DNA of 64,000 bases from Opitutus sp. (GTDB lineage: Bacteria > Verrucomicrobiota > Verrucomicrobiia > Opitutales > Opitutaceae). Shown piece by piece: positions 1 to 64,000 of this stretch. The translations under genes and the position numbers were made by a program. The number at the start of each line of letters is the position of its first letter. Positions within the stretch are counted from its first letter, which is position 1. Under the pieces are notes generated by a model. The model saw nothing but the letters and a program-made list of their open reading frames with translations, made no database searches and was not told the origin of the DNA. Location: the NCBI GenBank assembly GCA_024998815.1, contig JACEUQ010000002.1:1440501-1504500 (forward strand), given 5' to 3'.

Positions 1-97
1 GCACCGCGAAGACGAGTGACGGCCCGCTCTTCCCCGCCCCGCCCTACCTGCCATCCGGTTTACCGGGAAGCCCCTCAACGGGTTCGAATTTAAGTGC

Positions 98-138
98 AAA
101 AAAAAGACGCGACCCCCGATGGGGCCGCGTCTTTTTTT
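98..138. terminator. Bidirectional rho-independent terminator
   Basis: A GC-rich hairpin (arms GACGCG-CCCC and GGGG-CGCGTC, loop CGAT, one A/C mismatch) is flanked by an A-run on the left and a T-run on the right, so it can terminate on either strand. It lies just downstream of the minus-strand ychF gene. Bases 1-97 show no gene that I can support. Confidence 0.85.
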
Positions 139-176
139 GCGCGCTACCAGAACAGGACGGTTGGCCGTCGCGTGGC

Positions 177-1280
177 TCAGTTATTAAAACGGAACAATGC
201 GACGTCGCCGTCCTGAAAGACATATTCCTTACCTTCGAGACGGTATTTACCGGCATCACGCGCCGCAGCGGTGCTGCCCAAGCGGGTAAGATCGTCATAG
301 CTGACGATTTCCGCTTTGATGAAACCCTTCTCGAAATCGGTATGGATGACACCCGCGGCCTGCGGGGCCTTGAAACCCTTTTTGATCGTCCAGCAGCGCA
401 CCTCTTTTTCACCGGCGGTGAAATAGGTCTGCAGGCCGAGCAGGGTGTAGGTACCCTTGATGAGCATGGAAACGCCTGAGTCGCTTACGCCGAGATCCTT
501 GAGGAACTCCTTGGCTTCGTCGGCGGACAGGTCGATCAATTCGGCCTCAATACGAGCGCTGATCGGCACGTAGGCGGCGTCGTGATGCGCCTTTACGAAC
601 TCGGCGACTTTTTTCACGAAGGGATTGGCTTCGGCGGTGGCGAGATCGCCCTCGGCGACGTTGCAGGCGTAGATCACTGGCTTGGCGCTGAGCAACTGGA
701 AGAACTGAAGCAGCTTTTTCTCGTCGTCGGTGGCCTCAAGAACGTTGGCAGGTTTACCCTCGTTGAGGTGGGGCACGAGGCGCTCCAGCAGGGCGAATTC
801 CGCCACTGCATCCTTGTCGCCGGCCTTGGCGAGTTTCTGGGTCTTGTTCATGCGCTTCTCGACGGCGTCGAGGTCGGCAAGGACCAGCTCGGTGGTAATC
901 ACCTCGATGTCACGCACCGGATCGACCGAACCCATGGTATGAAGGATGTCATCATCCTCGAAGCAGCGAACGACGTGCACAATGGCATCGGTCTCGCGGA
1001 TGTTGGCGAGGAACTGATTGCCGAGGCCTTCACCCTTGCTGGCACCGGCTACCAAGCCGGCGATGTCGACGAACTCGATGGCGGCCGGCACGACCACGTT
1101 GGTCTTGGCAATAGCCTTGAGCACATAGGCGCGTTCATCGGGAACCACCACCATGCCCACATTGGGATCGATGGTGCAGAACGGGTAATTAGCCGCCTCC
1201 GCCTTGCGGGAGCGGGTGAGTGCGTTGAAGAGAGTGGACTTGCCTACATTGGGTAGGCCGACGATGCCTGCTTTGAGCAT
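177..1280 (-). CDS. ychF: Redox-regulated ribosome-binding ATPase YchF/OLA1
   Basis: A 367-residue Obg-related P-loop protein that binds ribosomes and hydrolyses ATP. The P-loop GLPNVGKST lies at residues 8-16, the DIAGLV switch region follows, and the C-terminal third (YFTAGEKEVRCWTIKKG onward) is the TGS/DUF933 part. Length matches the family. The ATG at 1280 is chosen because the family starts within a few residues of the P-loop; an upstream in-frame codon would add 39 unrelated residues. It is divergent from rpsP and is followed by a bidirectional terminator, so it is probably monocistronic. Confidence 0.97.
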   Translation of the reverse strand: MLKAGIVGLPNVGKSTLFNALTRSRKAEAANYPFCTIDPNVGMVVVPDERAYVLKAIAKTNVVVPAAIEFVDIAGLVAGASKGEGLGNQFLANIRETDAIVHVVRCFEDDDILHTMGSVDPVRDIEVITTELVLADLDAVEKRMNKTQKLAKAGDKDAVAEFALLERLVPHLNEGKPANVLEATDDEKKLLQFFQLLSAKPVIYACNVAEGDLATAEANPFVKKVAEFVKAHHDAAYVPISARIEAELIDLSADEAKEFLKDLGVSDSGVSMLIKGTYTLLGLQTYFTAGEKEVRCWTIKKGFKAPQAAGVIHTDFEKGFIKAEIVSYDDLTRLGSTAAARDAGKYRLEGKEYVFQDGDVALFRFNN

Positions 1281-1362
1281 AAGAGTCGCACGTTCGGTCC
1301 GCGCGCAGGTGTGGTCAAGGTCCGTCTTTCTTTGCGCGGCGATTATCGTATGAAATGGCAGC

Positions 1363-1391
1363 TTGACATCAATTGTCCCGTTCGGTGGATT
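1363..1391 (+). promoter_or_regulatory. Candidate sigma-70 promoter for rpsP-trmD-rplS
   Basis: A perfect -35 hexamer TTGACA is at 1363-1368. A weak -10 (TGGATT, 3 of 6) follows after a 17-nt spacer at 1386-1391, about 45 nt before the rpsP start. The -10 is poor, so the assignment is tentative. Confidence 0.35.
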
Positions 1392-1434
1392 CCTCAACTT
1401 TTCAATTCAAGCACCTGTCCGAAAGCATACTCTC

Positions 1435-1695
1435 ATGGCCCTTAAAATCCGTCTCTCCCGCATCGGTTCCACGCACAACCCGATCTATCACGTAGTCGTC
1501 GCCGAAGCCCGTTCGCGTCGCGATGGTGCTGCTGTCGAAACCCTCGGCACCCACAACCCCCGCATCAAGAACGACATCATCAAGCTCGATGTCGCCCGTT
1601 GCGACTACTGGATCAGCAAGGGTGCTACCCCGACCGACACCGCCAACTCGCTCATCAAGCGCGCCCGCAAGGCCTTGGTGGTTGCCGCCGCCTAA
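1435..1695 (+). CDS. rpsP: 30S ribosomal protein S16
   Basis: An 86-residue protein with the S16 opening MALKIRLSRIGS and the conserved HNPIYHVVVA and LGTHNP segments. The ATG at 1435 gives the normal S16 N-terminus; a longer in-frame reading adds 24 unrelated residues. It leads the rpsP-trmD-rplS cluster. The usual rimM gene between rpsP and trmD is missing, and a strong hairpin with a T-run sits in that gap. Confidence 0.97.
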   Translation: MALKIRLSRIGSTHNPIYHVVVAEARSRRDGAAVETLGTHNPRIKNDIIKLDVARCDYWISKGATPTDTANSLIKRARKALVVAAA

Positions 1696-1719
1696 GCTTT
1701 CGACCTAGAAAGCGCCTTT

Positions 1720-1755
1720 AATCGCCCAGCCTCACGGCTCGGGCGATTTTTTTTG
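1720..1755 (+). terminator. Rho-independent terminator between rpsP and trmD
   Basis: AATCGCCC-AGCC pairs with GGCT-C-GGGCGATT around a TCAC loop, followed by at least eight T. It starts 25 bases after the rpsP stop, inside what is normally one operon, and may reduce trmD-rplS transcription relative to rpsP. Confidence 0.8.
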
Positions 1756-1772
1756 CCTACTTCCTTTACACA

Positions 1773-2447
1773 ATGCCACTCCACGTCGATGTGCTCACGC
1801 TTTTCCCTCGGATGCTCGAAGGCTTCCTTGCTGAAAGCATTTTGGGCAAGGGCATCGAAAGTGGCCTGTTGACCGTGAAGGTCCACGACGTGCGCGACTG
1901 GGCGACGAGCAAACACAAGAATGCCGACGACCGCCCCTTCGGCGGTGGCGCCGGCATGGTGATGAAGCCTGAACCCGTGTTCGCCGCCATCGAGCAACTG
2001 CAGACGCCTGGCTGCCGGCGCATTTATCTGACCCCCGACGGCACGCCTTACTCGGAAAAACTCGCCCGCGAGCTGGCTCAGGAGACGCACCTCGTGTTGC
2101 TCAGCGGCCACTACGAAGGCATCGACCAACGCATTCGCGACAAGGTCATCGATCAGGAAATCAGCATCGGTGACTACGTGCTCACCAACGGCACCCTGCC
2201 GGCAGCCGTGGTCATCGATGCACTCGCGCGTTTTATCCCCGGAGTTCTTGGCGAAGAAAAGTCATTGACGCACGAATCCTTCACAGGCAAGTTGCTCGAC
2301 TTTCCTCAATACACACGTCCAGCCGAGTTCCGCGGCATGTCCGTTCCAGAAGTCCTCTTATCTGGAGACCATGCTAAAATAGAACAGTGGCGAAACGCCC
2401 GTCGTATCGAGAAAACCAGACAAGTCCGACCCGATTTACTCAAATAA
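1773..2447 (+). CDS. trmD: tRNA (guanine-N1)-methyltransferase
   Basis: A 224-residue SPOUT methyltransferase that methylates G37 of tRNA using S-adenosylmethionine. The N-terminus [13 protein letters not shown], the [12 protein letters not shown] segment and the trefoil-knot motif [13 protein letters not shown] are all present, with [15 protein letters not shown] behind them. Length is slightly short but within the family range. It ends 17 bases before rplS, so the two are probably co-transcribed. Confidence 0.96.
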
Positions 2448-2464
2448 CTTTCCAATCAACCGTC

Positions 2465-2833
2465 ATGAGCAACCCGATCATCAGAGAAATTACCGCCAGC
2501 CAGGTCAAAAAAGACCTCCCTCCCTTCAAGGTCGGCGACGGCGTGCGCGTTCACACCAAAGTACGCGAGGGTGACAAAGAGCGTATCCAGATTTTCTCTG
2601 GCATTGTCATCGCCATCAAGGGCAGCGGCATCCACGAGACCTTCACCGTTCGCCGTATCAGCTACGGTGAGGGCGTGGAGCGCGTGTTCCCCATCAGCTC
2701 CCCGAACATCGACAAAATCGAGATCGAGCAGGTCTCCGAGCCGATGCGCGCCCGCCTTTACTACCTGCGTGACCGCCTCGGCAAGGCCGCCGTTGCCGTC
2801 AAGGTGGCCAAGCGCGAAGTCGCTGCCAAGTAA
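2465..2833 (+). CDS. rplS: 50S ribosomal protein L19
   Basis: A 122-residue protein with the L19 signature [20 protein letters not shown], the [17 protein letters not shown] core and the RAKLYYLRD-like C-terminus (here [15 protein letters not shown]). The ATG at 2465 gives the standard length; an upstream reading overlaps trmD and is not family-like. Last gene of the rpsP-trmD-rplS cluster, followed by a terminator. Confidence 0.97.
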
Positions 2834-2860
2834 GCCGCCGTTACGATTCAGCCATGAAAC

Positions 2861-2887
2861 AAGCGAGTCTACCCGACTCGCTTTTTT
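2861..2887 (+). terminator. Rho-independent terminator after rplS
   Basis: AAGCGAGTC pairs perfectly with GACTCGCTT around a five-base loop, followed by a run of T. It lies 28 bases after the rplS stop. Confidence 0.9.
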
Positions 2888-2967
2888 CATGCCCTTTGGC
2901 CTTCCCCAACGCGCGGAAAAGCACTTACTCCTGAACGTTCATTTTCATCGCATTCCCATTTCTACCC

Positions 2968-4953
2968 ATGCCACTCCAAACCCTTATTTTATCCAACGCT
3001 GCTAATCAGGCCCGCGGCCTCGCCATCGACGCCGTGCACAAGTGCTCCTCCGGCCACCTCGGCCTGCCGCTCGGTGCCGCCGAGATCGGCGCCGTGCTTT
3101 TTGGCAGCGCGCTTTCCTACAACCCCGACGCCCCGCGTTGGCTCAACCGCGACCGTTTCGTGCTCTCCGCCGGCCACGGCTCCATGTTCATCTACAGCTG
3201 GCTGCACCTGGCCGGCTACGATCTGCCCATCGAAGAGGTGAAGAACTTCCGCGTCCTTCACAGCAAGACCCCCGGCCACCCCGAGTTCCACGAGACCCCC
3301 GGTGTTGAATGCACCACCGGCCCCCTCGGCCAGGGCGTCGCCAACGCCACCGGTCTGGCCCTGTCGATTCAAGCCGCCGCCGCGCGTTTCAACACCGCCG
3401 AGCACACCCTGTTCGACAGCCACGTGATCGCCCTCGCCGGTGACGGCTGCTTGCAGGAAGGCGTCGCGCTGGAGGCCATCGCCTTCGCCGCCCACCAGAA
3501 GCTCGACAACCTGATCCTCATCTACGACTCCAACGACGTCACCCTCGACGCCATGGCCAACAAGTCGCAGAGCGGCGACGACGTGAAGCGCTTCAAGGCC
3601 ATCGGCTGGGACGTGCAACTCATCGACGGCCACGACTTGCTCGCCATCGCCAAGGCGATCGCCAAGGCCAAGAAGGCCACCGGCAAGCCCCAGCTCATCA
3701 TCGCCAAGACGATCATCGGCAAGGGCATTCCTGAAGTCGCCGGCACCTCCAAGGGCCACGGCGAAGGCGGCGCCAAGTTCTCCGATTCCGCCCGTGCCGG
3801 TCTCGGCCTGCCCGCCGACCAGCACTTCTTCGTCAGCGACGAGGTCCGCACCTACTTTGCCGGCCACAAAAAGAAGCAGATCCGCGCCTACAAAAAGTGG
3901 GGTAAAACCTACGAGGCCTGGAAGATCGCCAACCCCGAAAAGGCCGCACTTCTCTCCAGCCGTGGCACCGCTCCAGTGGCAGCCAAATTATTGGAAAACA
4001 CGCCGCTGTTCCCCGCCGACGCCAAGCTCGCCACCCGCGCAGCCGGCCAGCAGGTCCTGCAGGCGGTTGCCGCTCAGCTCCCGCTGCTGATCGGTGGCAG
4101 CGCCGACCTCTACGGCTCCACGCTCAACTACATCGCCGCTGACAAAGACTTCGACGAGACCAACCGCGCCGGCCGCAACATCCGCTTCGGCATTCGCGAG
4201 CACGCCATGGCCGCCATCGCCAACGGTGTTGCCTACGACGGTATCTTCCGTCCCTCGGTCGCGACGTTCCTGGTGTTCGCCGACTACTCGCGTCCCGCCA
4301 TGCGCCTTGCCGCGCTGGCCAAGCTCCCCGTCATCTACATCTACACCCACGACTCCGTTGGCGTGGGCGAAGACGGCCCGACGCACCAGCCCGTTGAGAC
4401 CGTTTCCGGCCTGCGCGTGATCCCCGGTTTCGACGTGATCCGCCCCGGCGATCCCGAGGAAACCGCTGGTGCCTACGCCGCCGCGCTTGAGCGCATCGAC
4501 GGCCCCACCCTGCTCTCGCTCAGCCGCCAGGCGATTCCCTTGCTCAACGACATTCCCGTCGCCACCCGCCGTGAAGGCGTGGCCAAGGGCGCGTACATTG
4601 CAGTCAAAGAATCCGCCGAGCTCACCCACATCCTCCTGGCGAGCGGCAGCGAGCTGCAATACGCCGTCAACGCCGCCAAGATCCTGGGTGCCGGTGTGCG
4701 CGTGGTATCGGTACCCTGCTTCGAGCGCTTCAACCGCCAGAGCTGCAACTATCGCGAAAGCGTGCTGCCGATCGCCGTGCGCAAGCGCGTCGCCATCGAG
4801 GCGGGCGTGACCGGCCTCTGGTACCAGTACGTCGGCCTCGACGGTAAAGTCATTGGTATCGACCGTTTCGGTATCAGCGCTCCTGGTGCGACCGTCTTCA
4901 AGGAGCTCGGTATCACCACCGAAGCGGTGGTCCAGGCCGCCCAGTCGCTCTAA
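2968..4953 (+). CDS. tkt: Transketolase
   Basis: A 661-residue thiamine-diphosphate enzyme that moves two-carbon units between sugar phosphates in the non-oxidative pentose phosphate pathway. The N-terminal domain has the [11 protein letters not shown] segment and the TPP/Mg motif GDG at residues 158-160 with the downstream N (LIYDSNDV). The central pyrimidine-binding domain carries RFGIREHAM and [14 protein letters not shown], and the C-terminal domain follows. Length is typical for bacterial transketolase. It stands alone between terminators. Confidence 0.97.
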
Positions 4954-5002
4954 GCACTCGGGATCTTGAGAAAATCGGCTGGGGCAACCGCCCCAGCCAC
5001 AG

Positions 5003-5035
5003 AAAAGGCGGGCCATTTTGTGGCCCGCCTTTTTT
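5003..5035. terminator. Bidirectional terminator between tkt and tgt
   Basis: AAGGCGGGCCA pairs with TGGCCCGCCTT around a TTTTG loop, with A-rich left and T-rich right flanks. It serves the convergent tkt and tgt genes. Confidence 0.9.
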
Positions 5036-5082
5036 GTGCGCCTCTCAGGCGAGGCTGAGACCCGCGCCCCAAACGCGCCCGA

Positions 5083-6225
5083 TCAGGCCACGCGTGCCGC
5101 AGCCCCCGCCTCGTAGCGCGCCACCCAGGCGCGGTGCCAGGTGCCGTAATCGCCGGCCTCAATGTGGGCTCGGGCCTGCGCCATCAGATCGAGGTAGAAA
5201 TGGAGGTTGTGCAACGTGCAGAGCGTACAGGCCAAAATCTCGCCCGCCACCGTCAGGTGCCGCAGGTAGGCTCGCGAGAACTGGGTCGTGTAATTCACCA
5301 CCTCGTCGCTAATCGGACGCGGGTCCGTACGGAACTTTTCGTTACGCAGATTGAGCGGGCCGTCGGGGGTGAAAACCAGGCCGTTGCGGGCGACGCGGGA
5401 GGGCAACACGCAGTCGAACATGTCCACCCCGAGGGCGACCATTTTTAACAACTGCGGAGGCGTGCCCAGCCCCATGGTGTAGCGGGGCTTATCCGCCGGC
5501 ATAAACGGCGTGGTCGCGCCCACTTGTTTGAGCATCTCAGGCTCGGGCTCGCCCACGCTGACCCCGCCCACTGCGTAGCCGGGGAAATCCAGCGCAGCCA
5601 GCGACTCGGCAGCCTCGCGGCGCAGGTCGTCGTAGGTCGAGCCCTGCACGATGGCGAACAGGTGGTGGCCCGCCGCGAGCCAACCGGTGTCGGTGGCGAT
5701 CTGTTTACACTGCGCAGCCCAGCGCAGAGAACGCGCGCAGGCCTCGGCAGTGGCGTCCCGTTCGCATGGCCACGGCGGGCACTCGTCGATCACCATCGCG
5801 ATGTCGCTGCCGAGATTTTGCTGGATCGACATCACCTCGCGCGGACCGAGGAAAAGTTTTTTGCCGTCGAGATGGGACTGAAACTCCACGCCGTCGTCGT
5901 GCATCTTGCGCAGCTTGGCCAAGGAAAACACCTGGAAGCCGCCGCTGTCGGTGAGGATCGGGCCGTCCCAGCCCATGAATTTGTGCAGTCCACCGAGGTC
6001 ACGAATAAGCTCGCTGGTGGGGCGCAGGTTCAGGTGGTAGGTGTTGCCCAAAATGATCTGCGAGCCGATCTCGCGCAGGTGGGAGGGCGTGAGGGATTTG
6101 ACCGTGCCCTGAGTACCCACCGGCATAAAAATGGGCGTCTCGACCATCCCGTGACGGGTGCGCAGCCGGCCGCGACGGGCCGCCGTGAGGGTGTCGGTTT
6201 TGAGCAGTTGAAAATGGTCGGGCAT
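5083..6225 (-). CDS. tgt: Queuine tRNA-ribosyltransferase with altered zinc site
   Basis: A 380-residue enzyme that exchanges guanine-34 of tRNA for preQ1 in queuosine synthesis. Visible motifs are TPIFMPVGTQGTVKSL, the catalytic-aspartate segment DSGGFQVFSL, GGVSVGEP and the nucleophile segment FDCVLPSRVARNG. The Val in SVGEP fits a bacterial preQ1 enzyme. The CxCxxC zinc ligands expected just before SRAYL are all absent; the stretch reads ISDEVVNYTTQFSRAYL. The fourth ligand (His of TLHNL) remains, and a new CTLC pair lies just before it. ATG 6225 is preferred over a TTG three codons upstream. Confidence 0.93.
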   Translation of the reverse strand: MPDHFQLLKTDTLTAARRGRLRTRHGMVETPIFMPVGTQGTVKSLTPSHLREIGSQIILGNTYHLNLRPTSELIRDLGGLHKFMGWDGPILTDSGGFQVFSLAKLRKMHDDGVEFQSHLDGKKLFLGPREVMSIQQNLGSDIAMVIDECPPWPCERDATAEACARSLRWAAQCKQIATDTGWLAAGHHLFAIVQGSTYDDLRREAAESLAALDFPGYAVGGVSVGEPEPEMLKQVGATTPFMPADKPRYTMGLGTPPQLLKMVALGVDMFDCVLPSRVARNGLVFTPDGPLNLRNEKFRTDPRPISDEVVNYTTQFSRAYLRHLTVAGEILACTLCTLHNLHFYLDLMAQARAHIEAGDYGTWHRAWVARYEAGAAARVA

Positions 6226-6293
6226 CGCCCCCAACCTACCGCCACGCTTGACCCTTGTGTCAACCCGCGAGGATACTGCGAAAAAATAACACC

Positions 6294-6860
6294 GTGCTGC
6301 TCGTCATCGACAACTACGATTCGTTCACCTTCAACCTCGTCCAATACTTCGGTCAGTTGGGCGTAACGCAGCGGGTATTTCGCAACAACGAGATCACCGT
6401 CGCCGAGGCCCTCGCGCTCAATCCCGACCGCGTGCTCATCTCGCCCGGGCCCTGCTCGCCCGCAGAGGCCGGTGTATCGCTCGACATGATCAGTGCCTTC
6501 GCCGGCAAAAAACCCATCTTCGGAGTGTGCCTCGGCCACCAGTCGATCGGCCATTACTTCGGTGGCCGAGTCATCCGTGCCGATCGCCTCATGCACGGCA
6601 AAACCTCGCCGATCCTGCACAAGGACACCGACCTATTTAAAGGCATGCCGCAGGGCTTCGCGGCGACGCGCTACCACTCGCTGCTGGTCGAACGCTCCAC
6701 CCTGCCCGACTGCTTGGAGATCACCGCCGACACCGCCGAAGGCGAGATCATGGGCCTGCGCCACAAAGCCCTGCCGATCTGGGGCGTGCAATTCCACCCC
6801 GAGTCCATCGCCACCGAAGGCGGCATGAAGATCCTGGAAAACTTTCTCACGCTCAACTGA
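6294..6860 (+). CDS. pabA: Anthranilate/para-aminobenzoate synthase glutamine amidotransferase subunit
   Basis: A 188-residue class I glutamine amidotransferase that supplies ammonia to chorismate-using enzymes in tryptophan or folate synthesis. It shows the [14 protein letters not shown] opening, [12 protein letters not shown], the catalytic cysteine in [10 protein letters not shown] and the His-Glu pair in QFHPES. The GTG at 6294 begins directly at [10 protein letters not shown], where the family starts; an upstream TTG would add 13 residues. No trpE or pabB partner is adjacent, so trpG and pabA cannot be separated here. Confidence 0.9.
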
Positions 6861-6879
6861 GCCGTCCGCCTCCATCCGC

Positions 6880-7347
6880 ATGCGTTGCCCCAAGTGCACT
6901 TCCATCGACGACAAGGTCATCGATTCCCGCATCAGCAAAGAGGGCAGCTCCATTCGCCGCCGCCGCGAATGCCTTGAGTGCGGACACCGCTTCAGCACCA
7001 CCGAATTCATCGTTCGTGAGGGCATCGTGGTGATCAAACGCGACGGTCGCCGCGAGGATTTTGACCGCGAAAAGGTCATCCGCGCCTTGCGTGCCGCTTG
7101 CCAAAAACGCCCCGTCAACGACGAGCAAATCGGCATGTTGGTAGAGGATGTGGTGGACGCCCTCGAAGCCCACCACGACACGGACATTCCCTCGCGCACC
7201 ATCGGCGATGCCGTGATGAGCCGCCTGCGCAAAATCGACGAGGTCGCCTACGTGCGCTTCGCCAGCGTGTATAAAGAATTCCGCGACGTCTCCGAGTTCA
7301 TGCTCGAAATCAGCTCGCTGGACAAAAAGCCGGATTCGACTGCCTGA
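6880..7347 (+). CDS. nrdR: Transcriptional repressor NrdR
   Basis: A 155-residue repressor that senses nucleotides through an ATP-cone and controls ribonucleotide reductase genes. The N-terminal zinc ribbon has C3, C6, C31 and C34 (MRCPKC ... CLECGHRFST). The ATP-cone follows (VVIKRDGRREDFDREKV). It lies 19 bases after pabA, and its TGA overlaps the next ATG by one base, implying a three-gene transcript. Confidence 0.97.
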   Translation: MRCPKCTSIDDKVIDSRISKEGSSIRRRRECLECGHRFSTTEFIVREGIVVIKRDGRREDFDREKVIRALRAACQKRPVNDEQIGMLVEDVVDALEAHHDTDIPSRTIGDAVMSRLRKIDEVAYVRFASVYKEFRDVSEFMLEISSLDKKPDSTA

Positions 7348-7853
7348 TGCCCCCTCCCGACCGCGACGCCCTGCGCCGCCTGCACTTTATCAACGCGCTG
7401 TTCGCGCATGTTACCGGGCACGATCTCTATCTGGCCGAGCAGATCAAGGGAGCCATTACCTTCAGCTTGGCGGAGCTTGAAGCGCAAACGGACGAACACC
7501 CCGAGTTTGCCGCCACCTACGACGCCGCCTTCAACGCCTCGGCCGCGAGGTTACTGGAATCGCTTTTTGCCGGCCAACCACGCCACGGTTTTTTCCACTG
7601 GGATGCCCTGAGTACGATTACCTCGGCGACTCCGCTGTTTGCCCGCGCCGAATTGATGACTGGGCTTAAACGCCTCGCGCCCTACCGCGAATCCACGCTT
7701 TTGATCACCAACCTGCGCCCCGCCCTGCTGCCGCCGGAAAAGCGTGCCACCCCCCGCCGCGAGCGCGAGTACGCCGACGCCCTCGCCTACATCCGCGACC
7801 TCGCCGCCGCGCGCACCGCCCCGAGCGCCGACCTGCGCCTGCTGCTGCTCTGA
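7347..7853 (+). CDS. Uncharacterised protein coupled to nrdR
   Basis: A 168-residue protein I do not recognise. It is soluble, with no signal peptide or membrane segment, and is rich in Ala, Leu and Arg with predicted helices. Its ATG overlaps the nrdR stop (TGATG), which favours translational coupling. Codon use resembles its neighbours. The last residues are hydrophobic (LRLLLL). Confidence 0.75.
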   Translation: MPPPDRDALRRLHFINALFAHVTGHDLYLAEQIKGAITFSLAELEAQTDEHPEFAATYDAAFNASAARLLESLFAGQPRHGFFHWDALSTITSATPLFARAELMTGLKRLAPYRESTLLITNLRPALLPPEKRATPRREREYADALAYIRDLAAARTAPSADLRLLLL

Positions 7854-7898
7854 GCGGCGCGTGCGTTTCGAACCAGCATTACAGCTAAAACGCCAAAC

Positions 7899-8222
7899 GT
7901 AGCGCAGACTTCCAGTCTGCTCTGGAGTTTGGCCCCTGACTAGTCGAACGCAGATCAGCCGAATCCTTGAGCGTGAGCTCAAGGTCTGGAGTTTGGCCGT
8001 TTAACTCGTGCCAAGAACCATACAGGTGCTGCGCATCATGTATGGCGATCTGAGCTGATCACTCCGGAGAGTTTCGCAGACTTCGCAACAGCCACCCTCA
8101 CGTCAACGAACTCATCGAAACCCATGCCGTTGCTACCTGCGGTACGATTCTACCTTAGCTGGGGGGGGGGGCGGATCTCAACTCGTTTTGGGGCCAAACT
8201 CCAGCGCAGACTTCCAGTCTGC
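7899..8222 (+). repeat. Long dispersed repeat, uninterrupted copy
   Basis: A 324-bp unit bounded by GCGCAGACTTCCAGTCTGC palindromes. Inside are a CTTGAGCGTGAGCTCAAGG hairpin, a CCATACA/TGTATGG hairpin at about 8017-8044 and an 11-base G-run at 8161-8171. The same unit occurs in inverse orientation at 37581-38132, enlarged there by two insertions. No open frame of note. A second, inverted GCAGACT palindrome lies at 8267-8288. These repeats account for most of the 519-bp gap 7854-8372. Confidence 0.9.
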
Positions 8223-8372
8223 TTTGAATCAATTCCCCTCGACTTGGGGTTGCGGCCCTAGCGCGGAGCAGACTGGAAGCCTGCGCTACTCTCCGGCACG
8301 GGTGAGCACGGGGCTGGCATATAAAATGCAAGCGGTCTTGTGCTGCCCCCTCCCGCCGCCTAAATCCCTCGC

Positions 8373-8885
8373 ATGCGTTTTCCTGCCCTCCTTCTCGCCC
8401 TCACCCTCGGTTGTGCCTCGGTTTCGGCCAGCGGCGTTCAAGTCGTTCGAATCCTGCCCGAATACATGCCCGCCGATTCATTCGTCCGGATTTCCGAGTA
8501 TTTCAACGGCAAGGAAAATACCCGCGGTGCCACCATCCTGCGCACCCAGCCAAAATCGCGTGACGGCTTTTATTTTAACCTGCGCACCCAGACCGACGCG
8601 CCCATCGAATTGGCTTGGGTGGTACTGGAAATCATCACGCCGGCCTCCGCCGAAACCCGCGTAGAGAGTTTTGCTGTTTCTCTACCTAAGGGCAGCCACC
8701 TCATTCGCTTAGGTCTGACCGGCAAGGACTGGCCGAATGCGAAAGATCGTCCCGCTGCATGGAAACTTCGCATCCTCGGGGTAAACGGCGCGGAACTTGC
8801 AACGGAGCAAAGCTACCTTTGGTCCAAACCCGACTCACCCACTCCTGTTAAACCCGCTGATCCCTCCGCCGCAAAGGTGGACTGA
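8373..8885 (+). CDS. Secreted protein of unknown function
   Basis: 170 residues. An N-terminal signal peptide (MRFPALLLALTLGCASVSAS) precedes a mature region that looks beta-rich, and the C-terminus is Pro/Ala-rich. The cysteine in the leader is not in a clear lipobox. It lies 21 bases upstream of the CP-ATP-grasp gene and may be co-transcribed. I do not recognise a family. Confidence 0.75.
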   Translation: MRFPALLLALTLGCASVSASGVQVVRILPEYMPADSFVRISEYFNGKENTRGATILRTQPKSRDGFYFNLRTQTDAPIELAWVVLEIITPASAETRVESFAVSLPKGSHLIRLGLTGKDWPNAKDRPAAWKLRILGVNGAELATEQSYLWSKPDSPTPVKPADPSAAKVD

Positions 8886-8906
8886 CCACCTCCCCGCCCA
8901 CTTCCC

Positions 8907-10397
8907 ATGGCTGATCTTTTCGCTCAATACGAACACGGTAAATTTTACGACGAGATGTTTGCCTCCCCTGGGCAAACCCACCCGCACTACCAGCGGCTGC
9001 AGGAAAGATTCAGCCAGATGGCGAATATGGCGGAGCTGATGGATCGCCAGCGTACCGCCGACCAGACGTTCATCGACCGCGGCGTCACCTTCACGGTCTA
9101 TTCCGACAACGCTGGCACGGAGAAAATTTTCCCCTTCGACCTGCTCCCGCGCATCATCCCCGCCCACGAATGGGCCCACCTGGAGCGCGGCCTGATCCAG
9201 CGCATGCAGGCGCTCAACCTGTTCCTCGCCGACATCTACGGCGCGCAGCGCATCCTCACCGAGGGCATTATGCCGCGCGAGATGGTCGAGACCTCGAAAA
9301 ACTTCCGCAAGGAACTGGTTGGCTGCAAAATCGCCCGCGACCTTTACGTCCACATTAACGGCTCGGACATGATCCGCGACGAAGCCGGTTTGTACTCGGT
9401 TCTTGAGGACAACCTGCGCACGCCCTCGGGCGTGAGCTATGTGCTCGAAAACCGCCAGGTGATGAAGCGGGTGTTCCCCAATCTGCTGCGCGACTACCGC
9501 GTGCGCCCGGTGGAAAACTACACCAACGACCTGCTCAACCTGCTTGTCCACCTGGCCCCGGAGCACGTGCCCGAGCCCACGGTGGTGTTGCTCACCCCCG
9601 GCGTTTTTAACTCCGCCTATTTCGAGCACAGCTTCCTCGCCCGCCAGATGGGCATCGAAATCGTCGAAGGCAATGACCTGGTGGTGGTAGACGACAAGGT
9701 GTACATGCGCCGCACCCACGGGCTGTCGCCCGTGCACGTCATTTACCGCCGTATCGACGACGATTTCCTCGACCCCACCGTGTTCCGCAAGGACTCGCTG
9801 CTCGGCGTGCCGGGGTTGTTCGAAGCCTATCGCAAAGGCAACGTCGCCCTCTGTAACCCCATCGGCACCGGGGTGGCCGACGACAAGGCCGTGTATTACT
9901 ACGTGCCGCAGATGATCAAATTTTACCTCGGCGAGGACCCCATCCTGCCGAACATCGAGACCTTTCTCTCCGGCAACGAAAAGGAGCTCGGCTACATCCT
10001 CGCCAATTTACCCAAGCTCGTGGTCAAGAGCGTCAACGAAGCCGGTGGCTACGGCATGTTGGTCGGCCCTCACAGCACGCAGACGCAAATCGAGGAGTTT
10101 AGAGCCAAGATCATCGCCCATCCGCGCAACTTCATCGCGCAGCCGACCATCGGATTGTCGCGCTGCCCCAGTGTGTGCGAAGGCGGCACCATCGAAGGCC
10201 GGCACATCGATTTCCGGCCCTACATTCTCAACGGCGAGACGATCAAGATCATGCCCGGCGGCCTCACCCGCGTGGCGCTGCGCAAAGGCAGCTTGGTGGT
10301 CAATTCATCCCAAGGCGGCGGCTCGAAGGACACCTGGGTGCTCAGCGACGACAACGCTTCCACGCCCGTGCCCGCTCCCGAAAAAATCATCGTGTAA
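8907..10397 (+). CDS. Circularly permuted ATP-grasp protein (DUF404/DUF407 type)
   Basis: A 496-residue protein of the circularly permuted ATP-grasp family (COG2308), which in many bacteria sits next to an alpha-E protein and often a transglutaminase-like protein; its substrate is unknown. Family segments are [59 protein letters not shown] and [15 protein letters not shown]. The partner alpha-E gene follows but is separated by a small unrelated gene and its repeats (10423-10948). No transglutaminase gene is visible. Confidence 0.93.
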
Positions 10398-10422
10398 GCA
10401 ATACCCGGAGCTACACGAAATG

Positions 10423-10464
10423 ACCAAGGACCAATTACCAAGGACCAATGTCCAAGGCCCAATT
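10423..10464. repeat. Left arm of inverted heptamer array (six units)
   Basis: Six consecutive 7-mers of the form NCCAANN (ACCAAGG, ACCAATT, ACCAAGG, ACCAATG, TCCAAGG, CCCAATT), ending four bases before the four-helix-bundle gene. The arm is inverted relative to 10907-10948. The same heptamer family occurs at six other loci in the window. Confidence 0.9.
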
Positions 10465-10468
10465 ACCC

Positions 10469-10882
10469 ATGAAGGCGAATCCAGCACTCACCACTTCTTT
10501 TGACTTGGAAGAACGTACAGCTGCCTTCGGCGAAAAAGTCACCGAATTTTGCCGGTTGATCCCCCTTGGCCCCACTGCTTCGCCGCTGATCACTCAATTC
10601 GTAAAGTCGGGCACCAGTATGGGTGCCAACTACTGCGAAGCCGATGAGGCTGAATCGAAGCCAGATTTCAGACACAAAATCGCGATCTGCCGCAAAGAAG
10701 CCAAAGAAACCAAAGAAACCAAATACTGGTGTCGCATGATGGCGACCGCCTGCCCGACGCAAACCGAAAGCCTGCGTGGCATTTGGCAAGAAGCCCACGA
10801 GCTTCACCTCATTTTCTGTAAAATAATTCGCACCACCGACGCCAACCTACAAAGCGAACGGTTACTTAAAAAACGCCTTTAA
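10469..10882 (+). CDS. Four-helix-bundle protein (23S rRNA intervening-sequence protein family)
   Basis: A 137-residue all-helical protein resembling the family first found in 23S rRNA intervening sequences and related to Avd proteins of diversity-generating retroelements. Typical features are FGEKVTEFCRLIP near the start, SGTSMGANYCEADEAES, DFRHKIAICRKEAKETK, YWCRMM and EAHELHLIFCKII. ATG 10469 is preferred; an earlier ATG at 10448 would translate the flanking repeat. It interrupts the CP-ATP-grasp/alpha-E pair and is bracketed by inverted six-unit heptamer arms, suggesting insertion as a unit. Basic C-terminus (LLKKRL). Confidence 0.88.
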   Translation: MKANPALTTSFDLEERTAAFGEKVTEFCRLIPLGPTASPLITQFVKSGTSMGANYCEADEAESKPDFRHKIAICRKEAKETKETKYWCRMMATACPTQTESLRGIWQEAHELHLIFCKIIRTTDANLQSERLLKKRL

Positions 10883-10906
10883 CTTCCCTCCTCCACCTTA
10901 GACCTC

Positions 10907-10948
10907 GGCCATTGGTCCTTGGTCATTGGTCATTGGTCATTGGTCCTT
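10907..10948. repeat. Right arm of inverted heptamer array (six units)
   Basis: Six consecutive 7-mers (GGCCATT, GGTCCTT, GGTCATT three times, GGTCCTT), the inverted counterpart of 10423-10464. It is preceded by CCTCGG, the same short linker end found before heptamer arrays at 42.2, 44.7 and 51.2 kb. Confidence 0.9.
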
Positions 10949-10970
10949 CCTCCCCTCCTCCTCTCCCACC

Positions 10971-11957
10971 ATGCTTTCCCGCGTTGCAAATCTCGTTTAC
11001 TGGATGGCCCGCTACCTTGAGCGCGCCGAAAACACCGCTCGCATCGTTGATGTGAACGCCCAGCTCGTGCTCGACCTCCAGTCGCGCCAGGCCGCCGATG
11101 ACCCCAAGTCCTGGGAGCCGTTGGTCTACGTCACCGGCGATGAGGACAAGTTCTTTGAACTCTACGGTGACGCCGTGACCGAGCGTGCTGTCATCGAGTT
11201 CATGCTCTTCGACAAGCGCAATCCCAGCTCGTTGATCTCCTGCATCGCCTTCGCCCGCGAAAACGCGCGCTGCATCCGCGACCAGCTTTCCGGCGACGTT
11301 TGGGAGACGCTCAACACCTTTTACCTCAAACTCAAAAGCGACGACTTCGGTCGCTACGCTCAACTGGGCTCCGCCGAGTACCTGAATCGGGTTAAAACCC
11401 AGATCCAACTCCTCTTCGGCGTGGCCGACTCGATGATCCCCCGCACCAACCTGTGGTGGTTCTTCCAACTCGGCCGGCACCTCGAACGCGCCGACAATAC
11501 CTCGCGCATCCTCGATGTTAAATACTACATGCTGCTGCCCGACGTGCACACGGTAGGCTCGGCTCTCGACATGGTTCAGTGGGCCTCGGTGCTGCGCTCG
11601 TGCTCCGCCTTTGAGGCTTTCCGCCGCTCCCGCCGCGGCCAGCTCAACCTGGAACGCGTAGTCGACTATCTGCTACGTGACGCGGTTTTCCCCCGCAGCA
11701 TCTTGTTTTCCATTGCCGAAGCCGAGCAATCCCTCGCCCAGATCACCGCAGAAGGCAGCCAACTGGACGACTCACCTCCCTCCCGACTACTCCGCTCGCT
11801 ACGTGTCGAGCTCGAGCAAATCGATGTCACCATGGTCATAGCCGACGGCCTACATGAGTTCCTCGATGACGTGCAAATGAAGATCTCCGAAATCCACTCC
11901 GCGATCCAGGAGACCTTCGTCGATTACCCCACCAGTGGTGCGCAGGTGGTAGCCTGA
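10971..11957 (+). CDS. Alpha-E domain protein (DUF403)
   Basis: A 328-residue, mostly alpha-helical protein of the COG2307 family. The N-terminus MLSRVANLVYWMARYLERAENTARIVDVNAQ is diagnostic, and a second similar helix pair (FFQLGRHLERADNTSRILDV) follows. Family members act with CP-ATP-grasp proteins, but their biochemistry is unknown. ATG 10971 is chosen because the upstream in-frame reading translates the heptamer repeat. The intervening insertion may have changed its transcription relative to the ATP-grasp gene. Confidence 0.93.
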   Translation: MLSRVANLVYWMARYLERAENTARIVDVNAQLVLDLQSRQAADDPKSWEPLVYVTGDEDKFFELYGDAVTERAVIEFMLFDKRNPSSLISCIAFARENARCIRDQLSGDVWETLNTFYLKLKSDDFGRYAQLGSAEYLNRVKTQIQLLFGVADSMIPRTNLWWFFQLGRHLERADNTSRILDVKYYMLLPDVHTVGSALDMVQWASVLRSCSAFEAFRRSRRGQLNLERVVDYLLRDAVFPRSILFSIAEAEQSLAQITAEGSQLDDSPPSRLLRSLRVELEQIDVTMVIADGLHEFLDDVQMKISEIHSAIQETFVDYPTSGAQVVA

Positions 11958-12007
11958 GCGCGGCGGCGTGGACGACACGGAGGTCGTCCCCCCCATTCAT
12001 AAGAACA

Positions 12008-12038
12008 AAAAAGCCCGGCCGAATCGGCCGGGCTTTTT
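12008..12038. terminator. Bidirectional terminator between alpha-E gene and gltA
   Basis: AAAAAGCCCGGCCG pairs with CGGCCGGGCTTTTT around an AAT loop. It serves the two convergent genes. A short ACACGGAGGTCGTCC palindromic repeat lies just upstream at 11970-11990. Confidence 0.93.
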
Positions 12039-12058
12039 GTTGAATTCGCCGACCCTGC

Positions 12059-13354
12059 TTAACGCAGATTGATCGGGGTAAAATTACGCTGCGGTGCGCC
12101 GACGTAGATCTGGCGTGGACGATAGATCTTCAGTTTTGGATTGGCGGCCACTTCGCGCCACTGGGCGATCCAGCCGGGCATACGACCGATCGCGAACATC
12201 ACCGTGAACATGTTCAACGGAATTCCGAGGGCGCGCATGATCAAACCCGAGTAGAAATCGACGTTCGGATAGAGTTTACGCGCAATGAAATACTCGTCGT
12301 TAAGCGCGCACTCTTCGAGGCGCATCGCGATATCGAGCAACGGGTCATCCTTGATGTTGAGTGAGGCGAGCGCCTTGTAGAAGGAACCCTTGATGATCTT
12401 AGCGCGCGGGTCGTGGTTACGATAAACGCGGTGGCCGAAGCCCATCAGGCGGTCGCCCTTACCGGACTTGGCGGCGGCAATGAACTTGGTGCCGTCATCG
12501 CCGTCGTTGTGGATGTTCTGGAGCATTTCCAAAACGGCCATGTTGGCACCACCGTGCAGCGGGCCCCAAAGCGCGTTAACGCCGGCGGAAACCGAGGCGA
12601 ACAGGTTGGCGCCAGCCGAAGCGACCATGCGTACGGTCGAGGTGGAGCAGTTCTGCTCGTGGTCAGCATGCAGCAGCAGGAACAGATTTAATGCCGAGGC
12701 GACCTCCGGGGTCGGCACGAACTCGTTATACGGTTCGGAGAACATCAAATGCAGGAAGTTCTCACAGTAGCCCAACGTGGGACGCGGATAGTTAAGCGGC
12801 AGACCGTTGCTCACGCGGAAGGTGTGCGCAGCGATGGTGCGCACCTTGGAAATGGCGATGGCAGCCGCTTCATCGAAATGCTCCAAATCACGCTGGTGAT
12901 TGTTGCTGGCTAGGTGCGGGTAATAAGCGCCCAGCGCGTTGATCGAAGCCGAAAGAACTGCCATCGGATGCGCATCACGCGGAAAGCTCTGAATAAAGCG
13001 AACCATGCCCTCGCGCAGTGGCGCGTGCTGAGTCAGCATACGTGAAAACTTAGCGCGCTGATCACTGGTCGGCAGCTCGCCTTGGGTAACGAGGTAAGCC
13101 GTCTCCACAAAATTGGACTTTTCGGCCAGTTGCTCGATCGGGTAACCGCGGTAGCGGAGAATACCTGCTTCACCATCGATGTAGGTGATTTTACTGGTGC
13201 ATGAACCCGTGTTGCCGAATCCATCATCATAGGTGATGTAACCCGTCTCAGCCCGCAGCTTGGAAATATCCAGTGCTTTCTCACCTTCGGAACCGACGAA
13301 GATCGGCAAATTCAACTCTTTGTCATCCAGCTTCAGGGTAGCAATATTCGACAT
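12059..13354 (-). CDS. gltA: Citrate synthase (type II)
   Basis: A 431-residue hexameric-type enzyme that condenses oxaloacetate and acetyl-CoA at the head of the TCA cycle. It carries [17 protein letters not shown], the catalytic-histidine segments [18 protein letters not shown] and [15 protein letters not shown], and [16 protein letters not shown], with the catalytic Asp in the C-terminal part. Length equals proteobacterial GltA. The ATG at 13354 gives a normal start. Monocistronic: a terminator follows and a 276-bp gap precedes it. Confidence 0.97.
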
Positions 13355-13575
13355 ATTGGCTCAACAGAGCAAAATCCGCACCGGATGCAAAACAAAGTCA
13401 CCCGATCCCCTCCGCATAGCTGCGACATAAGCGAGAGCGCCGGTTCACGTTAGCAAAAGTGTTACCCCTTATAAGCCTCCGGTCTCAATCGGCCGCCGGA
13501 GATGGGCGCAGCGAGGCGCGCGTTCGAACGTTTTTGCGCGAAAAACACACGCCTCTTTTGGCCTAACCCGAAAAT

Positions 13576-13597
13576 GCAGACTGGAAGTCTGCGCTAC
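13576..13597. repeat. CAGACT palindromic repeat
   Basis: One copy of the GCAGACTGGAAGTCTGC palindrome in the 276-bp gap between gltA and hisH, just downstream of the hisH stop. The rest of the gap shows nothing I can support. Confidence 0.8.
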
Positions 13598-13630
13598 TTC
13601 TATCCGGCCTCAGATGAACTTAGAACGCAG

Positions 13631-14266
13631 CTAGCGAGCAGCACCGGCCAGAGCGGCGAAGTTGCGATAAATCTGAAGTCCCTTGGCCTGACTTTTTTCC
13701 GGGTGAAACTGCGTGGCAAAACAACGTCCGCGGGCGATCGCCGCAGTGAATCCCGCGCCGTAGTCGCATTCGGCAAGCACCAGCTTCGGATCGGCCGGCA
13801 CGCAGTGAAAACTGTGCACGAAATAGAAGGACTCGCCGTCATCATTCAACCCGGCCTGCAATGGCGTTCCCTGCTGCACGAAACGCACCGTATTCCAACC
13901 CATGTGCGGAATCTTATACTCGGCCGGGAGGCGTAAGCGCACCACTTTACCTGGGAAAATGCCGAGCCCAGCCGTGTCGCCTTCTTCCGAATACTCGAAG
14001 AGCGCCTGCATCCCCAAGCAAACCCCCAGGAACGGCCGATCGGCGGCGATCCATTCGCGCACGGTGTCGGCTAGCCCGCTGGCCTTGAGTGAAGCGACGC
14101 AGTCAGTGAGGGCTCCCACACCCGGCAATACCAAGCCATCGGCGCCGCAAGCAGCGACCTCCGCCGGCGTACGCACGACTTTTACCGTGGCACCGACGAC
14201 CTCAAAGGCCTTGGTGACGCTGCCGAGGTTGCAAAGACCGTTATCAATGACGGCGATGATAGACAT
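13631..14266 (-). CDS. hisH: Imidazole glycerol phosphate synthase subunit HisH
   Basis: A 211-residue class I glutamine amidotransferase that feeds ammonia to HisF in histidine synthesis. It shows IAVIDNGLCNLGSV, LVLPGVGALTDC, the nucleophile in FLGVCLGMQALFEYS and the His-Glu pair in FATQFHPEKSQAKG. It is last in the local hisD-hisC-hisB-hisH order. Its partner hisF and hisA are not in the window. Confidence 0.96.
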   Translation of the reverse strand: MSIIAVIDNGLCNLGSVTKAFEVVGATVKVVRTPAEVAACGADGLVLPGVGALTDCVASLKASGLADTVREWIAADRPFLGVCLGMQALFEYSEEGDTAGLGIFPGKVVRLRLPAEYKIPHMGWNTVRFVQQGTPLQAGLNDDGESFYFVHSFHCVPADPKLVLAECDYGAGFTAAIARGRCFATQFHPEKSQAKGLQIYRNFAALAGAAR

Positions 14267-14281
14267 GGATAGATCGAAAGT

Positions 14282-14303
14282 GGCACGGGCGTCTCGCCCG
14301 TGG
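14282..14303. repeat. GGGCG...CGCCC palindromic repeat between hisB and hisH
   Basis: A GGCACGGGCGTCTCGCCC-type palindrome, the same family that occurs inside and upstream of coding sequence at 61.4 and 63.2 kb. It lies in the 86-bp hisB-hisH gap and could act as an intra-operon hairpin. Confidence 0.8.
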
Positions 14304-14352
14304 TTTTTAAGACTTGGCCCTTAATTACGCCCCGGCGCACCGGAGACCTGAA

Positions 14353-14943
14353 TTAGATTTTCCCCTTAGTCGAAGGCAACTGGCCAGCCGTGCGCGGATC
14401 GATCTGCGTAGCGGCGTCCATCGCCCGGGCCAGGCCCTTGAAAATCGCCTCGGCGACGTGGTGCGGCTCTTCGCCGTATTCGAGCGTGATGTGCAAGTTG
14501 CAACCGAGTGCGTTGCTGAACGCGCGGGCAAATTCCTTCACGAGGATGATGTTGAAATCGCGCACATACTGCGTCGGCGCCTCAACCTGGTAAACCAAGT
14601 GCGGGCGGCCGCCGATATCCACCGCAACGCGCGCCAGGGACTCGTCCATGGGCAACAGGAAGAATCCGTAACGCTTGATGCCGAGTTTGTCGCCGAGCGC
14701 CTGCTTAAAGGCGTCGCCGAGCACGAGGCCGACGTCCTCGACCGTGTGGTGATAATCGACGGCGACGTCGCCGATGCATTTCACGTCGAGGTCGAACAGG
14801 CCATGCTTTGCGAACAGCGTGAGCATGTGGTCGAAAAACGGGACGCCGGTGTCGATTTTGGACACACCAGCGCCGTCAACGGCGAGGGTGAGCGCGATGT
14901 CAGTTTCGGCGGTCTTACGGGAGAGAGTTACGTTGCGAGCCAT
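14353..14943 (-). CDS. hisB: Imidazoleglycerol-phosphate dehydratase
   Basis: A 196-residue manganese enzyme of histidine synthesis (step 6). It has the two metal-binding repeats around [12 protein letters not shown] and [14 protein letters not shown], then [15 protein letters not shown] and [17 protein letters not shown]. It is monofunctional, without the phosphatase half seen in E. coli HisB. The start overlaps the end of hisC by 16 bp, consistent with coupling. Confidence 0.97.
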
Positions 14944-16031
14944 GCTTCAAATGCGGTGTTAACGGCGAACATTTCGTCGTCGCTGCCGACGCTGATGCGC
15001 AGGAATGGCGCGGTCAAGGCGTGGCTGGGAAAGGCGCGAACGAGGATTTTACGGGAAAGCAGAAAGTCGTAGAGTGACTTCGCGATCGCAGGCCCGGTCT
15101 CACCACGGGAGTTTTTCGGCTCGGCGAAAATGAAGTTGGTCTGCGTAGGATAGATAAACCAGCCGAACTTCCCCGCCCACTCACCCAGCCAGAAATCGCG
15201 CGTCTGAATAATTTTCCCGATGATTGCGTCGTAATAACCGCCGTCACTCAGCGCGGCGAGCGCGGCAGCCTGGGAGAGGCGGTTGACGTTGTAGCTGTCG
15301 CGCACGCGGTCGAGCAGCTCGATGATGGCGGTGCTGGCGAGCGCGTAGCCGACGCGGATTCCGGCAAGCGCGTGGGCCTTGGAGAGCGTGCGGGTGATGA
15401 CGAGGTTGGGATAACGCGCGAGCAGCGGCACGGCGTTTTCTTCGGCGAACGGGGCGTATGCCTCGTCGACGACCAAGACACCGGGGAATTTATCCAAAAC
15501 GGCGGCGAGTTCGGCGTTGGTGAATGCGACGCCGGTGGGCGCGTTGGGCGAGGTCAGGAAAAATGCCCGAGCGCCGGAAGCGGCGATTTTGTCCACCGGC
15601 AGTTTCATCGACCGGTCGAATTCGATCACGGTGGTCGCGCCGTCATTAATGGCAACGAGCACCGGATAGAGCGAGTAGCTCGGCAGCATGAAGCCGGTGG
15701 CCGCGGCGGGCCCGCCGAAGACGCGTACGAGCAGATTGAGTACGTCGTCAGAGCCGTTGCCGATGAGCACATTGTCCTCGCGCAGGCCGTGGCCGTTGAT
15801 CTTGGCAACGAGTTGGCGCAGCGGAGTGGCTTTGGGGTTGGGGTAAAGGCGCAGGCGCTCTCCATCGTCGGCCAGCTCCTCGCGAACCGCAGCGGCCACA
15901 CGCGGGCTGGGCGGATACGGGCACTCGTTGGTGTTAAGCTTCACCCAGCCCGACTCGGTCGGTTGCAGGCCGGGAGTGTAGGCGTGCAGTTTCTGGATGT
16001 GCGGGAGGACGAGGGAGGCGAGGTCAGACAT
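14928..16031 (-). CDS. hisC: Histidinol-phosphate aminotransferase
   Basis: A 367-residue PLP enzyme of fold type I that transaminates imidazole acetol phosphate. It shows [13 protein letters not shown], the [13 protein letters not shown] segment, [23 protein letters not shown] and the PLP lysine in [18 protein letters not shown]. Length is typical. It overlaps hisB at its 3' end and is separated from hisD by 100 bp containing a hexamer repeat. Confidence 0.96.
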
Positions 16032-16043
16032 GATCAGAAATAT

Positions 16044-16075
16044 CGTTCTCGTTCTCTTACTCCTACTCGTTCTCG
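16044..16075. repeat. Hexamer word repeat between hisD and hisC
   Basis: A run of degenerate 6-mers ending in CTC (GTTCTC, TTACTC, CTACTC) in the hisD-hisC gap. A decayed opposite-strand arm (GAGAGCGAGTACG) follows at about 16092-16106. Confidence 0.75.
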
Positions 16076-16131
16076 CCCCGGAGAAATATCCTGAGAGCGA
16101 GTACGCAAAAGGACTTGGGAACGACGTTAAT

Positions 16132-17448
16132 TCAAAGAGCGCGGATCTTCACCGAGCGGCCGTGGGCGTCGAGTTTCTCCATGGCGGCGAAGGCCGAAAC
16201 CACGGGTTCGGCTTTTTTGACGGAGGCCTTGTTGTAGCAAACCACGCTGGTGCGGCGCATGAAGTCGGCCACGCGCAGTCCGCTGAAGAAGCGTCCTGCA
16301 CGAGCCGTGGGCAGGACATGGCTCGGTCCGGCGGTGAAATCGCCGAGAGCCGTCGCCGTGAAGTTGCCCAACATAATGGCACCCGCCGTGGTGATGTCGC
16401 GCAACAGGGTCTTTTGCGCCGAATCCTTAACGAGCAGTTCGAGGTGCTCGGGGGCGACATAGTTGGCGATCTTGACCGCCTCGGTCAGGTTTTTCACCTC
16501 GATCGCCAAAAAGCCCTGACTGAGCACGCGCTGGGTTTTCTCGGAGCGCGAGATCTGTTTGAGCTGCACCTTCACCTCTTCGCCAATGGCGGCAATAATC
16601 GCGGCGGAGGTTGCAACGAGGTAGATTTTCTCGCGGCCGGAACCGTGCTCGGCCTGGGCCAGCAAATCGGCGGCGGCGAAAGCGACATTGGCCGTTTCGT
16701 CGGCGATGATCATGACCTCGCTGGGACCGGGGAGCGAATCGACACCGACAGTGCCGAACACCTGGCGCTTGGCCTCACACACGTAGGCGTTGCCGGGCCC
16801 GAAGACTTTATCGACGGCCGGCACGGTGAGCGTGCCGAAAGCAGCCGCACCGATCGCCTGAACGCCACCGACGCGGTAGATCTCGTCGATGCCGACTAAG
16901 TCCAGCGCGGCGAGCACGCCATCGGCGATTTTGCCCTGGGAATTCGAGGGCGTGAACACGGCGATCTCGGGGCAACCGGCGATCTTGGCCAGCGTGGCCG
17001 TCATCAGGACCGTGGAGACCAGCGGCACTTCGCCACCCGGCACATAGAGACCGACGCGGCGGATCGGGTGGTTAACCTCACCGACATCGGCGCCGTGTTT
17101 ATTTTTGCCCATCCAGTCCTTGGGCAAACTCTGTTTGTTAAAGGCGACGATGTTTTCGTGAGCGGCGACCAGCGCCTTGCGCTCAGCGGCGGGCAAGCGT
17201 TTGACGGCTGCGGCGATCTCGGCCGGCTTAACGCGGAAATCGCGGGCGCGGAGCTTGGCGCCATCGAACTTGGCGGCGTAGTAACACACGGCTTCGTCCC
17301 CGCGTTGCTGGATGTCGGCGAGGATCGAGGTGACCGCGTCGCGGATGTCCTTGGGCACGGCAGCGCCGCGACAAAATTCAGCCAGATCAGAATCGAAGGT
17401 TTTGGAGGAGGACTGAAGTAGGCGCACGGTGGTAAAATGAGTCGGCAA
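16132..17448 (-). CDS. hisD: Histidinol dehydrogenase
   Basis: A 438-residue zinc enzyme that oxidises histidinol to histidine in two NAD-dependent steps. Family motifs are VPGGEVPLVSTVLMTA, VFGPGNAYVCEAKRQVFG, the EHGSGREKIYLV metal/substrate segment and GAIMLGNFTATALGDFTAGPSHVLPT. No ATG precedes the conserved region: TTG 17448 is used, and GTG 17427 is an alternative. It is first in the local his order, 70 bp downstream of a terminator-like hairpin. Confidence 0.94.
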   Translation of the reverse strand: MPTHFTTVRLLQSSSKTFDSDLAEFCRGAAVPKDIRDAVTSILADIQQRGDEAVCYYAAKFDGAKLRARDFRVKPAEIAAAVKRLPAAERKALVAAHENIVAFNKQSLPKDWMGKNKHGADVGEVNHPIRRVGLYVPGGEVPLVSTVLMTATLAKIAGCPEIAVFTPSNSQGKIADGVLAALDLVGIDEIYRVGGVQAIGAAAFGTLTVPAVDKVFGPGNAYVCEAKRQVFGTVGVDSLPGPSEVMIIADETANVAFAAADLLAQAEHGSGREKIYLVATSAAIIAAIGEEVKVQLKQISRSEKTQRVLSQGFLAIEVKNLTEAVKIANYVAPEHLELLVKDSAQKTLLRDITTAGAIMLGNFTATALGDFTAGPSHVLPTARAGRFFSGLRVADFMRRTSVVCYNKASVKKAEPVVSAFAAMEKLDAHGRSVKIRAL

Positions 17449-17517
17449 GCACTAGGCACCCGCCCCCTCCGGCGCGAGTAGGAAAACTCTCCGCAGTGAA
17501 AAGAGCCTTGAGGACAC

Positions 17518-17550
17518 AAAAAAGCCCGCCGTGATCACTCGCGACGGGCT
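17518..17550 (-). terminator. Terminator-like hairpin upstream of hisD
   Basis: Read on the minus strand, AGCCCG pairs with CGGGCT around an interior stem and is followed by six T. It would stop transcripts arriving from the guaA side before the his operon. Confidence 0.6.
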
Positions 17551-17607
17551 CAGCATGAAAGACATCCGCAAGCGTAAGGCTAATTCGCTTTCACGTTGAG
17601 ACGGCAT

Positions 17608-18033
17608 CCTTGAGCTCACGCTCAAGGCCACACACCCCGGGAACACCCCTCCGGCATCCTTGAGCTCACGCTCAAGGCCACACGCCTCGAGAACACTCCC
17701 CGTGGCCTTGAGCGTGAGCTCAAGGTGTTTGCCCAAAGGGTAAGCCGCTCCCGCACAAACCCATTTCGTTAAAGCTCATCTTGAACGCGAAGTGGGTTAA
17801 GGCTAATGCCTGTAAGGCATGGCCCGGATAAATCTCGGGATAAGCAAGTTGCGCTATAATATTAATATACGGACAAAGGAATCGAGTACACCGAACCGAA
17901 ACGCCCCCGAGTCCCTGACGAAAGAGAACGAGTAAGAGAACGAGAACGATTCAATCCCCGTCCACCGATCGGCACGTCAGCGGCACCGCTGAATTCCGTA
18001 TCGTCCTCGTTCTCTTAATCTTACTCGTTCTCG
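17608..18033. repeat. Repeat-filled gap between hisD and guaA
   Basis: Three CTTGAGCTCACGCTCAAGG hairpins (17608-17627, 17658-17677, 17706-17725; the third inverted) are followed by an inverted pair of hexamer arrays (GAGAAC/GAGTAA words at 17921-17950, complementary words at 18003-18033). No gene is visible in the 652-bp gap 17449-18100. Confidence 0.85.
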
Positions 18034-18100
18034 ATCCGACGCCGATTGCTCGAGGTAGAGCATGCCTTAACGGCATTGGGGTTAAGGCGGCCGGCAGGGA

Positions 18101-19642
18101 TTACTCCCACTCGATGGTCGCCGGTGGCTTGGAGCTGATGTCGAGCACGACACGGCTCACGCCGCGCACCTCGTTGGTGATGCGCGAGGAGATTTTCTGC
18201 AGCAGGTCGTAGGGCAAACGCGTCCAGTCGGCAGTCATCGCATCGATGCTCTCCACGATGCGCAGGCCGATCACGTAGGAGTAGTTACGCTCATCGCCGA
18301 CCACGCCGACCGTTTTGACGGGAATAAACACGGCAAAGGACTGCCAGACCTTCCAGTACCAGCCATTGGACATCATCTCCTCCTGGAGAATGAAGTCGGC
18401 GTTGCGCAAGATTTCGAGACGCTCCTTGGTGATTTCACCGACGACACGCACGCCGAGACCCGGGCCGGGGAACGGCTGACGCCAGACGACCTCGCGGGGC
18501 AGCCCGCAGGCTTCACCCACCGCGCGCACCTCGTCCTTGAAGAGCTCACGCAGGGGCTCGAGCAGCTTGAGCTTCATGCGCTCGGGCAGGCCGCCGACGT
18601 TGTGGTGCGATTTGATGAGCGCGGCTGGGTTGCCGGCAATCGCCACGCTCTCGATCACGTCAGGGTAAAGCGTGCCTTGGGCGAGGAAGTCGGCGCCGCC
18701 GATGGATTTGAGGGATTTCTCAAACACTTCGACAAAGGTGCGGCCGATGATTTTGCGCTTTTGCTCGGGATCGGTGATCCCCTTCAGGCGGCGCAGGAAC
18801 AGCGCGGAGGCATCGACGACACGCACGTCGATTTTGAAATTACGCGCGTACAGCGACTCGACGACCTCACGCTCGCCTTTGCGCAGGAGGCCGTTGTCGA
18901 CAAACACACAGGTTAACTGCTTGCCGATGGCCTTGTGAATAAGCGCGGCAGCAACCGAGGAGTCGACGCCGCCAGACAGGCCGAGGAGCACGCGGGATTT
19001 CTTGCCGACGGTGGCCTTGATCGAGGCGACAGACTGGTTAATGAAATCAGCGGTGGTCCAGTCTTGGGACGCTTTGCAAACGCCGACCAAGAAGTTGCGG
19101 ATCACATCGGTGCCGCGCTCGCTGTGAGAAACCTCGGGGTGAAACTGAATGCCGTAAAAGTTGCGCTTGGCGTCCTCGATGACTGCGTACTCGGAATTGT
19201 CGGTGGTGCCGATGGCCGTGAAGCCGGGCGGCAGCTTGATGAGGCGGTCGCCGTGGGAGTTCCAAACGTTTAGCTTTTTGGGCAGCTTGGAAAAAAGGCG
19301 CCCCGATTTTTGAATCGTGAGGGTGCCGTGGCCGTATTCGCGGTGGTCGCTCTTGGACACCTCGCCGCCGAGCAGATGCCCCATGAGCTGAATGCCGTAG
19401 CAGATGCCGAGAATGGGCACGCCCATGTCGAACAGCGCCTTGTCAGGGATCGGGGCCTTTTTGGAAAACACCGAGCTGGGACCACCCGAAAGAATGATGC
19501 CCACCACGCCGTCCTTGCGCAGCTCTTCTGCGGTCACCGTGTAGTGATAAAGTTTGGAGTACACCTGGCACTCGCGGATACGGCGGGCGATGATCTGCGT
19601 GTACTGGGAACCGAAATCAATGACTGCGATGGTCTGTGGCAT
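18101..19642 (-). CDS. guaA: GMP synthase (glutamine-hydrolysing)
   Basis: A 513-residue enzyme that aminates XMP to GMP. The N-terminal amidotransferase has the nucleophile in [15 protein letters not shown] and the [14 protein letters not shown] His-Glu pair. The ATP-pyrophosphatase domain has the PP-loop [15 protein letters not shown]. The dimerisation domain ends with [18 protein letters not shown], the exact family C-terminus. Length is standard. It stands alone between repeat-rich gaps. Confidence 0.98.
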
Positions 19643-19745
19643 GTAGGAAAAAAAGCGAAAAGGCGTGAGGGATAGGTAAAATGAAGCGGCAACCGTGGGC
19701 GAACGGGGCGCACCGTGTCAATGCGTCGGCGGCAGTGAGGGCAGG

Positions 19746-19970
19746 TTAAAAGCGAAGGCGGTCATTGTCCTGCTTGCAATTGGGACAGGCGCCGGAGTCG
19801 ACCTCACCGCGGACGAAATAAAGGTGGCTGCAGCGGACGCAGCAAAACGAAGTACGCCGGCGTTCGCCCTCAAAGCGGGCATGATCGCGGCGATCGTAGT
19901 AGAGCCAAAGGCCAAGAAACACGGCTGCGACCAACGAACAGTAGATGAATGACGCGATTTGCAGGCCCAT
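19746..19970 (-). CDS. Small membrane protein with C-terminal zinc ribbon
   Basis: 74 residues starting at ATG 19970 (MGLQIASFIYCS). One membrane segment (about residues 4-23, ending in GLWLYYDRRDH) is followed by a CxxC ... CxxC ribbon (CVRCSHLYFVRGEVDSGACPNC) and a short basic tail. An upstream in-frame reading adds 25 atypical residues. Function unknown; probably a membrane-anchored zinc-ribbon protein. Confidence 0.7.
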   Translation of the reverse strand: MGLQIASFIYCSLVAAVFLGLWLYYDRRDHARFEGERRRTSFCCVRCSHLYFVRGEVDSGACPNCKQDNDRLRF

Positions 19971-20062
19971 GAAAACCGTAATGAAGGCAACACCGGCGCA
20001 AGAGCGCCAGCAGGGAATCACGCCGCGATCCAATCCCACCTGCATAAGTTAAAACCGGATAA

Positions 20063-20150
20063 TTTAGCCGCAAAAATGCGCAGAAGTCGCAAATGGCAAC
20101 CCCTCTGCAATCATCCGTTTTTTGCGCCGCTTGCGCCTCTTTGCGGCCAC
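20063..20150. repeat. Decayed nonamer word repeat
   Basis: A degenerate inverted pair of the TTTAGCCGCAAAA / TTTTGCGCCGC type, related to clearer copies at 33166-33245 and 54283-54362. It is adjacent to the MITE-like element at 20208. Confidence 0.6.
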
Positions 20151-20207
20151 TCTCCGTTTTTTGGGCGCGGTGGATTGATGCCCATCCGCAGGTCTGACGA
20201 TCTTTGC

Positions 20208-20394
20208 GTTAAACCTGATTTCCGAAGCTCAAACCAACCACAGATTACACAGATTACACAGATACAATCCATTATGAGGTAAACGGACTCACCTTGCCCC
20301 CCTTTTTTTCATCCTGTCTTCAAATTCAGTAACACTCTGTTATCTGTGCTCATCTGTGCATTCCGTGGTTAAAACTTCGGAGTTCGGGTTAAAA
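20208..20394. mobile_element. MITE-like 180-bp element, copy A
   Basis: A 180-bp sequence bounded by GTTAAAC (20208-20214) and GTTAAAA (20388-20394). Its imperfect terminal inverted repeats are CTGATTTCCGAAG and its complement CTTCGGAGTTCGG. The core has ACACAGATT words on one side and ATCTGTGC words on the other. A second copy, about 92% identical by eye, is at 37801-37987. It carries no gene. Its right end supplies the stop codon of the DUF2062 gene. Confidence 0.85.
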
Positions 20395-20940
20395 ATCGCC
20401 TCTCTCTCTGCCTCCCCGCCCCGGCCCAAGTGAGGGGCGTTTTTTCAGCGGCATGTGCCAAAAGTTTTTGAGCACCCCATAGCCTAGCAGGCCGATGGCA
20501 ACGCCGAGTACGACGGCCCCCAGGTACAGCGAGAAGAGCGAATCCCCGGTGAACACCCCGAGGGGCGAGTGGGTGACTTTATGCCAAACCTCGGAGGGCC
20601 GGTTTCCGCGCACTACCTCGCCGACAAAATAACACGCGGGCAGGTGCACCGGCGCGGTCAGGGGCGTCGAAAGAAACTGCAGGACAATGCACAGCAGCAG
20701 GTTTCCGCGAAAGAAGATCGCGGCAATGCAGGCCAGCACCGACTGAAGCGGAAGAAACGGAATTATGGTAATGGGGAAGCCCACCAACCAGGCGCGCGCC
20801 AGAGATTCGCGCGTGGGTTTCCACAGGGTTTTGTCTAGCAAGCGGTCGCCCAAGCGCGTGTGCAGCCAGGTTCCACGCAACCGGCTGCGGGAAAGCCGAC
20901 TACGATGCAACAAGCGCAATATCCAGTAGGGAAAACGCAT
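20389..20940 (-). CDS. DUF2062 membrane protein
   Basis: A 183-residue protein with the DUF2062 pattern: ARAWLVGFPITIIPFLPLQSVLACIAAIFFRGNLLLCIVLQFLSTPLTAPVHLPACYFVG, then a second hydrophobic segment (GAVVLGVAIGLLGYGVL). Function unknown. It lies 3 bp downstream of the CNNM/CBS gene, so it is co-transcribed. The stop TAA lies inside the end of the adjacent MITE-like element, so the original C-terminus may have been altered; the tail RPSLGPGRGGRERGDF looks unconserved. Confidence 0.85.
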   Translation of the reverse strand: MRFPYWILRLLHRSRLSRSRLRGTWLHTRLGDRLLDKTLWKPTRESLARAWLVGFPITIIPFLPLQSVLACIAAIFFRGNLLLCIVLQFLSTPLTAPVHLPACYFVGEVVRGNRPSEVWHKVTHSPLGVFTGDSLFSLYLGAVVLGVAIGLLGYGVLKNFWHMPLKKRPSLGPGRGGRERGDF

Positions 20941-20943
20941 GCT

Positions 20944-22281
20944 TTAGGCGGACTTGGGCCCCGGTAAACTCGCCGCTCCCGGGGGCAACGGGATTTTGGC
21001 GAGCAGCACCTTGTCCACACGGTTTCGGTCCATGTCCACCACCTCGAAGCGCCAACCATGGCAGGTGAAATGCTCGCCGGGACGCGGGATGTAGCCCATG
21101 CGATCGAGAACAAAACCGCCAAGGGTCTCAAAATCCTCGTCCTCCTCGCCGGGCAGCGTCGGCAGCTCGAAACGGCGGCGCAGTTCGCCCACCTCCAGGC
21201 TGCCATCGACCAGCCAGGAGCCGTCGTCGCGTTGCACGGCGTCGGGCGAGACCCGGTCGCCGGGCTCGGGCAGGTCGCCGACAATCGCCTCCATCACGTC
21301 GATGAGCGTCACCAGGCCTTGCACACTGCCGAATTCATCGGTGACGAGGGCGAGGTGTTTACCGGATTTCTTAAACCCGTCGAGCAGCTGCACCACATGC
21401 ACGGTCTGCGGCACCACGAGCGGCTGAGTGAGGTGATTGCGGATGTCATTGGCGACCCCAGCGGCAGCGTTGGCCCAAAGGGATTTAACCGAGACCATGC
21501 CGATGACGTGATCGCGCGTGCCCTCGTAAACCGGGAAATGCGAATGCCCGCTGGTGACGATTTTGCGCCAGTTGACCTCCTCGGTGTCAGCGACGTTCAG
21601 CCAGACGATCTTGGTGCGGCGCGTCATGATTTCGGTCACGCAGCGCTCATCGAGCCGGAGCACACCCTCGACCATGGCCCGCTCGGCCCGGTGAAAAACT
21701 CCTGCGGTGGTGCCCTGCTCAATGAGGTTGGAAATTTCTTCCTCTGAGGGCGGTGCCTCCACGTCCTTGCCTAGGCCGAAAACTTTGAGAACGAGGTTAG
21801 TGGAGATCGTGAGAAACCAGACGGCGGGCGCGGCTAGGACGGCGAGGCCGGTCATCGGTTTGGCGATGAGCATGGCTCGCCCCTCGGGATTGCTGAGCGC
21901 AACGCGCTTGGGCACAAGTCCACCGATGATCAGTGAAAAGTAGGTGATCGCACCGACAACCACTAGGATGCTGATCCATTCAGCGTAAGGTGCCAGCGCC
22001 GGCAGGGTCTCAAGCCAGACCCTGAGTTGTTCGGAGAGCGTGGCACCGCCGAAGGTGCCGGCGAGGATGCCGACCAGCGTGATGCCGATCTGAACGGTGG
22101 AGAGAAAATTGGAGGGCTGCTGGGCAAGCGAGAGCGCGGCGCGCGCCTTCACGTTGCCCTCGTCGGCCAGGCTTTTGAGGCGGGCTTTGCGTGAGGACAC
22201 GACGGCGATCTCCGACATGGCAAAAACGCCATTGGCCAAAAGCAGAATGAAAATGATGAGGATTTCGCCGAAGAGAGTCAT
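20944..22281 (-). CDS. CNNM/CorC-family membrane protein with CBS domains
   Basis: A 445-residue hemolysin-C-like protein, probably involved in divalent-cation (Mg/Co) transport. An N-terminal DUF21 domain with about four membrane segments (residues 1-190) is followed by two CBS domains (VTEIMTRRTKIVWLNVAD ... FPVYEGTRDHVIGMVSVK; LALVTDEFGSVQGLVTLIDVMEAIVGDLPEPGD) and a CorC/HlyC domain (DGSWLVDGSLEVGELRRRFELP). Typical length and order. Confidence 0.94.
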   Translation of the reverse strand: MTLFGEILIIFILLLANGVFAMSEIAVVSSRKARLKSLADEGNVKARAALSLAQQPSNFLSTVQIGITLVGILAGTFGGATLSEQLRVWLETLPALAPYAEWISILVVVGAITYFSLIIGGLVPKRVALSNPEGRAMLIAKPMTGLAVLAAPAVWFLTISTNLVLKVFGLGKDVEAPPSEEEISNLIEQGTTAGVFHRAERAMVEGVLRLDERCVTEIMTRRTKIVWLNVADTEEVNWRKIVTSGHSHFPVYEGTRDHVIGMVSVKSLWANAAAGVANDIRNHLTQPLVVPQTVHVVQLLDGFKKSGKHLALVTDEFGSVQGLVTLIDVMEAIVGDLPEPGDRVSPDAVQRDDGSWLVDGSLEVGELRRRFELPTLPGEEDEDFETLGGFVLDRMGYIPRPGEHFTCHGWRFEVVDMDRNRVDKVLLAKIPLPPGAASLPGPKSA

Positions 22282-22463
22282 AAGTCGCAGCCCGCCCGGT
22301 AAACCGTGGACAGGTGAGCGTCGGCCAAGTGGGGCGTGATGCCAGCGGAAGACGAGGGAAAAACCGCGGGGAAAGGCCCGTTCGGTTTAAGCCGTTTTGC
22401 GTAGCGGGAATTGAAGATGAACCTCAAGTAACCCTCCGTGTCGTCCGAGCTCGGCTCCGTAAA

Positions 22464-22580
22464 GTAGCGCAGACTTCCAGTCTGCAGCAGCTTCTTGCGA
22501 GTGAGGAGCAGACTGGGAAGTCTGCGCTACTTTTCCCGAAACCGGCCCACACGGAGGGACGACCTCCGTGTCGTCCGCTG
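22464..22580. repeat. Paired CAGACT palindromes and CACGGAGG palindrome
   Basis: Two inverted GCGCAGACTTCCAGTCTGC copies (22464-22485, 22508-22530), then an ACGGAGGGACGACCTCCGT palindrome (22552-22571). They occupy most of the 355-bp gap 22282-22636 between cysK and the CNNM gene. No gene is seen. Confidence 0.85.
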
Positions 22581-22636
22581 GTGTCAACAAAGCCCCGAGG
22601 CGCACGATTTAAACGCGTCGGGGCCACCAACCGCGC

Positions 22637-23623
22637 TTACTGCGCGGCGGGCGTAGTGATGAACTCGGCGATGTTGTCGCTCTCGACGTCGATATCGGCG
22701 AACAACCACGAGGACAGGTAACGCTCGGTCGACGACGGGATGATCACGACGATCTTCTTGCCCTTGTTCTCGGGGCGCTTGGCCAACTCCAGCGCGGCGA
22801 AAATCGCGGCACCCGAGCTGATGCCCACCGGAATACCGTCGAGCTTGATCGTCTCTTTGGAGACGGGGCCGGACTGGTCTTCCTTCACCTGGATGATCTC
22901 GTCGATGATCTTGGTGTTGAGCACGGCCGGGATGAAGCCGGCACCGATGCCTTGCAGCTTGTGCGGGCCAGGCGAACCACCAGAGAGCACCGGCGAACCA
23001 GCGGGCTCGACCGCCACGATCTTGATCGCGGGATTCTTGGCTTTGAGCACTTCGCCCACACCGGTGATGGTGCCACCGGTGCCGACGCCGGCGACGAGGA
23101 TGTCGACCAAACCGTCGGTGTCGTTCCAGATTTCCAAGGCGGTGGTCGCGCGGTGGATGGCGGGATTATCGGGGTTAGCGAACTGCTGAAGGATGACGCT
23201 GTTGGCGATCTGCTTGTTGAGCTCTTCGGCTTTGGCGATGGCACCCTTCATGCCCTTGGGCCCTTCGGTCAGAACCAGCTTGGCGCCGAGGATCTTGAGC
23301 AGCTTGCGGCGCTCCAAAGACATCGTCTCGGGCATGGTCAGGATCAGCTTGAGGCCCTTGGCGGCGGCGGCGAAGGCCAGCGCGATGCCGGTGTTGCCGG
23401 AGGTCGGCTCGATCAGAATCGTGTTCTGGTTGATGCGGCCGGACTTGAGCGCCTCCTCGATCATGTGGTTGCCGATACGGTCTTTAACCGAGGACAACGG
23501 GTTGAAAAACTCCAGCTTGAGGAGGATTTCGGCCTGGGCACCGTGAGCGGCGGCGGTGCGGTTGAGGCGAACCAACGGGGTGTTGCCGATGGTGTCGGTG
23601 ATGTTGTTGTAGATACGAGCCAT
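22637..23623 (-). CDS. cysK: Cysteine synthase A
   Basis: A 328-residue PLP enzyme (O-acetylserine sulfhydrylase) that makes cysteine from sulfide. It shows [15 protein letters not shown], the PLP lysine in [28 protein letters not shown] and [16 protein letters not shown]. The C-terminus is slightly extended. It is the last gene of the sulfate-uptake cluster on the minus strand, 117 bp after cysA, coupling sulfate import to cysteine formation. Confidence 0.97.
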
Positions 23624-23740
23624 GGTGGTGGTGGGTTTAGGTGAAAAAAGGTGAAAAAGGCGGAAAGGGGATGGAGAAAGGAAACGTACGGACAGGGAAA
23701 TTCGTTTGGGAAATAGTCAGGGCAACGGGGCGAGGGTTGC

Positions 23741-24787
23741 TTAAATTGCGTAGTCTTCGGTGAACAGCCGGCTGCGGCGCACGCGCAGCAGAACGGGGTC
23801 ACGCGGCTGAAGGGCCAGTTCTTCGAGCAACGCCCGGCCCAGCTCGATGTCGATCAACTCGTTGGATCCGCGCCGGGCGGTCACCCGCGCCACCGAACCG
23901 GCGGAGTGGATCGTCTCGACCACGGCAACCTCACCCTCGACGCCGACGCGGTAGCGCAAAATCTCCAGCTCGTGCGGGCGCACGTAGGCGATCTTGGTGT
24001 CGGTAAACGGCCCGCCGGCCCCCTCGGGGGCGAGTCCGCGCCAGGGCAACTGGAGGCGGTTCACGTTGCCCAAAAAGTTGTAAACAAAGGGCGAGGCCGG
24101 GTGATCGTAGACGTCTTGGGGCGTGCCGATTTGCTCCACCTTGGCGTTGTTCATAACGACCACCTCGTCGGCGATTTCCAGCGCCTCCTCCTGGTCGTGG
24201 GTAACGAACAGGGTGGTCAGGTTGATCTCTTCGTGGAACTGGCGCAGCCAGCGGCGCAGCTCTTTGCGGACCTTGGCGTCAAGCGCCCCAAACGGCTCGT
24301 CGAGCAACAAGACCTTGGGCTCGACCGCGAGGGCGCGGGCCAGGGCGACGCGCTGGCGCTGGCCGCCGGAGAGCTGCGAGGGGAAACGCTGGCCGAGGTT
24401 GTCGAGCTGGACGAGCTTGAGCAGCTTGTTCACCCGGTCGGCGATCTCGCTTTTGGCGGGGCGATCGGCGCGTTTGCGCACATCCAGGCCGAAGGCGATG
24501 TTCTCGGCGACGGTCATGTGGCGGAACAGCGCGTAGTGTTGAAACACAAAGCCGACGCCGCGCTTGCCGGCGGGCACTTGGGTGACGTCCTCGCCGTGAA
24601 AGCCGATCTGGCCGCTGCCCTCGTCGGCAAACTCCAGCCCGGCGATGATGCGCAGCAGCGTGGTCTTGCCGGAGCCGGACGGGCCGAGCAGCGCCACCAG
24701 CTTGCCCGCGGGCACGTTCAGGTTGACGCCGTCGAGCGCTTTGTAGGCCCCGAAGGTTTTTTTGATGTTTTTGGCAGTGATGCTCAT
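23741..24787 (-). CDS. cysA: Sulfate/thiosulfate ABC transporter ATPase
   Basis: A 348-residue ABC ATPase energising sulfate import. It has Walker A (GPSGSGKTT), Q-loop ([13 protein letters not shown]), signature [15 protein letters not shown], Walker [13 protein letters not shown] and a C-terminal TOBE-like region (residues 235-348). The ATG at 24787 overlaps the TGA of a repeat-encoded reading frame (ATGA) that begins at the cysW stop. The 22-copy heptamer array therefore separates it from cysW. Confidence 0.96.
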
Positions 24788-24820
24788 GCGGGATCGGGCG
24801 AAAGTCGGAGATCTGAGATG

Positions 24821-24974
24821 TCTGATGTCTGATGTCTGATGTCTGATGTCTGATGTCTGATGTCTGATGTCTGATGTCTGATGTCTGATGTCTGATGTCT
24901 GATGTCTGATGTCTGATGTCTGATGTCTGATGTCTGATGTCTGATGTCTGATGTCTGATGTCTGATGTCTGATG
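24821..24974. repeat. Perfect tandem array of 22 TCTGATG heptamers
   Basis: Twenty-two uninterrupted identical 7-bp units (154 bp) between cysW and cysA. On the coding (minus) strand the array contains no stop in any frame and translates as a repeating RHQTSDI heptapeptide. A reading frame opening at a TTG that overlaps the cysW stop (TTGA) crosses the array and closes at a TGA overlapping the cysA start (ATGA). Confidence 0.97.
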
Positions 24975-24980
24975 TCCGGC

Positions 24981-25892
24981 TCAAGCCCGGCTGTTACGCC
25001 ACTCGATGACGGATTTCAAAACCAGGGTGACGATGGCCAGCAGCGCCAGTAAAGAGGCGACGGCGAAGGCGGCGGAAAAATGGTATTCGTTGTACAAAAT
25101 TTCGACGTGCAGCGGCATGGTGTTGGTCTCGCCGCGGATGTGGCCTGAAACCACCGACACAGCACCGAACTCGCCCATGGCACGGGCGTTGCACAGTACC
25201 ACGCCGTAGAAAAGCCCCCACTTGATGTTGGGTAACGTGACGCGCCAAAAGGTCTGCCAGCCGCTGGCACCGAGGGTGACGGCGGCGTATTCTTCGTCGG
25301 TGCCCTGGGCCTGCATCAGCGGAATGAGCTCACGGGCGACAAACGGGAAGGTGATAAAAATGGTGGCTAGGATGATGCCGGGCGTGGCGTAGATGATCTG
25401 GAAATCCTGCCGATAAAGCCACTGCTGGAGCCAGGGAAACCAGACGTTTTCAGCGTTCAAATACTGGCCCAACCAGCCCTGGAGCCCAAACAGGAGCACA
25501 AAGATCATGCCGGCGATCACCGGCGAGACCGCGAAGGGCAGGTCGATGAGGGTGATGAGCACGCTTTTGCCGGGAAAACTAAACTTGGTGATGCACCAAG
25601 CCGCCGCCACGCCGAAGACGACGTTGGAGGGCACGGCGATGACGGCGGTGAGCAAGGTGAGTTTGATGGCCGCCAGCGCATCGGAATCCACCAGCGCCTG
25701 GAAAAACAAAACCACGCCCTTGCGCAACCCTTCGGCAAACACCGCGGTAAGCGGCAGCAGCACAAAGCCAAACAGGAACAGCAGCGCCACCGTGGTGAGC
25801 GACCAACGCACCCACGGGGCATCCTGCGTCACCCGCGAGGCGTGGCCGTGCGAGGAACCGGGTTTATGGAGGTGAGTGACGATGGAGGCCAT
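24981..25892 (-). CDS. cysW: Sulfate ABC transporter permease CysW
   Basis: A 303-residue inner-membrane permease with about six membrane segments. It carries the permease EAA loop ([29 protein letters not shown]) and the CysW-type segments [22 protein letters not shown] and [38 protein letters not shown] 25892 is preferred over an upstream TTG at 25925. It pairs with CysT; the two genes are separated by a heptamer inverted repeat, and the stop abuts the TCTGATG array. Confidence 0.95.
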
Positions 25893-25920
25893 GCGGGAGG
25901 AGGAGGCGGAGGGCGGAAAA

Positions 25921-26157
25921 TCCAATGCTCAATGACCAAGGCCCAATTACCAATGACCAATTACCAATGACCAATGCTCAATGGCCAATGACCAATCCGT
26001 AGTGCGGAGGGGGCGGCTGGTTGAAGTTGGGCGTTTCATTATTGGTTATTGGTCATCGAGTCTTAGTCATTGGTCATTTCTCATTGGTCCTTGGTCATTA
26101 GTCATTTCTCATTGGTCCTTGGTCCTTGGGCATTGGGCATTGGTCCTTGCTCATTTC
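25921..26157. repeat. Inverted heptamer arrays between cysT and cysW
   Basis: The left arm has 11 units of the NCCAATN type (25921-25997). The right arm has 16 units of the TCATTGG type (26046-26157). A GC-rich linker of about 48 bp (with GTAGTGCGGAGG and GGTTGAAGTTGGG) lies between. This has the same architecture as 10423-10948 but carries no gene. It makes a very large potential hairpin inside the sulfate transport operon. Confidence 0.93.
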
Positions 26158-26170
26158 TCTGCCGCCTCGC

Positions 26171-27001
26171 CTAGATCTTGTGGTAGCGACGGCTCCACTT
26201 CTGCAACAGGTTAATGAGCAACAATAAAACGAAGGAAGATACGAGCATTACGGTGGCAATGGCGGTGGCGCCCTTGTAGTCGTATTGCTCCAGTTTTTCG
26301 ATGATCACGTGCGGCACGATCTGGGTTTTCATGGGCAAATTCGCCCCGATAAAAACCACCGAACCGTATTCGCCCAGGGACCGGGCAAACGCCATGGCGG
26401 TGCCGGCGATGAGCGCCGGCACCAGTTGCGGAATGATCACCTTAAACACGGTCTGAAAGCGGCTGGCGCCGAGGGTGGCCGAGGCTTCCTCCAACTCCGG
26501 CTCCAGCTCCTCAATGACCGGCTGGAGCGTGCGCACCACGAAGGGTAAACCGATAAAGGTCAGCGCTACAAAAACACCCAAGGGCGTGTAGGCGATCTGG
26601 ATGTCGTGGGGGGCCAACCAGCGGCCGATCCAGCCGGTCGGCCCATAAATCGTGGTCAACGCGATGCCCGCCACCGCCGTGGGCAGCGCGAAGGGCAGAT
26701 CCACCAGCGCATCCACCACCCGCTTGCCGGGGAACGTATAACGCACCAGCACCCACGCCACAATCAGCCCAAAAAACGAGTTAACCAGCGAGGCCGCCAA
26801 CGAGGCGAAAAAGGTGACCTTGTAGGCCGACACCACTAGGGGCGAACTCACCGACGCCCAAAACTCCGCCACCGTCATGCCCGAGGTTTTAATGAAAACG
26901 GCCGACAGCGGCAGCAGCACGATCAGGCTCAGGTAGGCGACCGTGAAGCCGAGCGAGAGGCCGAAGCCGGGCAGGATGGAACGTGAGGAACGGCTGGACA
27001 T
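26171..27001 (-). CDS. cysT: Sulfate ABC transporter permease CysT
   Basis: A 276-residue inner-membrane permease partner of CysW (also called CysU). It shows about six membrane segments, DLPFALPTAVAGIALTTIYG, the EAA loop (EEASATLGASRFQTVFKVIIPQLVPALIAG) and ARSLGEYGSVVFIGANLP. ATG 27001 gives MSSRSSRSILPGFGLSLGF, the usual N-terminus; a longer reading needs a TTG at 27091 close to the sbp stop. It is 93 bp downstream of sbp. Confidence 0.95.
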   Translation of the reverse strand: MSSRSSRSILPGFGLSLGFTVAYLSLIVLLPLSAVFIKTSGMTVAEFWASVSSPLVVSAYKVTFFASLAASLVNSFFGLIVAWVLVRYTFPGKRVVDALVDLPFALPTAVAGIALTTIYGPTGWIGRWLAPHDIQIAYTPLGVFVALTFIGLPFVVRTLQPVIEELEPELEEASATLGASRFQTVFKVIIPQLVPALIAGTAMAFARSLGEYGSVVFIGANLPMKTQIVPHVIIEKLEQYDYKGATAIATVMLVSSFVLLLLINLLQKWSRRYHKI

Positions 27002-27094
27002 CAAAGGTTGACGGAGTGGCGATATGGACGCGGTGGGCGCGAGGACAGGGGATGCTTTCGAGCTCGCGCCGGATGGCAAGGGTTTCGGCAAGGA

Positions 27095-28099
27095 TTACTG
27101 GCGCAGGTAGATCTGGTCGAAAGTGCCGTTGTCGGCGAAGTGGGTGGCGGCGGCCTTGGCCCAGCCCCCGAAGGCCGCATCGATGGTGAACAGCTCCAGG
27201 TTGGCGAAGACATTCGCGTACTTAGCTTTGGCCTTTTCTGAGGTTGGCCGGTAGTAGTGCTTGCCGATGATGTCCTGGGCCTCGTCGGAGTAGAGGTACT
27301 CCAAATAAGCCTTGGCGACTGCCTCGGTGCCCTTCCGTTTCACCACTCGGTCCACAATGCTCACCGAAGGCTGGGCGAGGATGCTCACGGAGGGCACGAC
27401 GATCTCGAACTTGTCGGGGCCAAACTCTTTGACCGCCAGGAACGCCTCGTTTTCCCACGAGATGAACACGTCGCCGATGCCGCGCTGCGCGAAGGTGGTG
27501 GTGGCGCCCCGGGCACCGGAATCAAGTACGGGCACGTTTTTGTAGATCTTGGCGACGAACTCCTTGGCCTTTTCATCGCTGCCATAGGTGCGACGGCCGT
27601 ATTCCCAGGCGGCCAGGTAGTTCCACTGCGCGCCGCCGGAGGTCTTCGGATTGGGCGTGATCACGGCGACGCCGGGCTGGGCCAAGTCAGCCCAGTCCTT
27701 GATTTTGCCATAGAACGGCGAGCTCTTGCGGACCAGGAAAACGATGGTGCTGGTGTAGGGCGCGGAGTCGTGCGGCAGGCGCTGCTGCCAGTTGGCCGGG
27801 ACGAGGTTGCCGTTTTTATGGAGCGCGTTGACGTCGTTGGCCAAGGCCAGCGTAACGACGTCGGCACGCAGGCCGTCGATGACCGAGCGGGCCTGTTTGC
27901 CGGAGCCGCCGTGGGATTGCTTTATTGTGACGGTGTCGCCGGTCTTGACCTTCCAGTGTTTGGCAAAAGCGGCGTTGTAATCGACGTAAAGCTCGCGGGT
28001 GGGGTCGTAGGAGACGTTGAGCAGCTCGATGTTTTTGGCGAGGGCCGTGCCGGCGAGGGCGACGGCGGCGAGAAGGGAGAGCAGAAATTTGAGTTTCAT
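27095..28099 (-). CDS. sbp: Periplasmic sulfate-binding protein
   Basis: A 334-residue substrate-binding protein with a signal peptide ([21 protein letters not shown], cleavage near residue 22). The mature start [14 protein letters not shown] and later segments [43 protein letters not shown] and [11 protein letters not shown] are diagnostic of the Sbp/CysP family. It delivers sulfate or thiosulfate to CysTWA. It is first in the transport gene order after the Rrf2 regulator. Confidence 0.96.
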
Positions 28100-28330
28100 G
28101 ATGCTGGAATGAAGCAGGCGTGAAAGGGGGCGAGTGGAAGGATTAAACGATGGTCGGCGCGGGAACGGAGGGAGGGAGACGGGAGACCTGCCGCACCGCG
28201 CTATGTTTCAATTAATAAGGCTAGCGGGTCTTTTCGCTACGCTCGCTCTGGCGGACGATGGCGAGCCCAACGGGCAATGTGGATTTAGCGGAATGGGAGG
28301 TGGGGGCGCTCATGATGCGGACGATCGCCG

Positions 28331-28909
28331 TTAAATACTATAATCAGGAAAGAGTTGAGAAAGTAGGCCGGCGACGGGCTTGAGGTCGGGATGGTCCGGG
28401 CAGCGAGCCGAGACTTTGCAGGCGGCGCGACCTGGGACCAGCGCTTCGGAAAACGGCAGGGGCACTTCGTCGCGCCGCATCTTGCGCAGCGTCACCTCAA
28501 CGACGTCGGCCAGCGAATAGCGGTCGAGGATGCCGGCGATGGCGTTGCGCACATCGAGCATCAACATTCGCAAGCCGCAGTGCACCTCGTCGGGGCAACT
28601 GCACTTTTCGTACGCCGAGTGGCTCACGCAGCCGATCGGGGCCAGCGGGCCGTCGATCACCCGCACCACGCTGCCCACTGTGATCTTGGCGGCCGGCCCC
28701 GCCAACCGGTAGCCGCCAAACTTGCCCCGCCGACTTTCCACAAAACCCTCCTCCTTAAGGAGCTGCATGATCTGCTCGAGGAACTTCACCGGGATCTGCT
28801 CCTTTTCGGCGAGTTCCGACACCTGCACGAGCGGCCGGCCCACCTCGGCAGCGATGCCGAGATCGATCAGGGCCCGGAGGGCGTATTCACCTTTTTTGGA
28901 GAGCTTCAT
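28331..28909 (-). CDS. Rrf2-family regulator, cysteine-rich
   Basis: 192 residues. The winged-helix domain (MKLSKKGEYALRALIDLG ... QIPVKFLEQIMQLLKEEGFVESRRGKFGGYRLA) is typical Rrf2. Cysteines C94, C103, C105 and C111 occupy the region where IscR and NsrR bind an iron-sulfur cluster; C164 and C170 lie in a C-terminal extension longer than usual. It is directly upstream of sbp-cysTWA-cysK, so it probably controls sulfur assimilation as CymR-like or cluster-sensing regulators do. Ligand not determinable here. Confidence 0.9.
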   Translation of the reverse strand: MKLSKKGEYALRALIDLGIAAEVGRPLVQVSELAEKEQIPVKFLEQIMQLLKEEGFVESRRGKFGGYRLAGPAAKITVGSVVRVIDGPLAPIGCVSHSAYEKCSCPDEVHCGLRMLMLDVRNAIAGILDRYSLADVVEVTLRKMRRDEVPLPFSEALVPGRAACKVSARCPDHPDLKPVAGLLSQLFPDYSI

Positions 28910-28918
28910 GTGCGTTAA

Positions 28919-29040
28919 ACTTAAACCACAGTGAATAGGTAGGGTTTGAGCTCAAGCACAATCCTAGGTTAAGTCATGAACTCAGTTTAATTAATACATT
29001 AAACACTTAAATAAAATGGGTAACGTAATTATTTAAAGCT
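28919..29040 (-). promoter_or_regulatory. AT-rich promoter region upstream of the Rrf2 gene
   Basis: About 120 bp of AT-rich sequence with several TTAA/ATTA-type stretches stands out from the GC-rich background, immediately upstream of the Rrf2 ATG. No -35/-10 pair is convincing enough to place; the region is the likely regulatory site of the sulfur locus. Confidence 0.4.
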
Positions 29041-29245
29041 CATGAGGAAGGCGATCCATCCCTACTCGGCAGTACGGCATCGGCCGATGTTGCCCACGAA
29101 ACACACCAAATGACACGAAAGACGGCCAGCTTCCCCACATGCCGCGACGGCCCGCGAAGTGGCGTGAATTAGTACGCAAAACATTGTTAATCAATTCCAT
29201 TTACCCACTTCGTTACTTGTTCGCGCGGTTCTGCCGATCCCGTGG

Positions 29246-29418
29246 CCTTGAGCGTGAGCTCAAGGTCGGCCGTATGCCGGCCTTCGAGCCTCCTCGAGCT
29301 CACGCTCAAGGCCACGTTCGGAACTCGCTCAAGCGCCGCTACGATTCCCCCCCAGCTCCCCGTGGCCTTGCGCGTGAGCGCAAGGGGGGGGGCTTGTCAC
29401 CCAGCTCACGCTCAAGGC
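29246..29418. repeat. Cluster of four TTGAGC-type hairpins
   Basis: Copies at 29246-29265, about 29293-29311, 29366-29385 (variant CTTGCGCGTGAGCGCAAGG, with compensating changes in both arms) and a partial one at 29403-29418, in alternating orientation. The paired changes suggest that the stem, not the sequence, is maintained. No gene is seen in 28910-29530 apart from these repeats and the promoter elements. Confidence 0.85.
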
Positions 29419-29452
29419 CACAACGCCCGAAACGATCCCCCAAAAAAATAAT

Positions 29453-29480
29453 TCAAGTTCGCGGGCAAACGTGCCGATTA
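29453..29480 (+). promoter_or_regulatory. Candidate sigma-28 (FliA) promoter of fliD
   Basis: TCAAGTTC, 12 bp, GCCGATTA compares with the sigma-28 consensus TAAAGTTT-N11-GCCGATAA at 6/8 and 7/8 positions. It lies 50 bp upstream of the fliD start, as expected for a late flagellar gene. Confidence 0.65.
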
Positions 29481-29530
29481 ACTAGCCGGACACCTCCGTC
29501 CGCTCTTCACCTTCGAACCACCTCAATCTC

Positions 29531-31282
29531 ATGCCAGCCATGCAACTCTCTGGTCTCGTTTCGGGCTTCGACTGGAAAACTTATGTCGACACCATCATCA
29601 ACCTTGAGCGCACGCCTGCCAAAAAACTGCAGACCGAAATCGAGACCAATTCGGACAAGGCCGCCGCCCTCGACGGCGTGGGCACCATGCTCACCAGCCT
29701 GAATACGGCGATCACCGCCCTGAATACCGATGGGGTGTTCGACGCCCGCACCGCCTCCACCTCAGGCACCGGCTGGGCCGCCACCGCCGCCAGCACCGCC
29801 GCCCCAGGCTCCGCCGCCTTCACTGTGACCCAGCTTGCCACGGCAGCTAAACTTACAAGCACCAACGATATCGGCAACGACATCGCCTCCTCCTCCGACG
29901 TTTCCGGCGTCAGTTTGGCAAACCTCGGCACCGGCACGGCGCTTACCGCCGGCGTGTTTACCGTCAACGGTTCGCGCGTGACCGTGGACCTCGGCAGTTC
30001 TCTCGCGGATCTGTTCACCGCCATTGGCACGGCCACCGCCGGCAAAGTGACCGCCTCCTACAACGCGACCGACGACAAAATCACCCTGGCCAATAGCAAC
30101 CCGCTGAACACCACGCCCATCGTGCTCGGCTCGTCCACCGACACCTCCAACTTTTTATCCATTACACGCTTAGCCAACAACGCTGGCACCTCGATTACCA
30201 GCAGCACGAAGCTGGGCGCGGCTAACCCCACCGCAACCTTGGCCAACGCCCGCCTTAAAACCCCCATCTCCGGAGTCGATGGTTCGGGTAACGGCTCGTT
30301 CACCATCAACGGCGTCGCCATCGCTTATAATACCGGGACGGACACGCTCAACAGTGTCGTTAACCGCATCAACGCCGCCAGCGCCGGGGTGACCGCCGCC
30401 TTTGACCCCATCACCGATAAAGTTTCGCTCCAAAATACCAGCACCGGCGACCTCGGCTTCAGTTTAGCCGATACCACGGGCACGTTTCTGAGTTCGTTGG
30501 GCCTGACGAGCGGAGCCACCTTAACAAGCGGTCTCAACGCCCAATTCTCAGTCAACGGCGGTGCCACCCAAACCAGTATGAGCAACACGCTCACCGCCGA
30601 CACCCACGGCATCACCGGCCTGTCCCTCACCACCACCTCGCTGGGAACACAAACCGTGAGCGTCGCCGCCGACACCACCTCGGTGCGCACCAAAATCGAC
30701 GCCTTCATCAACAGTTTTAACGCGGTCCAAAGCTTCATCGACACGCAGACCAAAGTCACCAGTACCAACGGCAAAGTCACCACCTCCACGCTCAGCGACA
30801 ATCGCGAGATTCAGAGCTGGGGGCCGTCTCTGCGCAAAAACATCTTCGCAGCCGTGCCCGGCCTAAGCAGCACGATGTCGCAACTCAGCCACATCGGCAT
30901 CGATTTTTCCGGCACCAGCTCCCTGCTTTCGATCAAGGAACCGGCCAAACTGGACGCCGCGCTCAAAGAGCGGCCCACCGAGGTATCCGCGATGTTCCGT
31001 CAATCCTCCACGGGTATCTTCGCCCGCCTCAACACGTTACTGGACAGCTTTAACGGCGGCACGCTCGGCACCGGCGGCATCCTGGCGAAGCAGAAAACCG
31101 GGTTAACCACCAGCAACACCTCGCTCACCACCCAGATTGCCGACATCGACCGCCGCCTGGTGCAACGCCGCTCCGTGCTCGAAGCCAGCTTCATCGCCAT
31201 GGAGCGAGCCCAGTCCCTGATCAAGAGCTCGCAGTCGCAGATAGCCAGCATCACGCCAGCCAGTGCCTACAACAAATCATGA
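29531..31282 (+). CDS. fliD: Flagellar hook-associated protein 2 (filament cap)
   Basis: A 583-residue flagellar cap protein that folds flagellin at the filament tip. The N-terminal domain opens LSGLVSGFDWKTYVDTIINLERTPAKKLQTEIE (family motif). A Thr/Ser/Ala-rich variable middle follows, and the C-terminal FliD_C domain (about residues 330-575) ends in a coiled segment with LVQRRSVLEASFIAMERAQSLIKSSQSQI. A second ATG three codons in is an alternative start. The stop overlaps the next gene (ATGA). Confidence 0.96.
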   Translation: MPAMQLSGLVSGFDWKTYVDTIINLERTPAKKLQTEIETNSDKAAALDGVGTMLTSLNTAITALNTDGVFDARTASTSGTGWAATAASTAAPGSAAFTVTQLATAAKLTSTNDIGNDIASSSDVSGVSLANLGTGTALTAGVFTVNGSRVTVDLGSSLADLFTAIGTATAGKVTASYNATDDKITLANSNPLNTTPIVLGSSTDTSNFLSITRLANNAGTSITSSTKLGAANPTATLANARLKTPISGVDGSGNGSFTINGVAIAYNTGTDTLNSVVNRINAASAGVTAAFDPITDKVSLQNTSTGDLGFSLADTTGTFLSSLGLTSGATLTSGLNAQFSVNGGATQTSMSNTLTADTHGITGLSLTTTSLGTQTVSVAADTTSVRTKIDAFINSFNAVQSFIDTQTKVTSTNGKVTTSTLSDNREIQSWGPSLRKNIFAAVPGLSSTMSQLSHIGIDFSGTSSLLSIKEPAKLDAALKERPTEVSAMFRQSSTGIFARLNTLLDSFNGGTLGTGGILAKQKTGLTTSNTSLTTQIADIDRRLVQRRSVLEASFIAMERAQSLIKSSQSQIASITPASAYNKS

Positions 31283-31962
31283 CCGCCCCGCGTTCCCTTC
31301 GTTTACTCACTTTTCTTGGCTTGGCGTTATTCGCAGGAGGCTGCGCCTCGCTCGACCCGCATCTCGACGATATCGGGCCGGTTTACAAACCGGTCAACTC
31401 ACGCGGCCCCGCCGCCTGGCCGGCGGCCATTCGCCGGGTTGCGATCCTGCCCGCCCACGACACCTCGGGACGCCTGCCGGCCAGTTTTGTCACCACCTAC
31501 GACACGATTTGGCGCCGCACCCTCGATCGCAGCCAACGCGCCGAATTTATCGGCCTGAACCGCCCGCAACTCACCACCTGGACCACCAAAGAAACCTTTT
31601 CGGCCACCGGCCTACTTCCCCCCGATTTACTGCTGCGCATAGGTCGTGAAACCGACGCGCAGGCGGTGCTCTTCCTCGATCTTAACAACACCACCGCCTA
31701 CCCACCTCTGGCGTTGTCCTTCCGTGCCCGCCTGGTGGACGTGACCACCGGAGAAACCCTCTGGATGGTCGACGAGTTGTTCGATTCAGGCCGGGATTCC
31801 ACCGCCCGAGCCGCCCGCCGCTATGCAAAGGCCAACGGTTCCGGCAAGGGCGACACCACCAGCAGCATTGTCCAAAGTCCGACCCGTTTCGCCGAATATG
31901 CGTTTCAGGCGGTCTGCGAACTGCTTCCTCCTCGAATCGATCCGAATGCAAAATCGAACTAA
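31279..31962 (+). CDS. Lipoprotein coupled to fliD
   Basis: A 227-residue predicted lipoprotein: leader MTAPRSLRLLTFLGLALFAGGC with lipidation at C22. The mature part resembles GNA1162/LpoB-like outer-membrane lipoproteins in layout (VAILPAHDTSGRLPASF, ADAQAVLFLDLN-type strand, FRARLVDVTTGETLWMVDE), but I cannot assign a family firmly. Its ATG overlaps the fliD TGA by 4 bp, so the two are translated together; a flagellar-envelope role is inferred from context only. Confidence 0.8.
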   Translation: MTAPRSLRLLTFLGLALFAGGCASLDPHLDDIGPVYKPVNSRGPAAWPAAIRRVAILPAHDTSGRLPASFVTTYDTIWRRTLDRSQRAEFIGLNRPQLTTWTTKETFSATGLLPPDLLLRIGRETDAQAVLFLDLNNTTAYPPLALSFRARLVDVTTGETLWMVDELFDSGRDSTARAARRYAKANGSGKGDTTSSIVQSPTRFAEYAFQAVCELLPPRIDPNAKSN

Positions 31963-31986
31963 ACTTTTTACAAGCTGTGCCGATAT
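31960..31986 (+). promoter_or_regulatory. Strong candidate sigma-28 (FliA) promoter
   Basis: TAAACTTT, 11 bp, GCCGATAT matches the sigma-28 consensus at 7/8 and 7/8 positions with exact spacing. It starts at the stop codon of the lipoprotein gene and would transcribe the FlgM-like gene, fliS and the FliT-like gene. Confidence 0.75.
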
Positions 31987-32054
31987 GACCTGTGCAAAGA
32001 CCAACGGCGTTCCCTTAGTGCTTCAGGGCTGACCGTGCTATCATAACAAAAACA

Positions 32055-32348
32055 ATGATCACGAATACCAACAACCTCGGGTCCGTCCCGACACCCGCCA
32101 ACGTCGCCCCTCGACCGAGTACGAGCCGCGCCGAGCTGCCGCAAGCACTCGCCGCGAACGACTCGCTGAGCACCGAAAATGCCGCGCGACTGCACGCAGC
32201 GCTGGCCAAAACCCCCGCGATCCGCCCCGAAGTGGTCGAACGCGCGTCCGCATTGGCCAAAGACCCGGGCTATCCCTCGGTAGCCATTATGGGTAAAATC
32301 GGGCGCTTACTCGCCCAGTCCAAGGACCTGAGTTTACAGGAGAATTAA
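32055..32348 (+). CDS. Small FlgM-like protein (putative anti-sigma-28)
   Basis: 97 residues. The N-terminal half is Pro/Ala/Asn-rich and probably disordered. The C-terminal half (IRPEVVERASALAKDPGYPSVAIMGKIGRLLAQSKDL) has the spacing of a FlgM C-terminus: an Arg-x-x-Val start, a helix, a D-x-x-YP turn and an amphipathic helix. The strong sigma-28 promoter upstream and fliS four bases downstream fit a class III anti-sigma gene. FlgM identity is inference. Confidence 0.6.
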   Translation: MITNTNNLGSVPTPANVAPRPSTSRAELPQALAANDSLSTENAARLHAALAKTPAIRPEVVERASALAKDPGYPSVAIMGKIGRLLAQSKDLSLQEN

Positions 32349-32352
32349 GCTC

Positions 32353-32760
32353 ATGGCGTATGCCAACCCGGGCGCACGCGCCTACCAAACGCAGTCGATA
32401 CTCACAGCAAGCCCAGGCCAACTGGTGCTGCTGATGTATGACGGGGCATTGCGTTTTATGGCCCAAGCCCGCGCCGGTTTCGCCCTGCCCGAGGACAACC
32501 CCCGGCGCATCGAGACGATCCACACCGCCCTGCTGCGCGCCCAAGCGATCCTCAGCGAACTGCGCGCCAACCTCGACATGGAGGCCGGTGGCGACATCGC
32601 GGCCAACCTGGATCGTCTCTACGATTACCACCTTCGCCGACTCTTTGAATGCAACCTGCGCAAAGACGAGGCCCCGCTCATCGAGGTCGAAACCCTGGTG
32701 CGCACCCTGCGCGACGCCTGGGCCGAAATGCTCCGTTCCAACGAAAACCGCGTCGCCTGA
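32353..32760 (+). CDS. fliS: Flagellin export chaperone FliS
   Basis: A 135-residue helical chaperone that binds flagellin C-termini before export. Family motifs are ARAYQTQSILTASPGQLVLLMYDGALRFMAQA and the RRIETIHTALLRAQAILSELRANLDME helix, then LYDYHLRRLFECNLRKD. A good AGGAG site precedes the ATG by about 10 bases. Confidence 0.96.
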   Translation: MAYANPGARAYQTQSILTASPGQLVLLMYDGALRFMAQARAGFALPEDNPRRIETIHTALLRAQAILSELRANLDMEAGGDIAANLDRLYDYHLRRLFECNLRKDEAPLIEVETLVRTLRDAWAEMLRSNENRVA

Positions 32761-32772
32761 TTTGTCCGCGTT

Positions 32773-33105
32773 ATGCCCCACTCCACCCTCAGCCCCACCA
32801 CGCAGCGGCTGGTTGCCTGCCTGGAATCGTTTTCCCACCAAGAAGACGGCGCGATGGGCCACGAAGATTGGCACGGGCTGGTCAGCATTTTGGAGCGTGA
32901 ACTCGCCTTATTGCAGCGCCTTTCCCAAGAAAAACCGACCGAGGCCTCGGCGCTCAAGCCGCACACCGAAAAGTTGCAACAGCGCTTCGATAAAATGGCC
33001 CTACGCATCGCCGCGGCCCAAGCCCGCGACAGCGAGGAACTCGCCAAGTTGGGCGAGACCACCAAACGCATCCACGGAGTGCGCAACACCTACCTCAAGG
33101 CCTGA
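32773..33105 (+). CDS. FliT-like flagellar chaperone candidate
   Basis: 110 residues, almost entirely helical (LERELALLQRLSQEK ... LQQRFDKMALRIAAAQARDSEELAKLGETTKRIHGVRNTYLKA). Sequence identity to FliT is not evident, but size, helix content and position directly after fliS match the FliT slot. A FlgN-type chaperone is an alternative. Confidence 0.65.
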   Translation: MPHSTLSPTTQRLVACLESFSHQEDGAMGHEDWHGLVSILERELALLQRLSQEKPTEASALKPHTEKLQQRFDKMALRIAAAQARDSEELAKLGETTKRIHGVRNTYLKA

Positions 33106-33165
33106 ACCGCGCTGAGGCCGAATAGGAAGCCGCAACAGGAAACGGGCCGGATCAAGCCACGGCAA

Positions 33166-33245
33166 TTTAGCCGCAAAAGAACGCAAGGAGCGCAAAGAAC
33201 AAACCCTGAATCCCTATGCGTTCTTTGCGTTCTTTCGCGGCTAAA
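33166..33245. repeat. Inverted nonamer word repeat
   Basis: The left arm AAAAGAACGCAAGGAGCGC (33172-33190) extends TTTAGCCGC; the right arm TTCTTTGCGTTCTTTCGC with CGGCTAAA ends at 33245. Words repeat at nine-base period (GAACGCAAG, GAGCGCAAA). The rest of the 347-bp gap 33106-33452 shows nothing I can support. Confidence 0.85.
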
Positions 33246-33452
33246 GGTTCGATGGTTTCGGTTGATTTTGCGGGGGCGACGGAGGCAACAACTCGAAGGT
33301 TAACTCCGACTCTTAGCGAGACGAACGCGCGCTGAAGCGGCCGAAGTCGCAGGGGAGCCGAAGGCCCGGCGTAAATCAGCCGTTTTACACGCCGCCGAAC
33401 TTGCAAAACCCGCGTTTTCAACAAACGTCATAACCAACACCCCGCCAATCTT

Positions 33453-33668
33453 ATGGACAAAAAACAAGCAATGAAAAAAATCACTGAAAAGGTCGCCCGC
33501 GACAAGGCGATCGAGATGGTGATGCAGGCCTACAACACGGAACTGATGACGACGCTGCTGGGCCGTCTGGAAGAGAACAAACCGAAGATGCTCGGCACCA
33601 ACGTGGCCCGCGATCACCTCGCCAAGGCCTTGGAGCGCGTCGTCGAGGTCTGTGCGCTGACCGAGTGA
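33453..33668 (+). CDS. Small conserved-looking protein downstream of the flagellar block
   Basis: 71 residues (starts MDKKQAMKKITEKVARDK), charged and helical, with no signal peptide or known motif. Codon use matches real genes and the reading is compact. It is separated from the fliS block by a repeat and lies convergent to prmC. Function unknown. Confidence 0.6.
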   Translation: MDKKQAMKKITEKVARDKAIEMVMQAYNTELMTTLLGRLEENKPKMLGTNVARDHLAKALERVVEVCALTE

Positions 33669-33751
33669 GTTAACGAACCAGCCCACACGGAGGTGGGCCC
33701 TCCCTCGGAGCCGGCATACCATCACCCTTGCGTGCTGCCCTCATTTTGCCC

Positions 33752-34615
33752 TCAAAGCGCGGGACGGCGCGCGAACATAAACCGGTCGCGGTCGGTTAAA
33801 TCCCGCTTCGATTCCACGCCCGCCCACCCCGCGGCCTCCAGAACCGTTATTAATTCAGCGTGTTGCGCGATTCCCGTCTCCAGCGCCAGCCAGCCGTCCG
33901 GCTTTAAAAAGGCCACTGCGCCGGCAATGATCTCGCGCAGGTCCGCCAGCCCGGCTTCCGCCGCCGTCAGCGCCGTAACGGGTTCGTAAACGCGCACCTC
34001 GGGCTCAGCCGCCGCCGTCTCCGCCGCCGTCAAATACGGGGGATTGGAGACGATCACATCAAACGGCTCGGTCGCCGCCGCCGTGAGCGCGGTGTACCAA
34101 CTCGATTTCACGAGCGAAACACGGCTGTCGAGCCCCAGCGCGCGGGCGTTTTCGCCGGCCAGCGCCAGCGCGTCGTCGCTGGCGTCGACCGCCACCACCT
34201 GGGCCTCGGGAAAGCGCTTGGCCAGGGCCAAGGCGATGGCTCCCGTGCCGGTGCCGAGGTCGAGAATCCGCGCCGGCGGATTCGGGGCGAGCCGGGCTTC
34301 GAGTAATTCGATTAAAAACTCGGTCTCGGGCCGGGGAATGAGCGCACGCCGGTCCACCTTGAGTTTCACCCCCGACCACTCGGTCTCGCCAAGGATATGC
34401 TGCAACGGCTCGCGCTGACTGCGGCGCTTCACCAGCGGGCGGATTTTCTCCAAGTCGGTTTCGGGCAACTCGCGCTCGAACTGCAGGTAAAGCTGCATGC
34501 GCTTAAGCCCGAGCGCGTGGCCAATGAGCAACTCGGCGTTGAGCCGCGCCGATTCCACGCCCTTGGCGGCGAGGAAATCGGTGGTCTTCTGTACGACGGC
34601 GAGAACGGTGATCAT
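33752..34615 (-). CDS. prmC: Release factor glutamine methyltransferase
   Basis: A 287-residue AdoMet methyltransferase (HemK) that methylates the GGQ glutamine of release factors. An N-terminal helical domain (residues 1-75) precedes RREPLQHILGETEW-like and ALIPRPETEFLIE segments, the AdoMet motif ILDLGTGTGAIALALA and the catalytic NPPY in FDVIVSNPPYLT. ATG 34615 is chosen over a non-family upstream extension. It lies downstream of prfA, its substrate gene, with 356 bp of repeats between them. Confidence 0.96.
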   Translation of the reverse strand: MITVLAVVQKTTDFLAAKGVESARLNAELLIGHALGLKRMQLYLQFERELPETDLEKIRPLVKRRSQREPLQHILGETEWSGVKLKVDRRALIPRPETEFLIELLEARLAPNPPARILDLGTGTGAIALALAKRFPEAQVVAVDASDDALALAGENARALGLDSRVSLVKSSWYTALTAAATEPFDVIVSNPPYLTAAETAAAEPEVRVYEPVTALTAAEAGLADLREIIAGAVAFLKPDGWLALETGIAQHAELITVLEAAGWAGVESKRDLTDRDRFMFARRPAL

Positions 34616-34713
34616 TTTAGAAAAAGGGGGCAGCGGAGTCGGATTCGGAAGGGTTACACAGAGCCGAGCCAGAGCGACCAACGTAGAGGCCAGGGAGTAA
34701 TTCCCGGATCTTC

Positions 34714-34944
34714 ATCAGTGATAATAAGTGCCAATAAGTGGTTAAAAGCTGGGGAGATCGAGTATCGATATTCAATACGGAGGCGAACCAGCAAACGAGT
34801 TAACCACTGATTCTCACTGATGGGCACTGATCCGAACGTGGAATAGAACCTCGGCGTTTTTTAACCGCTAATGAACGCTAATTTAGAGCCTCGGATTCAG
34901 TGGTTTTTATTAGCGTCCCTTAGCGTTCATTAGCGGTTAAAAAT
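34714..34944. repeat. Two inverted decamer word repeats between prfA and prmC
   Basis: First pair: ATCAGTGATA/ATAAGTGCCA/ATAAGTGGTT words (34714-34745) against TTAACCACTG/ATTCTCACTG/ATGGGCACTG (34800-34831). Second pair: AACCGCTAATG-type words (34857-34889) against TTATTAGCG/TCCCTTAGCG/TTCATTAGCG (34903-34944). Both have a ten-base period. They fill the 356-bp gap; no gene is visible. Confidence 0.88.
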
Positions 34945-34971
34945 TCGGGTTCCACTTGGCTCGGTGGCGGC

Positions 34972-36093
34972 TCAGTCGTCGTCGCCGTCCTTGGCGCGGG
35001 TGCGCACGTAAGGTTGGCCGGTGAGGGCGGCGAACTTTTCCTCGAAATCCGCGCGTTGCAGCGCCTCGATCACCGGGTCGATCGCACCCTGCAGTAACTG
35101 CGCTAAACTGTACAGCGTCAGCCCAATACGGTGGTCGGTCATGCGGCTTTGGGGGAAGTTATAGGTGCGGATGCGCTCGCTGCGCCCGCCGGTGCCGATC
35201 TGGCTGCGGCGTTGGTCGGCGTATTTGGCGCGCTCCTCTTCCTCCTTGTGCTGCAACAGGCGCGAACGCAGCACGGCCAAGGCACTCGCTTTGTTCTTCT
35301 GCTGCGAGCGGCCGTCGGCGCAGTACACCATCATGCCGGTGGGCTTGTGCAGGATGCGCACGGCCGAATCGGTCGTGTTAACCCCTTGCCCGCCCGGGCC
35401 GCTGGCGCGTTGCACGCTGATTTCTAGGTCCTGCGGATCGAGGTGGAAATCGACCTCCTCAGCCTCGGGTAACACGGCCACCGTTACCGTCGAGGTGTGA
35501 ATTCGGCCGTTGGCCTCGGTCAGCGGCACGCGCTGCACCCGCTGCACGCCGCTTTCGAACTTGAGCTGGCGATAAACATCCTGGCCGGTGATGAGAAAAC
35601 TGATTTCGCGGTAGCCGCCGCGCTCGCTCAGGCTGCTGCCCATCGGCTCGATCTTCCAGCCGCGGTTTTCGGCGTAACGCTGGTACATGCGCGTGAGCTC
35701 GGCGGCGAATAGCGCGGCTTCCTCGCCCCCGGTGCCGGCGCGGATTTCCATCACCGTGTTGCGCGAATCGCTCGCCTCGGGCGGGATCATGGCGGCGAGC
35801 ACGGTGCCGTGCAGGCGCTCGATGGTCGCCGTCAACTCAGGCAACTCACCGGCAGCAAGCTCTTTAAGCTCGGGGTCGCCGTGCGGATCTTTGAGCAACG
35901 CCTGGGCCTCGGCCAGCTCTAGGACGGCCTTTTCGTAGGCGCGGTGGTCGGCCACCATTTGGGCGACTTTTTGTTGTTCGCGGGAAATCTCGGTGGCCTT
36001 GCGTGCGTTGGCGTAAAACGACGGATCGGCCATCTGCGCGTCGAGCTCATCGAGGCGGCGTTTAAAGGGAAGAATATCGGGCAGGGAATCCAT
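34972..36093 (-). CDS. prfA: Peptide chain release factor 1
   Basis: A 373-residue factor that terminates translation at UAA and UAG. It has the RF1-type PxT discriminator (VPLTEANGRIHTST), the peptidyl-hydrolysis motif GGQ in ASGPGGQGVNTTDSAV, and the C-terminal RSERIRTYNFPQSRMTDHRI. Length and motif order are standard. It is the upstream neighbour of prmC. Confidence 0.97.
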   Translation of the reverse strand: MDSLPDILPFKRRLDELDAQMADPSFYANARKATEISREQQKVAQMVADHRAYEKAVLELAEAQALLKDPHGDPELKELAAGELPELTATIERLHGTVLAAMIPPEASDSRNTVMEIRAGTGGEEAALFAAELTRMYQRYAENRGWKIEPMGSSLSERGGYREISFLITGQDVYRQLKFESGVQRVQRVPLTEANGRIHTSTVTVAVLPEAEEVDFHLDPQDLEISVQRASGPGGQGVNTTDSAVRILHKPTGMMVYCADGRSQQKNKASALAVLRSRLLQHKEEEERAKYADQRRSQIGTGGRSERIRTYNFPQSRMTDHRIGLTLYSLAQLLQGAIDPVIEALQRADFEEKFAALTGQPYVRTRAKDGDDD

Positions 36094-36144
36094 GCGGGAG
36101 CGGTTTAAGTAGGGGAGCGCGCAGCGACTGGCGAGGACGGTTTG

Positions 36145-36290
36145 AATCGTTCTCGTTCTCCTACTCCTACTCGTTCTCTTACTCTTACTCGTTCTCTTAC
36201 TCTTACTCGTTCTCCAAGGCCGCCTAGAGAGCGGAGGAATCCGATTTCACGAGGTGAGAACGAGTAGGAGTAAGAGAACGAGAACGATTG
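36145..36290. repeat. Inverted hexamer word arrays upstream of prfA
   Basis: Left arm (36145-36214): about eleven 6-mers of the GTTCTC / CTACTC / TTACTC type. Right arm (36256-36290): the complementary GAGAAC/GAGTAG/GAGTAA words. The family also occurs at 16.0 and 17.9 kb. Confidence 0.88.
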
Positions 36291-36326
36291 AGGGAAAAGG
36301 CGGCACGGGGAACGGGAGGACGCGGA

Positions 36327-36484
36327 GAACGTTCAACATCCAACATTGAACATCCAACGTCCAAGGGGGAGCCGGCCAAGGACCAAGGCTCAATGACCAA
36401 GGACCAATGGCCAAGGCACCAAGGCTCAAATCGGAGACCGGGCTGGTTGAACGTTGGACGTTCAATGTTGAATGTTGGACGTTG
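36327..36484. repeat. Nested heptamer families upstream of the HAD gene
   Basis: Two inverted arms of the AACATCC/GTTGGAT heptamer family (36327-36362 and 36446-36484) enclose a one-sided array of NCCAAGG/NCCAATG heptamers (36375-36424) and a short linker containing CGGAGACCGGGCTGG. Together with the hexamer arrays they fill the 446-bp gap 36094-36539. Confidence 0.88.
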
Positions 36485-36539
36485 ATTCAGGGGCTTGGGT
36501 GTTGATTCAGGGGTTCGTCCGTGGCGGTCTTGCTTAACC

Positions 36540-37565
36540 ATGGCTACGACGCTTTTCACTCAGAACATCATCGCCTGTATCTGGGACTTCGACAAAACCC
36601 TGATACCCGACTACATGCAGGCGCCGCTATTCCGCCGCTACGGGGTCAACGAGGCTAATTTTTGGAACGAGACCAACAACCTGGTCTCCCACTACCGTAA
36701 GCGCGGCTACCAGCTTTCCAGCGAAATCGCGTACCTTAACCACATCCTCACCCACGTGCTCGCCGGCAAAATGGCCGGGCTCAACAACCGCATCCTGCGC
36801 GAGTGCGGGGCCGACATCGGCTTTTACCCCGGCATGCCCGGCTTCTTCGAACGCAGCCGCGCGTTCGTCCACGAAAAGCCCGAGTACCGCAAACACGAGA
36901 TCACCCTGGAACACTACATCGTGAGCACCGGCTTGGCCGAGATGATCCGCGGCAGCGCCGCCGCCAAGGGCGTGGACGGGATTTGGGGCTGCGAGTTTGT
37001 CGAAAACCCACTCCAGCCCGGCTTTCTGGAGCAACAGGAGCTGGAATTGGCCGCCGAGTCTGAGATCGCCCAGATCGGCATGGTCATCGACAACACCACC
37101 AAGACGCGCGCCATTTTCGAGATCAACAAGGGCACCAACAAAAACCCCTCCATTGATGTGAACTCCAACATCAAGCCCGAGGACCGCCGCATCCCGTTGC
37201 AGAACATGATCTACATCGCCGACGGCCCGAGCGACATCCCCAGTTTTTCGGTGGTCAAGCGCGGTGGCGGCAAAGCGTACGCGGTGTACAACCCCGACTC
37301 ATCGGCCGAGTTCGAGCAAAACGACCGCCTGCGCCAAGTGGGCCGCATCGACCACTACGGCCCGGCTGATTACGCGGAAAAGAGCCAAACCTCACGCTGG
37401 TTACGCCTGCAAATCCACGGCATCTGCGACCGCATCGTAGCAGACCGCGAAGCCGCGGTGGCGCAACGCGTTTCGCGCCCGCCAAGGCACCTCGGCGCGG
37501 CCACCGACGCGGCCCCCGAGACGCCCGCCGCCCCGAGGCAGAGCACGTTTATTGACGAAGCGTAG
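36540..37565 (+). CDS. HAD-superfamily phosphatase-like hydrolase
   Basis: A 341-residue protein with HAD motif I in IWDFDKTLIP (nucleophile D16, D18), a large cap region (residues 25-180) and the C-terminal metal motif in MIYIADGPSDIPSFSV. The substrate is unknown; a small phosphomonoester or phosphoserine-type substrate is possible. ATG 36540 is used, because the longer reading runs back into repeats. The last 40 residues (Pro/Ala-rich) look disordered. Confidence 0.88.
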   Translation: MATTLFTQNIIACIWDFDKTLIPDYMQAPLFRRYGVNEANFWNETNNLVSHYRKRGYQLSSEIAYLNHILTHVLAGKMAGLNNRILRECGADIGFYPGMPGFFERSRAFVHEKPEYRKHEITLEHYIVSTGLAEMIRGSAAAKGVDGIWGCEFVENPLQPGFLEQQELELAAESEIAQIGMVIDNTTKTRAIFEINKGTNKNPSIDVNSNIKPEDRRIPLQNMIYIADGPSDIPSFSVVKRGGGKAYAVYNPDSSAEFEQNDRLRQVGRIDHYGPADYAEKSQTSRWLRLQIHGICDRIVADREAAVAQRVSRPPRHLGAATDAAPETPAAPRQSTFIDEA

Positions 37566-37580
37566 GCGCGGCTCCGCAAA

Positions 37581-38132
37581 GTAGCGCAGACTTCCAGTCT
37601 GCCTGGAGTTTGGCCCCAAAACGAATTGAGATCCGCCCCCCCCCCAGCTAAGGTAGAATCGTACCGCAGGTAGCAACGGCATGGGTTTCGATGAGTTCGT
37701 TGACGTGAGGGTGGCTGTTGCGAAGTCTGCGAAACTCTCCGGAGTGATCAGCTCAGATCGCCATACATGATGCGCAGCACCTGTATGGTTCTTGGCACGA
37801 GTTAAACCCGAACGCCGAAGTTTTAACCACGGAATTCACAGATGAGCACAGATAACAGAGTGTTACTGAATTTGAAGACAGGATGAAAAAAAGGGGATCA
37901 AGCTGAGTCCGTTTACCTCCTAAGGGATTGTATCTGTGCAATCTGTGTAATCTGTGGTTGGTTTGAACTTCGGAATTCAGGTTAAACGGCCAAACTCCAG
38001 ACCTTGAGCTCACGCTCAAGGGCACAAGGAGTGTGTTCGCGAATCATGTGGCCTTGAGCGTGAGCTCAAGGATTCGGCTGATCTGCGTTCGACTAGTCAG
38101 GGGCCAAACTCTAGGCAGACTTCCAGTCTGCC
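37581..38132 (-). repeat. Long dispersed repeat, copy enlarged by two insertions
   Basis: The inverse-orientation counterpart of 7899-8222. It is interrupted by a 180-bp MITE-like element at GTTAAAC (37801-37987) and by about 50 bp that duplicates the TTGAGC hairpin with its spacer (hairpins at 38003-38021 and 38053-38071). Removing both gives about 322 bp, matching the 324-bp copy. Its homopolymer is 10 C, against 11 in the other copy. It occupies most of the 931-bp gap 37566-38496. Confidence 0.93.
37801..37987. mobile_element. MITE-like 180-bp element, copy B (nested)
   Basis: Bounded by GTTAAAC at both ends (37801-37807 and 37981-37987), where the uninterrupted repeat has a single GTTTAAC (7999-8005, opposite strand). 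Terminal inverted repeats CCGAACGCCGAAG / CTTCGGAATTCAG. The same 180-bp length as copy A at 20208-20394. No coding capacity, so it would need a transposase supplied in trans. Confidence 0.9.
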
Positions 38133-38160
38133 TCAGCTGCTTGCGAGTGCCGACGCCGGA

Positions 38161-38261
38161 GCAGACTGGGAAGTCTGCGCTACTTTTCCGAACCAGCCCA
38201 CACGGAGGTGGGCCCTCCCTCGATCCCGCCTCCCCCGGAGGGACGACCTCCGTGTCGTCCG
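38161..38261. repeat. CAGACT and CACGGAGG palindromes
   Basis: A GCAGACTGGGAAGTCTGC copy (38161-38178) is followed by a CACGGAGG...CCTCCGTG type palindromic pair (38200-38261), families also seen at 22.5, 33.7 and 42.1 kb. Confidence 0.8.
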
Positions 38262-38282
38262 TGCCCGCCCGCCGGCCTCCCG

Positions 38283-38396
38283 AATCTTTCTCTTTCCTCT
38301 CTATCTTAATCTTTCGTCAGGGGTCGAGGTTTCGGATCGGACCGGATCGGAGGAGGAGGAGAGAACGATTAAGAGAAAGAGTAACGAGAACGATTC
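38283..38396. repeat. Inverted CTCTTT/AATCTT box upstream of the NMT1 gene
   Basis: The left arm has pyrimidine-rich hexamers (CTCTTT, AATCTT) ending TCTTTCGTC. The loop has CGGATCGG, and the right arm is GAGAACGATTAAGAGAAAG with AGTAACGAGAACGATT. Two homologous boxes precede the hybrid kinase genes at 42447 and 44939. Confidence 0.88.
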
Positions 38397-38437
38397 CAAA
38401 CGCCCCGCCCCCCCCGCATTTTGGCCGAAGATACCCC

Positions 38438-38465
38438 TTAAGCCCCTCGCCGAACGTGCCGATAA
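38438..38465 (+). promoter_or_regulatory. Candidate sigma-28 promoter of the binding-protein/kinase operon
   Basis: A perfect -10 GCCGATAA is at 38458-38465, 31 bp before the ATG, with a partial -35 (TTAAGCCC, 4 of 8) at 12-bp spacing. The string AACGTGCCGATAA resembles AACGTGCCGATTAA upstream of fliD. Moderate support only. Confidence 0.45.
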
Positions 38466-38496
38466 CACGGGTAACAACTACCCCAAAGCCACCCCC

Positions 38497-39495
38497 ATGC
38501 CCCACTTTCTCCGCTTCCGCCTGCCTACCCTCCGCCGCTCCGTCCTGCCCGCATTTGCCCTGCTCAGCCTGCTCGCGGGCCTCGCCGGCTGCACCCGCCA
38601 CGAACCCCTGCGCATCGGCCTGAACATCTGGCCGGGCTACGAATTCATCTACCTCGCCCAACACCTGGGCTACTACAAGCAGGAGGGCGTCGACGTTAAA
38701 ATCATCGACTTCTCCTCGCTGGGCGACGCCCGCCGCTCCTTCGAACGCGGCCAGATCGACGGCCTCGGCACCACCTCCGTCGAGGTCATGATGGCCGGCG
38801 AAGCCTCCGCCGATCCCCTTAAAATCGTCAACGTGGTGGACTACTCCGACGGCGCCGACGTCATCATCACCCGCCCCAGCTTCCCCGACCTCGCCTCGCT
38901 CAAGGGCCGCAAGGTCGGCGTCGAACTCGGCTCGATTTGCGTGTACGTGCTCGCTCGCGCCCTCGAACAAGCCGGCATGACGCTCGCCGACATCACCCCC
39001 GTGTCCAAAGACCAGGCCAGCATGGAGGCCGACCTGCGCGCCGGTCTGCTCGACGCGGTCGTCACCTACCCGCCGACCTCGATGGCGATCCTCAAAGACC
39101 CGGCGTTCCAAACCGTTTTTAGCACCAAAAAAACGCCACGCGAGGTCATCGACGTGATCGCCTTTGGCGACAAAGCCATAACCCAGCGCCCCAAGGACGT
39201 GGCCGCCATGTTGCGCGCCTTCAAACGAGCGCAGGATTACTACGTGACCCACAAGGCCGAAGCGCTCCAGATCATGGCCAAACGCGAAGGCGTTTCCCCT
39301 GAGGAATTCGAACAGGCGCTCACCGATGGCATGCGCATCGTGACCGCCGCCGACCAAGCCGCCTACCTGCGCGAGGGCGGAATCAAAACCGTGATCGCCC
39401 GCACCGGCCAGGTCCTCACCCAAACCAAACTCCTCCGCCAACCCAAGGCGGCTGAGTCCTACTTCAGCGATCGCTTCGTAACGGCTGCCCCATGA
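38497..39495 (+). CDS. NMT1/THI5-like substrate-binding lipoprotein
   Basis: A 332-residue periplasmic binding protein of the NMT1/SsuA/TauA class. The leader ends LAGLAGC with lipidation at C32. The mature part shows LRIGLNIWPGYEFIYLAQHLGYYKQEGVDVKIIDFSSLGD, VDYSDGADVIITRPS and LDAVVTYPPTSMAIL. No ABC permease or ATPase follows. Instead its stop overlaps a hybrid histidine kinase gene (ATGA), so it probably presents a ligand to that sensor. The ligand is unknown; nitrogen- or sulfur-containing small molecules are typical. Confidence 0.9.
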   Translation: MPHFLRFRLPTLRRSVLPAFALLSLLAGLAGCTRHEPLRIGLNIWPGYEFIYLAQHLGYYKQEGVDVKIIDFSSLGDARRSFERGQIDGLGTTSVEVMMAGEASADPLKIVNVVDYSDGADVIITRPSFPDLASLKGRKVGVELGSICVYVLARALEQAGMTLADITPVSKDQASMEADLRAGLLDAVVTYPPTSMAILKDPAFQTVFSTKKTPREVIDVIAFGDKAITQRPKDVAAMLRAFKRAQDYYVTHKAEALQIMAKREGVSPEEFEQALTDGMRIVTAADQAAYLREGGIKTVIARTGQVLTQTKLLRQPKAAESYFSDRFVTAAP

Positions 39496-41924
39496 GCGAA
39501 AGCCCCGCGCCCACACGCTCGCTCTCGCGCAAGATCACCCTGCCGCTGGTGCTCGTGGGCACCTGCCTGGCCGCGCTCGGCGTGGCGGGCATCTACACCA
39601 TCGTCAGCTCGCACCTAGAAGCGCGCCTGCGCCTGCGCGCTCAGACCATCGCCCAATCCATCGCCTACGCCGCCGAAAACATAGATAGGGAAGGCGAATT
39701 GCAGCGCATCGTCAGCGCAACCGGTGCGGAGCGGGAAGTCTCCCTGCTGCTGGTTTCCGGCGGCTATCCCAACGCGGTTGTCGCTAGCAGCAACCCGACT
39801 TGGCGCAAACGCCCGCTCGAACTCGATTTCGCCACGGTAAAACTCCACCGGTACGAGGAGATCACCCAAGCCACATGGAGCGCGATTGGCCTCGACCCGC
39901 GCAAACCACCCGCCGACTGGCTGGTGGTTTCCCTGCCCCTGCAACTGCACAACCTAGAGGTTAACACCATTAATTTGTACCCCGCCGTGGTGCTGGTCGC
40001 CCTCGACACCACCGCCACGCGGGCGGATGTCTGGCGCCTCACCGCGTGGGCGGCGGTCGGATTCAGCCTGACGCTGGTAGCGCTCAGCACGCTGTATTAC
40101 CTCAACCTACGCCGCCTCGTGCTGCGCCCGCTCTCCGAGCTCGCCCAACGCCACCTCGGCGCCCCGGTCCCCAGTCCACGCCCTGCGGCCACCGTGGTCG
40201 ACCCCGCCGACGAAATCGGCCAGCTCGACGCCGCGCTCACCCGCACCTTCACCGCCATCAACGCCGCACGCATTGAGCGCGATCACATTGAATTCGCCTT
40301 CAACCAACATGTCATCGTGGCGGCTACAGATCCGCGCGGCCGGATAATTTATGCCAATGACCGGTTCTGCAACGTCTCTGGGTATTCGCGGCAAGAACTG
40401 CTCGGTCAGGATCACCGCATCGTTAACTCCGGCCACCATCCACGCGAATTCTTCGCCGATCTCTACAAAACTATCCAGCATGCCGGTGTCTGGCATGGGG
40501 AAATCTGCAACAGGACCAAAAGTGGCAAGTTATACTGGGTGGATACCACGATCGTCCCTGAATTGGATTCCGCTGGGAAACCCGTTCGCTACGTAGCGCT
40601 GCGTAGCGACATCACCGAGCGCAAGGCCGCTGAAGCCGAGCTCATGGAGACCAACAGCCAGCTCAACCTCGCCATCGACCGGGCCAACCAACTGACCCTC
40701 ACCGCCGAGATGGCGACCATCGCCAAGGCCGATTTTTTGGCGAATATGAGCCACGAAATCCGCACCCCGATGAACGGGGTCATCGGCATGTTGAGCCTGT
40801 TAATCGATTCCCCGCTTTCGGAGGAACAGCGCCAGTTCGCCACCGTCGCCAACGCCAGCGGCGAGACCCTGCTCACCTTGATCAACGATATCCTCGATTT
40901 CTCCAAGATCGAGGCCGGCAAACTCACCATCGAGTCCATCGACTTGGATCTCGCACACCTGATCAGCTCCTTGATGCCGATCTTCGAATTCCGCGCGAAG
41001 GAGAAACAGATCGCGTTGATCCAGGAAATCCAGCCCACGGTGCCCACGCTACTCGTGGGCGACCCGGTGCGCCTGCGCCAGGTTATCACCAACCTGATGA
41101 CCAACGCCCTCAAGTTCACCACCCAGGGCGAGGTGAAACTGAGCATCACCGCCCCGCGCCTCACGCCCACGGAAGTGGTTTTGCGTTTCGCGGTGAGCGA
41201 CACCGGACTGGGAATACCGGAGGACAAAATCGGGCGGTTATTTAACAAGTTCAGCCAAGTGGACACCTCGACGACGCGCAAATACGGCGGCACGGGGTTG
41301 GGCCTGGCCATCTGCAAACAACTCGCCGAGTTAATGGGCGGAGAAGTCGGGGTAAGCAGCCAAGCCGGGCAAGGCTCGGAATTTTGGTTCACCGCGCGGC
41401 TCGGACGCCAGCCGCCCACAGCCCGCCAAGCTGCCCGTGTAACGCCGAGTTGGAGCTCGGCTGCCCCGGTAACCGCTTCCGTCAGCGTCTCGGCTCCCGC
41501 GTCGACCACGCCGGTGCGCATCTTACTCGCCGACGACAACGAGACGAACCAACTGGTGACGCTCAGCCTATTAAAAAAAATCGGTTACGCCTGCGCCACG
41601 GTAGGCGACGGCGCAGCGGCGATTCGCGCCCTCGCCGCGCACCCCTACGAGCTGGTGTTGATGGACGTGCAAATGCCGGAGATGGACGGCCATGAAGCCA
41701 CCACGCGCATCCGTGCAGGGGAAGCCGGGGAAGCCAAGCGCCAGGTACCGATCATCGCGATGACCGCGCACACGCTCAGTGGTGACCGCGAAGCGTGTTT
41801 GGCGGCAGGGATGAGCGATTACCTGAGTAAACCCATCGAACCGCTGGCGCTGAAAGCGATGGTCGAGCGCTGGCTACCGGCGTCGCCAACAACAGCCGGA
41901 ACAACGTCCAACATCCAACATTGA
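39492..41924 (+). CDS. Hybrid histidine kinase with periplasmic domain, PAS and receiver
   Basis: 810 residues. Membrane segment 1 (about 16-38), a periplasmic domain of about 140 residues, membrane segment 2 (about 182-206), a linker, PAS (about 270-378), HisKA with phospho-His H421 ([13 protein letters not shown]), HATPase (about 520-645; [22 protein letters not shown]) and a receiver (about 670-795) with phospho-Asp D725. Its ATG overlaps the binding-protein stop. No output domain or response regulator is adjacent, so the phosphate must pass to a partner elsewhere. The final residues (TTSNIQH) and stop derive from a heptamer repeat. Confidence 0.94.
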   Translation: MSESPAPTRSLSRKITLPLVLVGTCLAALGVAGIYTIVSSHLEARLRLRAQTIAQSIAYAAENIDREGELQRIVSATGAEREVSLLLVSGGYPNAVVASSNPTWRKRPLELDFATVKLHRYEEITQATWSAIGLDPRKPPADWLVVSLPLQLHNLEVNTINLYPAVVLVALDTTATRADVWRLTAWAAVGFSLTLVALSTLYYLNLRRLVLRPLSELAQRHLGAPVPSPRPAATVVDPADEIGQLDAALTRTFTAINAARIERDHIEFAFNQHVIVAATDPRGRIIYANDRFCNVSGYSRQELLGQDHRIVNSGHHPREFFADLYKTIQHAGVWHGEICNRTKSGKLYWVDTTIVPELDSAGKPVRYVALRSDITERKAAEAELMETNSQLNLAIDRANQLTLTAEMATIAKADFLANMSHEIRTPMNGVIGMLSLLIDSPLSEEQRQFATVANASGETLLTLINDILDFSKIEAGKLTIESIDLDLAHLISSLMPIFEFRAKEKQIALIQEIQPTVPTLLVGDPVRLRQVITNLMTNALKFTTQGEVKLSITAPRLTPTEVVLRFAVSDTGLGIPEDKIGRLFNKFSQVDTSTTRKYGGTGLGLAICKQLAELMGGEVGVSSQAGQGSEFWFTARLGRQPPTARQAARVTPSWSSAAPVTASVSVSAPASTTPVRILLADDNETNQLVTLSLLKKIGYACATVGDGAAAIRALAAHPYELVLMDVQMPEMDGHEATTRIRAGEAGEAKRQVPIIAMTAHTLSGDREACLAAGMSDYLSKPIEPLALKAMVERWLPASPTTAGTTSNIQH

Positions 41925-42256
41925 ACGTCCAACATTCAACCTACCGAAAATCTCCGCACTCCGAATCCGGCCCTTTGAACGTTGGATGTTCAATGTTGGA
42001 TGTTGAGCGTTCTCCGAATTCCGCCCCTCCCCCGGAACAACCCCTCGAACAACGTCCAACATCCAACATTGAACGTCCAACATTCAACCTGCCGACCCAG
42101 ACGACACGGAGGTCGTCCATCCCCCGGAACAAAGCCTCGGAAAACATCCAACATCCAACATTGAACGTCCAACATTCAACCTACCGACCCGACCTCCACC
42201 CCCCGCACTCCGACTCGGTCATTGGTCCTTGGTCATTGATCATTGGTCATTGGTCC
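41901..42256. repeat. Heptamer repeat block between kinases 1 and 2
   Basis: Four AACATCC/AACATTG-type arrays (41901-41940, 41975-42012 inverted, 42048-42088, 42143-42180), an ACACGGAGGTCGTCC palindrome (42101-42115), a linker with CGCACTCCGACTCGG and five TCATTGG-type heptamers (42219-42253). No gene in the 522-bp gap 41925-42446. Confidence 0.9.
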
Positions 42257-42326
42257 CCCCGCCCCTGAGTTGAACGTTCTCCGAATTCCGACCTCCGCCG
42301 CCTCCCCTCCCCCCTCCCCCCTCCTC

Positions 42327-42429
42327 CCTCTTTCTCTTTCCTCTTAATCTTAATCTTTCGTCAGGGATCAGCCGGATCGATCCAATCGGAAAAGAGAACG
42401 ATTAAGATAAAGAGTAACGAGAAAGATTC
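42327..42429. repeat. Inverted CTCTTT/AATCTT box upstream of kinase 2
   Basis: Homologous to 38283-38396 and 44820-44917. Its right arm AAGAGAACGATTAAGATAAA ends 17 bp before the ATG of the kinase. It can form a hairpin of about 35-nt arms. Confidence 0.88.
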
Positions 42430-42446
42430 CCCTCCCCAATCCCCCC

Positions 42447-44588
42447 ATGCTCCCCCTCCCCCTCGCCCACCCCGACCGGCTTGCCGCCCTCCACCGCCTG
42501 CGCCTGCTCGACAGCGAAGCCGAGGCCAATTTCGACCGCGTCTCCCGCCTCGCCTCCCACTTGCTCAAGGCCCCCGTCGCCCTGCTCTCGCTTGTCGACG
42601 ACCACCGCCAGTTTTTCAAATCCGCCGTCGGCCTCGGCGGCTGGGCCGGCGAAGCCCGCGAAACGCCCCTCACCCATTCCTTTTGCCAACACGTCGTCAC
42701 CTCCGGTGCCAACCTGGTCGTCGAGGACGCCCGCGGCCACCCCGTGGTCTGCGACAACCTCGCCATCCCCGATCTCGGTGTGGCCGCCTACCTCGGCATC
42801 CCGGTGCGCGACCGCGACGGCTTTGTCCTTGGTTCGTTCTGCGTGATCGACGGCGTGACTCGCTCCTGGACCCCCGCCGACATCGCGCTACTCGAAGACC
42901 TCACGGCGATGGTCATGACCGAGATCGCCCTGCGCCAGGAAAACATCGACCACCGCGAAACCACCGCCCAGTTGCGCCTGCGCAACGAAGCGGTCGTCGC
43001 CGCCAAAGAGGCCGCCGAAGCCGCCACCCGCGCCAAGGCCGATTTCCTGGCCAACATGAGCCATGAAATCCGCACCCCCATGAATGCGGTCATCGGTATG
43101 ACCGATCTGCTCCAGCACACCGAACTCACCGAGACGCAAACCGACTTCGTGGGCACCATCCGCAGCAGCGGCGAGAGTTTGCTGACGTTGATTAACGACA
43201 TCTTGGATTTCTCGAAAATCGAGTCCGGCCACTTGGAACTGGAAAAGGTGCCAGTTAACCTGCGCGACTGCCTGGAAAGCGCCCTCGATTTGGGTGCCAT
43301 TCAGGCCAACGCCAAGGGACTGGAACTGTACGCCGACATCTCCGCCGAGCTGCCCGGGCGTATTCTCGGCGACAGCACGCGCCTGCGCCAAGTCGTGGTG
43401 AACCTGGTGTCCAACGCGATCAAGTTCACCCGTTGCGGCGAAGTGGTCGTTAGCCTTGCACGGCTGCCCGCCACCGCCTCCACCCTCACGCAGCCGCCGC
43501 AGCCCGAGCGCTTGCACGTGTGCGTGCGCGACACCGGAATTGGCATCCCGACAGACCGGCTGCACCGGCTGTTTAAGGCGTTTTCCCAAGTCGATGCCTC
43601 CACCACCCGCAACTACGGCGGCACGGGGCTCGGCCTGGCGATTTGCCGGCGTCTGGTGGAGCTGATGGGCGGACGCATCTGGGTGGAGTCCCAACCCGGT
43701 CGCGGATCCCAATTCCAATTTGAACTACCGCTGGAGCTGCCGCCCGATGAGCCCGTGGCCGCCACGCCCCCGGCGCAGATCGCTGGTAAACGCCTGCTGC
43801 TGGTCGATGGCAATCCGGAGAAACTCCAGGTGCTCACCCGCCAGGCCCGCAGCTGGGGTCTGGTGACCACACCCACTGCCTTCGGCTCCGAAGCGCTCGC
43901 CCTGCTCGATCAAGGCGAGGCATTCGACCTCGCGATTATCGACGTGCAAACCTGCGCCGCCGACGGCCACGCCTTCGTCGCAGCCGTGCGCCAACGAAGG
44001 TCGGCCGTAAAACTCCCCATTATCACGCTGGCTCCGCTGGGCGAAGACGCCACGCGCTTTGCTCCGTTTACGTTAGCCCGCGTACTGCCCAAGCCGACCA
44101 AAACCACCGTGCTGCTCCAGGTGATTTCGGGACTGTTTGCGTCGGCCAGCGAAGAGGCCGCCCCTGCCACCATCCCGATCGACGCCAACCTCGGCGCCGC
44201 GTACCCGCTCAAGGTGCTGCTCGCTGAAGATCACCCCACCAACCAACTGGTTGCGCAACTCCTCCTAGAGCGCCTCGGCTACACCTGCATCACCGTGGGC
44301 AACGGCCTTGAAGCGCTTGAAGCGGTCGCCCGCCAGCCCATTGACGTCATTTTTATGGATGTGCAGATGCCGGAACTCGACGGCTTGGAAGCCTCGCTTC
44401 GGCTCGGCACGTTGTATCCGACGCGCAAACGCCCCTGGATTGTGGCGATGACGGCCAACGCGATGGAAGGAGACCGCGAAGTCTGCCTGAAGGCGGGCAT
44501 GGACGCTTATGTCAGCAAACCGATCAACGCAGTGGCGCTGGGCCGCGCCCTGGTCAACGCCCACGCCAGCCTAATGCTTCGGCGGTGA
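42447..44588 (+). CDS. Soluble hybrid histidine kinase: GAF, HisKA, HATPase, two receivers
   Basis: 713 residues with no membrane segment. GAF (about 25-165; opening [22 protein letters not shown]), a coiled linker, HisKA with H206 ([13 protein letters not shown]), HATPase (about 305-425; [22 protein letters not shown]), a first receiver (about 445-560, Asp at D499 but the usual VQMP is VQTC, so possibly degenerate) and a second receiver (about 590-710, D638 in [11 protein letters not shown]). Cytosolic signal unknown. The H-box region is nearly identical at DNA level to that of the next kinase. Confidence 0.94.
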
Positions 44589-44647
44589 AAACCCGAAAAA
44601 CCAGCCGCCAAACAACGCCAACAACGGACCCCGAAACAACATCCCCG

Positions 44648-44808
44648 ACAACGTCCAACATCCAACATTGAACGTTCAACATCCAACCAACCCGAGCAAA
44701 CCAGCCACCCGCACTCCACCTCGGTCATTGCTCATTGGTCATTGGACATTGGTCATTGGTCATTGGTCATTGGTCATTGGTCATTGGTCATTGGTCATTG
44801 GTCATTGG
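44648..44808. repeat. Heptamer repeat module between kinases 2 and 3
   Basis: AACATCC/AACATTG-type array (44648-44689), a linker ending CGCACTCCACCTCGG and twelve TCATTGG-type heptamers (44725-44808), of which the last eight are identical. The order matches the module at 42143-42253. The gap 44589-44938 has no gene. Confidence 0.92.
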
Positions 44809-44819
44809 CCCCCCTCCGC

Positions 44820-44917
44820 CCTCTTTCTCTTTCCTCTTCATCTTAATCTTTCGTCAAGGCCGGCCCGAGTCGGATCGGAGTAGAGAACGATTAAGATAAA
44901 GAGTAACGAGAAAGATT
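44820..44917. repeat. Inverted CTCTTT/AATCTT box upstream of kinase 3
   Basis: Third copy of the box seen at 38283 and 42327, ending 21 bp before the kinase ATG. The right arm shares ACGATTAAGATAAAGAGTAA with the 42-kb copy. Confidence 0.88.
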
Positions 44918-44938
44918 TTAAGCCCTCCGCCCCCCCCC

Positions 44939-47900
44939 ATGCCGCTCCCGCTCCACTTTCGCGCCTCCAAGCTCCGCACGCTCACCCCACTGGTGATCGC
45001 CCTCGGCCTGGCCCTGAGCGCTGCGCTCGCCTGGCAGGCCGAGAAGACCGCCGCCTCCTCCGACCTCCAACGCTTCCAGCGCTTCAACGAGCGCATCCAA
45101 GCGGCGGTCACCCGCAGCGTCCGCCGCTTCGACTACGGCCTGCGCGGCTCCATGGCGCTCTGGCCCGCCACTAAGTCGGTGGAACGCGGCGAATTCACCC
45201 AGATGTTTACTGCGCGCGACCTCCCCAGCGAGTTCCCCGGTGCCCTCGGCCTCGGTTTCATCAAACGCGTCGAGCGCGCCGACATCCCCGCCTTCCTCGC
45301 CGCCACGCGCGCCGACGAAGCGCCTGATTTTAAGCTCAAAACCAGCGGCGAGGCAGCCGACCTGTTCGTCATCGAATTCATCGAACCGTTGGCCAAAAAC
45401 CAAGCCGCGCAGGGCTTCGATGTCGGCCAGGAAAAAAACCGCCGCGCTGCGGCCGAACGCGCCATGCTCACCGGCCAGGCTGCGCTCACCGAGCCCATTA
45501 TCCTGGTGCAGGCCAAGGATGAAGGCCCCGGCTTCCTGTACTTTTACCCCGTTTATAAAAACGGCACCCACCCCGTCACGCCCGAGCAACGCCGCGCCGC
45601 CTTGTTAGGCTGGACCTACATGCCCATCGTTGCCTCGCGCATCTTTGCCCACGTGACCGAGGAGGTCGGCGGCGAACTCGATTTTGAAATTTTCCAGGGT
45701 GAAACCCTCGACGCCGCCCACACGATTTTCGATGCCGACGGGCATTTAAAAGGCTCAACCGGCACCGTAACGGCCCAAAACTATACGCAGCGCCAATTCC
45801 ACACCACCACGCCTGTGAGCGTCGGCGGGCTCATGTGGACACTCGCCACCAGCACGACCCCCAAGTTCAACCATACTTCGCGGCTCGGCGTTTATAGCGC
45901 CGCAATCGGCGGGCCGCTGCTCACGCTGCTGCTCGCGGCCCTCTTGATGAACCTAAGTCGCACCACGCGCAAAGCCCAGGCGCTGGCCACCGCGATGACC
46001 GCCGACCTCGCCGCCGCCAAGGCCAAGGCGGAGATGCTCGCCTTGGTCGCCACCCGCACCACCAACGCCGTCGTCTTCACCGACGCCGAGCGCCGTATTA
46101 CTTGGGTCAACGCGGGCTTTACGCGAATCACCGGCTACACCCTGGACGAAGTCCTCGGCAAGTCGCCCGGACAGGTACTGCAATCCAGCGCAACTGACCC
46201 TGAGACGATCCTGGCGATGCGGGCAGCGCTGAACGCCGGCGAAGGTTTTAAAGGCGAGATCATCAACTGCGGTAAAGCCGGCCAGATCTACTGGCTCGAC
46301 CTCAACATCATTCCGCTGCGCGACGACGCTGGGCTGCTCACCGGGTTTATGGCGATCGAGCTGGATATCACCGCACGCAAACACGCCGAGGTTTTGCTCA
46401 AGGAACAGGCCGAACGCACCGAGCTGGCGATGGAGAGCGGCGGACTCGGCCTGTGGGACTGGAACGTCGTCACCGGCGAAACCCTCTTCGACCACCGCTG
46501 GGCCGCCATCGTTGGCGAGGAGTTGGCCGATTTGCGCCCCCACGTCGACGAATGGCTAACGCGCTGCCACCCGGTTGACCTGCCGATCGCCCAGGCCGCG
46601 CTGCAGCGCCACTTCTCCGGAGAGACCGCGTTTTATCAGTGCCGGCACCGGGTCAAACACCGCCGCGGCCACTGGCTGTGGATCATGGATTGCGGCCGCG
46701 TCGTGAGTCGCTCAGCCGACGGCAAACCGTTGCGTATGGTCGGCACCCACCATGACATCACGAGCACGCAACTCGCCCAGCTTGAGATCGAGCGGCACGT
46801 CACCGCGCTCGACCACACCAGCCGCTTGGCCAAGGTCGGCGCCTGGGAATACAACCCGCTCCTGCAAACCCTCACCTGGAGCGACCAGGTGCGCGTGATC
46901 CACGAGGTCGACGCCTACTACGAGCCCACGCTGGCCACCGCCACCGCCTTCTACCTCGGCGAGGCCGCCGCCACGATCAAGGGGCTCATTAAAGCCGCCC
47001 TCGACCACGGCACGCCCTTCGACATCGAACTGCCCTTCTGCACCGCCCAGGGCAACCACCTCTGGGTGCGCGCCGTCGGCGAAGCCAGCCGCGTGGGTGA
47101 AACCACCGTGCTCCTTCGCGGCGCTTTGCAGGACATCACCGAGTCGCACCGCCAGCGCGAGTTGCTCGCCCATGCCAAAGACGCCGCCGAGGCCGCCACC
47201 CGCGCCAAGGCCGATTTCCTGGCCAACATGAGCCACGAAATCCGCACCCCCATGAACGCGGTCATCGGCATGACCGAGCTGCTCCAAGGCTCGCCGCTCG
47301 ACGCCGAACAAACCGAGTTAGTTGGCACCATCCGCACCAGTGGCGAGGCGCTGCTGAGTTTGATTAACGACATCCTCGATTTCTCCAAAATCGAGTCCGG
47401 CTACCTCGAACTCGAGCACATGCCGGTCAACCTGCGCGACTGCCTTGAAACCGCTGTGTCAATCAGCGGACACAGTGCCGCCGCCAAGGGGATCGACTTG
47501 ATGCTCGAAATCGAACCGGGCACTCCCGAGGCCATGCTCGGCGACTCCACCCGTCTGCGCCAAGTCGTCACCAACCTGTTAAGCAACGCGGTCAAATTCA
47601 CCACTCAAGGCGAGGTGTTAGTGAGCCTCTCCCTGCAAGCGGACCAGCGCCTGCGTTTTGCGGTGCGCGACACCGGTATGGGCATTCCCGCCGACAAGCT
47701 CGACCGGCTGTTCAAGTCGTTCAGCCAAGTGGACAGCTCCATCACGCGCAATTTCGGCGGCACGGGGCTGGGGCTGGCGATCAGCCAACGCCTGGTCGAG
47801 ATGATGGGCGGGCGCATCGGCGTGGAATCCACCCCGGGCCAAGGCTCCACCTTCAGCTTTGAGATCCCCTACGAAAGTGCCGCCTGCCCGCCGCGCGCCG

Positions 47901-48805
47901 GCGAAGGTGACAGGGCAGTGTTGGCCGGACGCCGCCTGCTCATCGTCGATGACAACGACTCCAACCGCCGCATCCTCGCCAGCCAGTGCAGCGGCTGGGG
48001 ACTCGACGCACAGACGGTCGACTCCGGCGCCGCCGCCCTCCAGTTAATCGACGCCGGCACCCGTTTTGACGCGGCGCTCATCGACGTACAAATGCCCGGC
48101 ATGGACGGGCTGACGCTCGCCGCCGAGTTGCGTCGCCGCCTACCCGCGAGCCAACTGCCGCTGCTGGTGCTGACCTCGCAAGGCACCACCGCGCAGGCCT
48201 TCGCTGGGCTCGACGTGGCCCGCGTGCTGAGCAAACCGGCGCGCGCCGAGGTACTCCGAGGTGCATTAGGTGAGCTCTTTCAGCCCAAGCCCACGAAGGC
48301 GAAAGCCGACGCGGCCGGGGCTGCGGCGGCGAATGGGAACTCAGGCGTGGCAGGGGCGGAGACGGGGGCGGACGCGCCTACGCTGAAGCCGGCGCTGCGC
48401 ATATTATTGGTGGAAGACATCGAGATTAACCAACAAGTGGCGACGCTGCTGTTGGGGCGGCTCGGGTACACGGCGGCGATTGCCAACAACGGTGTGGAAG
48501 CGCTTGAAGCGGTGGCCAAAGAGACCTTTGACCTGATCTTTTTGGACATGCAGATGCCCGAGATGGACGGGTTAACCTGTGCGGGCCACCTGTGTGCGAA
48601 ATACCCGGCGTCGACGCGCCCGTGGATCACGGCGATGACGGCCAACGCGCTGGAAGGGGACAGGGAAAAGTGTATTGGGGCCGGCATGGACGACTATGTG
48701 AGCAAGCCGATCAGCGGCCAGGCGCTGACGGGGGCGATCGCGCGGGCGGCCGAAGGCCTGCGCGGGCGGAGGGAGGGCCAAGGAGCAATGACCAATGTCC
48801 AATGA
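44939..48805 (+). CDS. Large hybrid histidine kinase: CHASE, three PAS, HisKA, HATPase, two receivers
   Basis: 1288 residues. Membrane segment 1 (about 14-34), a CHASE sensory domain (about 60-250; YGLRGSMALW, GLGFIKRVERAD), membrane segment 2 (about 316-340), PAS domains at about 365-480, 495-610 and 625-735, HisKA with H766, HATPase (about 870-985), receiver 1 (D1049) and receiver 2 (D1203). CHASE domains bind small extracellular ligands. Two receivers after one kinase suggest a relay, but no Hpt or output protein is nearby. The last residues and the stop come from a heptamer repeat. Confidence 0.95.
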   Translation: MPLPLHFRASKLRTLTPLVIALGLALSAALAWQAEKTAASSDLQRFQRFNERIQAAVTRSVRRFDYGLRGSMALWPATKSVERGEFTQMFTARDLPSEFPGALGLGFIKRVERADIPAFLAATRADEAPDFKLKTSGEAADLFVIEFIEPLAKNQAAQGFDVGQEKNRRAAAERAMLTGQAALTEPIILVQAKDEGPGFLYFYPVYKNGTHPVTPEQRRAALLGWTYMPIVASRIFAHVTEEVGGELDFEIFQGETLDAAHTIFDADGHLKGSTGTVTAQNYTQRQFHTTTPVSVGGLMWTLATSTTPKFNHTSRLGVYSAAIGGPLLTLLLAALLMNLSRTTRKAQALATAMTADLAAAKAKAEMLALVATRTTNAVVFTDAERRITWVNAGFTRITGYTLDEVLGKSPGQVLQSSATDPETILAMRAALNAGEGFKGEIINCGKAGQIYWLDLNIIPLRDDAGLLTGFMAIELDITARKHAEVLLKEQAERTELAMESGGLGLWDWNVVTGETLFDHRWAAIVGEELADLRPHVDEWLTRCHPVDLPIAQAALQRHFSGETAFYQCRHRVKHRRGHWLWIMDCGRVVSRSADGKPLRMVGTHHDITSTQLAQLEIERHVTALDHTSRLAKVGAWEYNPLLQTLTWSDQVRVIHEVDAYYEPTLATATAFYLGEAAATIKGLIKAALDHGTPFDIELPFCTAQGNHLWVRAVGEASRVGETTVLLRGALQDITESHRQRELLAHAKDAAEAATRAKADFLANMSHEIRTPMNAVIGMTELLQGSPLDAEQTELVGTIRTSGEALLSLINDILDFSKIESGYLELEHMPVNLRDCLETAVSISGHSAAAKGIDLMLEIEPGTPEAMLGDSTRLRQVVTNLLSNAVKFTTQGEVLVSLSLQADQRLRFAVRDTGMGIPADKLDRLFKSFSQVDSSITRNFGGTGLGLAISQRLVEMMGGRIGVESTPGQGSTFSFEIPYESAACPPRAGEGDRAVLAGRRLLIVDDNDSNRRILASQCSGWGLDAQTVDSGAAALQLIDAGTRFDAALIDVQMPGMDGLTLAAELRRRLPASQLPLLVLTSQGTTAQAFAGLDVARVLSKPARAEVLRGALGELFQPKPTKAKADAAGAAAANGNSGVAGAETGADAPTLKPALRILLVEDIEINQQVATLLLGRLGYTAAIANNGVEALEAVAKETFDLIFLDMQMPEMDGLTCAGHLCAKYPASTRPWITAMTANALEGDREKCIGAGMDDYVSKPISGQALTGAIARAAEGLRGRREGQGAMTNVQ

Positions 48806-48957
48806 CCAATGACTAATGACCAATGCTCAACCCGAGGATTGCCGCGAAGGTTGAACGTTCTCCGCACCTCCGCCTGCTAAACATTGGTCATTGCTCCTTG
48901 GACATTGATCATTGGTCCTTGGTCATTGGCCCTTGGTCATTGGTAATTGGTCCTTGG
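48777..48957. repeat. Inverted heptamer arrays between kinase 3 and glyA
   Basis: Left arm of seven NCCAATG-type units (48777-48825), which overlaps the kinase 3' end and supplies its TGA. Right arm of eleven TCATTGG-type units (48881-48957). The spacer of about 55 bp contains GGTTGAACGTTCTCCGC, a fragment of the second heptamer family. Confidence 0.93.
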
Positions 48958-49016
48958 CGCTTTTTCCGTTTGTGCCCGCGCCGATTGATCTCCGGACTGC
49001 CCCTTTTCCTATCACC

Positions 49017-50285
49017 ATGTCACTAAACTCCACGCCGCTCCGCACCCTTGATCCCGAGATCCACTCGGCCCTCGCTTCCGAGTTTTCCCGTCAGCAGAGC
49101 CACATCGAGCTCATCGCCTCCGAAAACTTCACCTACCCGGCCGTCATGGAGGCCCAGGGTAGCGTGCTCACCAACAAATACGCCGAGGGTTACCCCGCCA
49201 AGCGCTGGTACGGCGGCTGCGAGTACGTCGACAAGATCGAGCAAATCGCCATCGACCGCGCCAAACTGCTCTTCGGTGCCGAGTACGCCAACGTCCAGCC
49301 CCACTCCGGCTCGCAGGCCAACACCGCCGTCTACGCCTCGGTGCTCACCCCCGGTGACAAACTTTTGGGCATGAACCTGAGCCACGGCGGCCACCTCACC
49401 CACGGCAACCCGGCGAATTTTTCCGGCAAACTCTACAACTTCGTCCAATACGGCGTGCGCGAAGACACCGGCCTGATCGACTACGACGAGCTCGCCGCCA
49501 TCGCCCTGCGCGAGAAGCCCAAGATGATCACCGTGGGCGCCTCCGCCTACTCGCGCGTGATCGACTTCGCCCGCATGGGTGAAATCGCCCGCTCGGTCGG
49601 CGCCTTCCTGTTTGCCGACATCGCGCACATCGCCGGCTTGGTTGCCGCTGGAGTTCACCCGTCGCCCTTCCCGCACGCCGATTTTGTCACCACCACCACG
49701 CACAAGACCCTGCGCGGCCCGCGTGGCGGCCTGATTTTGGCCAAGGCTGTGCACGGCAAGGCGCTTGATTCCGCCGTGTTCCCCGGCACCCAAGGCGGCC
49801 CGCTCATGCACGTGATCGCCGCCAAGGCCGTGTGTTTCGGCGAAGCCCTCAAGCCCGAGTTCAAAACCTACGCCCAGCAGGTGGTTAAAAACTCGCAAGC
49901 CCTCGCCGCCGCCTTTGTTAGCCGCGGCTACAAGCTGGTTTCGGGCGGCTCCGACAACCACCTGTTCCTGGTCGACCTGCGCCACAACCTGCCCGAGCTC
50001 ACCGCCAAGAAGGCGCAAGAAACGCTCGATCTGGCGCACATCACGCTCAACAAAAACACGGTTCCCTTCGAGACCCGTTCGCCCTTCCAAGCCTCCGGCA
50101 TCCGCGTGGGCACGCCGTCCATCACCTCGCGCGGTTTTGTGGAGTCCGACATGGACGAAGTCGCTGCGGTGATTGATCTGGTGCTCAAAGCGATCGGCAC
50201 CGAAGGCGAAGCCGCCGCGCTGACCGCCGCCAAAGCCCGCGTGGCGGTGGTGACGGCCAAGTACCCGTTGCCCTACACGCTGTAA
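49017..50285 (+). CDS. glyA: Serine hydroxymethyltransferase
   Basis: A 422-residue PLP enzyme interconverting serine and glycine with tetrahydrofolate. It has [40 protein letters not shown], the PLP lysine in [14 protein letters not shown] and [13 protein letters not shown]. Length is standard. ATG 49017 gives the family N-terminus; a longer reading would translate the upstream repeat. Followed by a terminator. Confidence 0.97.
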
Positions 50286-50332
50286 GCGAGCGAAAGCGTA
50301 GGCACCCCCGGTTGCGTTAATGTAACCGCCCC

Positions 50333-50365
50333 AAAGCCGCCCCGGAAACCCCGGGGCGGCTTTTT
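50333..50365 (+). terminator. Rho-independent terminator after glyA
   Basis: AAAGCCGCCCCGG pairs perfectly with CCGGGGCGGCTTT around a five-base loop, followed by T residues. Confidence 0.93.
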
Positions 50366-50381
50366 GTGGGCCTATGCTGCA

Positions 50382-50555
50382 CCTTGAGCTCACGCTCAAG
50401 GCCACATCCCGCTCCCCGCCCTGCGCCCACGACACCTCCCCGTGGCCTTGAGCGTGAGCTCAAGGAGTGCGCCACTCTCGGACAACGTCCAACCGCCACT
50501 AAGTCTGCGCAGCTTCGTTGAACGTTGGATATTGAGTGCTGGATGTTGAACGTTC
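50382..50555. repeat. TTGAGC hairpins and heptamer repeat
   Basis: Two inverted TTGAGC-type hairpins (50382-50401, 50446-50465), then a GTTGGAT-type heptamer array (about 50518-50554). They fill the 291-bp gap between glyA and the toxin gene. Confidence 0.85.
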
Positions 50556-50576
50556 TCCGAAATCCGAGCAACGGAC

Positions 50577-50846
50577 TCACTCGTAAACATCCGCACGGTG
50601 GCCGACTTTCACCACCAGAACAATCAGTTTGCCGGCGTCGATCCGGCAAATGACCCGATAATCGTCCACCCGATACCGCCAAAGGCCGTGCGCATCGCCC
50701 CGGAGTGGTTTACCAAACACGGCGGGATCGCTGGCCGGTTGGATGCGAGTGAACAGGTAGCGTACAATGCGCTCTTGGGCCCCGCGATCCAGTTTGGCCA
50801 ACTGCTTTTTGGCCGTGTCGGCCAGCTCAACCTTCCAAGGTGACAT
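50577..50846 (-). CDS. RelE/ParE-family toxin
   Basis: An 89-residue type II toxin candidate with the RelE fold pattern: WKVELADTAKKQLAKLDRGAQERIVRYLFTRI, FGKPLRGDAHGLWRYRVDDYRVICRID and LIVLVVKVGHRADVYE. RelE proteins cut mRNA at the ribosome. It overlaps the upstream antitoxin gene by 20 bp, the usual toxin-antitoxin arrangement. Confidence 0.9.
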   Translation of the reverse strand: MSPWKVELADTAKKQLAKLDRGAQERIVRYLFTRIQPASDPAVFGKPLRGDAHGLWRYRVDDYRVICRIDAGKLIVLVVKVGHRADVYE

Positions 50847-51057
50847 CGAGTTCCGCCGCGACCTGTTCGAGCGTGTAGGTTTTTTCCTTACCTGCTTCTA
50901 CCCGGGCCAGCACCGCAGCGCCATCACGGGAGTCCTTCAGGTCGGCCAGTAAACCATAAACCGCCTCGCGGGCCAGCGCCGCCTTGGAGCTGTGCTGGCG
51001 TTTGGCAAGGCGCCCCAGCTCGCGTTCGGCTTTAGCGGGTAATCTTAACGAAACCAT
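50827..51057 (-). CDS. RelB-like antitoxin
   Basis: 76 residues with an N-terminal ribbon-helix-helix (MVSLRLPAKAERELGRLAKRQHSSKAALAREAVYGLLADL) and a C-terminal toxin-binding tail ending in TYTLEQVAAELDVTLEG. First gene of the module; it would neutralise the toxin and repress the pair. Confidence 0.88.
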   Translation of the reverse strand: MVSLRLPAKAERELGRLAKRQHSSKAALAREAVYGLLADLKDSRDGAAVLARVEAGKEKTYTLEQVAAELDVTLEG

Positions 51058-51140
51058 GCCCGAAACCCTGCTCCGTTCACGCCTCCGGTCAAGGTCATTG
51101 AGCCCACGGCGTACGCAATCTCCCAGTCATGGAACACAGC

Positions 51141-51263
51141 CACGTGAGCGTGAGCGCAAGGAGTGCGCTACTCCCGGACAACGTCCAACCTCCAACCAAC
51201 CCGAGCCAACCCCCGCCCTCAGCACTCCGGCTCGGTCCTTGGCCATTGGTCCTTGGTCATTGC
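51141..51263. repeat. Composite repeat upstream of the MFS gene
   Basis: A decayed TTGAGC-type hairpin (51141-51161), a short AACNTCC array (51178-51199), a linker ending GCACTCCGGCTCGG and four TCCTTGG/CCATTGG heptamers (51236-51263). The order is the same as before kinases 2 and 3. No gene in 51058-51347. Confidence 0.85.
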
Positions 51264-51347
51264 TCCCCACTCCCTCCGCCGGCCCATTTTCACCGATTCG
51301 CGCCTTGGCTATGCTCGCGGAGTCGTTTTCCTGTGCATTTCTTGCCC

Positions 51348-52673
51348 ATGTCCACCACCGAGATTCCCGCGCCCAAACGCTCCCTGTCCCTTGGCGTGAT
51401 CTTCCTCACGCTCTACATCGACCTCATCGGCTTCTCGATCATCTTCCCGCTCGGGCCGGACCTGCTCAAACACTACCTCGCCGTCGACGGCCAAAGCGGC
51501 CTGCTCGGCTGGCTCCTAGAGCACATCAACGCCCTCGCCCGCACCCTCGGCAACGAAACCCACCTGCCCGAGGTCCTCTTCGGCGGCATCATCAGCTCGG
51601 TCTTCTCGATCCTCCAATTCGTCTTCGCGCCGTTCTGGGGCACGCTCTCCGACAAACGCGGCCGCCGCCCCATTCTACTGCTCACCGTCGCCGGCACTAC
51701 CCTCAGTTACCTGCTCTGGGTAATCAGCGGCTCGTTCTGGCTGTTCCTGGCCGCCCGCGTGATCGCCGGTGCGTTTGGCGGCAACCTCTCCGTCGCCACC
51801 GCCGCCGTCGCCGACGTCACCACCCGCGCCGAACGTTCCAAGGCGATGGGCCTAGTCGGTGCCGCCTTCGGTCTCGGCCTGGTCACCGGCCCGATGATCG
51901 GCGCGTTCACCGCCCACATCAACCTGCTCGACCGCTTCCCGGGCCTGGCCGCGTGGGGCATTAACCCGTTCTCCGTGCCCGCCCTGTTCTCGCTGGGCAT
52001 GAGTGCGGTTAACCTGGTGTGGATCTACCGCCGCTTTAGCGAAACCCGCCCGCCCGAGGCACGCGTTGTCCCCGGCGAAACCCGCCTGCGCAACCCCCTC
52101 GGCGCCATCCTCTCGCTGGCCGACGCGCGCATCCGCGGCGTCAACGTCGTGGCGTTTGTTTACTCGATCGCCTTCGTCGCGATGGAAGCCGCGCTGGTTT
52201 TTTTGAGCGCTGAACGCTTCAACTACACCGCCCGCGACAACGGCCTGCTCATGGGCTTCCTCGGCCTGTGCTCGATCATCACCCAGGGTTTTATCGTGCG
52301 ACGCCTACTGCTGAAAGTCCCCGAGACCCGCTTACTGGCCAGTGGTTTACTCATCTCCACGGTGGGCCTGCTGTGCATCGGCTTCGCGCCGGTGCCCTTC
52401 TGGCTTTACACCGGCGTCGGCCTGTTGGCGCTGGGGTCCGGCTTGGTTAACCCCTCGACCACGGGACTCATTTCCTTGTACGCCGGAGCCGACGAACAGG
52501 GCCGGGTGCTGGGGATTTTCCGCTCGCTCGGCTCGCTCTCGCGGGCGATTACGCCGATCAGCGCCGGCATCGTGTTTTGGACACTGGGCGCGAAGGCCGT
52601 CTTCATCGGTGCGGCGGTGATGGCGATCGGTGCGTGGATCGCCAGCACCCGCCTGCCGCAGCCGGTGAAGTGA
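51348..52673 (+). CDS. MFS transporter (TetA-like)
   Basis: A 441-residue major-facilitator protein with twelve predicted membrane segments. The first (SLGVIFLTLYIDLIGFSIIFPL) resembles TetA-type drug:H+ antiporters. It has the conserved loop 2-3 motif (GTLSDKRGRRPILL) and motif C (GLVGAAFGLGLVTGPMIGA). An unusual 40-residue loop (KHYLAVDGQ ... ETHLPEVLFGG) lies between segments 1 and 2. The substrate cannot be inferred. Confidence 0.92.
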   Translation: MSTTEIPAPKRSLSLGVIFLTLYIDLIGFSIIFPLGPDLLKHYLAVDGQSGLLGWLLEHINALARTLGNETHLPEVLFGGIISSVFSILQFVFAPFWGTLSDKRGRRPILLLTVAGTTLSYLLWVISGSFWLFLAARVIAGAFGGNLSVATAAVADVTTRAERSKAMGLVGAAFGLGLVTGPMIGAFTAHINLLDRFPGLAAWGINPFSVPALFSLGMSAVNLVWIYRRFSETRPPEARVVPGETRLRNPLGAILSLADARIRGVNVVAFVYSIAFVAMEAALVFLSAERFNYTARDNGLLMGFLGLCSIITQGFIVRRLLLKVPETRLLASGLLISTVGLLCIGFAPVPFWLYTGVGLLALGSGLVNPSTTGLISLYAGADEQGRVLGIFRSLGSLSRAITPISAGIVFWTLGAKAVFIGAAVMAIGAWIASTRLPQPVK

Positions 52674-52708
52674 GTGGTACGGACGCCGCATAAACTACGC
52701 CTCGTGGC

Positions 52709-52985
52709 CTTGAGCGTGAGCTCAAGGTGTTTGCCCTTCGCGAACACACTCCTCGGGGCCTCGAGCGTGAGCTCAAGGTGTTTGCCCTTCGCGAACACAC
52801 TCCTCGGGGCCTTGAGCGTGAGCTCAAGGTGTTTCCCCTTCGCGAACACACTCCTCGTGGCCTTGAGCGTGAGCTCAAGGTGTTTGCCCTTCGCGAACAC
52901 ACTCCTCGTGGCCTCGAGCGTGAGCTCAAGGTGTTTGCCCTTCGCGAACACACTCCTCGTGGCCTTGAGCGTGAGCTCAAGGTGT
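52709..52985. repeat. Tandem array of six TTGAGC hairpins with 51-bp period
   Basis: Units begin at 52709, 52760, 52811, 52862, 52913 and 52964. Each has a CTTGAGCGTGAGCTCAAGG hairpin (units 2 and 5 read CTCGAG) and a spacer with TTCGCGAACACACTCCTCG. The array starts 35 bp after the MFS stop and ends 3 bp before the convergent DUF2293 stop. As 51 is a multiple of 3, long spurious frames cross it on both strands. Confidence 0.95.
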
Positions 52986-52988
52986 TTG

Positions 52989-53744
52989 CTAAAACGCCAG
53001 CGGCATCTGCGCCGGAGCTGCGGCGGCGGGAGCGCCGGCCGAAGCGGGTGACGCCGGCTTGGGCCGATACGGGGCGAGCGCCCGGGCCAGGGGGCAAGTG
53101 GCGACTTCGATCGGCTGACCTTGGCGGTAGCGGGCGAGCAGTTGCACCGAGCGCTGGGCGAGCATTCGGCGGACCTCGCGGCGGCGGCCTTTGACCAAGG
53201 GAATCACCATGGTGTCATAGCCGGTGGTTTGATGGCGCATCCAGGCGATGGTGGCCGCCTCGGCGCGCTCCTCGATGGGAATGCGCTCCGTGCGCGCCAC
53301 CGTGCCACTGCCCACCGGCACGGCGTGATCGGCAATGAGTTTCGCCATCAACTGCGCCTCACCGCGAAAAGCGGGATGGAAGTTAAGAAACGCCTGCACG
53401 GCCGCACGGAAATCCTCGGCGTAGACGACCTGTTCGGCGGCACGGCGGTTGCGCCCGGCGGCGAGTTGGCGCTGGTAGGCTGGGTCCTGGAGCTCGGCGG
53501 CGCGTTCAGTCTGAAGCGCGGCGATGCGTGTAGCCGGCGCCCAAATACCACGCGAAAAGCGTTTATTGCCCTTCATCTCAACCACCGTCCAAGTCGGCCC
53601 GTCCTGCTTGATGCGCTTGCTCAGGGCGGCGTCGCCGGGCGGTAGCAGGGCCCAACCGGCCGGTATCGCCAGCACCCGGGTATCAGCAGCGAGGACGTGG
53701 CCGGGCTTGGAAAACGGACGGACTTCACGGGTTTCGGTAGGCAT
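52989..53744 (-). CDS. DUF2293 protein
   Basis: 251 residues. The DUF2293 core lies at about residues 115-200 (HPAFRGEAQLMAKLIADHAVPVGSGTVARTERIPIEERAEAATIAWMRHQTTGYDTMVIPLVKGRRREVRRMLA) and is rich in basic residues, suggesting nucleic-acid contact. Function unknown. The Ala/Pro-rich C-terminus (PASPASAGAPAAAAPAQMPLAF) ends just before the hairpin array. Confidence 0.85.
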   Translation of the reverse strand: MPTETREVRPFSKPGHVLAADTRVLAIPAGWALLPPGDAALSKRIKQDGPTWTVVEMKGNKRFSRGIWAPATRIAALQTERAAELQDPAYQRQLAAGRNRRAAEQVVYAEDFRAAVQAFLNFHPAFRGEAQLMAKLIADHAVPVGSGTVARTERIPIEERAEAATIAWMRHQTTGYDTMVIPLVKGRRREVRRMLAQRSVQLLARYRQGQPIEVATCPLARALAPYRPKPASPASAGAPAAAAPAQMPLAF

Positions 53745-53897
53745 GAAGTCGAAGCAAAGCGGGCGCCTCGCGGGCGTCGAACCATTCTGTTTTTTAGAGG
53801 AAACACCTGAGGCGGACCGTTCGTGGGCAGGCCCGACGGGTTAAACTCCCGCGTAAACGCCATTGTGTTAGCCACGCGCCGTGGAAACGATCCGGCT

Positions 53898-54242
53898 ATG
53901 ACAACTCCCTCCTGGCAAGTCCGCTTCGAACTCAAGACCTGCACCGCCGCAAAAATCACCACCGCCATTCCCGCCAAGGCGATCGGTGTCGCCGTGGTTT
54001 ACGCGGTGGGCGAAGCCGGCGAAACCATTTACCTGGTACTCGAATCGCGCGCGGGCAGCCTGCGTGATTTCTGCGTGAAACGCCTCGCCACCGCCAAAAT
54101 CCCGGCCGGCACCGCGCTGACCGTATCCTTTAAAGCCATGCCTTTGGCCGACACCACGCCCGAAGCCGTCAGCGCCGCCTGCCGCGAGCAGGTCATCGTC
54201 GCGGGTGCCCTGCGCCGCGAACTGCGCCCGGCGATGCGCTGA
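53898..54242 (+). CDS. Uncharacterised small protein
   Basis: 114 residues from ATG 53898 (MTTPSWQVRFELKTCTAAKI). Mixed alpha/beta composition with no signal peptide. I do not recognise a family. An upstream in-frame reading adds 25 atypical residues. It is divergent from the DUF2293 gene, which starts 154 bp away. Confidence 0.65.
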   Translation: MTTPSWQVRFELKTCTAAKITTAIPAKAIGVAVVYAVGEAGETIYLVLESRAGSLRDFCVKRLATAKIPAGTALTVSFKAMPLADTTPEAVSAACREQVIVAGALRRELRPAMR

Positions 54243-54282
54243 GTTTCGGTAACAAGCAAAGTGTCGGATCAAACCAGCGCAG

Positions 54283-54362
54283 TTTGGCCGCGAAAGAACG
54301 CAGAGAGCGCAAAGAAAAACCCATGTATTTCTATGCGTTCTCTGCGTTCTTTCGCGGCTAAA
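54283..54362. repeat. Inverted nonamer word repeat
   Basis: GAAAGAACGCAGAGAGCGC-type left arm (54291 onward) and GCGTTCTCTGCGTTCTTTCG-type right arm (54335 onward), ending CGGCTAAA. Same family as 33166-33245 and 20063-20150. It lies downstream of the convergent chrA gene. Confidence 0.88.
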
Positions 54363-54421
54363 CGGATCGAAGTGTTTTTGTTTTTCAGGGCGGCAGAATG
54401 CGACAACTCGGATGTTACTGC

Positions 54422-55756
54422 CTACGCCGCCAGCAGACCGATCAAGCCGCTGGCGGCGATCACCGCCACCACGTTCGCCCGAAAGCGGTGTAACGCCACA
54501 AACGCCCCCACGACCAGGCCGACGGCCAGCCAATCCACGCTCGCCCAACTTCCGCCCGGCACCAGCACCTGCCAACCAAACCACACCGCGAGGTTTAAAA
54601 TCACGCCCGCCACACTCGCCGTCACCGCGCTCAGCGCCCCCGCCAGCTGATTATTTCCGCGCAACTGCTCGATGTGAGGCGCACCGAGAAAAATCCACAG
54701 GAAACAGGGCACAAAGGTCACCCACGTGGTGATGGCTGCCCCCAAGCTTGCCGAGGCGAGCGGGCTCAACGCTCCCGGCTGATTCCAGCCGCCAAGGAAG
54801 CCCACAAACTGCAGCACCATGATGAGCGGCCCGGGGGTGGTTTCGGCAAAAGCCAACCCGTCGAGCATCTGCGGGGCGGCCAGCCAGCCGTGGGTTTCCA
54901 CCGCGTGCTGGGCCACGTAAGGCAACACCGCGTAGGCGCCGCCAAAAGTCACCATCGCCGCCTTGCTGAAAAACACTGCCTGGTTCACCCACACCGAGTG
55001 CCACCCCAGCAGCACGCCAATCACCCCCACCGGCGCGAACCAGAGCACCACGCAAACCGTCACCACGCGCACCGCCCGCCGCATCGTGGGCAACACGCCG
55101 CAATGCCACGCCGCATCAGCAATCACCGCCCGCTCGGTGACGCGTTCGGTAATATCAGCAGGTGATGAAGCCCCTGCCCTCACCCCGAGGCCGCCGCCCA
55201 TTGGCGCAAACACCTCCGGCGCCAGCCGCGCTCCGATCCACCCCACCAGCAACGCCCCCACGACGATGAGCGGGAACGGCGTTTTAAGAAAAAACACCAG
55301 GGCGAAGGCCGTTATGGCAATCGCCCACAGCGGCGCGTTGTGCAGCGACTTTTTTCCGATGCGCAACACGGCTGCGACCACGATGGCCACCACCGCCGGT
55401 TTCAGCCCGTGAAAAACGGCAGCCAGCCACCCGATGTGCCCATAAAACACATACACCACGCTTAGCGCCCAAAGCAGGAACGCCGATGGCAACACGAACA
55501 AGACGCCGGCGACGATGCCGCCCCACGTACGATGCAGTAACCAGCCGCAATAGATGGCCAGTTGTTGAGCTTCGGGGCCGGGAAGCAGCATGCAAAAATT
55601 CAGCGCATGCAGAAAGCGCTGCTGGCCGATCCACTTTTTGCGCTCCACGAGTTCCTGTTGCATGAGGGCGATCTGCCCGGCCGGCCCACCGAAGCTGATA
55701 AAGCCTAGCTTGAGCCAGAACCGGAACGCCTCACGAAAAGTAGGATGACCCGCCAT
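54422..55756 (-). CDS. chrA: Chromate transporter ChrA
   Basis: A 444-residue two-domain membrane protein of the CHR family that exports chromate by proton motive force. Each half has the signature: GFISFGGPAGQIALMQQELVE and LPGPEAQQLAIYCGW in the first, VTFGGAYAVLPYVAQHAVE and ETTPGPLIMVLQFVGF in the second. About ten to twelve membrane segments. ATG 55756 is preferred over an upstream codon. Confidence 0.94.
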   Translation of the reverse strand: MAGHPTFREAFRFWLKLGFISFGGPAGQIALMQQELVERKKWIGQQRFLHALNFCMLLPGPEAQQLAIYCGWLLHRTWGGIVAGVLFVLPSAFLLWALSVVYVFYGHIGWLAAVFHGLKPAVVAIVVAAVLRIGKKSLHNAPLWAIAITAFALVFFLKTPFPLIVVGALLVGWIGARLAPEVFAPMGGGLGVRAGASSPADITERVTERAVIADAAWHCGVLPTMRRAVRVVTVCVVLWFAPVGVIGVLLGWHSVWVNQAVFFSKAAMVTFGGAYAVLPYVAQHAVETHGWLAAPQMLDGLAFAETTPGPLIMVLQFVGFLGGWNQPGALSPLASASLGAAITTWVTFVPCFLWIFLGAPHIEQLRGNNQLAGALSAVTASVAGVILNLAVWFGWQVLVPGGSWASVDWLAVGLVVGAFVALHRFRANVVAVIAASGLIGLLAA

Positions 55757-55897
55757 GGTTGCCGAACGTGCGCAACGCCTCACCCGAGGCGAGCCTAGTT
55801 GTGCAAAGCAAACCAGCGAAGGAATCCGGCAGCTTGGGTGTGCCTGCGCAGAGGGCGCATATTCAGGTTATTCGTGTCGTTTCGTGTTTTTCGTGGG

Positions 55898-56695
55898 CTA
55901 CAACCCGAAAAACGTCCGCGCCGTCTGGGTCGTCGCCTCCGCCAACTTTTCCACGCTCACCCCGAAAACCCCGGCGGCGTAGTCGGCGGTGTGGCGCATA
56001 AACGCCGGCTCGTTGGGTTTGCCCCGATGCGGCACCGGCGTGAGGTACGGCGCGTCGGTCTCCAGCATCAGCCGGTCGAGACCCTGGGCGAGGGCCGACG
56101 CCCGCACGTTCTCCGCATTCTTATACGTGAGTACACCGGTGAACGACCCGAAGGCCCCGCGTTTCACCAACTCGGCCATCTCCTCGGGCCCTTCGCTAAA
56201 GCAGTGAAACACCACGCGGGTCCAGTCGACGCCGCTCGCGTCGATCATCGCCACGGTCTCGGTAAACGCCCCCCGGGAATGAACCACCACGGGGCAGCCC
56301 AGGCGCTGGACGATTTTCAACTGGAGGGCGAAGGCGGCCTGTTGCCAGGCGAAGATTTGTTCGGCCCGAGCCGCGTCGTCCTTGGGCAAATGAAACCGAT
56401 CCAACCCGCATTCGCCGAGGGCGACGGGCTTTTTTCCGTCCGCCCAAAAACCCTCAATTTGAGCGACCTCGTCAGCCCAGTTTTCCCGCACCGAACACGG
56501 GTGGAGCCCGACCGTAAAGTGAACGACGCCGGGATGCGCGACGGCGAGATCGCGGATCAGCGCCCAATCCTCGCTATCAGTACCAATGGAAATCATCGAA
56601 GTGACGCCGGCCGCGCGGGCGCGGTCGAGCACCGCGGGCAGCTCGCCGCGCCGGGCAAAGCCATCAAGGTGGGTGTGGGTATCGATCAGGTGCAT
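55898..56695 (-). CDS. tatD: TatD-family metal-dependent hydrolase
   Basis: A 265-residue TIM-barrel metallohydrolase acting as a 3'-5' DNase. It has the metal site DTHTHLD at residues 5-11, then ISIGTDSEDW, GLHP, ALGECGLD, VVHSRGA, HCFSEG and LLETDAPYL-type (LMLETDAPYLTPVPHRGKPNEP). ATG 56695 begins MHLIDTHTHLD, the family start; a longer reading is non-homologous. Confidence 0.94.
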   Translation of the reverse strand: MHLIDTHTHLDGFARRGELPAVLDRARAAGVTSMISIGTDSEDWALIRDLAVAHPGVVHFTVGLHPCSVRENWADEVAQIEGFWADGKKPVALGECGLDRFHLPKDDAARAEQIFAWQQAAFALQLKIVQRLGCPVVVHSRGAFTETVAMIDASGVDWTRVVFHCFSEGPEEMAELVKRGAFGSFTGVLTYKNAENVRASALAQGLDRLMLETDAPYLTPVPHRGKPNEPAFMRHTADYAAGVFGVSVEKLAEATTQTARTFFGL

Positions 56696-56803
56696 CGCAC
56701 CATGACGGCATGGCCCGCCCGCAGTGCGCGAGGCAAAACCAAACCCACGGCGACCGATGGGGCGGTTATACTCGGGTTGGGTAGCAACGATAACTCCAAC
56801 CAC

Positions 56804-56822
56804 CCTGAGCTCACGCTCAAGG
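56804..56822. repeat. Single TTGAGC-type hairpin
   Basis: CCTGAGCTCACGCTCAAGG followed by the family spacer (CCACACGCTTCGTGAGCAC), between tatD and the carboxypeptidase gene. Confidence 0.8.
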
Positions 56823-56899
56823 CCACACGCTTCGTGAGCACACTCCTCCTCACCCCACTCTCCGCTGCCTCAAACCGCCCCGATGCGTTGGTTAAAGCG

Positions 56900-58456
56900 T
56901 CACCCTTTTCCCGTCAGGTACAGCGGTGCGTAACGCTCCTGCAGATAACGCAAAAGGTACTTCGGGCTTAGCTCGTCACCGGTCACCCGCCGGACCAACT
57001 CCAGCGCTTCGTAGCGCCGTCCCTGCTCGTGGATCTGCGTGCGCAGCCAGCCCAGCAGGCGAGTGAAATCCCCTTTCTCAAAATCGGCGTCCAGCTCGGG
57101 GTACACCTTGCGCACGGTAAACCAGAGCTGGGCGGCGATCATGTTACCCAAACAATAGCTCGGGAAATACCCGAACGCCCCACCCGACCAGTGCACGTCT
57201 TGCAACACCCCGACGCGGTCGCTGGTCGGTGTAAGGCCGAGTAACTTTTCCGAGAGCGCGTTCCATGCCGACGGCAGGTCGGCCACCGAGAGTTCGCCGG
57301 CAAACAGCCGCCGCTCCAGCTCGAAGCGTAGGAGAATATGGAGGTTGTAATGCACCTCGTCAGAATCGACGCGGATGAGTGTCGGTGCGACTTCGTTGAC
57401 CGCCAAGTACAGGTCGGCGGACGATACATCGGCGAGTTGCGCGGGAAATTTTTCACGGAAACACGGCTCGAAAAAACTCCAGAAGGCGCGGCTACGCGAG
57501 ACCTGGTTTTCCCACAGGCGGCTCTGCGATTCGTGTACACCCATGCCGGCGTTCTGGCCGAGCGGCGTGCCCTGAGCTGCGAGTGGGAGGCCCTGCTCGT
57601 AGAGCCCGTGGCCGGTCTCGTGGATGGCCGAAAACAGCGAATCGAGCGGGTTGTCGGCGTCGAAGCGCGTGGTCATGCGGATATCGGCTCCTGAGCCCTC
57701 GCAGAAAGGGTGGAGCGAAACGTCGATGCGGCCGCGACGGTAGTTGAATCCGAGTTTTTCGGTGACCTCGCGCAGGAAGTCGCGCTGGGACTCGACGGGG
57801 AAGTTTTTGAAAATGCCTGGCTTGGGGCGCACGGGAGAAGCGGCGATGGCGCGCACGAGCGGCACGAGGCCGGCCTGCAGTTCGGCGAACAGCTCGGTCA
57901 GTTTCGCGGCGGTCAGGCCGGGATCGTGTTTGTCGATGGCGTAGTCGTAGGGCCGGTCGCCCCAGCCGAGGAAGACGGCCTCCTGGCGGGCGAGGTCGAG
58001 GTGTTTTTGGAGAAACGGGGCGAACGCCGCAAAATCAGAATGCTCCTTGGCGGCGGCCCAGGCGTGGTAGGCGGCGCTGGAGTGGCGGGCCTTCTCGGCC
58101 ACAAACGCAGCAGGCAATTTGACCACCCGCTCATAGTCGCGGCGCGCCTCTCTCACCACCACCGCCTGATCCGCCCCTCCCGCCACACCGCCCCCGGCCA
58201 AAGTGTCACCTATTAGGTGACACTTTGGATTGGCGAAGGTGGTGGACTCCAGATCGCGGAGGAGTTCACCGATTTCGGGATCGGATGCGGCGGCGTGCTG
58301 GAGTTCGGCGAGCAGGGTGAGTTGTTCGGCGCGCTGGTCGGCGCTGTCGGCGGGCAAATTAACCTGTTCATCCCAGCCAAGCAGGCCGGCCACGGTACCC
58401 AGATAATGGGCACGGTTGAGTTTGGCGACGAGGCGCTCGTAGGCGGTGGCAGTCAT
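56900..58456 (-). CDS. Thermostable-type carboxypeptidase (M32, Taq family)
   Basis: A 518-residue zinc metallocarboxypeptidase. The HExxH motif is in FSAIHETGHGLYEQGLP with the downstream glutamate in MGVHESQSRLWENQV. The N-terminal region (AHYLGTVAGLLGWDEQVNLP) and DFLREVTEKLGFNYRRGRIDVSLHPF are typical. Length matches the family. ATG 58456 is chosen over an upstream codon with a Cys-rich, non-family extension. Confidence 0.96.
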   Translation of the reverse strand: MTATAYERLVAKLNRAHYLGTVAGLLGWDEQVNLPADSADQRAEQLTLLAELQHAAASDPEIGELLRDLESTTFANPKCHLIGDTLAGGGVAGGADQAVVVREARRDYERVVKLPAAFVAEKARHSSAAYHAWAAAKEHSDFAAFAPFLQKHLDLARQEAVFLGWGDRPYDYAIDKHDPGLTAAKLTELFAELQAGLVPLVRAIAASPVRPKPGIFKNFPVESQRDFLREVTEKLGFNYRRGRIDVSLHPFCEGSGADIRMTTRFDADNPLDSLFSAIHETGHGLYEQGLPLAAQGTPLGQNAGMGVHESQSRLWENQVSRSRAFWSFFEPCFREKFPAQLADVSSADLYLAVNEVAPTLIRVDSDEVHYNLHILLRFELERRLFAGELSVADLPSAWNALSEKLLGLTPTSDRVGVLQDVHWSGGAFGYFPSYCLGNMIAAQLWFTVRKVYPELDADFEKGDFTRLLGWLRTQIHEQGRRYEALELVRRVTGDELSPKYLLRYLQERYAPLYLTGKG

Positions 58457-58675
58457 GGCACCATGCAAGCACAGCCAACAAAGATCGCGAAGCGAAGAAT
58501 CGCCGCAGACGGACGTACGAATCAAAACGGGCTATCCGCCTTCATGCGCCACGGGAGCCTGGACTCGAACTCATTGCCGCAGGTTGAGCCGGCAAGTTCG
58601 CGGTAAACCAACTCACGTACAAGGTGAGCTTAACTACAGGGGCTCTTGGGTGCGCGGATGCTTTGCAGAAAACAC

Positions 58676-58851
58676 CCTGTGCTCACGCTCAAGGCCACGA
58701 GGAGTGGGGTGACGCGGAGTGGGCTCACGAAGCGTGTGGTCTTGAGCGTGAGCACAAGGATGTCGTAACCCCTTACTTGAACGCTAACCCGTATCACCGC
58801 CCACCTGACCTGCGCGCTTAATTCCTCAGACAGACTGGAAGTCTGCGCTAC
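58676..58851. repeat. Inverted TTGAGC-type hairpins and CAGACT palindrome
   Basis: TGTGCTCACGCTCAAGG (58678-58694) and CTTGAGCGTGAGCACAAGG (58741-58759), with compensating changes relative to the usual hairpin, then an ACAGACTGGAAGTCTGC palindrome (58830 onward). No gene in the 408-bp gap 58457-58864. Confidence 0.85.
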
Positions 58852-58864
58852 TTTTCAGAAAGGA

Positions 58865-59128
58865 TTACGTCTTCTGACCGTTGTTGCACACGTAGTGAGC
58901 CAACGAACGGTTCATGTTGTAGGCTTTGAGCGAGGCGTCGGCGGCAACGTTGTTGCTCTCAACGAGGAACCGGGGGGAACGCTGCAATGCGACCTGCTCC
59001 TGTTCGGCGGCAGTGACGATGAGCACCATCAGCTCGGCTTTATCGGGCAGGCGATAGGCAGGGAAATTCGCATGCGCGGCAAGCCAGCTGACGGTTTTTT
59101 GAAAAGGACTGGTTTCGGGAGCTCTCAC
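58865..59128 (-). CDS. Uncharacterised small protein
   Basis: 87 residues from GTG 59128 (VRAPETSPFQKTVSWLAAHANFPAYRLPDKAELMVLI...). The reading remains open upstream to 59362 but would then overlap the ArsC-like gene by 101 bp and lose coding character, so the shorter form is preferred. It ends in YNMNRSLAHYVCNNGQKT. No family recognised. Confidence 0.5.
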   Translation of the reverse strand: MRAPETSPFQKTVSWLAAHANFPAYRLPDKAELMVLIVTAAEQEQVALQRSPRFLVESNNVAADASLKAYNMNRSLAHYVCNNGQKT

Positions 59129-59261
59129 GGCGGCACAGTGCAGGAAGAATCCGGCGCGAGTCAACGGGCGGAATGAGCCGACGCGCAGATTAGGGTGAAA
59201 ACGGGTAGCATGGAGCCGTGCGTTTACGCTGAAAACACCCGCCCTTGAGGGGAAATTGGCG

Positions 59262-59675
59262 CTACCTACGCACGCAGCCGGCGAAGACGCCCGACCACGT
59301 GGGTTCGTCGAAACCCACCAGACCCACCCCGGCCAACGCACCATTGGCACCGGTTGAATCACCCGATCCGATGACGAAGGGGCGTTTCACCAGGCTGCCG
59401 TTTCCGGCCAACAGCGTGAGGGCTTCGGCCTCCGATAAGGTGGGCAGCAGTTCGCCGACTTTGAGCTTACGGTACTCCACCCCCGAGGTGTTGAAGAGCT
59501 TGCGCAGCGCAACCCGGCCTCCGAGGCGGCGGAGCATCGCGCGCAACTCGGCGGGCGATGGCGGGGTTTCGCGGATCGGCTTTTCGTCAAAATCGATGCC
59601 GTGTGCGTCCAGCCATTTTACCGCGCGGCGGCAGGTATCACAGTTGGCGTAAGTATAAAGCGTGAGCGTGGACAT
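59262..59675 (-). CDS. ArsC/Spx-family thioredoxin-fold protein
   Basis: 137 residues of the arsenate reductase-like ArsC/YffB/Spx family. It opens STLTLYTYANCDTCRRAVKWLDAHGIDFDEKPIRETPPS with a CxxC (C12-C15 counted from ATG 59675), followed by LRKLFNTSGVEYRKL and the LLAGNGSLVKRPFVIG segment. The C-terminal part after residue 105 is unusual. Whether it reduces arsenate is not settled by sequence; a redox role is likelier. Confidence 0.85.
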   Translation of the reverse strand: MSTLTLYTYANCDTCRRAVKWLDAHGIDFDEKPIRETPPSPAELRAMLRRLGGRVALRKLFNTSGVEYRKLKVGELLPTLSEAEALTLLAGNGSLVKRPFVIGSGDSTGANGALAGVGLVGFDEPTWSGVFAGCVRR

Positions 59676-59701
59676 CGGTGTTTGGTTTAAGGGCAAAAAG
59701 T

Positions 59702-59771
59702 GGCGCAGACTTCCAGTCTGCTCCGGTTGGTTCTTGTAGCGGTCGCAAAGCAGACTGGAAGTCTGCGCTAC
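59702..59771. repeat. Inverted CAGACT palindromes
   Basis: Copies at 59702-59721 and about 59750-59771, plus a decayed third (AGCAGACCGGAAGACTGCG) at 59781-59799, between the ArsC-like gene and the EEP-family gene. Confidence 0.85.
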
Positions 59772-59823
59772 TTTTATCGGAGCAGACCGGAAGACTGCGT
59801 CACTTGGCCAGTCATTATCCGCC

Positions 59824-61467
59824 TCATTTCACCCAGTCGGTCGATTTCACCAAAAACTGCCAGGTGCCTTTGAACGTGCCCAGTTCGCCGTAAAAAGTGA
59901 GGTTCCCCTCTTGGTTTCGGCGTTGGGCGTAGAGGCGTTCGCGGATCTCTTTGCGCGGGCCGTAGACGTCGTAGATTTGACCGCGCACCTCGATGCGGAG
60001 CAGACGATCGTCGAGCGCCTGAGCTTTGACGCGAAAGAATTTACCCGTCCACGTGCCGTCGCGCAGATTCGCTTCTGCAGGGAGCTGGGCGAGCTCCACA
60101 GCGGCGGAGAAATCCGTCTTGGCCAAATCCACCTTGCGCGCGGCCGCATCGCCGTCGTCCTCGCGGCCGGCCGCTTCTCGGGTGAGCGGGGTAAATTTAC
60201 CGGGCTGCCCATCGGTGACGGTCTGGAATCGTGCGGTCAGCGGGAAATGATCGGAGTAGCCGCGCCCCCCCGCGCCTTCCGCGCTCCAGCGCACGGGCAG
60301 CAAGTCGGCGGCGTCGGCGTTGAGCCCGGCGAAGCGGGCGACGGCGAAGGAGTTGTCCACATAACGCACGCCGGTCTGATCGTAGAGGCCGCGGGTGATC
60401 AGCAGGTGCATCAACGTCCCCCATTCACCCGCGTAGACGTCGCTGCCGCGTTCGGCCTCGGCCAACTCGAACCACAGGTTGTAGAGGTCGCGGGTCGAGC
60501 CGCGGATCGCCAGCTCGTTGCCCTGCGAACCGAGCACCTCGTTGATCCCGGTGGAGGGGAATTTACGGTAACGCCGCTTCTGGTTGTAGTGGGAATTCAG
60601 GTCACCCCCGATGACGATGTCGGCATGAGGATCGGCCTTCAAAAGTTCGTCGAGACGGCGGCGCAACACGGCGGCATTTTCGAGACGAATGAGCTCCATT
60701 TTAGCGTCGCTGGCGCCGGCTTTCCAGTGGTTGTTGAACACCGTCAGCAGATAACCGTCCACGTCGAGTTGCACCTCAAGCAGGTTGCGGGCGCTGCTCA
60801 TCGCGAAGGTGCGCACCGTTTTTATCGGGAGCCGGGTGAACACCACGTTCTTGATCGCAGGGCGAGCGCGCAGGTCGACCACCTCGTCCGCGTTGGGCCC
60901 AGCGCCTTCGGCTGCAGCGTCGCCATCACCGCCGCTGACTACGGAGTAGCCAACCATTCCTCGATCGACAAAGGCCTTAAGCAAAAGCGCCTCGGCGGGC
61001 AGGTCGGCGATCTCGGGCGTGAAGTCAGGGCCGAGCATCCGCTCGATGGTCGTACCGGCGTAACGCTTGAGCAGTGCCGGATAATCCGGCGGGCGTTTCC
61101 CCGGCGTGTGGTCGATCTCGATTTCCTGAAACAAAATGACTTCGGGCGGGTTGCCGACGGAACCCGCGCGGGCAACGACGGCGGCGATATTCTGCAGCTT
61201 GGTCAACGCATGGGCAGGCGTGTAACGCGCCGGTTGGTAATCGTCGTAAACCGCCACACCGTCGGCGTCGTGAAGATTTTCCACGTTATAAACCATGACC
61301 GTGAACGGCCGCGCCAGCAACGAGGACGGTGCCAGAGCCAGCAGCAGGAAAACCCATGGGCGGGACGCCCATGCCACACCGAACCGAGTCCACGCAGAAT
61401 GGGCGTTCCGCCCATGCATGGCCTCAGAGTGGCACTGGCGTCCCGCCCGTGGGATTGGCTCGATCAT
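59824..61467 (-). CDS. Secreted endonuclease/exonuclease/phosphatase-family protein
   Basis: A 547-residue protein if started at ATG 61467. The EEP domain has MVYNVENLHDADG, the metal-binding Glu in VILFQEIE, IVIGGDLNSHYNQ and the terminal SDHFPLTARF. A C-terminal domain (about residues 420-547) of unknown role ends in LVKSTDWVK. The membrane-like leader VFLLLALAPSSLLA directly follows a translated palindromic repeat (VAWASRPW), so the true start is uncertain (61467 or 61419). Probably a secreted nuclease or phosphatase. Confidence 0.85.
   Translation of the reverse strand: MIEPIPRAGRQCHSEAMHGRNAHSAWTRFGVAWASRPWVFLLLALAPSSLLARPFTVMVYNVENLHDADGVAVYDDYQPARYTPAHALTKLQNIAAVVARAGSVGNPPEVILFQEIEIDHTPGKRPPDYPALLKRYAGTTIERMLGPDFTPEIADLPAEALLLKAFVDRGMVGYSVVSGGDGDAAAEGAGPNADEVVDLRARPAIKNVVFTRLPIKTVRTFAMSSARNLLEVQLDVDGYLLTVFNNHWKAGASDAKMELIRLENAAVLRRRLDELLKADPHADIVIGGDLNSHYNQKRRYRKFPSTGINEVLGSQGNELAIRGSTRDLYNLWFELAEAERGSDVYAGEWGTLMHLLITRGLYDQTGVRYVDNSFAVARFAGLNADAADLLPVRWSAEGAGGRGYSDHFPLTARFQTVTDGQPGKFTPLTREAAGREDDGDAAARKVDLAKTDFSAAVELAQLPAEANLRDGTWTGKFFRVKAQALDDRLLRIEVRGQIYDVYGPRKEIRERLYAQRRNQEGNLTFYGELGTFKGTWQFLVKSTDWVK
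61353..61454. repeat. Cluster of GGGCGGGACGCCC palindromes at the EEP gene 5' end
   Basis: Three copies (61353-61376, 61397-61415, 61430-61454) of the CATGGGCGGGACGCCCATG type. They overlap the predicted N-terminus of the EEP gene and contain one of its possible start codons. Confidence 0.88.
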
Positions 61468-61498
61468 GGACACGCGGTTACACTACCTCTCATTCGCC

Positions 61499-64000
61499 TT
61501 ATTTACGAAACAGCGCATCGAGCGAACCAAAGCTCTTGAGCGGGGCTTTGGGCTTGGTCGTCGTCACCGGCAACGGGGTAGATTCACGCGGTTTAACCGG
61601 TTCGACAACCGGCGCGGGAGCGGACGCCGCACCGAGCTTGGGCACGGCAGATCCGAGCTTGGCGCTTGTCACTCCCGCCTTCGCCGACTGGCTCTGCTTG
61701 AGTTCGGCGAGGGTGCGTTCGAGTTTTTGCACCGAGACCGGTTCGGCCGTGCCCAACTCCTGGGCAAACAAACTCACCCGCAACTCCTCCACCTGCCAGC
61801 GCAGCGCCGCCACTCCGAGGAAGGGCGCGAGTTGTTTGGCCCGCTCGGTGTCTTTGACCTGGGCCTGTTTCCAGCGGTCGGCGCGCAGCTTCATCGCCTT
61901 TAGATAACGCGGGAAATGCGCCAGTTGCGGGTAAGGCGTCACCCGCAAAAAGTCCGCTGGCACCAGCGCGGTCAGCTCGGGGCCTTGCCCGCGATAAGGA
62001 TGCGCATGCACCAACAGCGCCTGGCGCAGCGTGAGGATTTCCCGGAGCAAATCGACCAGGCGCGGCACCAACCCGAGCAGGTCGGCTTTGGTCTTCATGA
62101 CCGCGGCGGCGAAGGCGGCGGCGGTGAGGGTTTTAACGCGCGAAGCGGCGCAGGCCCAGTGCCGGAGCGCCTCGTAGGCGTGTTCGCGCAACGTCTCGGT
62201 GGTGCCGAGGGTCGCGAGCAGCGCGCCCAGCTCGCGCAGTTGTTTCAAATCTTTGTGCAGGCAGGCCAGCGGGTGCGCGAGTTGCCACTCCATGAGCCGT
62301 CCCAGCGCCGGGGCAGTCGCCACAGCCGCCTCTTCAGGGGTTTTAAATAGTCGCAGCGCCACACCGCCGCCCGGACCGTTTTTGAGTCCAGGAAACGCAT
62401 ACACCTCCACGCCGGATTGGTCACACACGTGGACGCGCTCGGGCACGTCGCCAAACTTCCACTCCGTCTGCTCGCCCAGTTCGTGTTTGGCGCGGGCGCG
62501 GCGCCAGGCGTCGGGGTCTTCTCGCGAAACACTCGCGCTGGCCTCGCGCTGGTGCGCGGCGATGGCGAGGGCGATCTCCGGCAACTCGCGGCTGGCGCAG
62601 ATTTCGTGGCCTTCGTCATCGACGACCCGCACGCGTACGCGCAGGTGGTCGGGCAGCGGGCGCTCTTCGGCAAACACGCTGGCGTTGATCTTCAACTTGA
62701 GCCGTTCGCCGATCAAAATCGCGAGCGCCTCGGGCAAGGTGTGGCGCTGGGCGGTGAGGCGCGTGTGTTGGGCGGCGGTTTTGGCCAACTGCCGCGCGGC
62801 GTCACCGAGCGGCACAAAGTCGCGGCGCAGCTCCTTGGGCAGCGCGCGTAGGTAATGTTCCACCTTGGCCGCGAGGTGGCCGGGCACCGCCCAGTCGAGC
62901 GCGGCGGGCGTGAGATCGGCGGCGACGCGCACCGGCACATCGAGGGTAACGCCGTCGTCGGTCTGGCCGGGTTTGTAGGCGTAGTTCAGCGGCAGCGCGG
63001 CTTGCTGGAGCGGCATTGCCTCGGGGTAGGCCTCGGTGTCGGCCTGCAGTTCTTCGGGGTCGCGCAGGTCGTCGGGCGCAAACATGAGGAAACGCGGCTC
63101 GGCGCCTTTGCGCTCGCGGACGAGGTCGACCAACTCGGCGACGGAGGAGACGCCCGCAAACGGGGGATTGGAAGCAGCCTCCAAAGTGGCATGGGCGTCC
63201 CGCCCATGATTGCGATCAGTCGATCCCACGGGCGGGACGCCCGTGCCACGTCGATCCGCTCCGGCGTGGCATGGGCGTCCCCGCCCATGGGTTTGCGTGT
63301 CTGACGTGGCATGGGCGTCCCCGCCCATGTCGGGGCTCGCCGTCGATCCCACGGGCGGGACGCCCGTGCCACTTCCGGCACCTTTGCCGCTTTCAGGAAT
63401 CAGCCGAGCGGCGTAGAACCGGTAAATCCCCTCGTCGAGGTTAAGGTAGCCGCTGTCGCGGGTGCGGGTGAGCAGGTTTTCGACCTCTTCGCGCACGCCC
63501 CGGTTGTGGGCGATAAAATCCAGCGGCCACGTCACCTGGTCGTTAACTAGCGCCTCGCGGATAAATATCTCCGTGGCGTGCACCGGGTTCACCTTGCCGT
63601 AACTGACGGCGCGCGATTCCAGCTCCAGCCCGTAGAGGCGGGTGCGTTGTTTAACCATCACGCGGCCGGCGTCCTGATTCCAGAACGGCTCGCTGTGGGC
63701 AACCTTCACCACGTGCGAGCCTAGATCGAGCGCCCAAAGCGGATCCATCCGCGCGGAGGTGCGGGCAAACAGCCTCGTGGTTTCCATGATCTCCGCCGAC
63801 ATGATCCACCGCGGACTCTTGTTGTTTTTTGAATCGTTTTTTTGACGCGGGTCTTCACCCCGCTTGGAGTGCGATTTCTTCTCGTCGCGCACGAACAAGA
63901 CTGAGCCGGGAAACAGCGCGACGCGGCGGTCGTGAGTCGCCTTGTAGCCACCGTTGTCGTCGTCGCGGGTCGCGATGTTGCCCAACAAACCGGCGAGGAT
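61499..64000 (-). CDS. hrpA: ATP-dependent helicase HrpA, C-terminal part (truncated by window end)
   Basis: About 833 residues, open at the window edge, so the DEAH helicase core lies beyond 64000. Visible are the ILAGLLGNIATRDDD segment after the helicase-associated domain, an OB-fold-like region (RRVALFPGSVLF ... WIMSAEIMETTRLFARTSARMDPLWA) and a long DUF3418 region (LYGLELESRAVSYGKVNP, GIYRFYAARLIPE, LPLNYAYKPGQTDDGVTLDVPV). A run of five palindromic repeats is inserted in frame at 63186-63373. HrpA helicases unwind RNA during translation or mRNA processing. Confidence 0.9.
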   Translation of the reverse strand: MLAGLLGNIATRDDDNGGYKATHDRRVALFPGSVLFVRDEKKSHSKRGEDPRQKNDSKNNKSPRWIMSAEIMETTRLFARTSARMDPLWALDLGSHVVKVAHSEPFWNQDAGRVMVKQRTRLYGLELESRAVSYGKVNPVHATEIFIREALVNDQVTWPLDFIAHNRGVREEVENLLTRTRDSGYLNLDEGIYRFYAARLIPESGKGAGSGTGVPPVGSTASPDMGGDAHATSDTQTHGRGRPCHAGADRRGTGVPPVGSTDRNHGRDAHATLEAASNPPFAGVSSVAELVDLVRERKGAEPRFLMFAPDDLRDPEELQADTEAYPEAMPLQQAALPLNYAYKPGQTDDGVTLDVPVRVAADLTPAALDWAVPGHLAAKVEHYLRALPKELRRDFVPLGDAARQLAKTAAQHTRLTAQRHTLPEALAILIGERLKLKINASVFAEERPLPDHLRVRVRVVDDEGHEICASRELPEIALAIAAHQREASASVSREDPDAWRRARAKHELGEQTEWKFGDVPERVHVCDQSGVEVYAFPGLKNGPGGGVALRLFKTPEEAAVATAPALGRLMEWQLAHPLACLHKDLKQLRELGALLATLGTTETLREHAYEALRHWACAASRVKTLTAAAFAAAVMKTKADLLGLVPRLVDLLREILTLRQALLVHAHPYRGQGPELTALVPADFLRVTPYPQLAHFPRYLKAMKLRADRWKQAQVKDTERAKQLAPFLGVAALRWQVEELRVSLFAQELGTAEPVSVQKLERTLAELKQSQSAKAGVTSAKLGSAVPKLGAASAPAPVVEPVKPRESTPLPVTTTKPKAPLKSFGSLDALFRK
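63186..63373. repeat. Five GGGCG/CGCCC palindromes inserted in frame in hrpA
   Basis: Copies at 63186-63209, 63226-63250, 63265-63290, 63306-63330 and 63348-63373 translate as GTGVPPVGS, MGGDAHAT, GRGRPCHAG and GRDAHAT units within hrpA, between RLIPES and PPFAGVSSVAELVDLV. The frame is kept across the insertion. Confidence 0.93.

Follow-up and report, generated by a model that had tools for sequence, protein, structure and literature searches.

What kind of genetic element sets a small gene between two inverted heptamer arrays, inside a gene pair that some other genomes keep almost contiguous? The question is raised by positions 10423-10948 of the window, the whole 64,000-nucleotide stretch of Opitutus sp. 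DNA analyzed here. The first-pass annotation had interpreted this locus as a possibly mobile or RNA-processed element, with heptamer arrays as its termini and a four-helix-bundle gene as its only cargo.

Architecture of the element

Direct reading of the sequence, TRF, and a periodicity scan divided the locus, about 0.5 kb in all, into six heptamers, a 137-aa gene, and six inverted heptamers. The 5′ arm (10423..10464, plus strand) consists of six NCCAANN heptamers and ends four bases before the ATG at 10469; a second in-frame ATG at 10448, within the array, gives an alternative reading of 144 aa. The four-helix-bundle (4HB) gene (10469..10882, plus strand) was assigned to PF05635 using Pfam, AlphaFold2, and Foldseek. 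The 3′ arm (10907..10948, plus strand) contains six inverted GGNCNTT heptamers, which correspond to the reverse complement of the 5′ unit. Pfam identified the upstream neighbor as a circularly permuted (CP) ATP-grasp gene (8907..10397, plus strand; PF14403/PF04174) and the downstream neighbor as an alpha-E gene (10971..11957, plus strand; PF04168), and the 4HB gene lies in sense with both. The arms, the gene, and the split ATP-grasp/alpha-E pair were thus confirmed as first annotated. The pattern CCAANNNCCAANNNCCAA gave 150 overlapping matches in the 4.24-Mb genome, a count that takes in some other units such as CCAAGCT, compared to 5 for the reversed pattern; the window arms are therefore no chance product. 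In the cassette gene, Pfam matched only PF05635, with no transposase and no Y1 tyrosine transposase, and Rfam at gathering score gave no match anywhere in the window.

The four-helix-bundle protein

The window protein matched PF05635 with E=2.8e-9 (37.6 bits, cut-off 33.8) and TIGR02436 with 55.3 bits (cut-off 24). Its AlphaFold2 model is a helical bundle with a mean pLDDT of 87, and the nearest solved folds found using Foldseek were 2rld (E from 3e-4) and 2gsc (E from 0.03), each with five chains. A paper title on Xcc0516, as given in the reference list of PMC10053308, likewise speaks of five four-helix bundles. A 9-bp direct repeat within the window gene (10693..10723, plus strand; TRF and alignment) encodes KETKETK; its extra copy amounts to a 3-aa insertion that is absent from ten other aligned members. 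Values of dN/dS were 0.04-0.11 in 11 of 14 pairs of 4HB genes and dS was infinite in the other three, and although these ratios are rough, with dS above 1 in most pairs, they indicate that the protein is under purifying selection. We know of no enzymatic activity for PF05635, and as this is the sole domain matched in the cassette protein, copying or moving the cassette would need another enzyme. With one 4HB query, no match was found in 50,697 phage records at 1e-5; 26 plasmid records matched, mostly cyanobacterial. At one locus (L079), the 4HB reading frame continues into the 3′ arm, where the 7-base units encode a 7-residue repeat (TPNPELQ).

The ATP-grasp/alpha-E site in related genomes

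An ATP-grasp match was found in 39 of 61 host-family genomes, and 30 loci were fetched. When searched by tblastn with the window protein, only two of the 30 held a 4HB gene at the ATP-grasp/alpha-E site (L119 is cut before the gap): the window's own locus and L108, whose protein is 58% identical to the window protein and whose unit is CTAAGGA. The junctions of 16 loci were read by eye, and full, decayed, and empty sites were all present among the relatives, the comparison that the first-pass annotation had proposed. L110 retains its two arms (CGAATGA) and a shortened start of the gene, and L111 the arms and a few codons. L106, from the same genus, is empty with an 8-bp gap; this gap measures just 6-26 bp in L106, L107, L109, L112, and L118. 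Other loci had gaps of 35-207 bp or other arrays (L126, L123), that of L126 being a gene-less period-9 pair of CACAGAG type. Presence of the gene at this position in all relatives, which the first-pass annotation had named as a refutation of its proposal, was thus not observed.

In a tree of the ATP-grasp sequences (the junction-read loci minus L117 and L123, plus L120 and L121), each full locus was sister to an empty one, with support of 0.998 and 0.996, so that at least two losses or gains must have taken place at this site. Neither a target-site duplication nor an exact empty site could be placed, the junctions being too diverged to set the ends. Across genomes, the units at this site were CCAATGA, CTAAGGA, CGAATGA, and CGAATTA. 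The unit varies between copies and the two arms of one copy agree, from which it follows that the arms change in concert.

Period-7 arrays beside 4HB genes, from family to phyla

A 4HB match was present in 81 of 100 host-family genomes and absent from 19. The host-family sample comprised 74 loci (5 from the own genome, 29 retrieved in the search, and 40 further), or 72 after dropping 2 cut by contig ends. Arrays were called in 280-bp flanks at a period-7 score of at least 8 in either flank or at least 6 in both, and the controls were 720 tiles, mostly coding, from 20 stretches of 8 kb picked blind in the genomes of the host-family loci. Period 7 was detected in either flank of 61 of the 72 loci (84.7%), compared to 3.5% of tiles, and in both flanks of 56, compared to 0.8%. 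Period 14, a harmonic of 7, was found at 76% of loci against 5% of tiles, while the remaining periods showed a small excess at most (12, 14% versus 9%; 15, 19% versus 7%; 8, 7% versus 1%). Eleven loci fell under the threshold, several of which hold short or imperfect heptamers on reading; L003 passes narrowly through a short stretch, though its arrays are 6-base. By eye, all five TIGR02436 loci of the own genome are flanked by arrays, with the units AGCTAGG/AGCTCCC, TCAGACG/GACCTCT, the 6-base GAGAAC type (L003), CCAATGA, and AATCCTA (L005, short).

Two wider samples agreed. A named set of 80 loci from one 4HB subfamily spans, by record titles, Cyanobacteria, Bacteroidetes, Acidobacteria, Chloroflexi, Planctomycetes, Nitrospirae, Poribacteria, and others. 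Here, period 7 was detected in a flank of 67 of 76 uncut loci, compared to 4 of 66 far-flank controls; for both flanks, the counts were 55 and 1. In 12 genomes of this set, 24 of 28 4HB loci passed (30 fetched, 2 cut; this count overlaps the named set). The second sample was a draw from the class of a Muproteobacterium genome, presumed to be Gammaproteobacteria, in which 54 of 274 genomes had a 4HB match. Of 29 new loci, 6 were cut, and 21 of the other 23 passed, 20 in both flanks; at two of them, L286 and L287, the flanking arrays consist of GGGANTN units. The enrichment of heptamers beside the 4HB genes of relatives, which the earlier annotation had singled out as the check on its proposal, is therefore present at each scale, and most such genes carry them. 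These counts also rule out chance or a lone odd locus. Regarding the proposed element itself, the association of arms and gene holds in many phyla, and its mobility is what we infer from the distribution of sites described below.

A second gene family with period-9 arms

Because the control tiles are mostly coding, a better control is offered by the GxxExxY genes (PF13366, PD-(D/E)XK superfamily by Pfam, three tested), which had 10 matches in the own genome and occurred in 52 of 61 host-family genomes. Of 37 loci scored, 3 were cut, leaving 34; the fragments L014 and L015 were left out. Strong inverted arms were found at 79% of the 34 loci compared to 16% of tiles. Period 9 was the most enriched, with scores of at least 5 in both flanks at 76% of loci (33% of tiles) and at least 8 in either flank at 44% (9%); periods 8, 10, and 12 were also raised, less so, and period 7 was present at only 6%. 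The units are of the kind CACAGAGGN, and an outer TTTTTAAC was frequent on reading. Both neighbors ran in the direction of the GxxExxY gene (++) in 30 of 31 called pairs. A general tendency of small genes in operon gaps to acquire heptamers is disfavored by these loci, which show period 9 and not 7. The two omitted fragments lie about 1.3 kb apart in the own genome (C1, 832-834 kb) and look like parts of one gene, possibly split by an insertion.

The arms match each other and follow the protein

Both arms were clear in 41 loci. There, the similarity of the 5′ unit to the reverse-complemented 3′ unit was 0.89, compared to 0.45 across loci and to 0.29 when the two units were taken from a single strand. 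When each site was represented by a single locus, unit similarity was 0.85 within a locus and 0.39 across loci (n=54). As judged from these alignments, both arms are one unit placed on opposite strands. Protein identity predicted unit similarity (n=54, r=0.70, 0 of 2000 permutations as high). Since sharing of sites could produce such a correlation, 177 loci were grouped by homologous flanks into 102 sites, and among the 134 elements with a clear array one per site was kept. The correlation persisted in this Mantel test (n=82, r=0.42, 0 of 5000 permutations as high, top permuted value 0.18). For pairs at different sites, mean unit similarity was 0.91 at protein identities of at least 75% (n=28, probably mostly from the AGTAGCG group), 0.55 at 60-75%, 0.47 at 50-60%, and 0.34-0.39 below 50%. 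These comparisons show a unit that is locus-specific and co-varies with the 4HB protein.

Many loci of the named-set subfamily carry TCAGCNN or variants, and the polarity of the unit is kept: in the 80 loci, 5′ flanks held 94 TCAGC and 38 GCTGA, and 3′ flanks held 17 TCAGC and 87 GCTGA. Among 189 clear arms, 84 measured 29-33 nt, 29 measured 22-26, 15 measured 36-40, and 25 were longer; when each site contributed a single locus, 29-33 nt accounted for 39 of 98 arms, with a gradual fall above 33 (5 arms at 33 nt, 3 at 34). Four periods plus a core of 1-5 nt give 29-33 nt, so the modal arm holds five cores. Five is the mode and not the rule, as the window element has six and class-draw arms are often longer. 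Set beside the five chains of the solved relatives, this mode suggests one heptamer per 4HB subunit.

Might the arrays be slippage-prone intergenic microsatellites, made mirror-symmetric by palindrome correction, beside which 4HB genes merely happen to be located? Template switching could yield arms that differ in unit between genomes and match within a copy, as at the ATP-grasp/alpha-E site, and long perfect arrays do exist without a 4HB gene, such as the error-free GATGTCT array of 22.9 copies at 24817-24976, whose length is likely variable. We nevertheless regard such a by-product as very improbable, because within the host family 4HB genes take period 7 and GxxExxY genes period 9, and because the unit tracks the protein even with one element per site.

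Gene-less pairs and other repeats

The first-pass annotation had also reported two gene-less inverted pairs in the window and proposed that they were deletion derivatives. The periodicity scan showed that both pairs are real and carry the CCAATGA unit of the 4HB element. One (25923-25996 and 26063-26159) lies between two minus-strand ORFs (24981-25925 and 26171-27091). The other (48779-48825 and 48882-48957) precedes the SHMT gene, and its left arm reaches into the plus-strand ORF 44939-48805 at the end of that frame. As L110 and L111 retain arms with a gene stump, gene-less pairs can come from deletion. No stump was seen by eye in either window pair (25923-26159 and 48779-48957), for which deletion is a possible origin.

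Other repeats were noted in the window. A third gene-less inverted pair (36328..36484; periodicity scan) uses a second unit, CAACATC/GTTGAAC, with a CCAAGGA array in its loop. Gene-less inverted pairs of 6-base units (TCGTTC and GAGAAC types) at 36147-36287, 42327-42427, and 44820-44930 resemble the arms of L003. At 41902-42255 and 44649-44808, successive CAACATC- and GGTCATT-type half-arrays appear to be stacked or rearranged gene-less elements. Arrays of units of about 50 bp at 17602-17725 and 52700-52989, in opposite orientation, share a common core like CTTGAGCTCACGCTCAAGG.

Location, orientation, and movement of the cassettes

In the host family, both neighbors were co-directional with the 4HB gene (++) in 62 of 63 pairs called with a GC3-weighted ORF caller (a longest-ORF caller gave few pairs, ++ 8 and -- 1, for the 74 loci). 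Under the same rule, background tiles of arbitrary strand gave ++ 75, -- 42, +- 34, and -+ 28. With a cruder caller, the sense bias was weaker in the named set (++ 24, -- 5, +- 3; 32 called pairs), and the class draw gave ++ 6, -- 1, and -+ 1.

The genes at recurrent sites were GC3-chosen ORFs examined with Pfam at 20 of 21 sites (L288/L289 left out), with gene names read from the hits. The sites included gyrB/gyrA, nuoF/nuoG, pheS/pheT, gatA/gatB, sdhA/sdhB, hemF/hemB, metK/ahcY, and dprA/topA; further sites lay between two TldD/PmbA-type genes, rmlB/rmlA-type genes, a response regulator and a kinase, a binding protein and a permease, ABC and HlyD proteins, two ABC-2 permeases, and two sugar-nucleotide enzymes. 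At the remaining sites, the identities were less clear or one of the genes lacked a Pfam match.

Cassettes with the unit AGTAGCG were found at gyrB/gyrA, gatA/gatB, and pheS/pheT, with unrelated flanks, which indicates that gene and arms changed place together. Among pairs of elements with the same unit, 65 had homologous flanks and 32 did not. All 32 come from the AGTAGCG group, so direct support for movement as a unit comes from this group and from the polymorphism of sites. Three site clusters join host-family loci with those of other groups (L197; L293; L296). Taken together, the flanks show that cassettes persist at some sites across several genera and that persistence outweighs changes of place; patchy sites and the recurrence of AGTAGCG at unrelated ones point to occasional mobility.

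Proposed recognition as transcript or as DNA

The RNA of the window element was predicted to fold 3.9 SD below shuffled sequences (0 of 100 as low), with the arms pairing in the predicted fold, and that of a gene-less pair 7.2 SD below (0 of 200 as low). This folding and the sense orientation would be compatible with the RNA processing that the first-pass annotation had proposed. Selection for RNA pairing was also sought through G.U-compatible mismatches in 111 elements, and the result was against it, with 180 such mismatches compared to 291 of the A.C class; since these alignments include sequence beside the arms, the outcome gives no support for pairing selection and is not a disproof. The 5′ array ended a median of 21 nt before the start codon (10th-90th percentile 1 to 71, start codons being chosen by rule). 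Of the 68 distinct units, 7 contain a Shine-Dalgarno-like 4-mer, compared to 1 when the units are reverse-complemented; a Shine-Dalgarno role for the array was rejected on this count, and the purine bias of the 5′ arms was modest (mean 0.57).

Our preferred reading, to which we assign a probability of about 0.6 on sequence evidence, is that of a dispensable, occasionally mobile intercistronic cassette whose arms would be recognized by a pentameric 4HB protein. The cassette would consist of about 0.5 kb, with a 4HB gene between inverted, locus-specific heptamer arrays, inserted in sense between co-directional genes. A 4HB pentamer may bind the arms with about one heptamer per protomer, as the modal arm of 29-33 nt would allow, and such recognition could help the cassette to spread or to persist. 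Once transcribed, the arms could close a long hairpin around the gene, so that the cassette would do little harm to an essential operon, as is the case for those intervening sequences of 23S rRNA in which related proteins are encoded. Arm-only copies would be decayed or non-autonomous derivatives.

The same protein could instead serve the host, binding the heptamers in the transcript to control its own translation and to tune the flanking genes in the manner of a TRAP-like ring. The tendency of the 5′ array to end near the start codon, the sense orientation, the persistence at some sites, and the location between subunit genes such as gyrB/gyrA, nuoF/nuoG, and sdhA/sdhB would fit such an RNA switch. 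Occupancy of the ATP-grasp/alpha-E site is patchy even between sister genomes, however, and with the 19 host-family genomes that have no 4HB match this indicates that the cassette is not generally needed; the G.U result and the scarcity of Shine-Dalgarno-like units add to the difficulty, and we consider a host-serving switch quite unlikely.

Plain DNA transposition would treat the arms as terminal inverted repeats and the 4HB protein as an accessory DNA binder, with a nuclease or transposase acting in trans. Double-stranded recognition would explain, with no base pairing, why the same unit stands on opposite strands, and it is consistent with the failure of the G.U test, with the conserved polarity of TCAGC and GCTGA relative to the gene, and with the PD-(D/E)XK nuclease-superfamily domain encoded by the parallel GxxExxY cassettes. 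Against it, the nearly exclusive sense orientation in the host family is unexpected, unless expression is retained by sense copies alone; no target duplication was seen at junctions too diverged to place the ends, and no transposase was matched in the cassette. This makes plain transposition a rather unlikely account.

A wider version of the cassette reading may be entertained tentatively. Selfish or half-domesticated cassettes would occupy conserved operon gaps throughout bacteria, a five-subunit ring would read five heptamers, one per subunit, and protein and unit would evolve jointly, as a lock with its key. In a parallel class, a PD-(D/E)XK protein would take the place of the ring and period 9 that of period 7. 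Homing to conserved gaps, by analogy with inteins and homing-endonuclease genes, might proceed via an RNA copy, a step that would account for the sense orientation. Decay of such cassettes could be the source of the ownerless heptamer repeats of cyanobacteria and Xanthomonas.

For PF05635, a family with two structures and no known role, the analysis supplies a strong and testable candidate substrate in the heptamers that flank its own genes, and predicts that five subunits match five units. A possible origin is also offered for ownerless intergenic heptamer repeats, and the results point toward a type of intercistronic cassette that two unrelated protein families share in highly conserved operons. 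If the pairing of protein and unit is a recognition code, many natural pairs are available for decoding it.

Comparison with known systems

Heptamer repeats have been described before. In the sections of PMC4692102 that concern them, the GGGAATC heptamers of Xanthomonas form mostly intergenic arrays, commonly of four units, with 70 convergent pairs in X. campestris, and are treated as G-quadruplex repeats, generally without mobile-element association and with no gene tied to them. The cassette arms resemble them as tandem 7-base units in convergent, intergenic pairs, the GGGANTN arrays of L286 and L287 being of the same type; unlike those heptamers as described there, the cassette arms bracket a 4HB gene. 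According to passages of PMC4679880, TAACTGA repeats form heptamer arrays that lie between genes, close to start codons, in Beggiatoaceae, Cyanobacteria, and Bacteroidetes. In contrast to the cassette arms, those of Beggiatoaceae are almost all direct, with one inverted case (PMC4679880), and the phrase 'four helix' is absent from the main text of that paper. In Flavobacterium columnare, a four helix bundle gene lies between the genes for guanylate kinase and nicotinate-nucleotide adenylyltransferase, with no repeats mentioned in the relevant part of PMC5524665. The open-licence literature yielded no paper linking PF05635 or 4HB genes to heptamer arrays, and a report elsewhere is possible. Cyanobacterial STRR units probably include TTGGTCA, which is the window unit in another frame.

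In those 23S rRNA intervening sequences that encode a PF05635 protein, the gene is enclosed by complementary ends within a transcribed unit; such sequences occur sporadically and are excised from the RNA by RNase III without religation. The cassette resembles them in its PF05635 protein, a family linked to 23S rRNA in passages of PMC10053308, in complementary ends able to form a stem (z = -3.9), in its transcribed setting, and in being sporadic. The window element is not inside a 23S rRNA gene, as ATP-grasp and alpha-E flank it; unlike the intervening sequences, it occupies a gap between protein genes, and its ends are heptamer arrays with a unit that tracks the protein.

Avd of diversity-generating retroelements, which resembles PF05635 according to the same passages (PMC10053308), has a possibly related fold, as Foldseek ranked chains of 4dwl and 8ub7 (E 0.1-0.5) after 2rld and 2gsc. 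Of the 31 reverse-transcriptase hits in the genome, none lies inside the window, the nearest among the matches listed being about 15 kb upstream of the gene. The cassette differs from a diversity-generating retroelement in having no reverse transcriptase beside the window 4HB gene; as to a partner enzyme of this kind elsewhere, the hits speak neither for nor against. Twenty-two of the 31 score nearly alike and are perhaps group II introns of recent spread.

In REP/RAYT systems, short palindromic repeats flank one gene, further copies of the repeat occur elsewhere with no gene, and repeat and protein change together. The cassette shares the one gene with flanking repeats, the gene-less copies, and the joint change of repeat and protein; it differs in that no Y1 transposase was matched in its gene and in that its arms are 7-base arrays, not one imperfect palindrome. 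As regards insertion sequences and MITEs, the cassette gene gave no Pfam match besides PF05635, and the junctions of full and empty sites, read by eye, were too diverged for a target-site duplication to be placed. The protein family, the heptamer repeats, and the 23S intervening sequences are known singly, and we found no report in the open-licence literature that joins them. Among known element classes, 23S intervening sequences, diversity-generating retroelements, and REP/RAYT each have a defining feature that the window element does not share.
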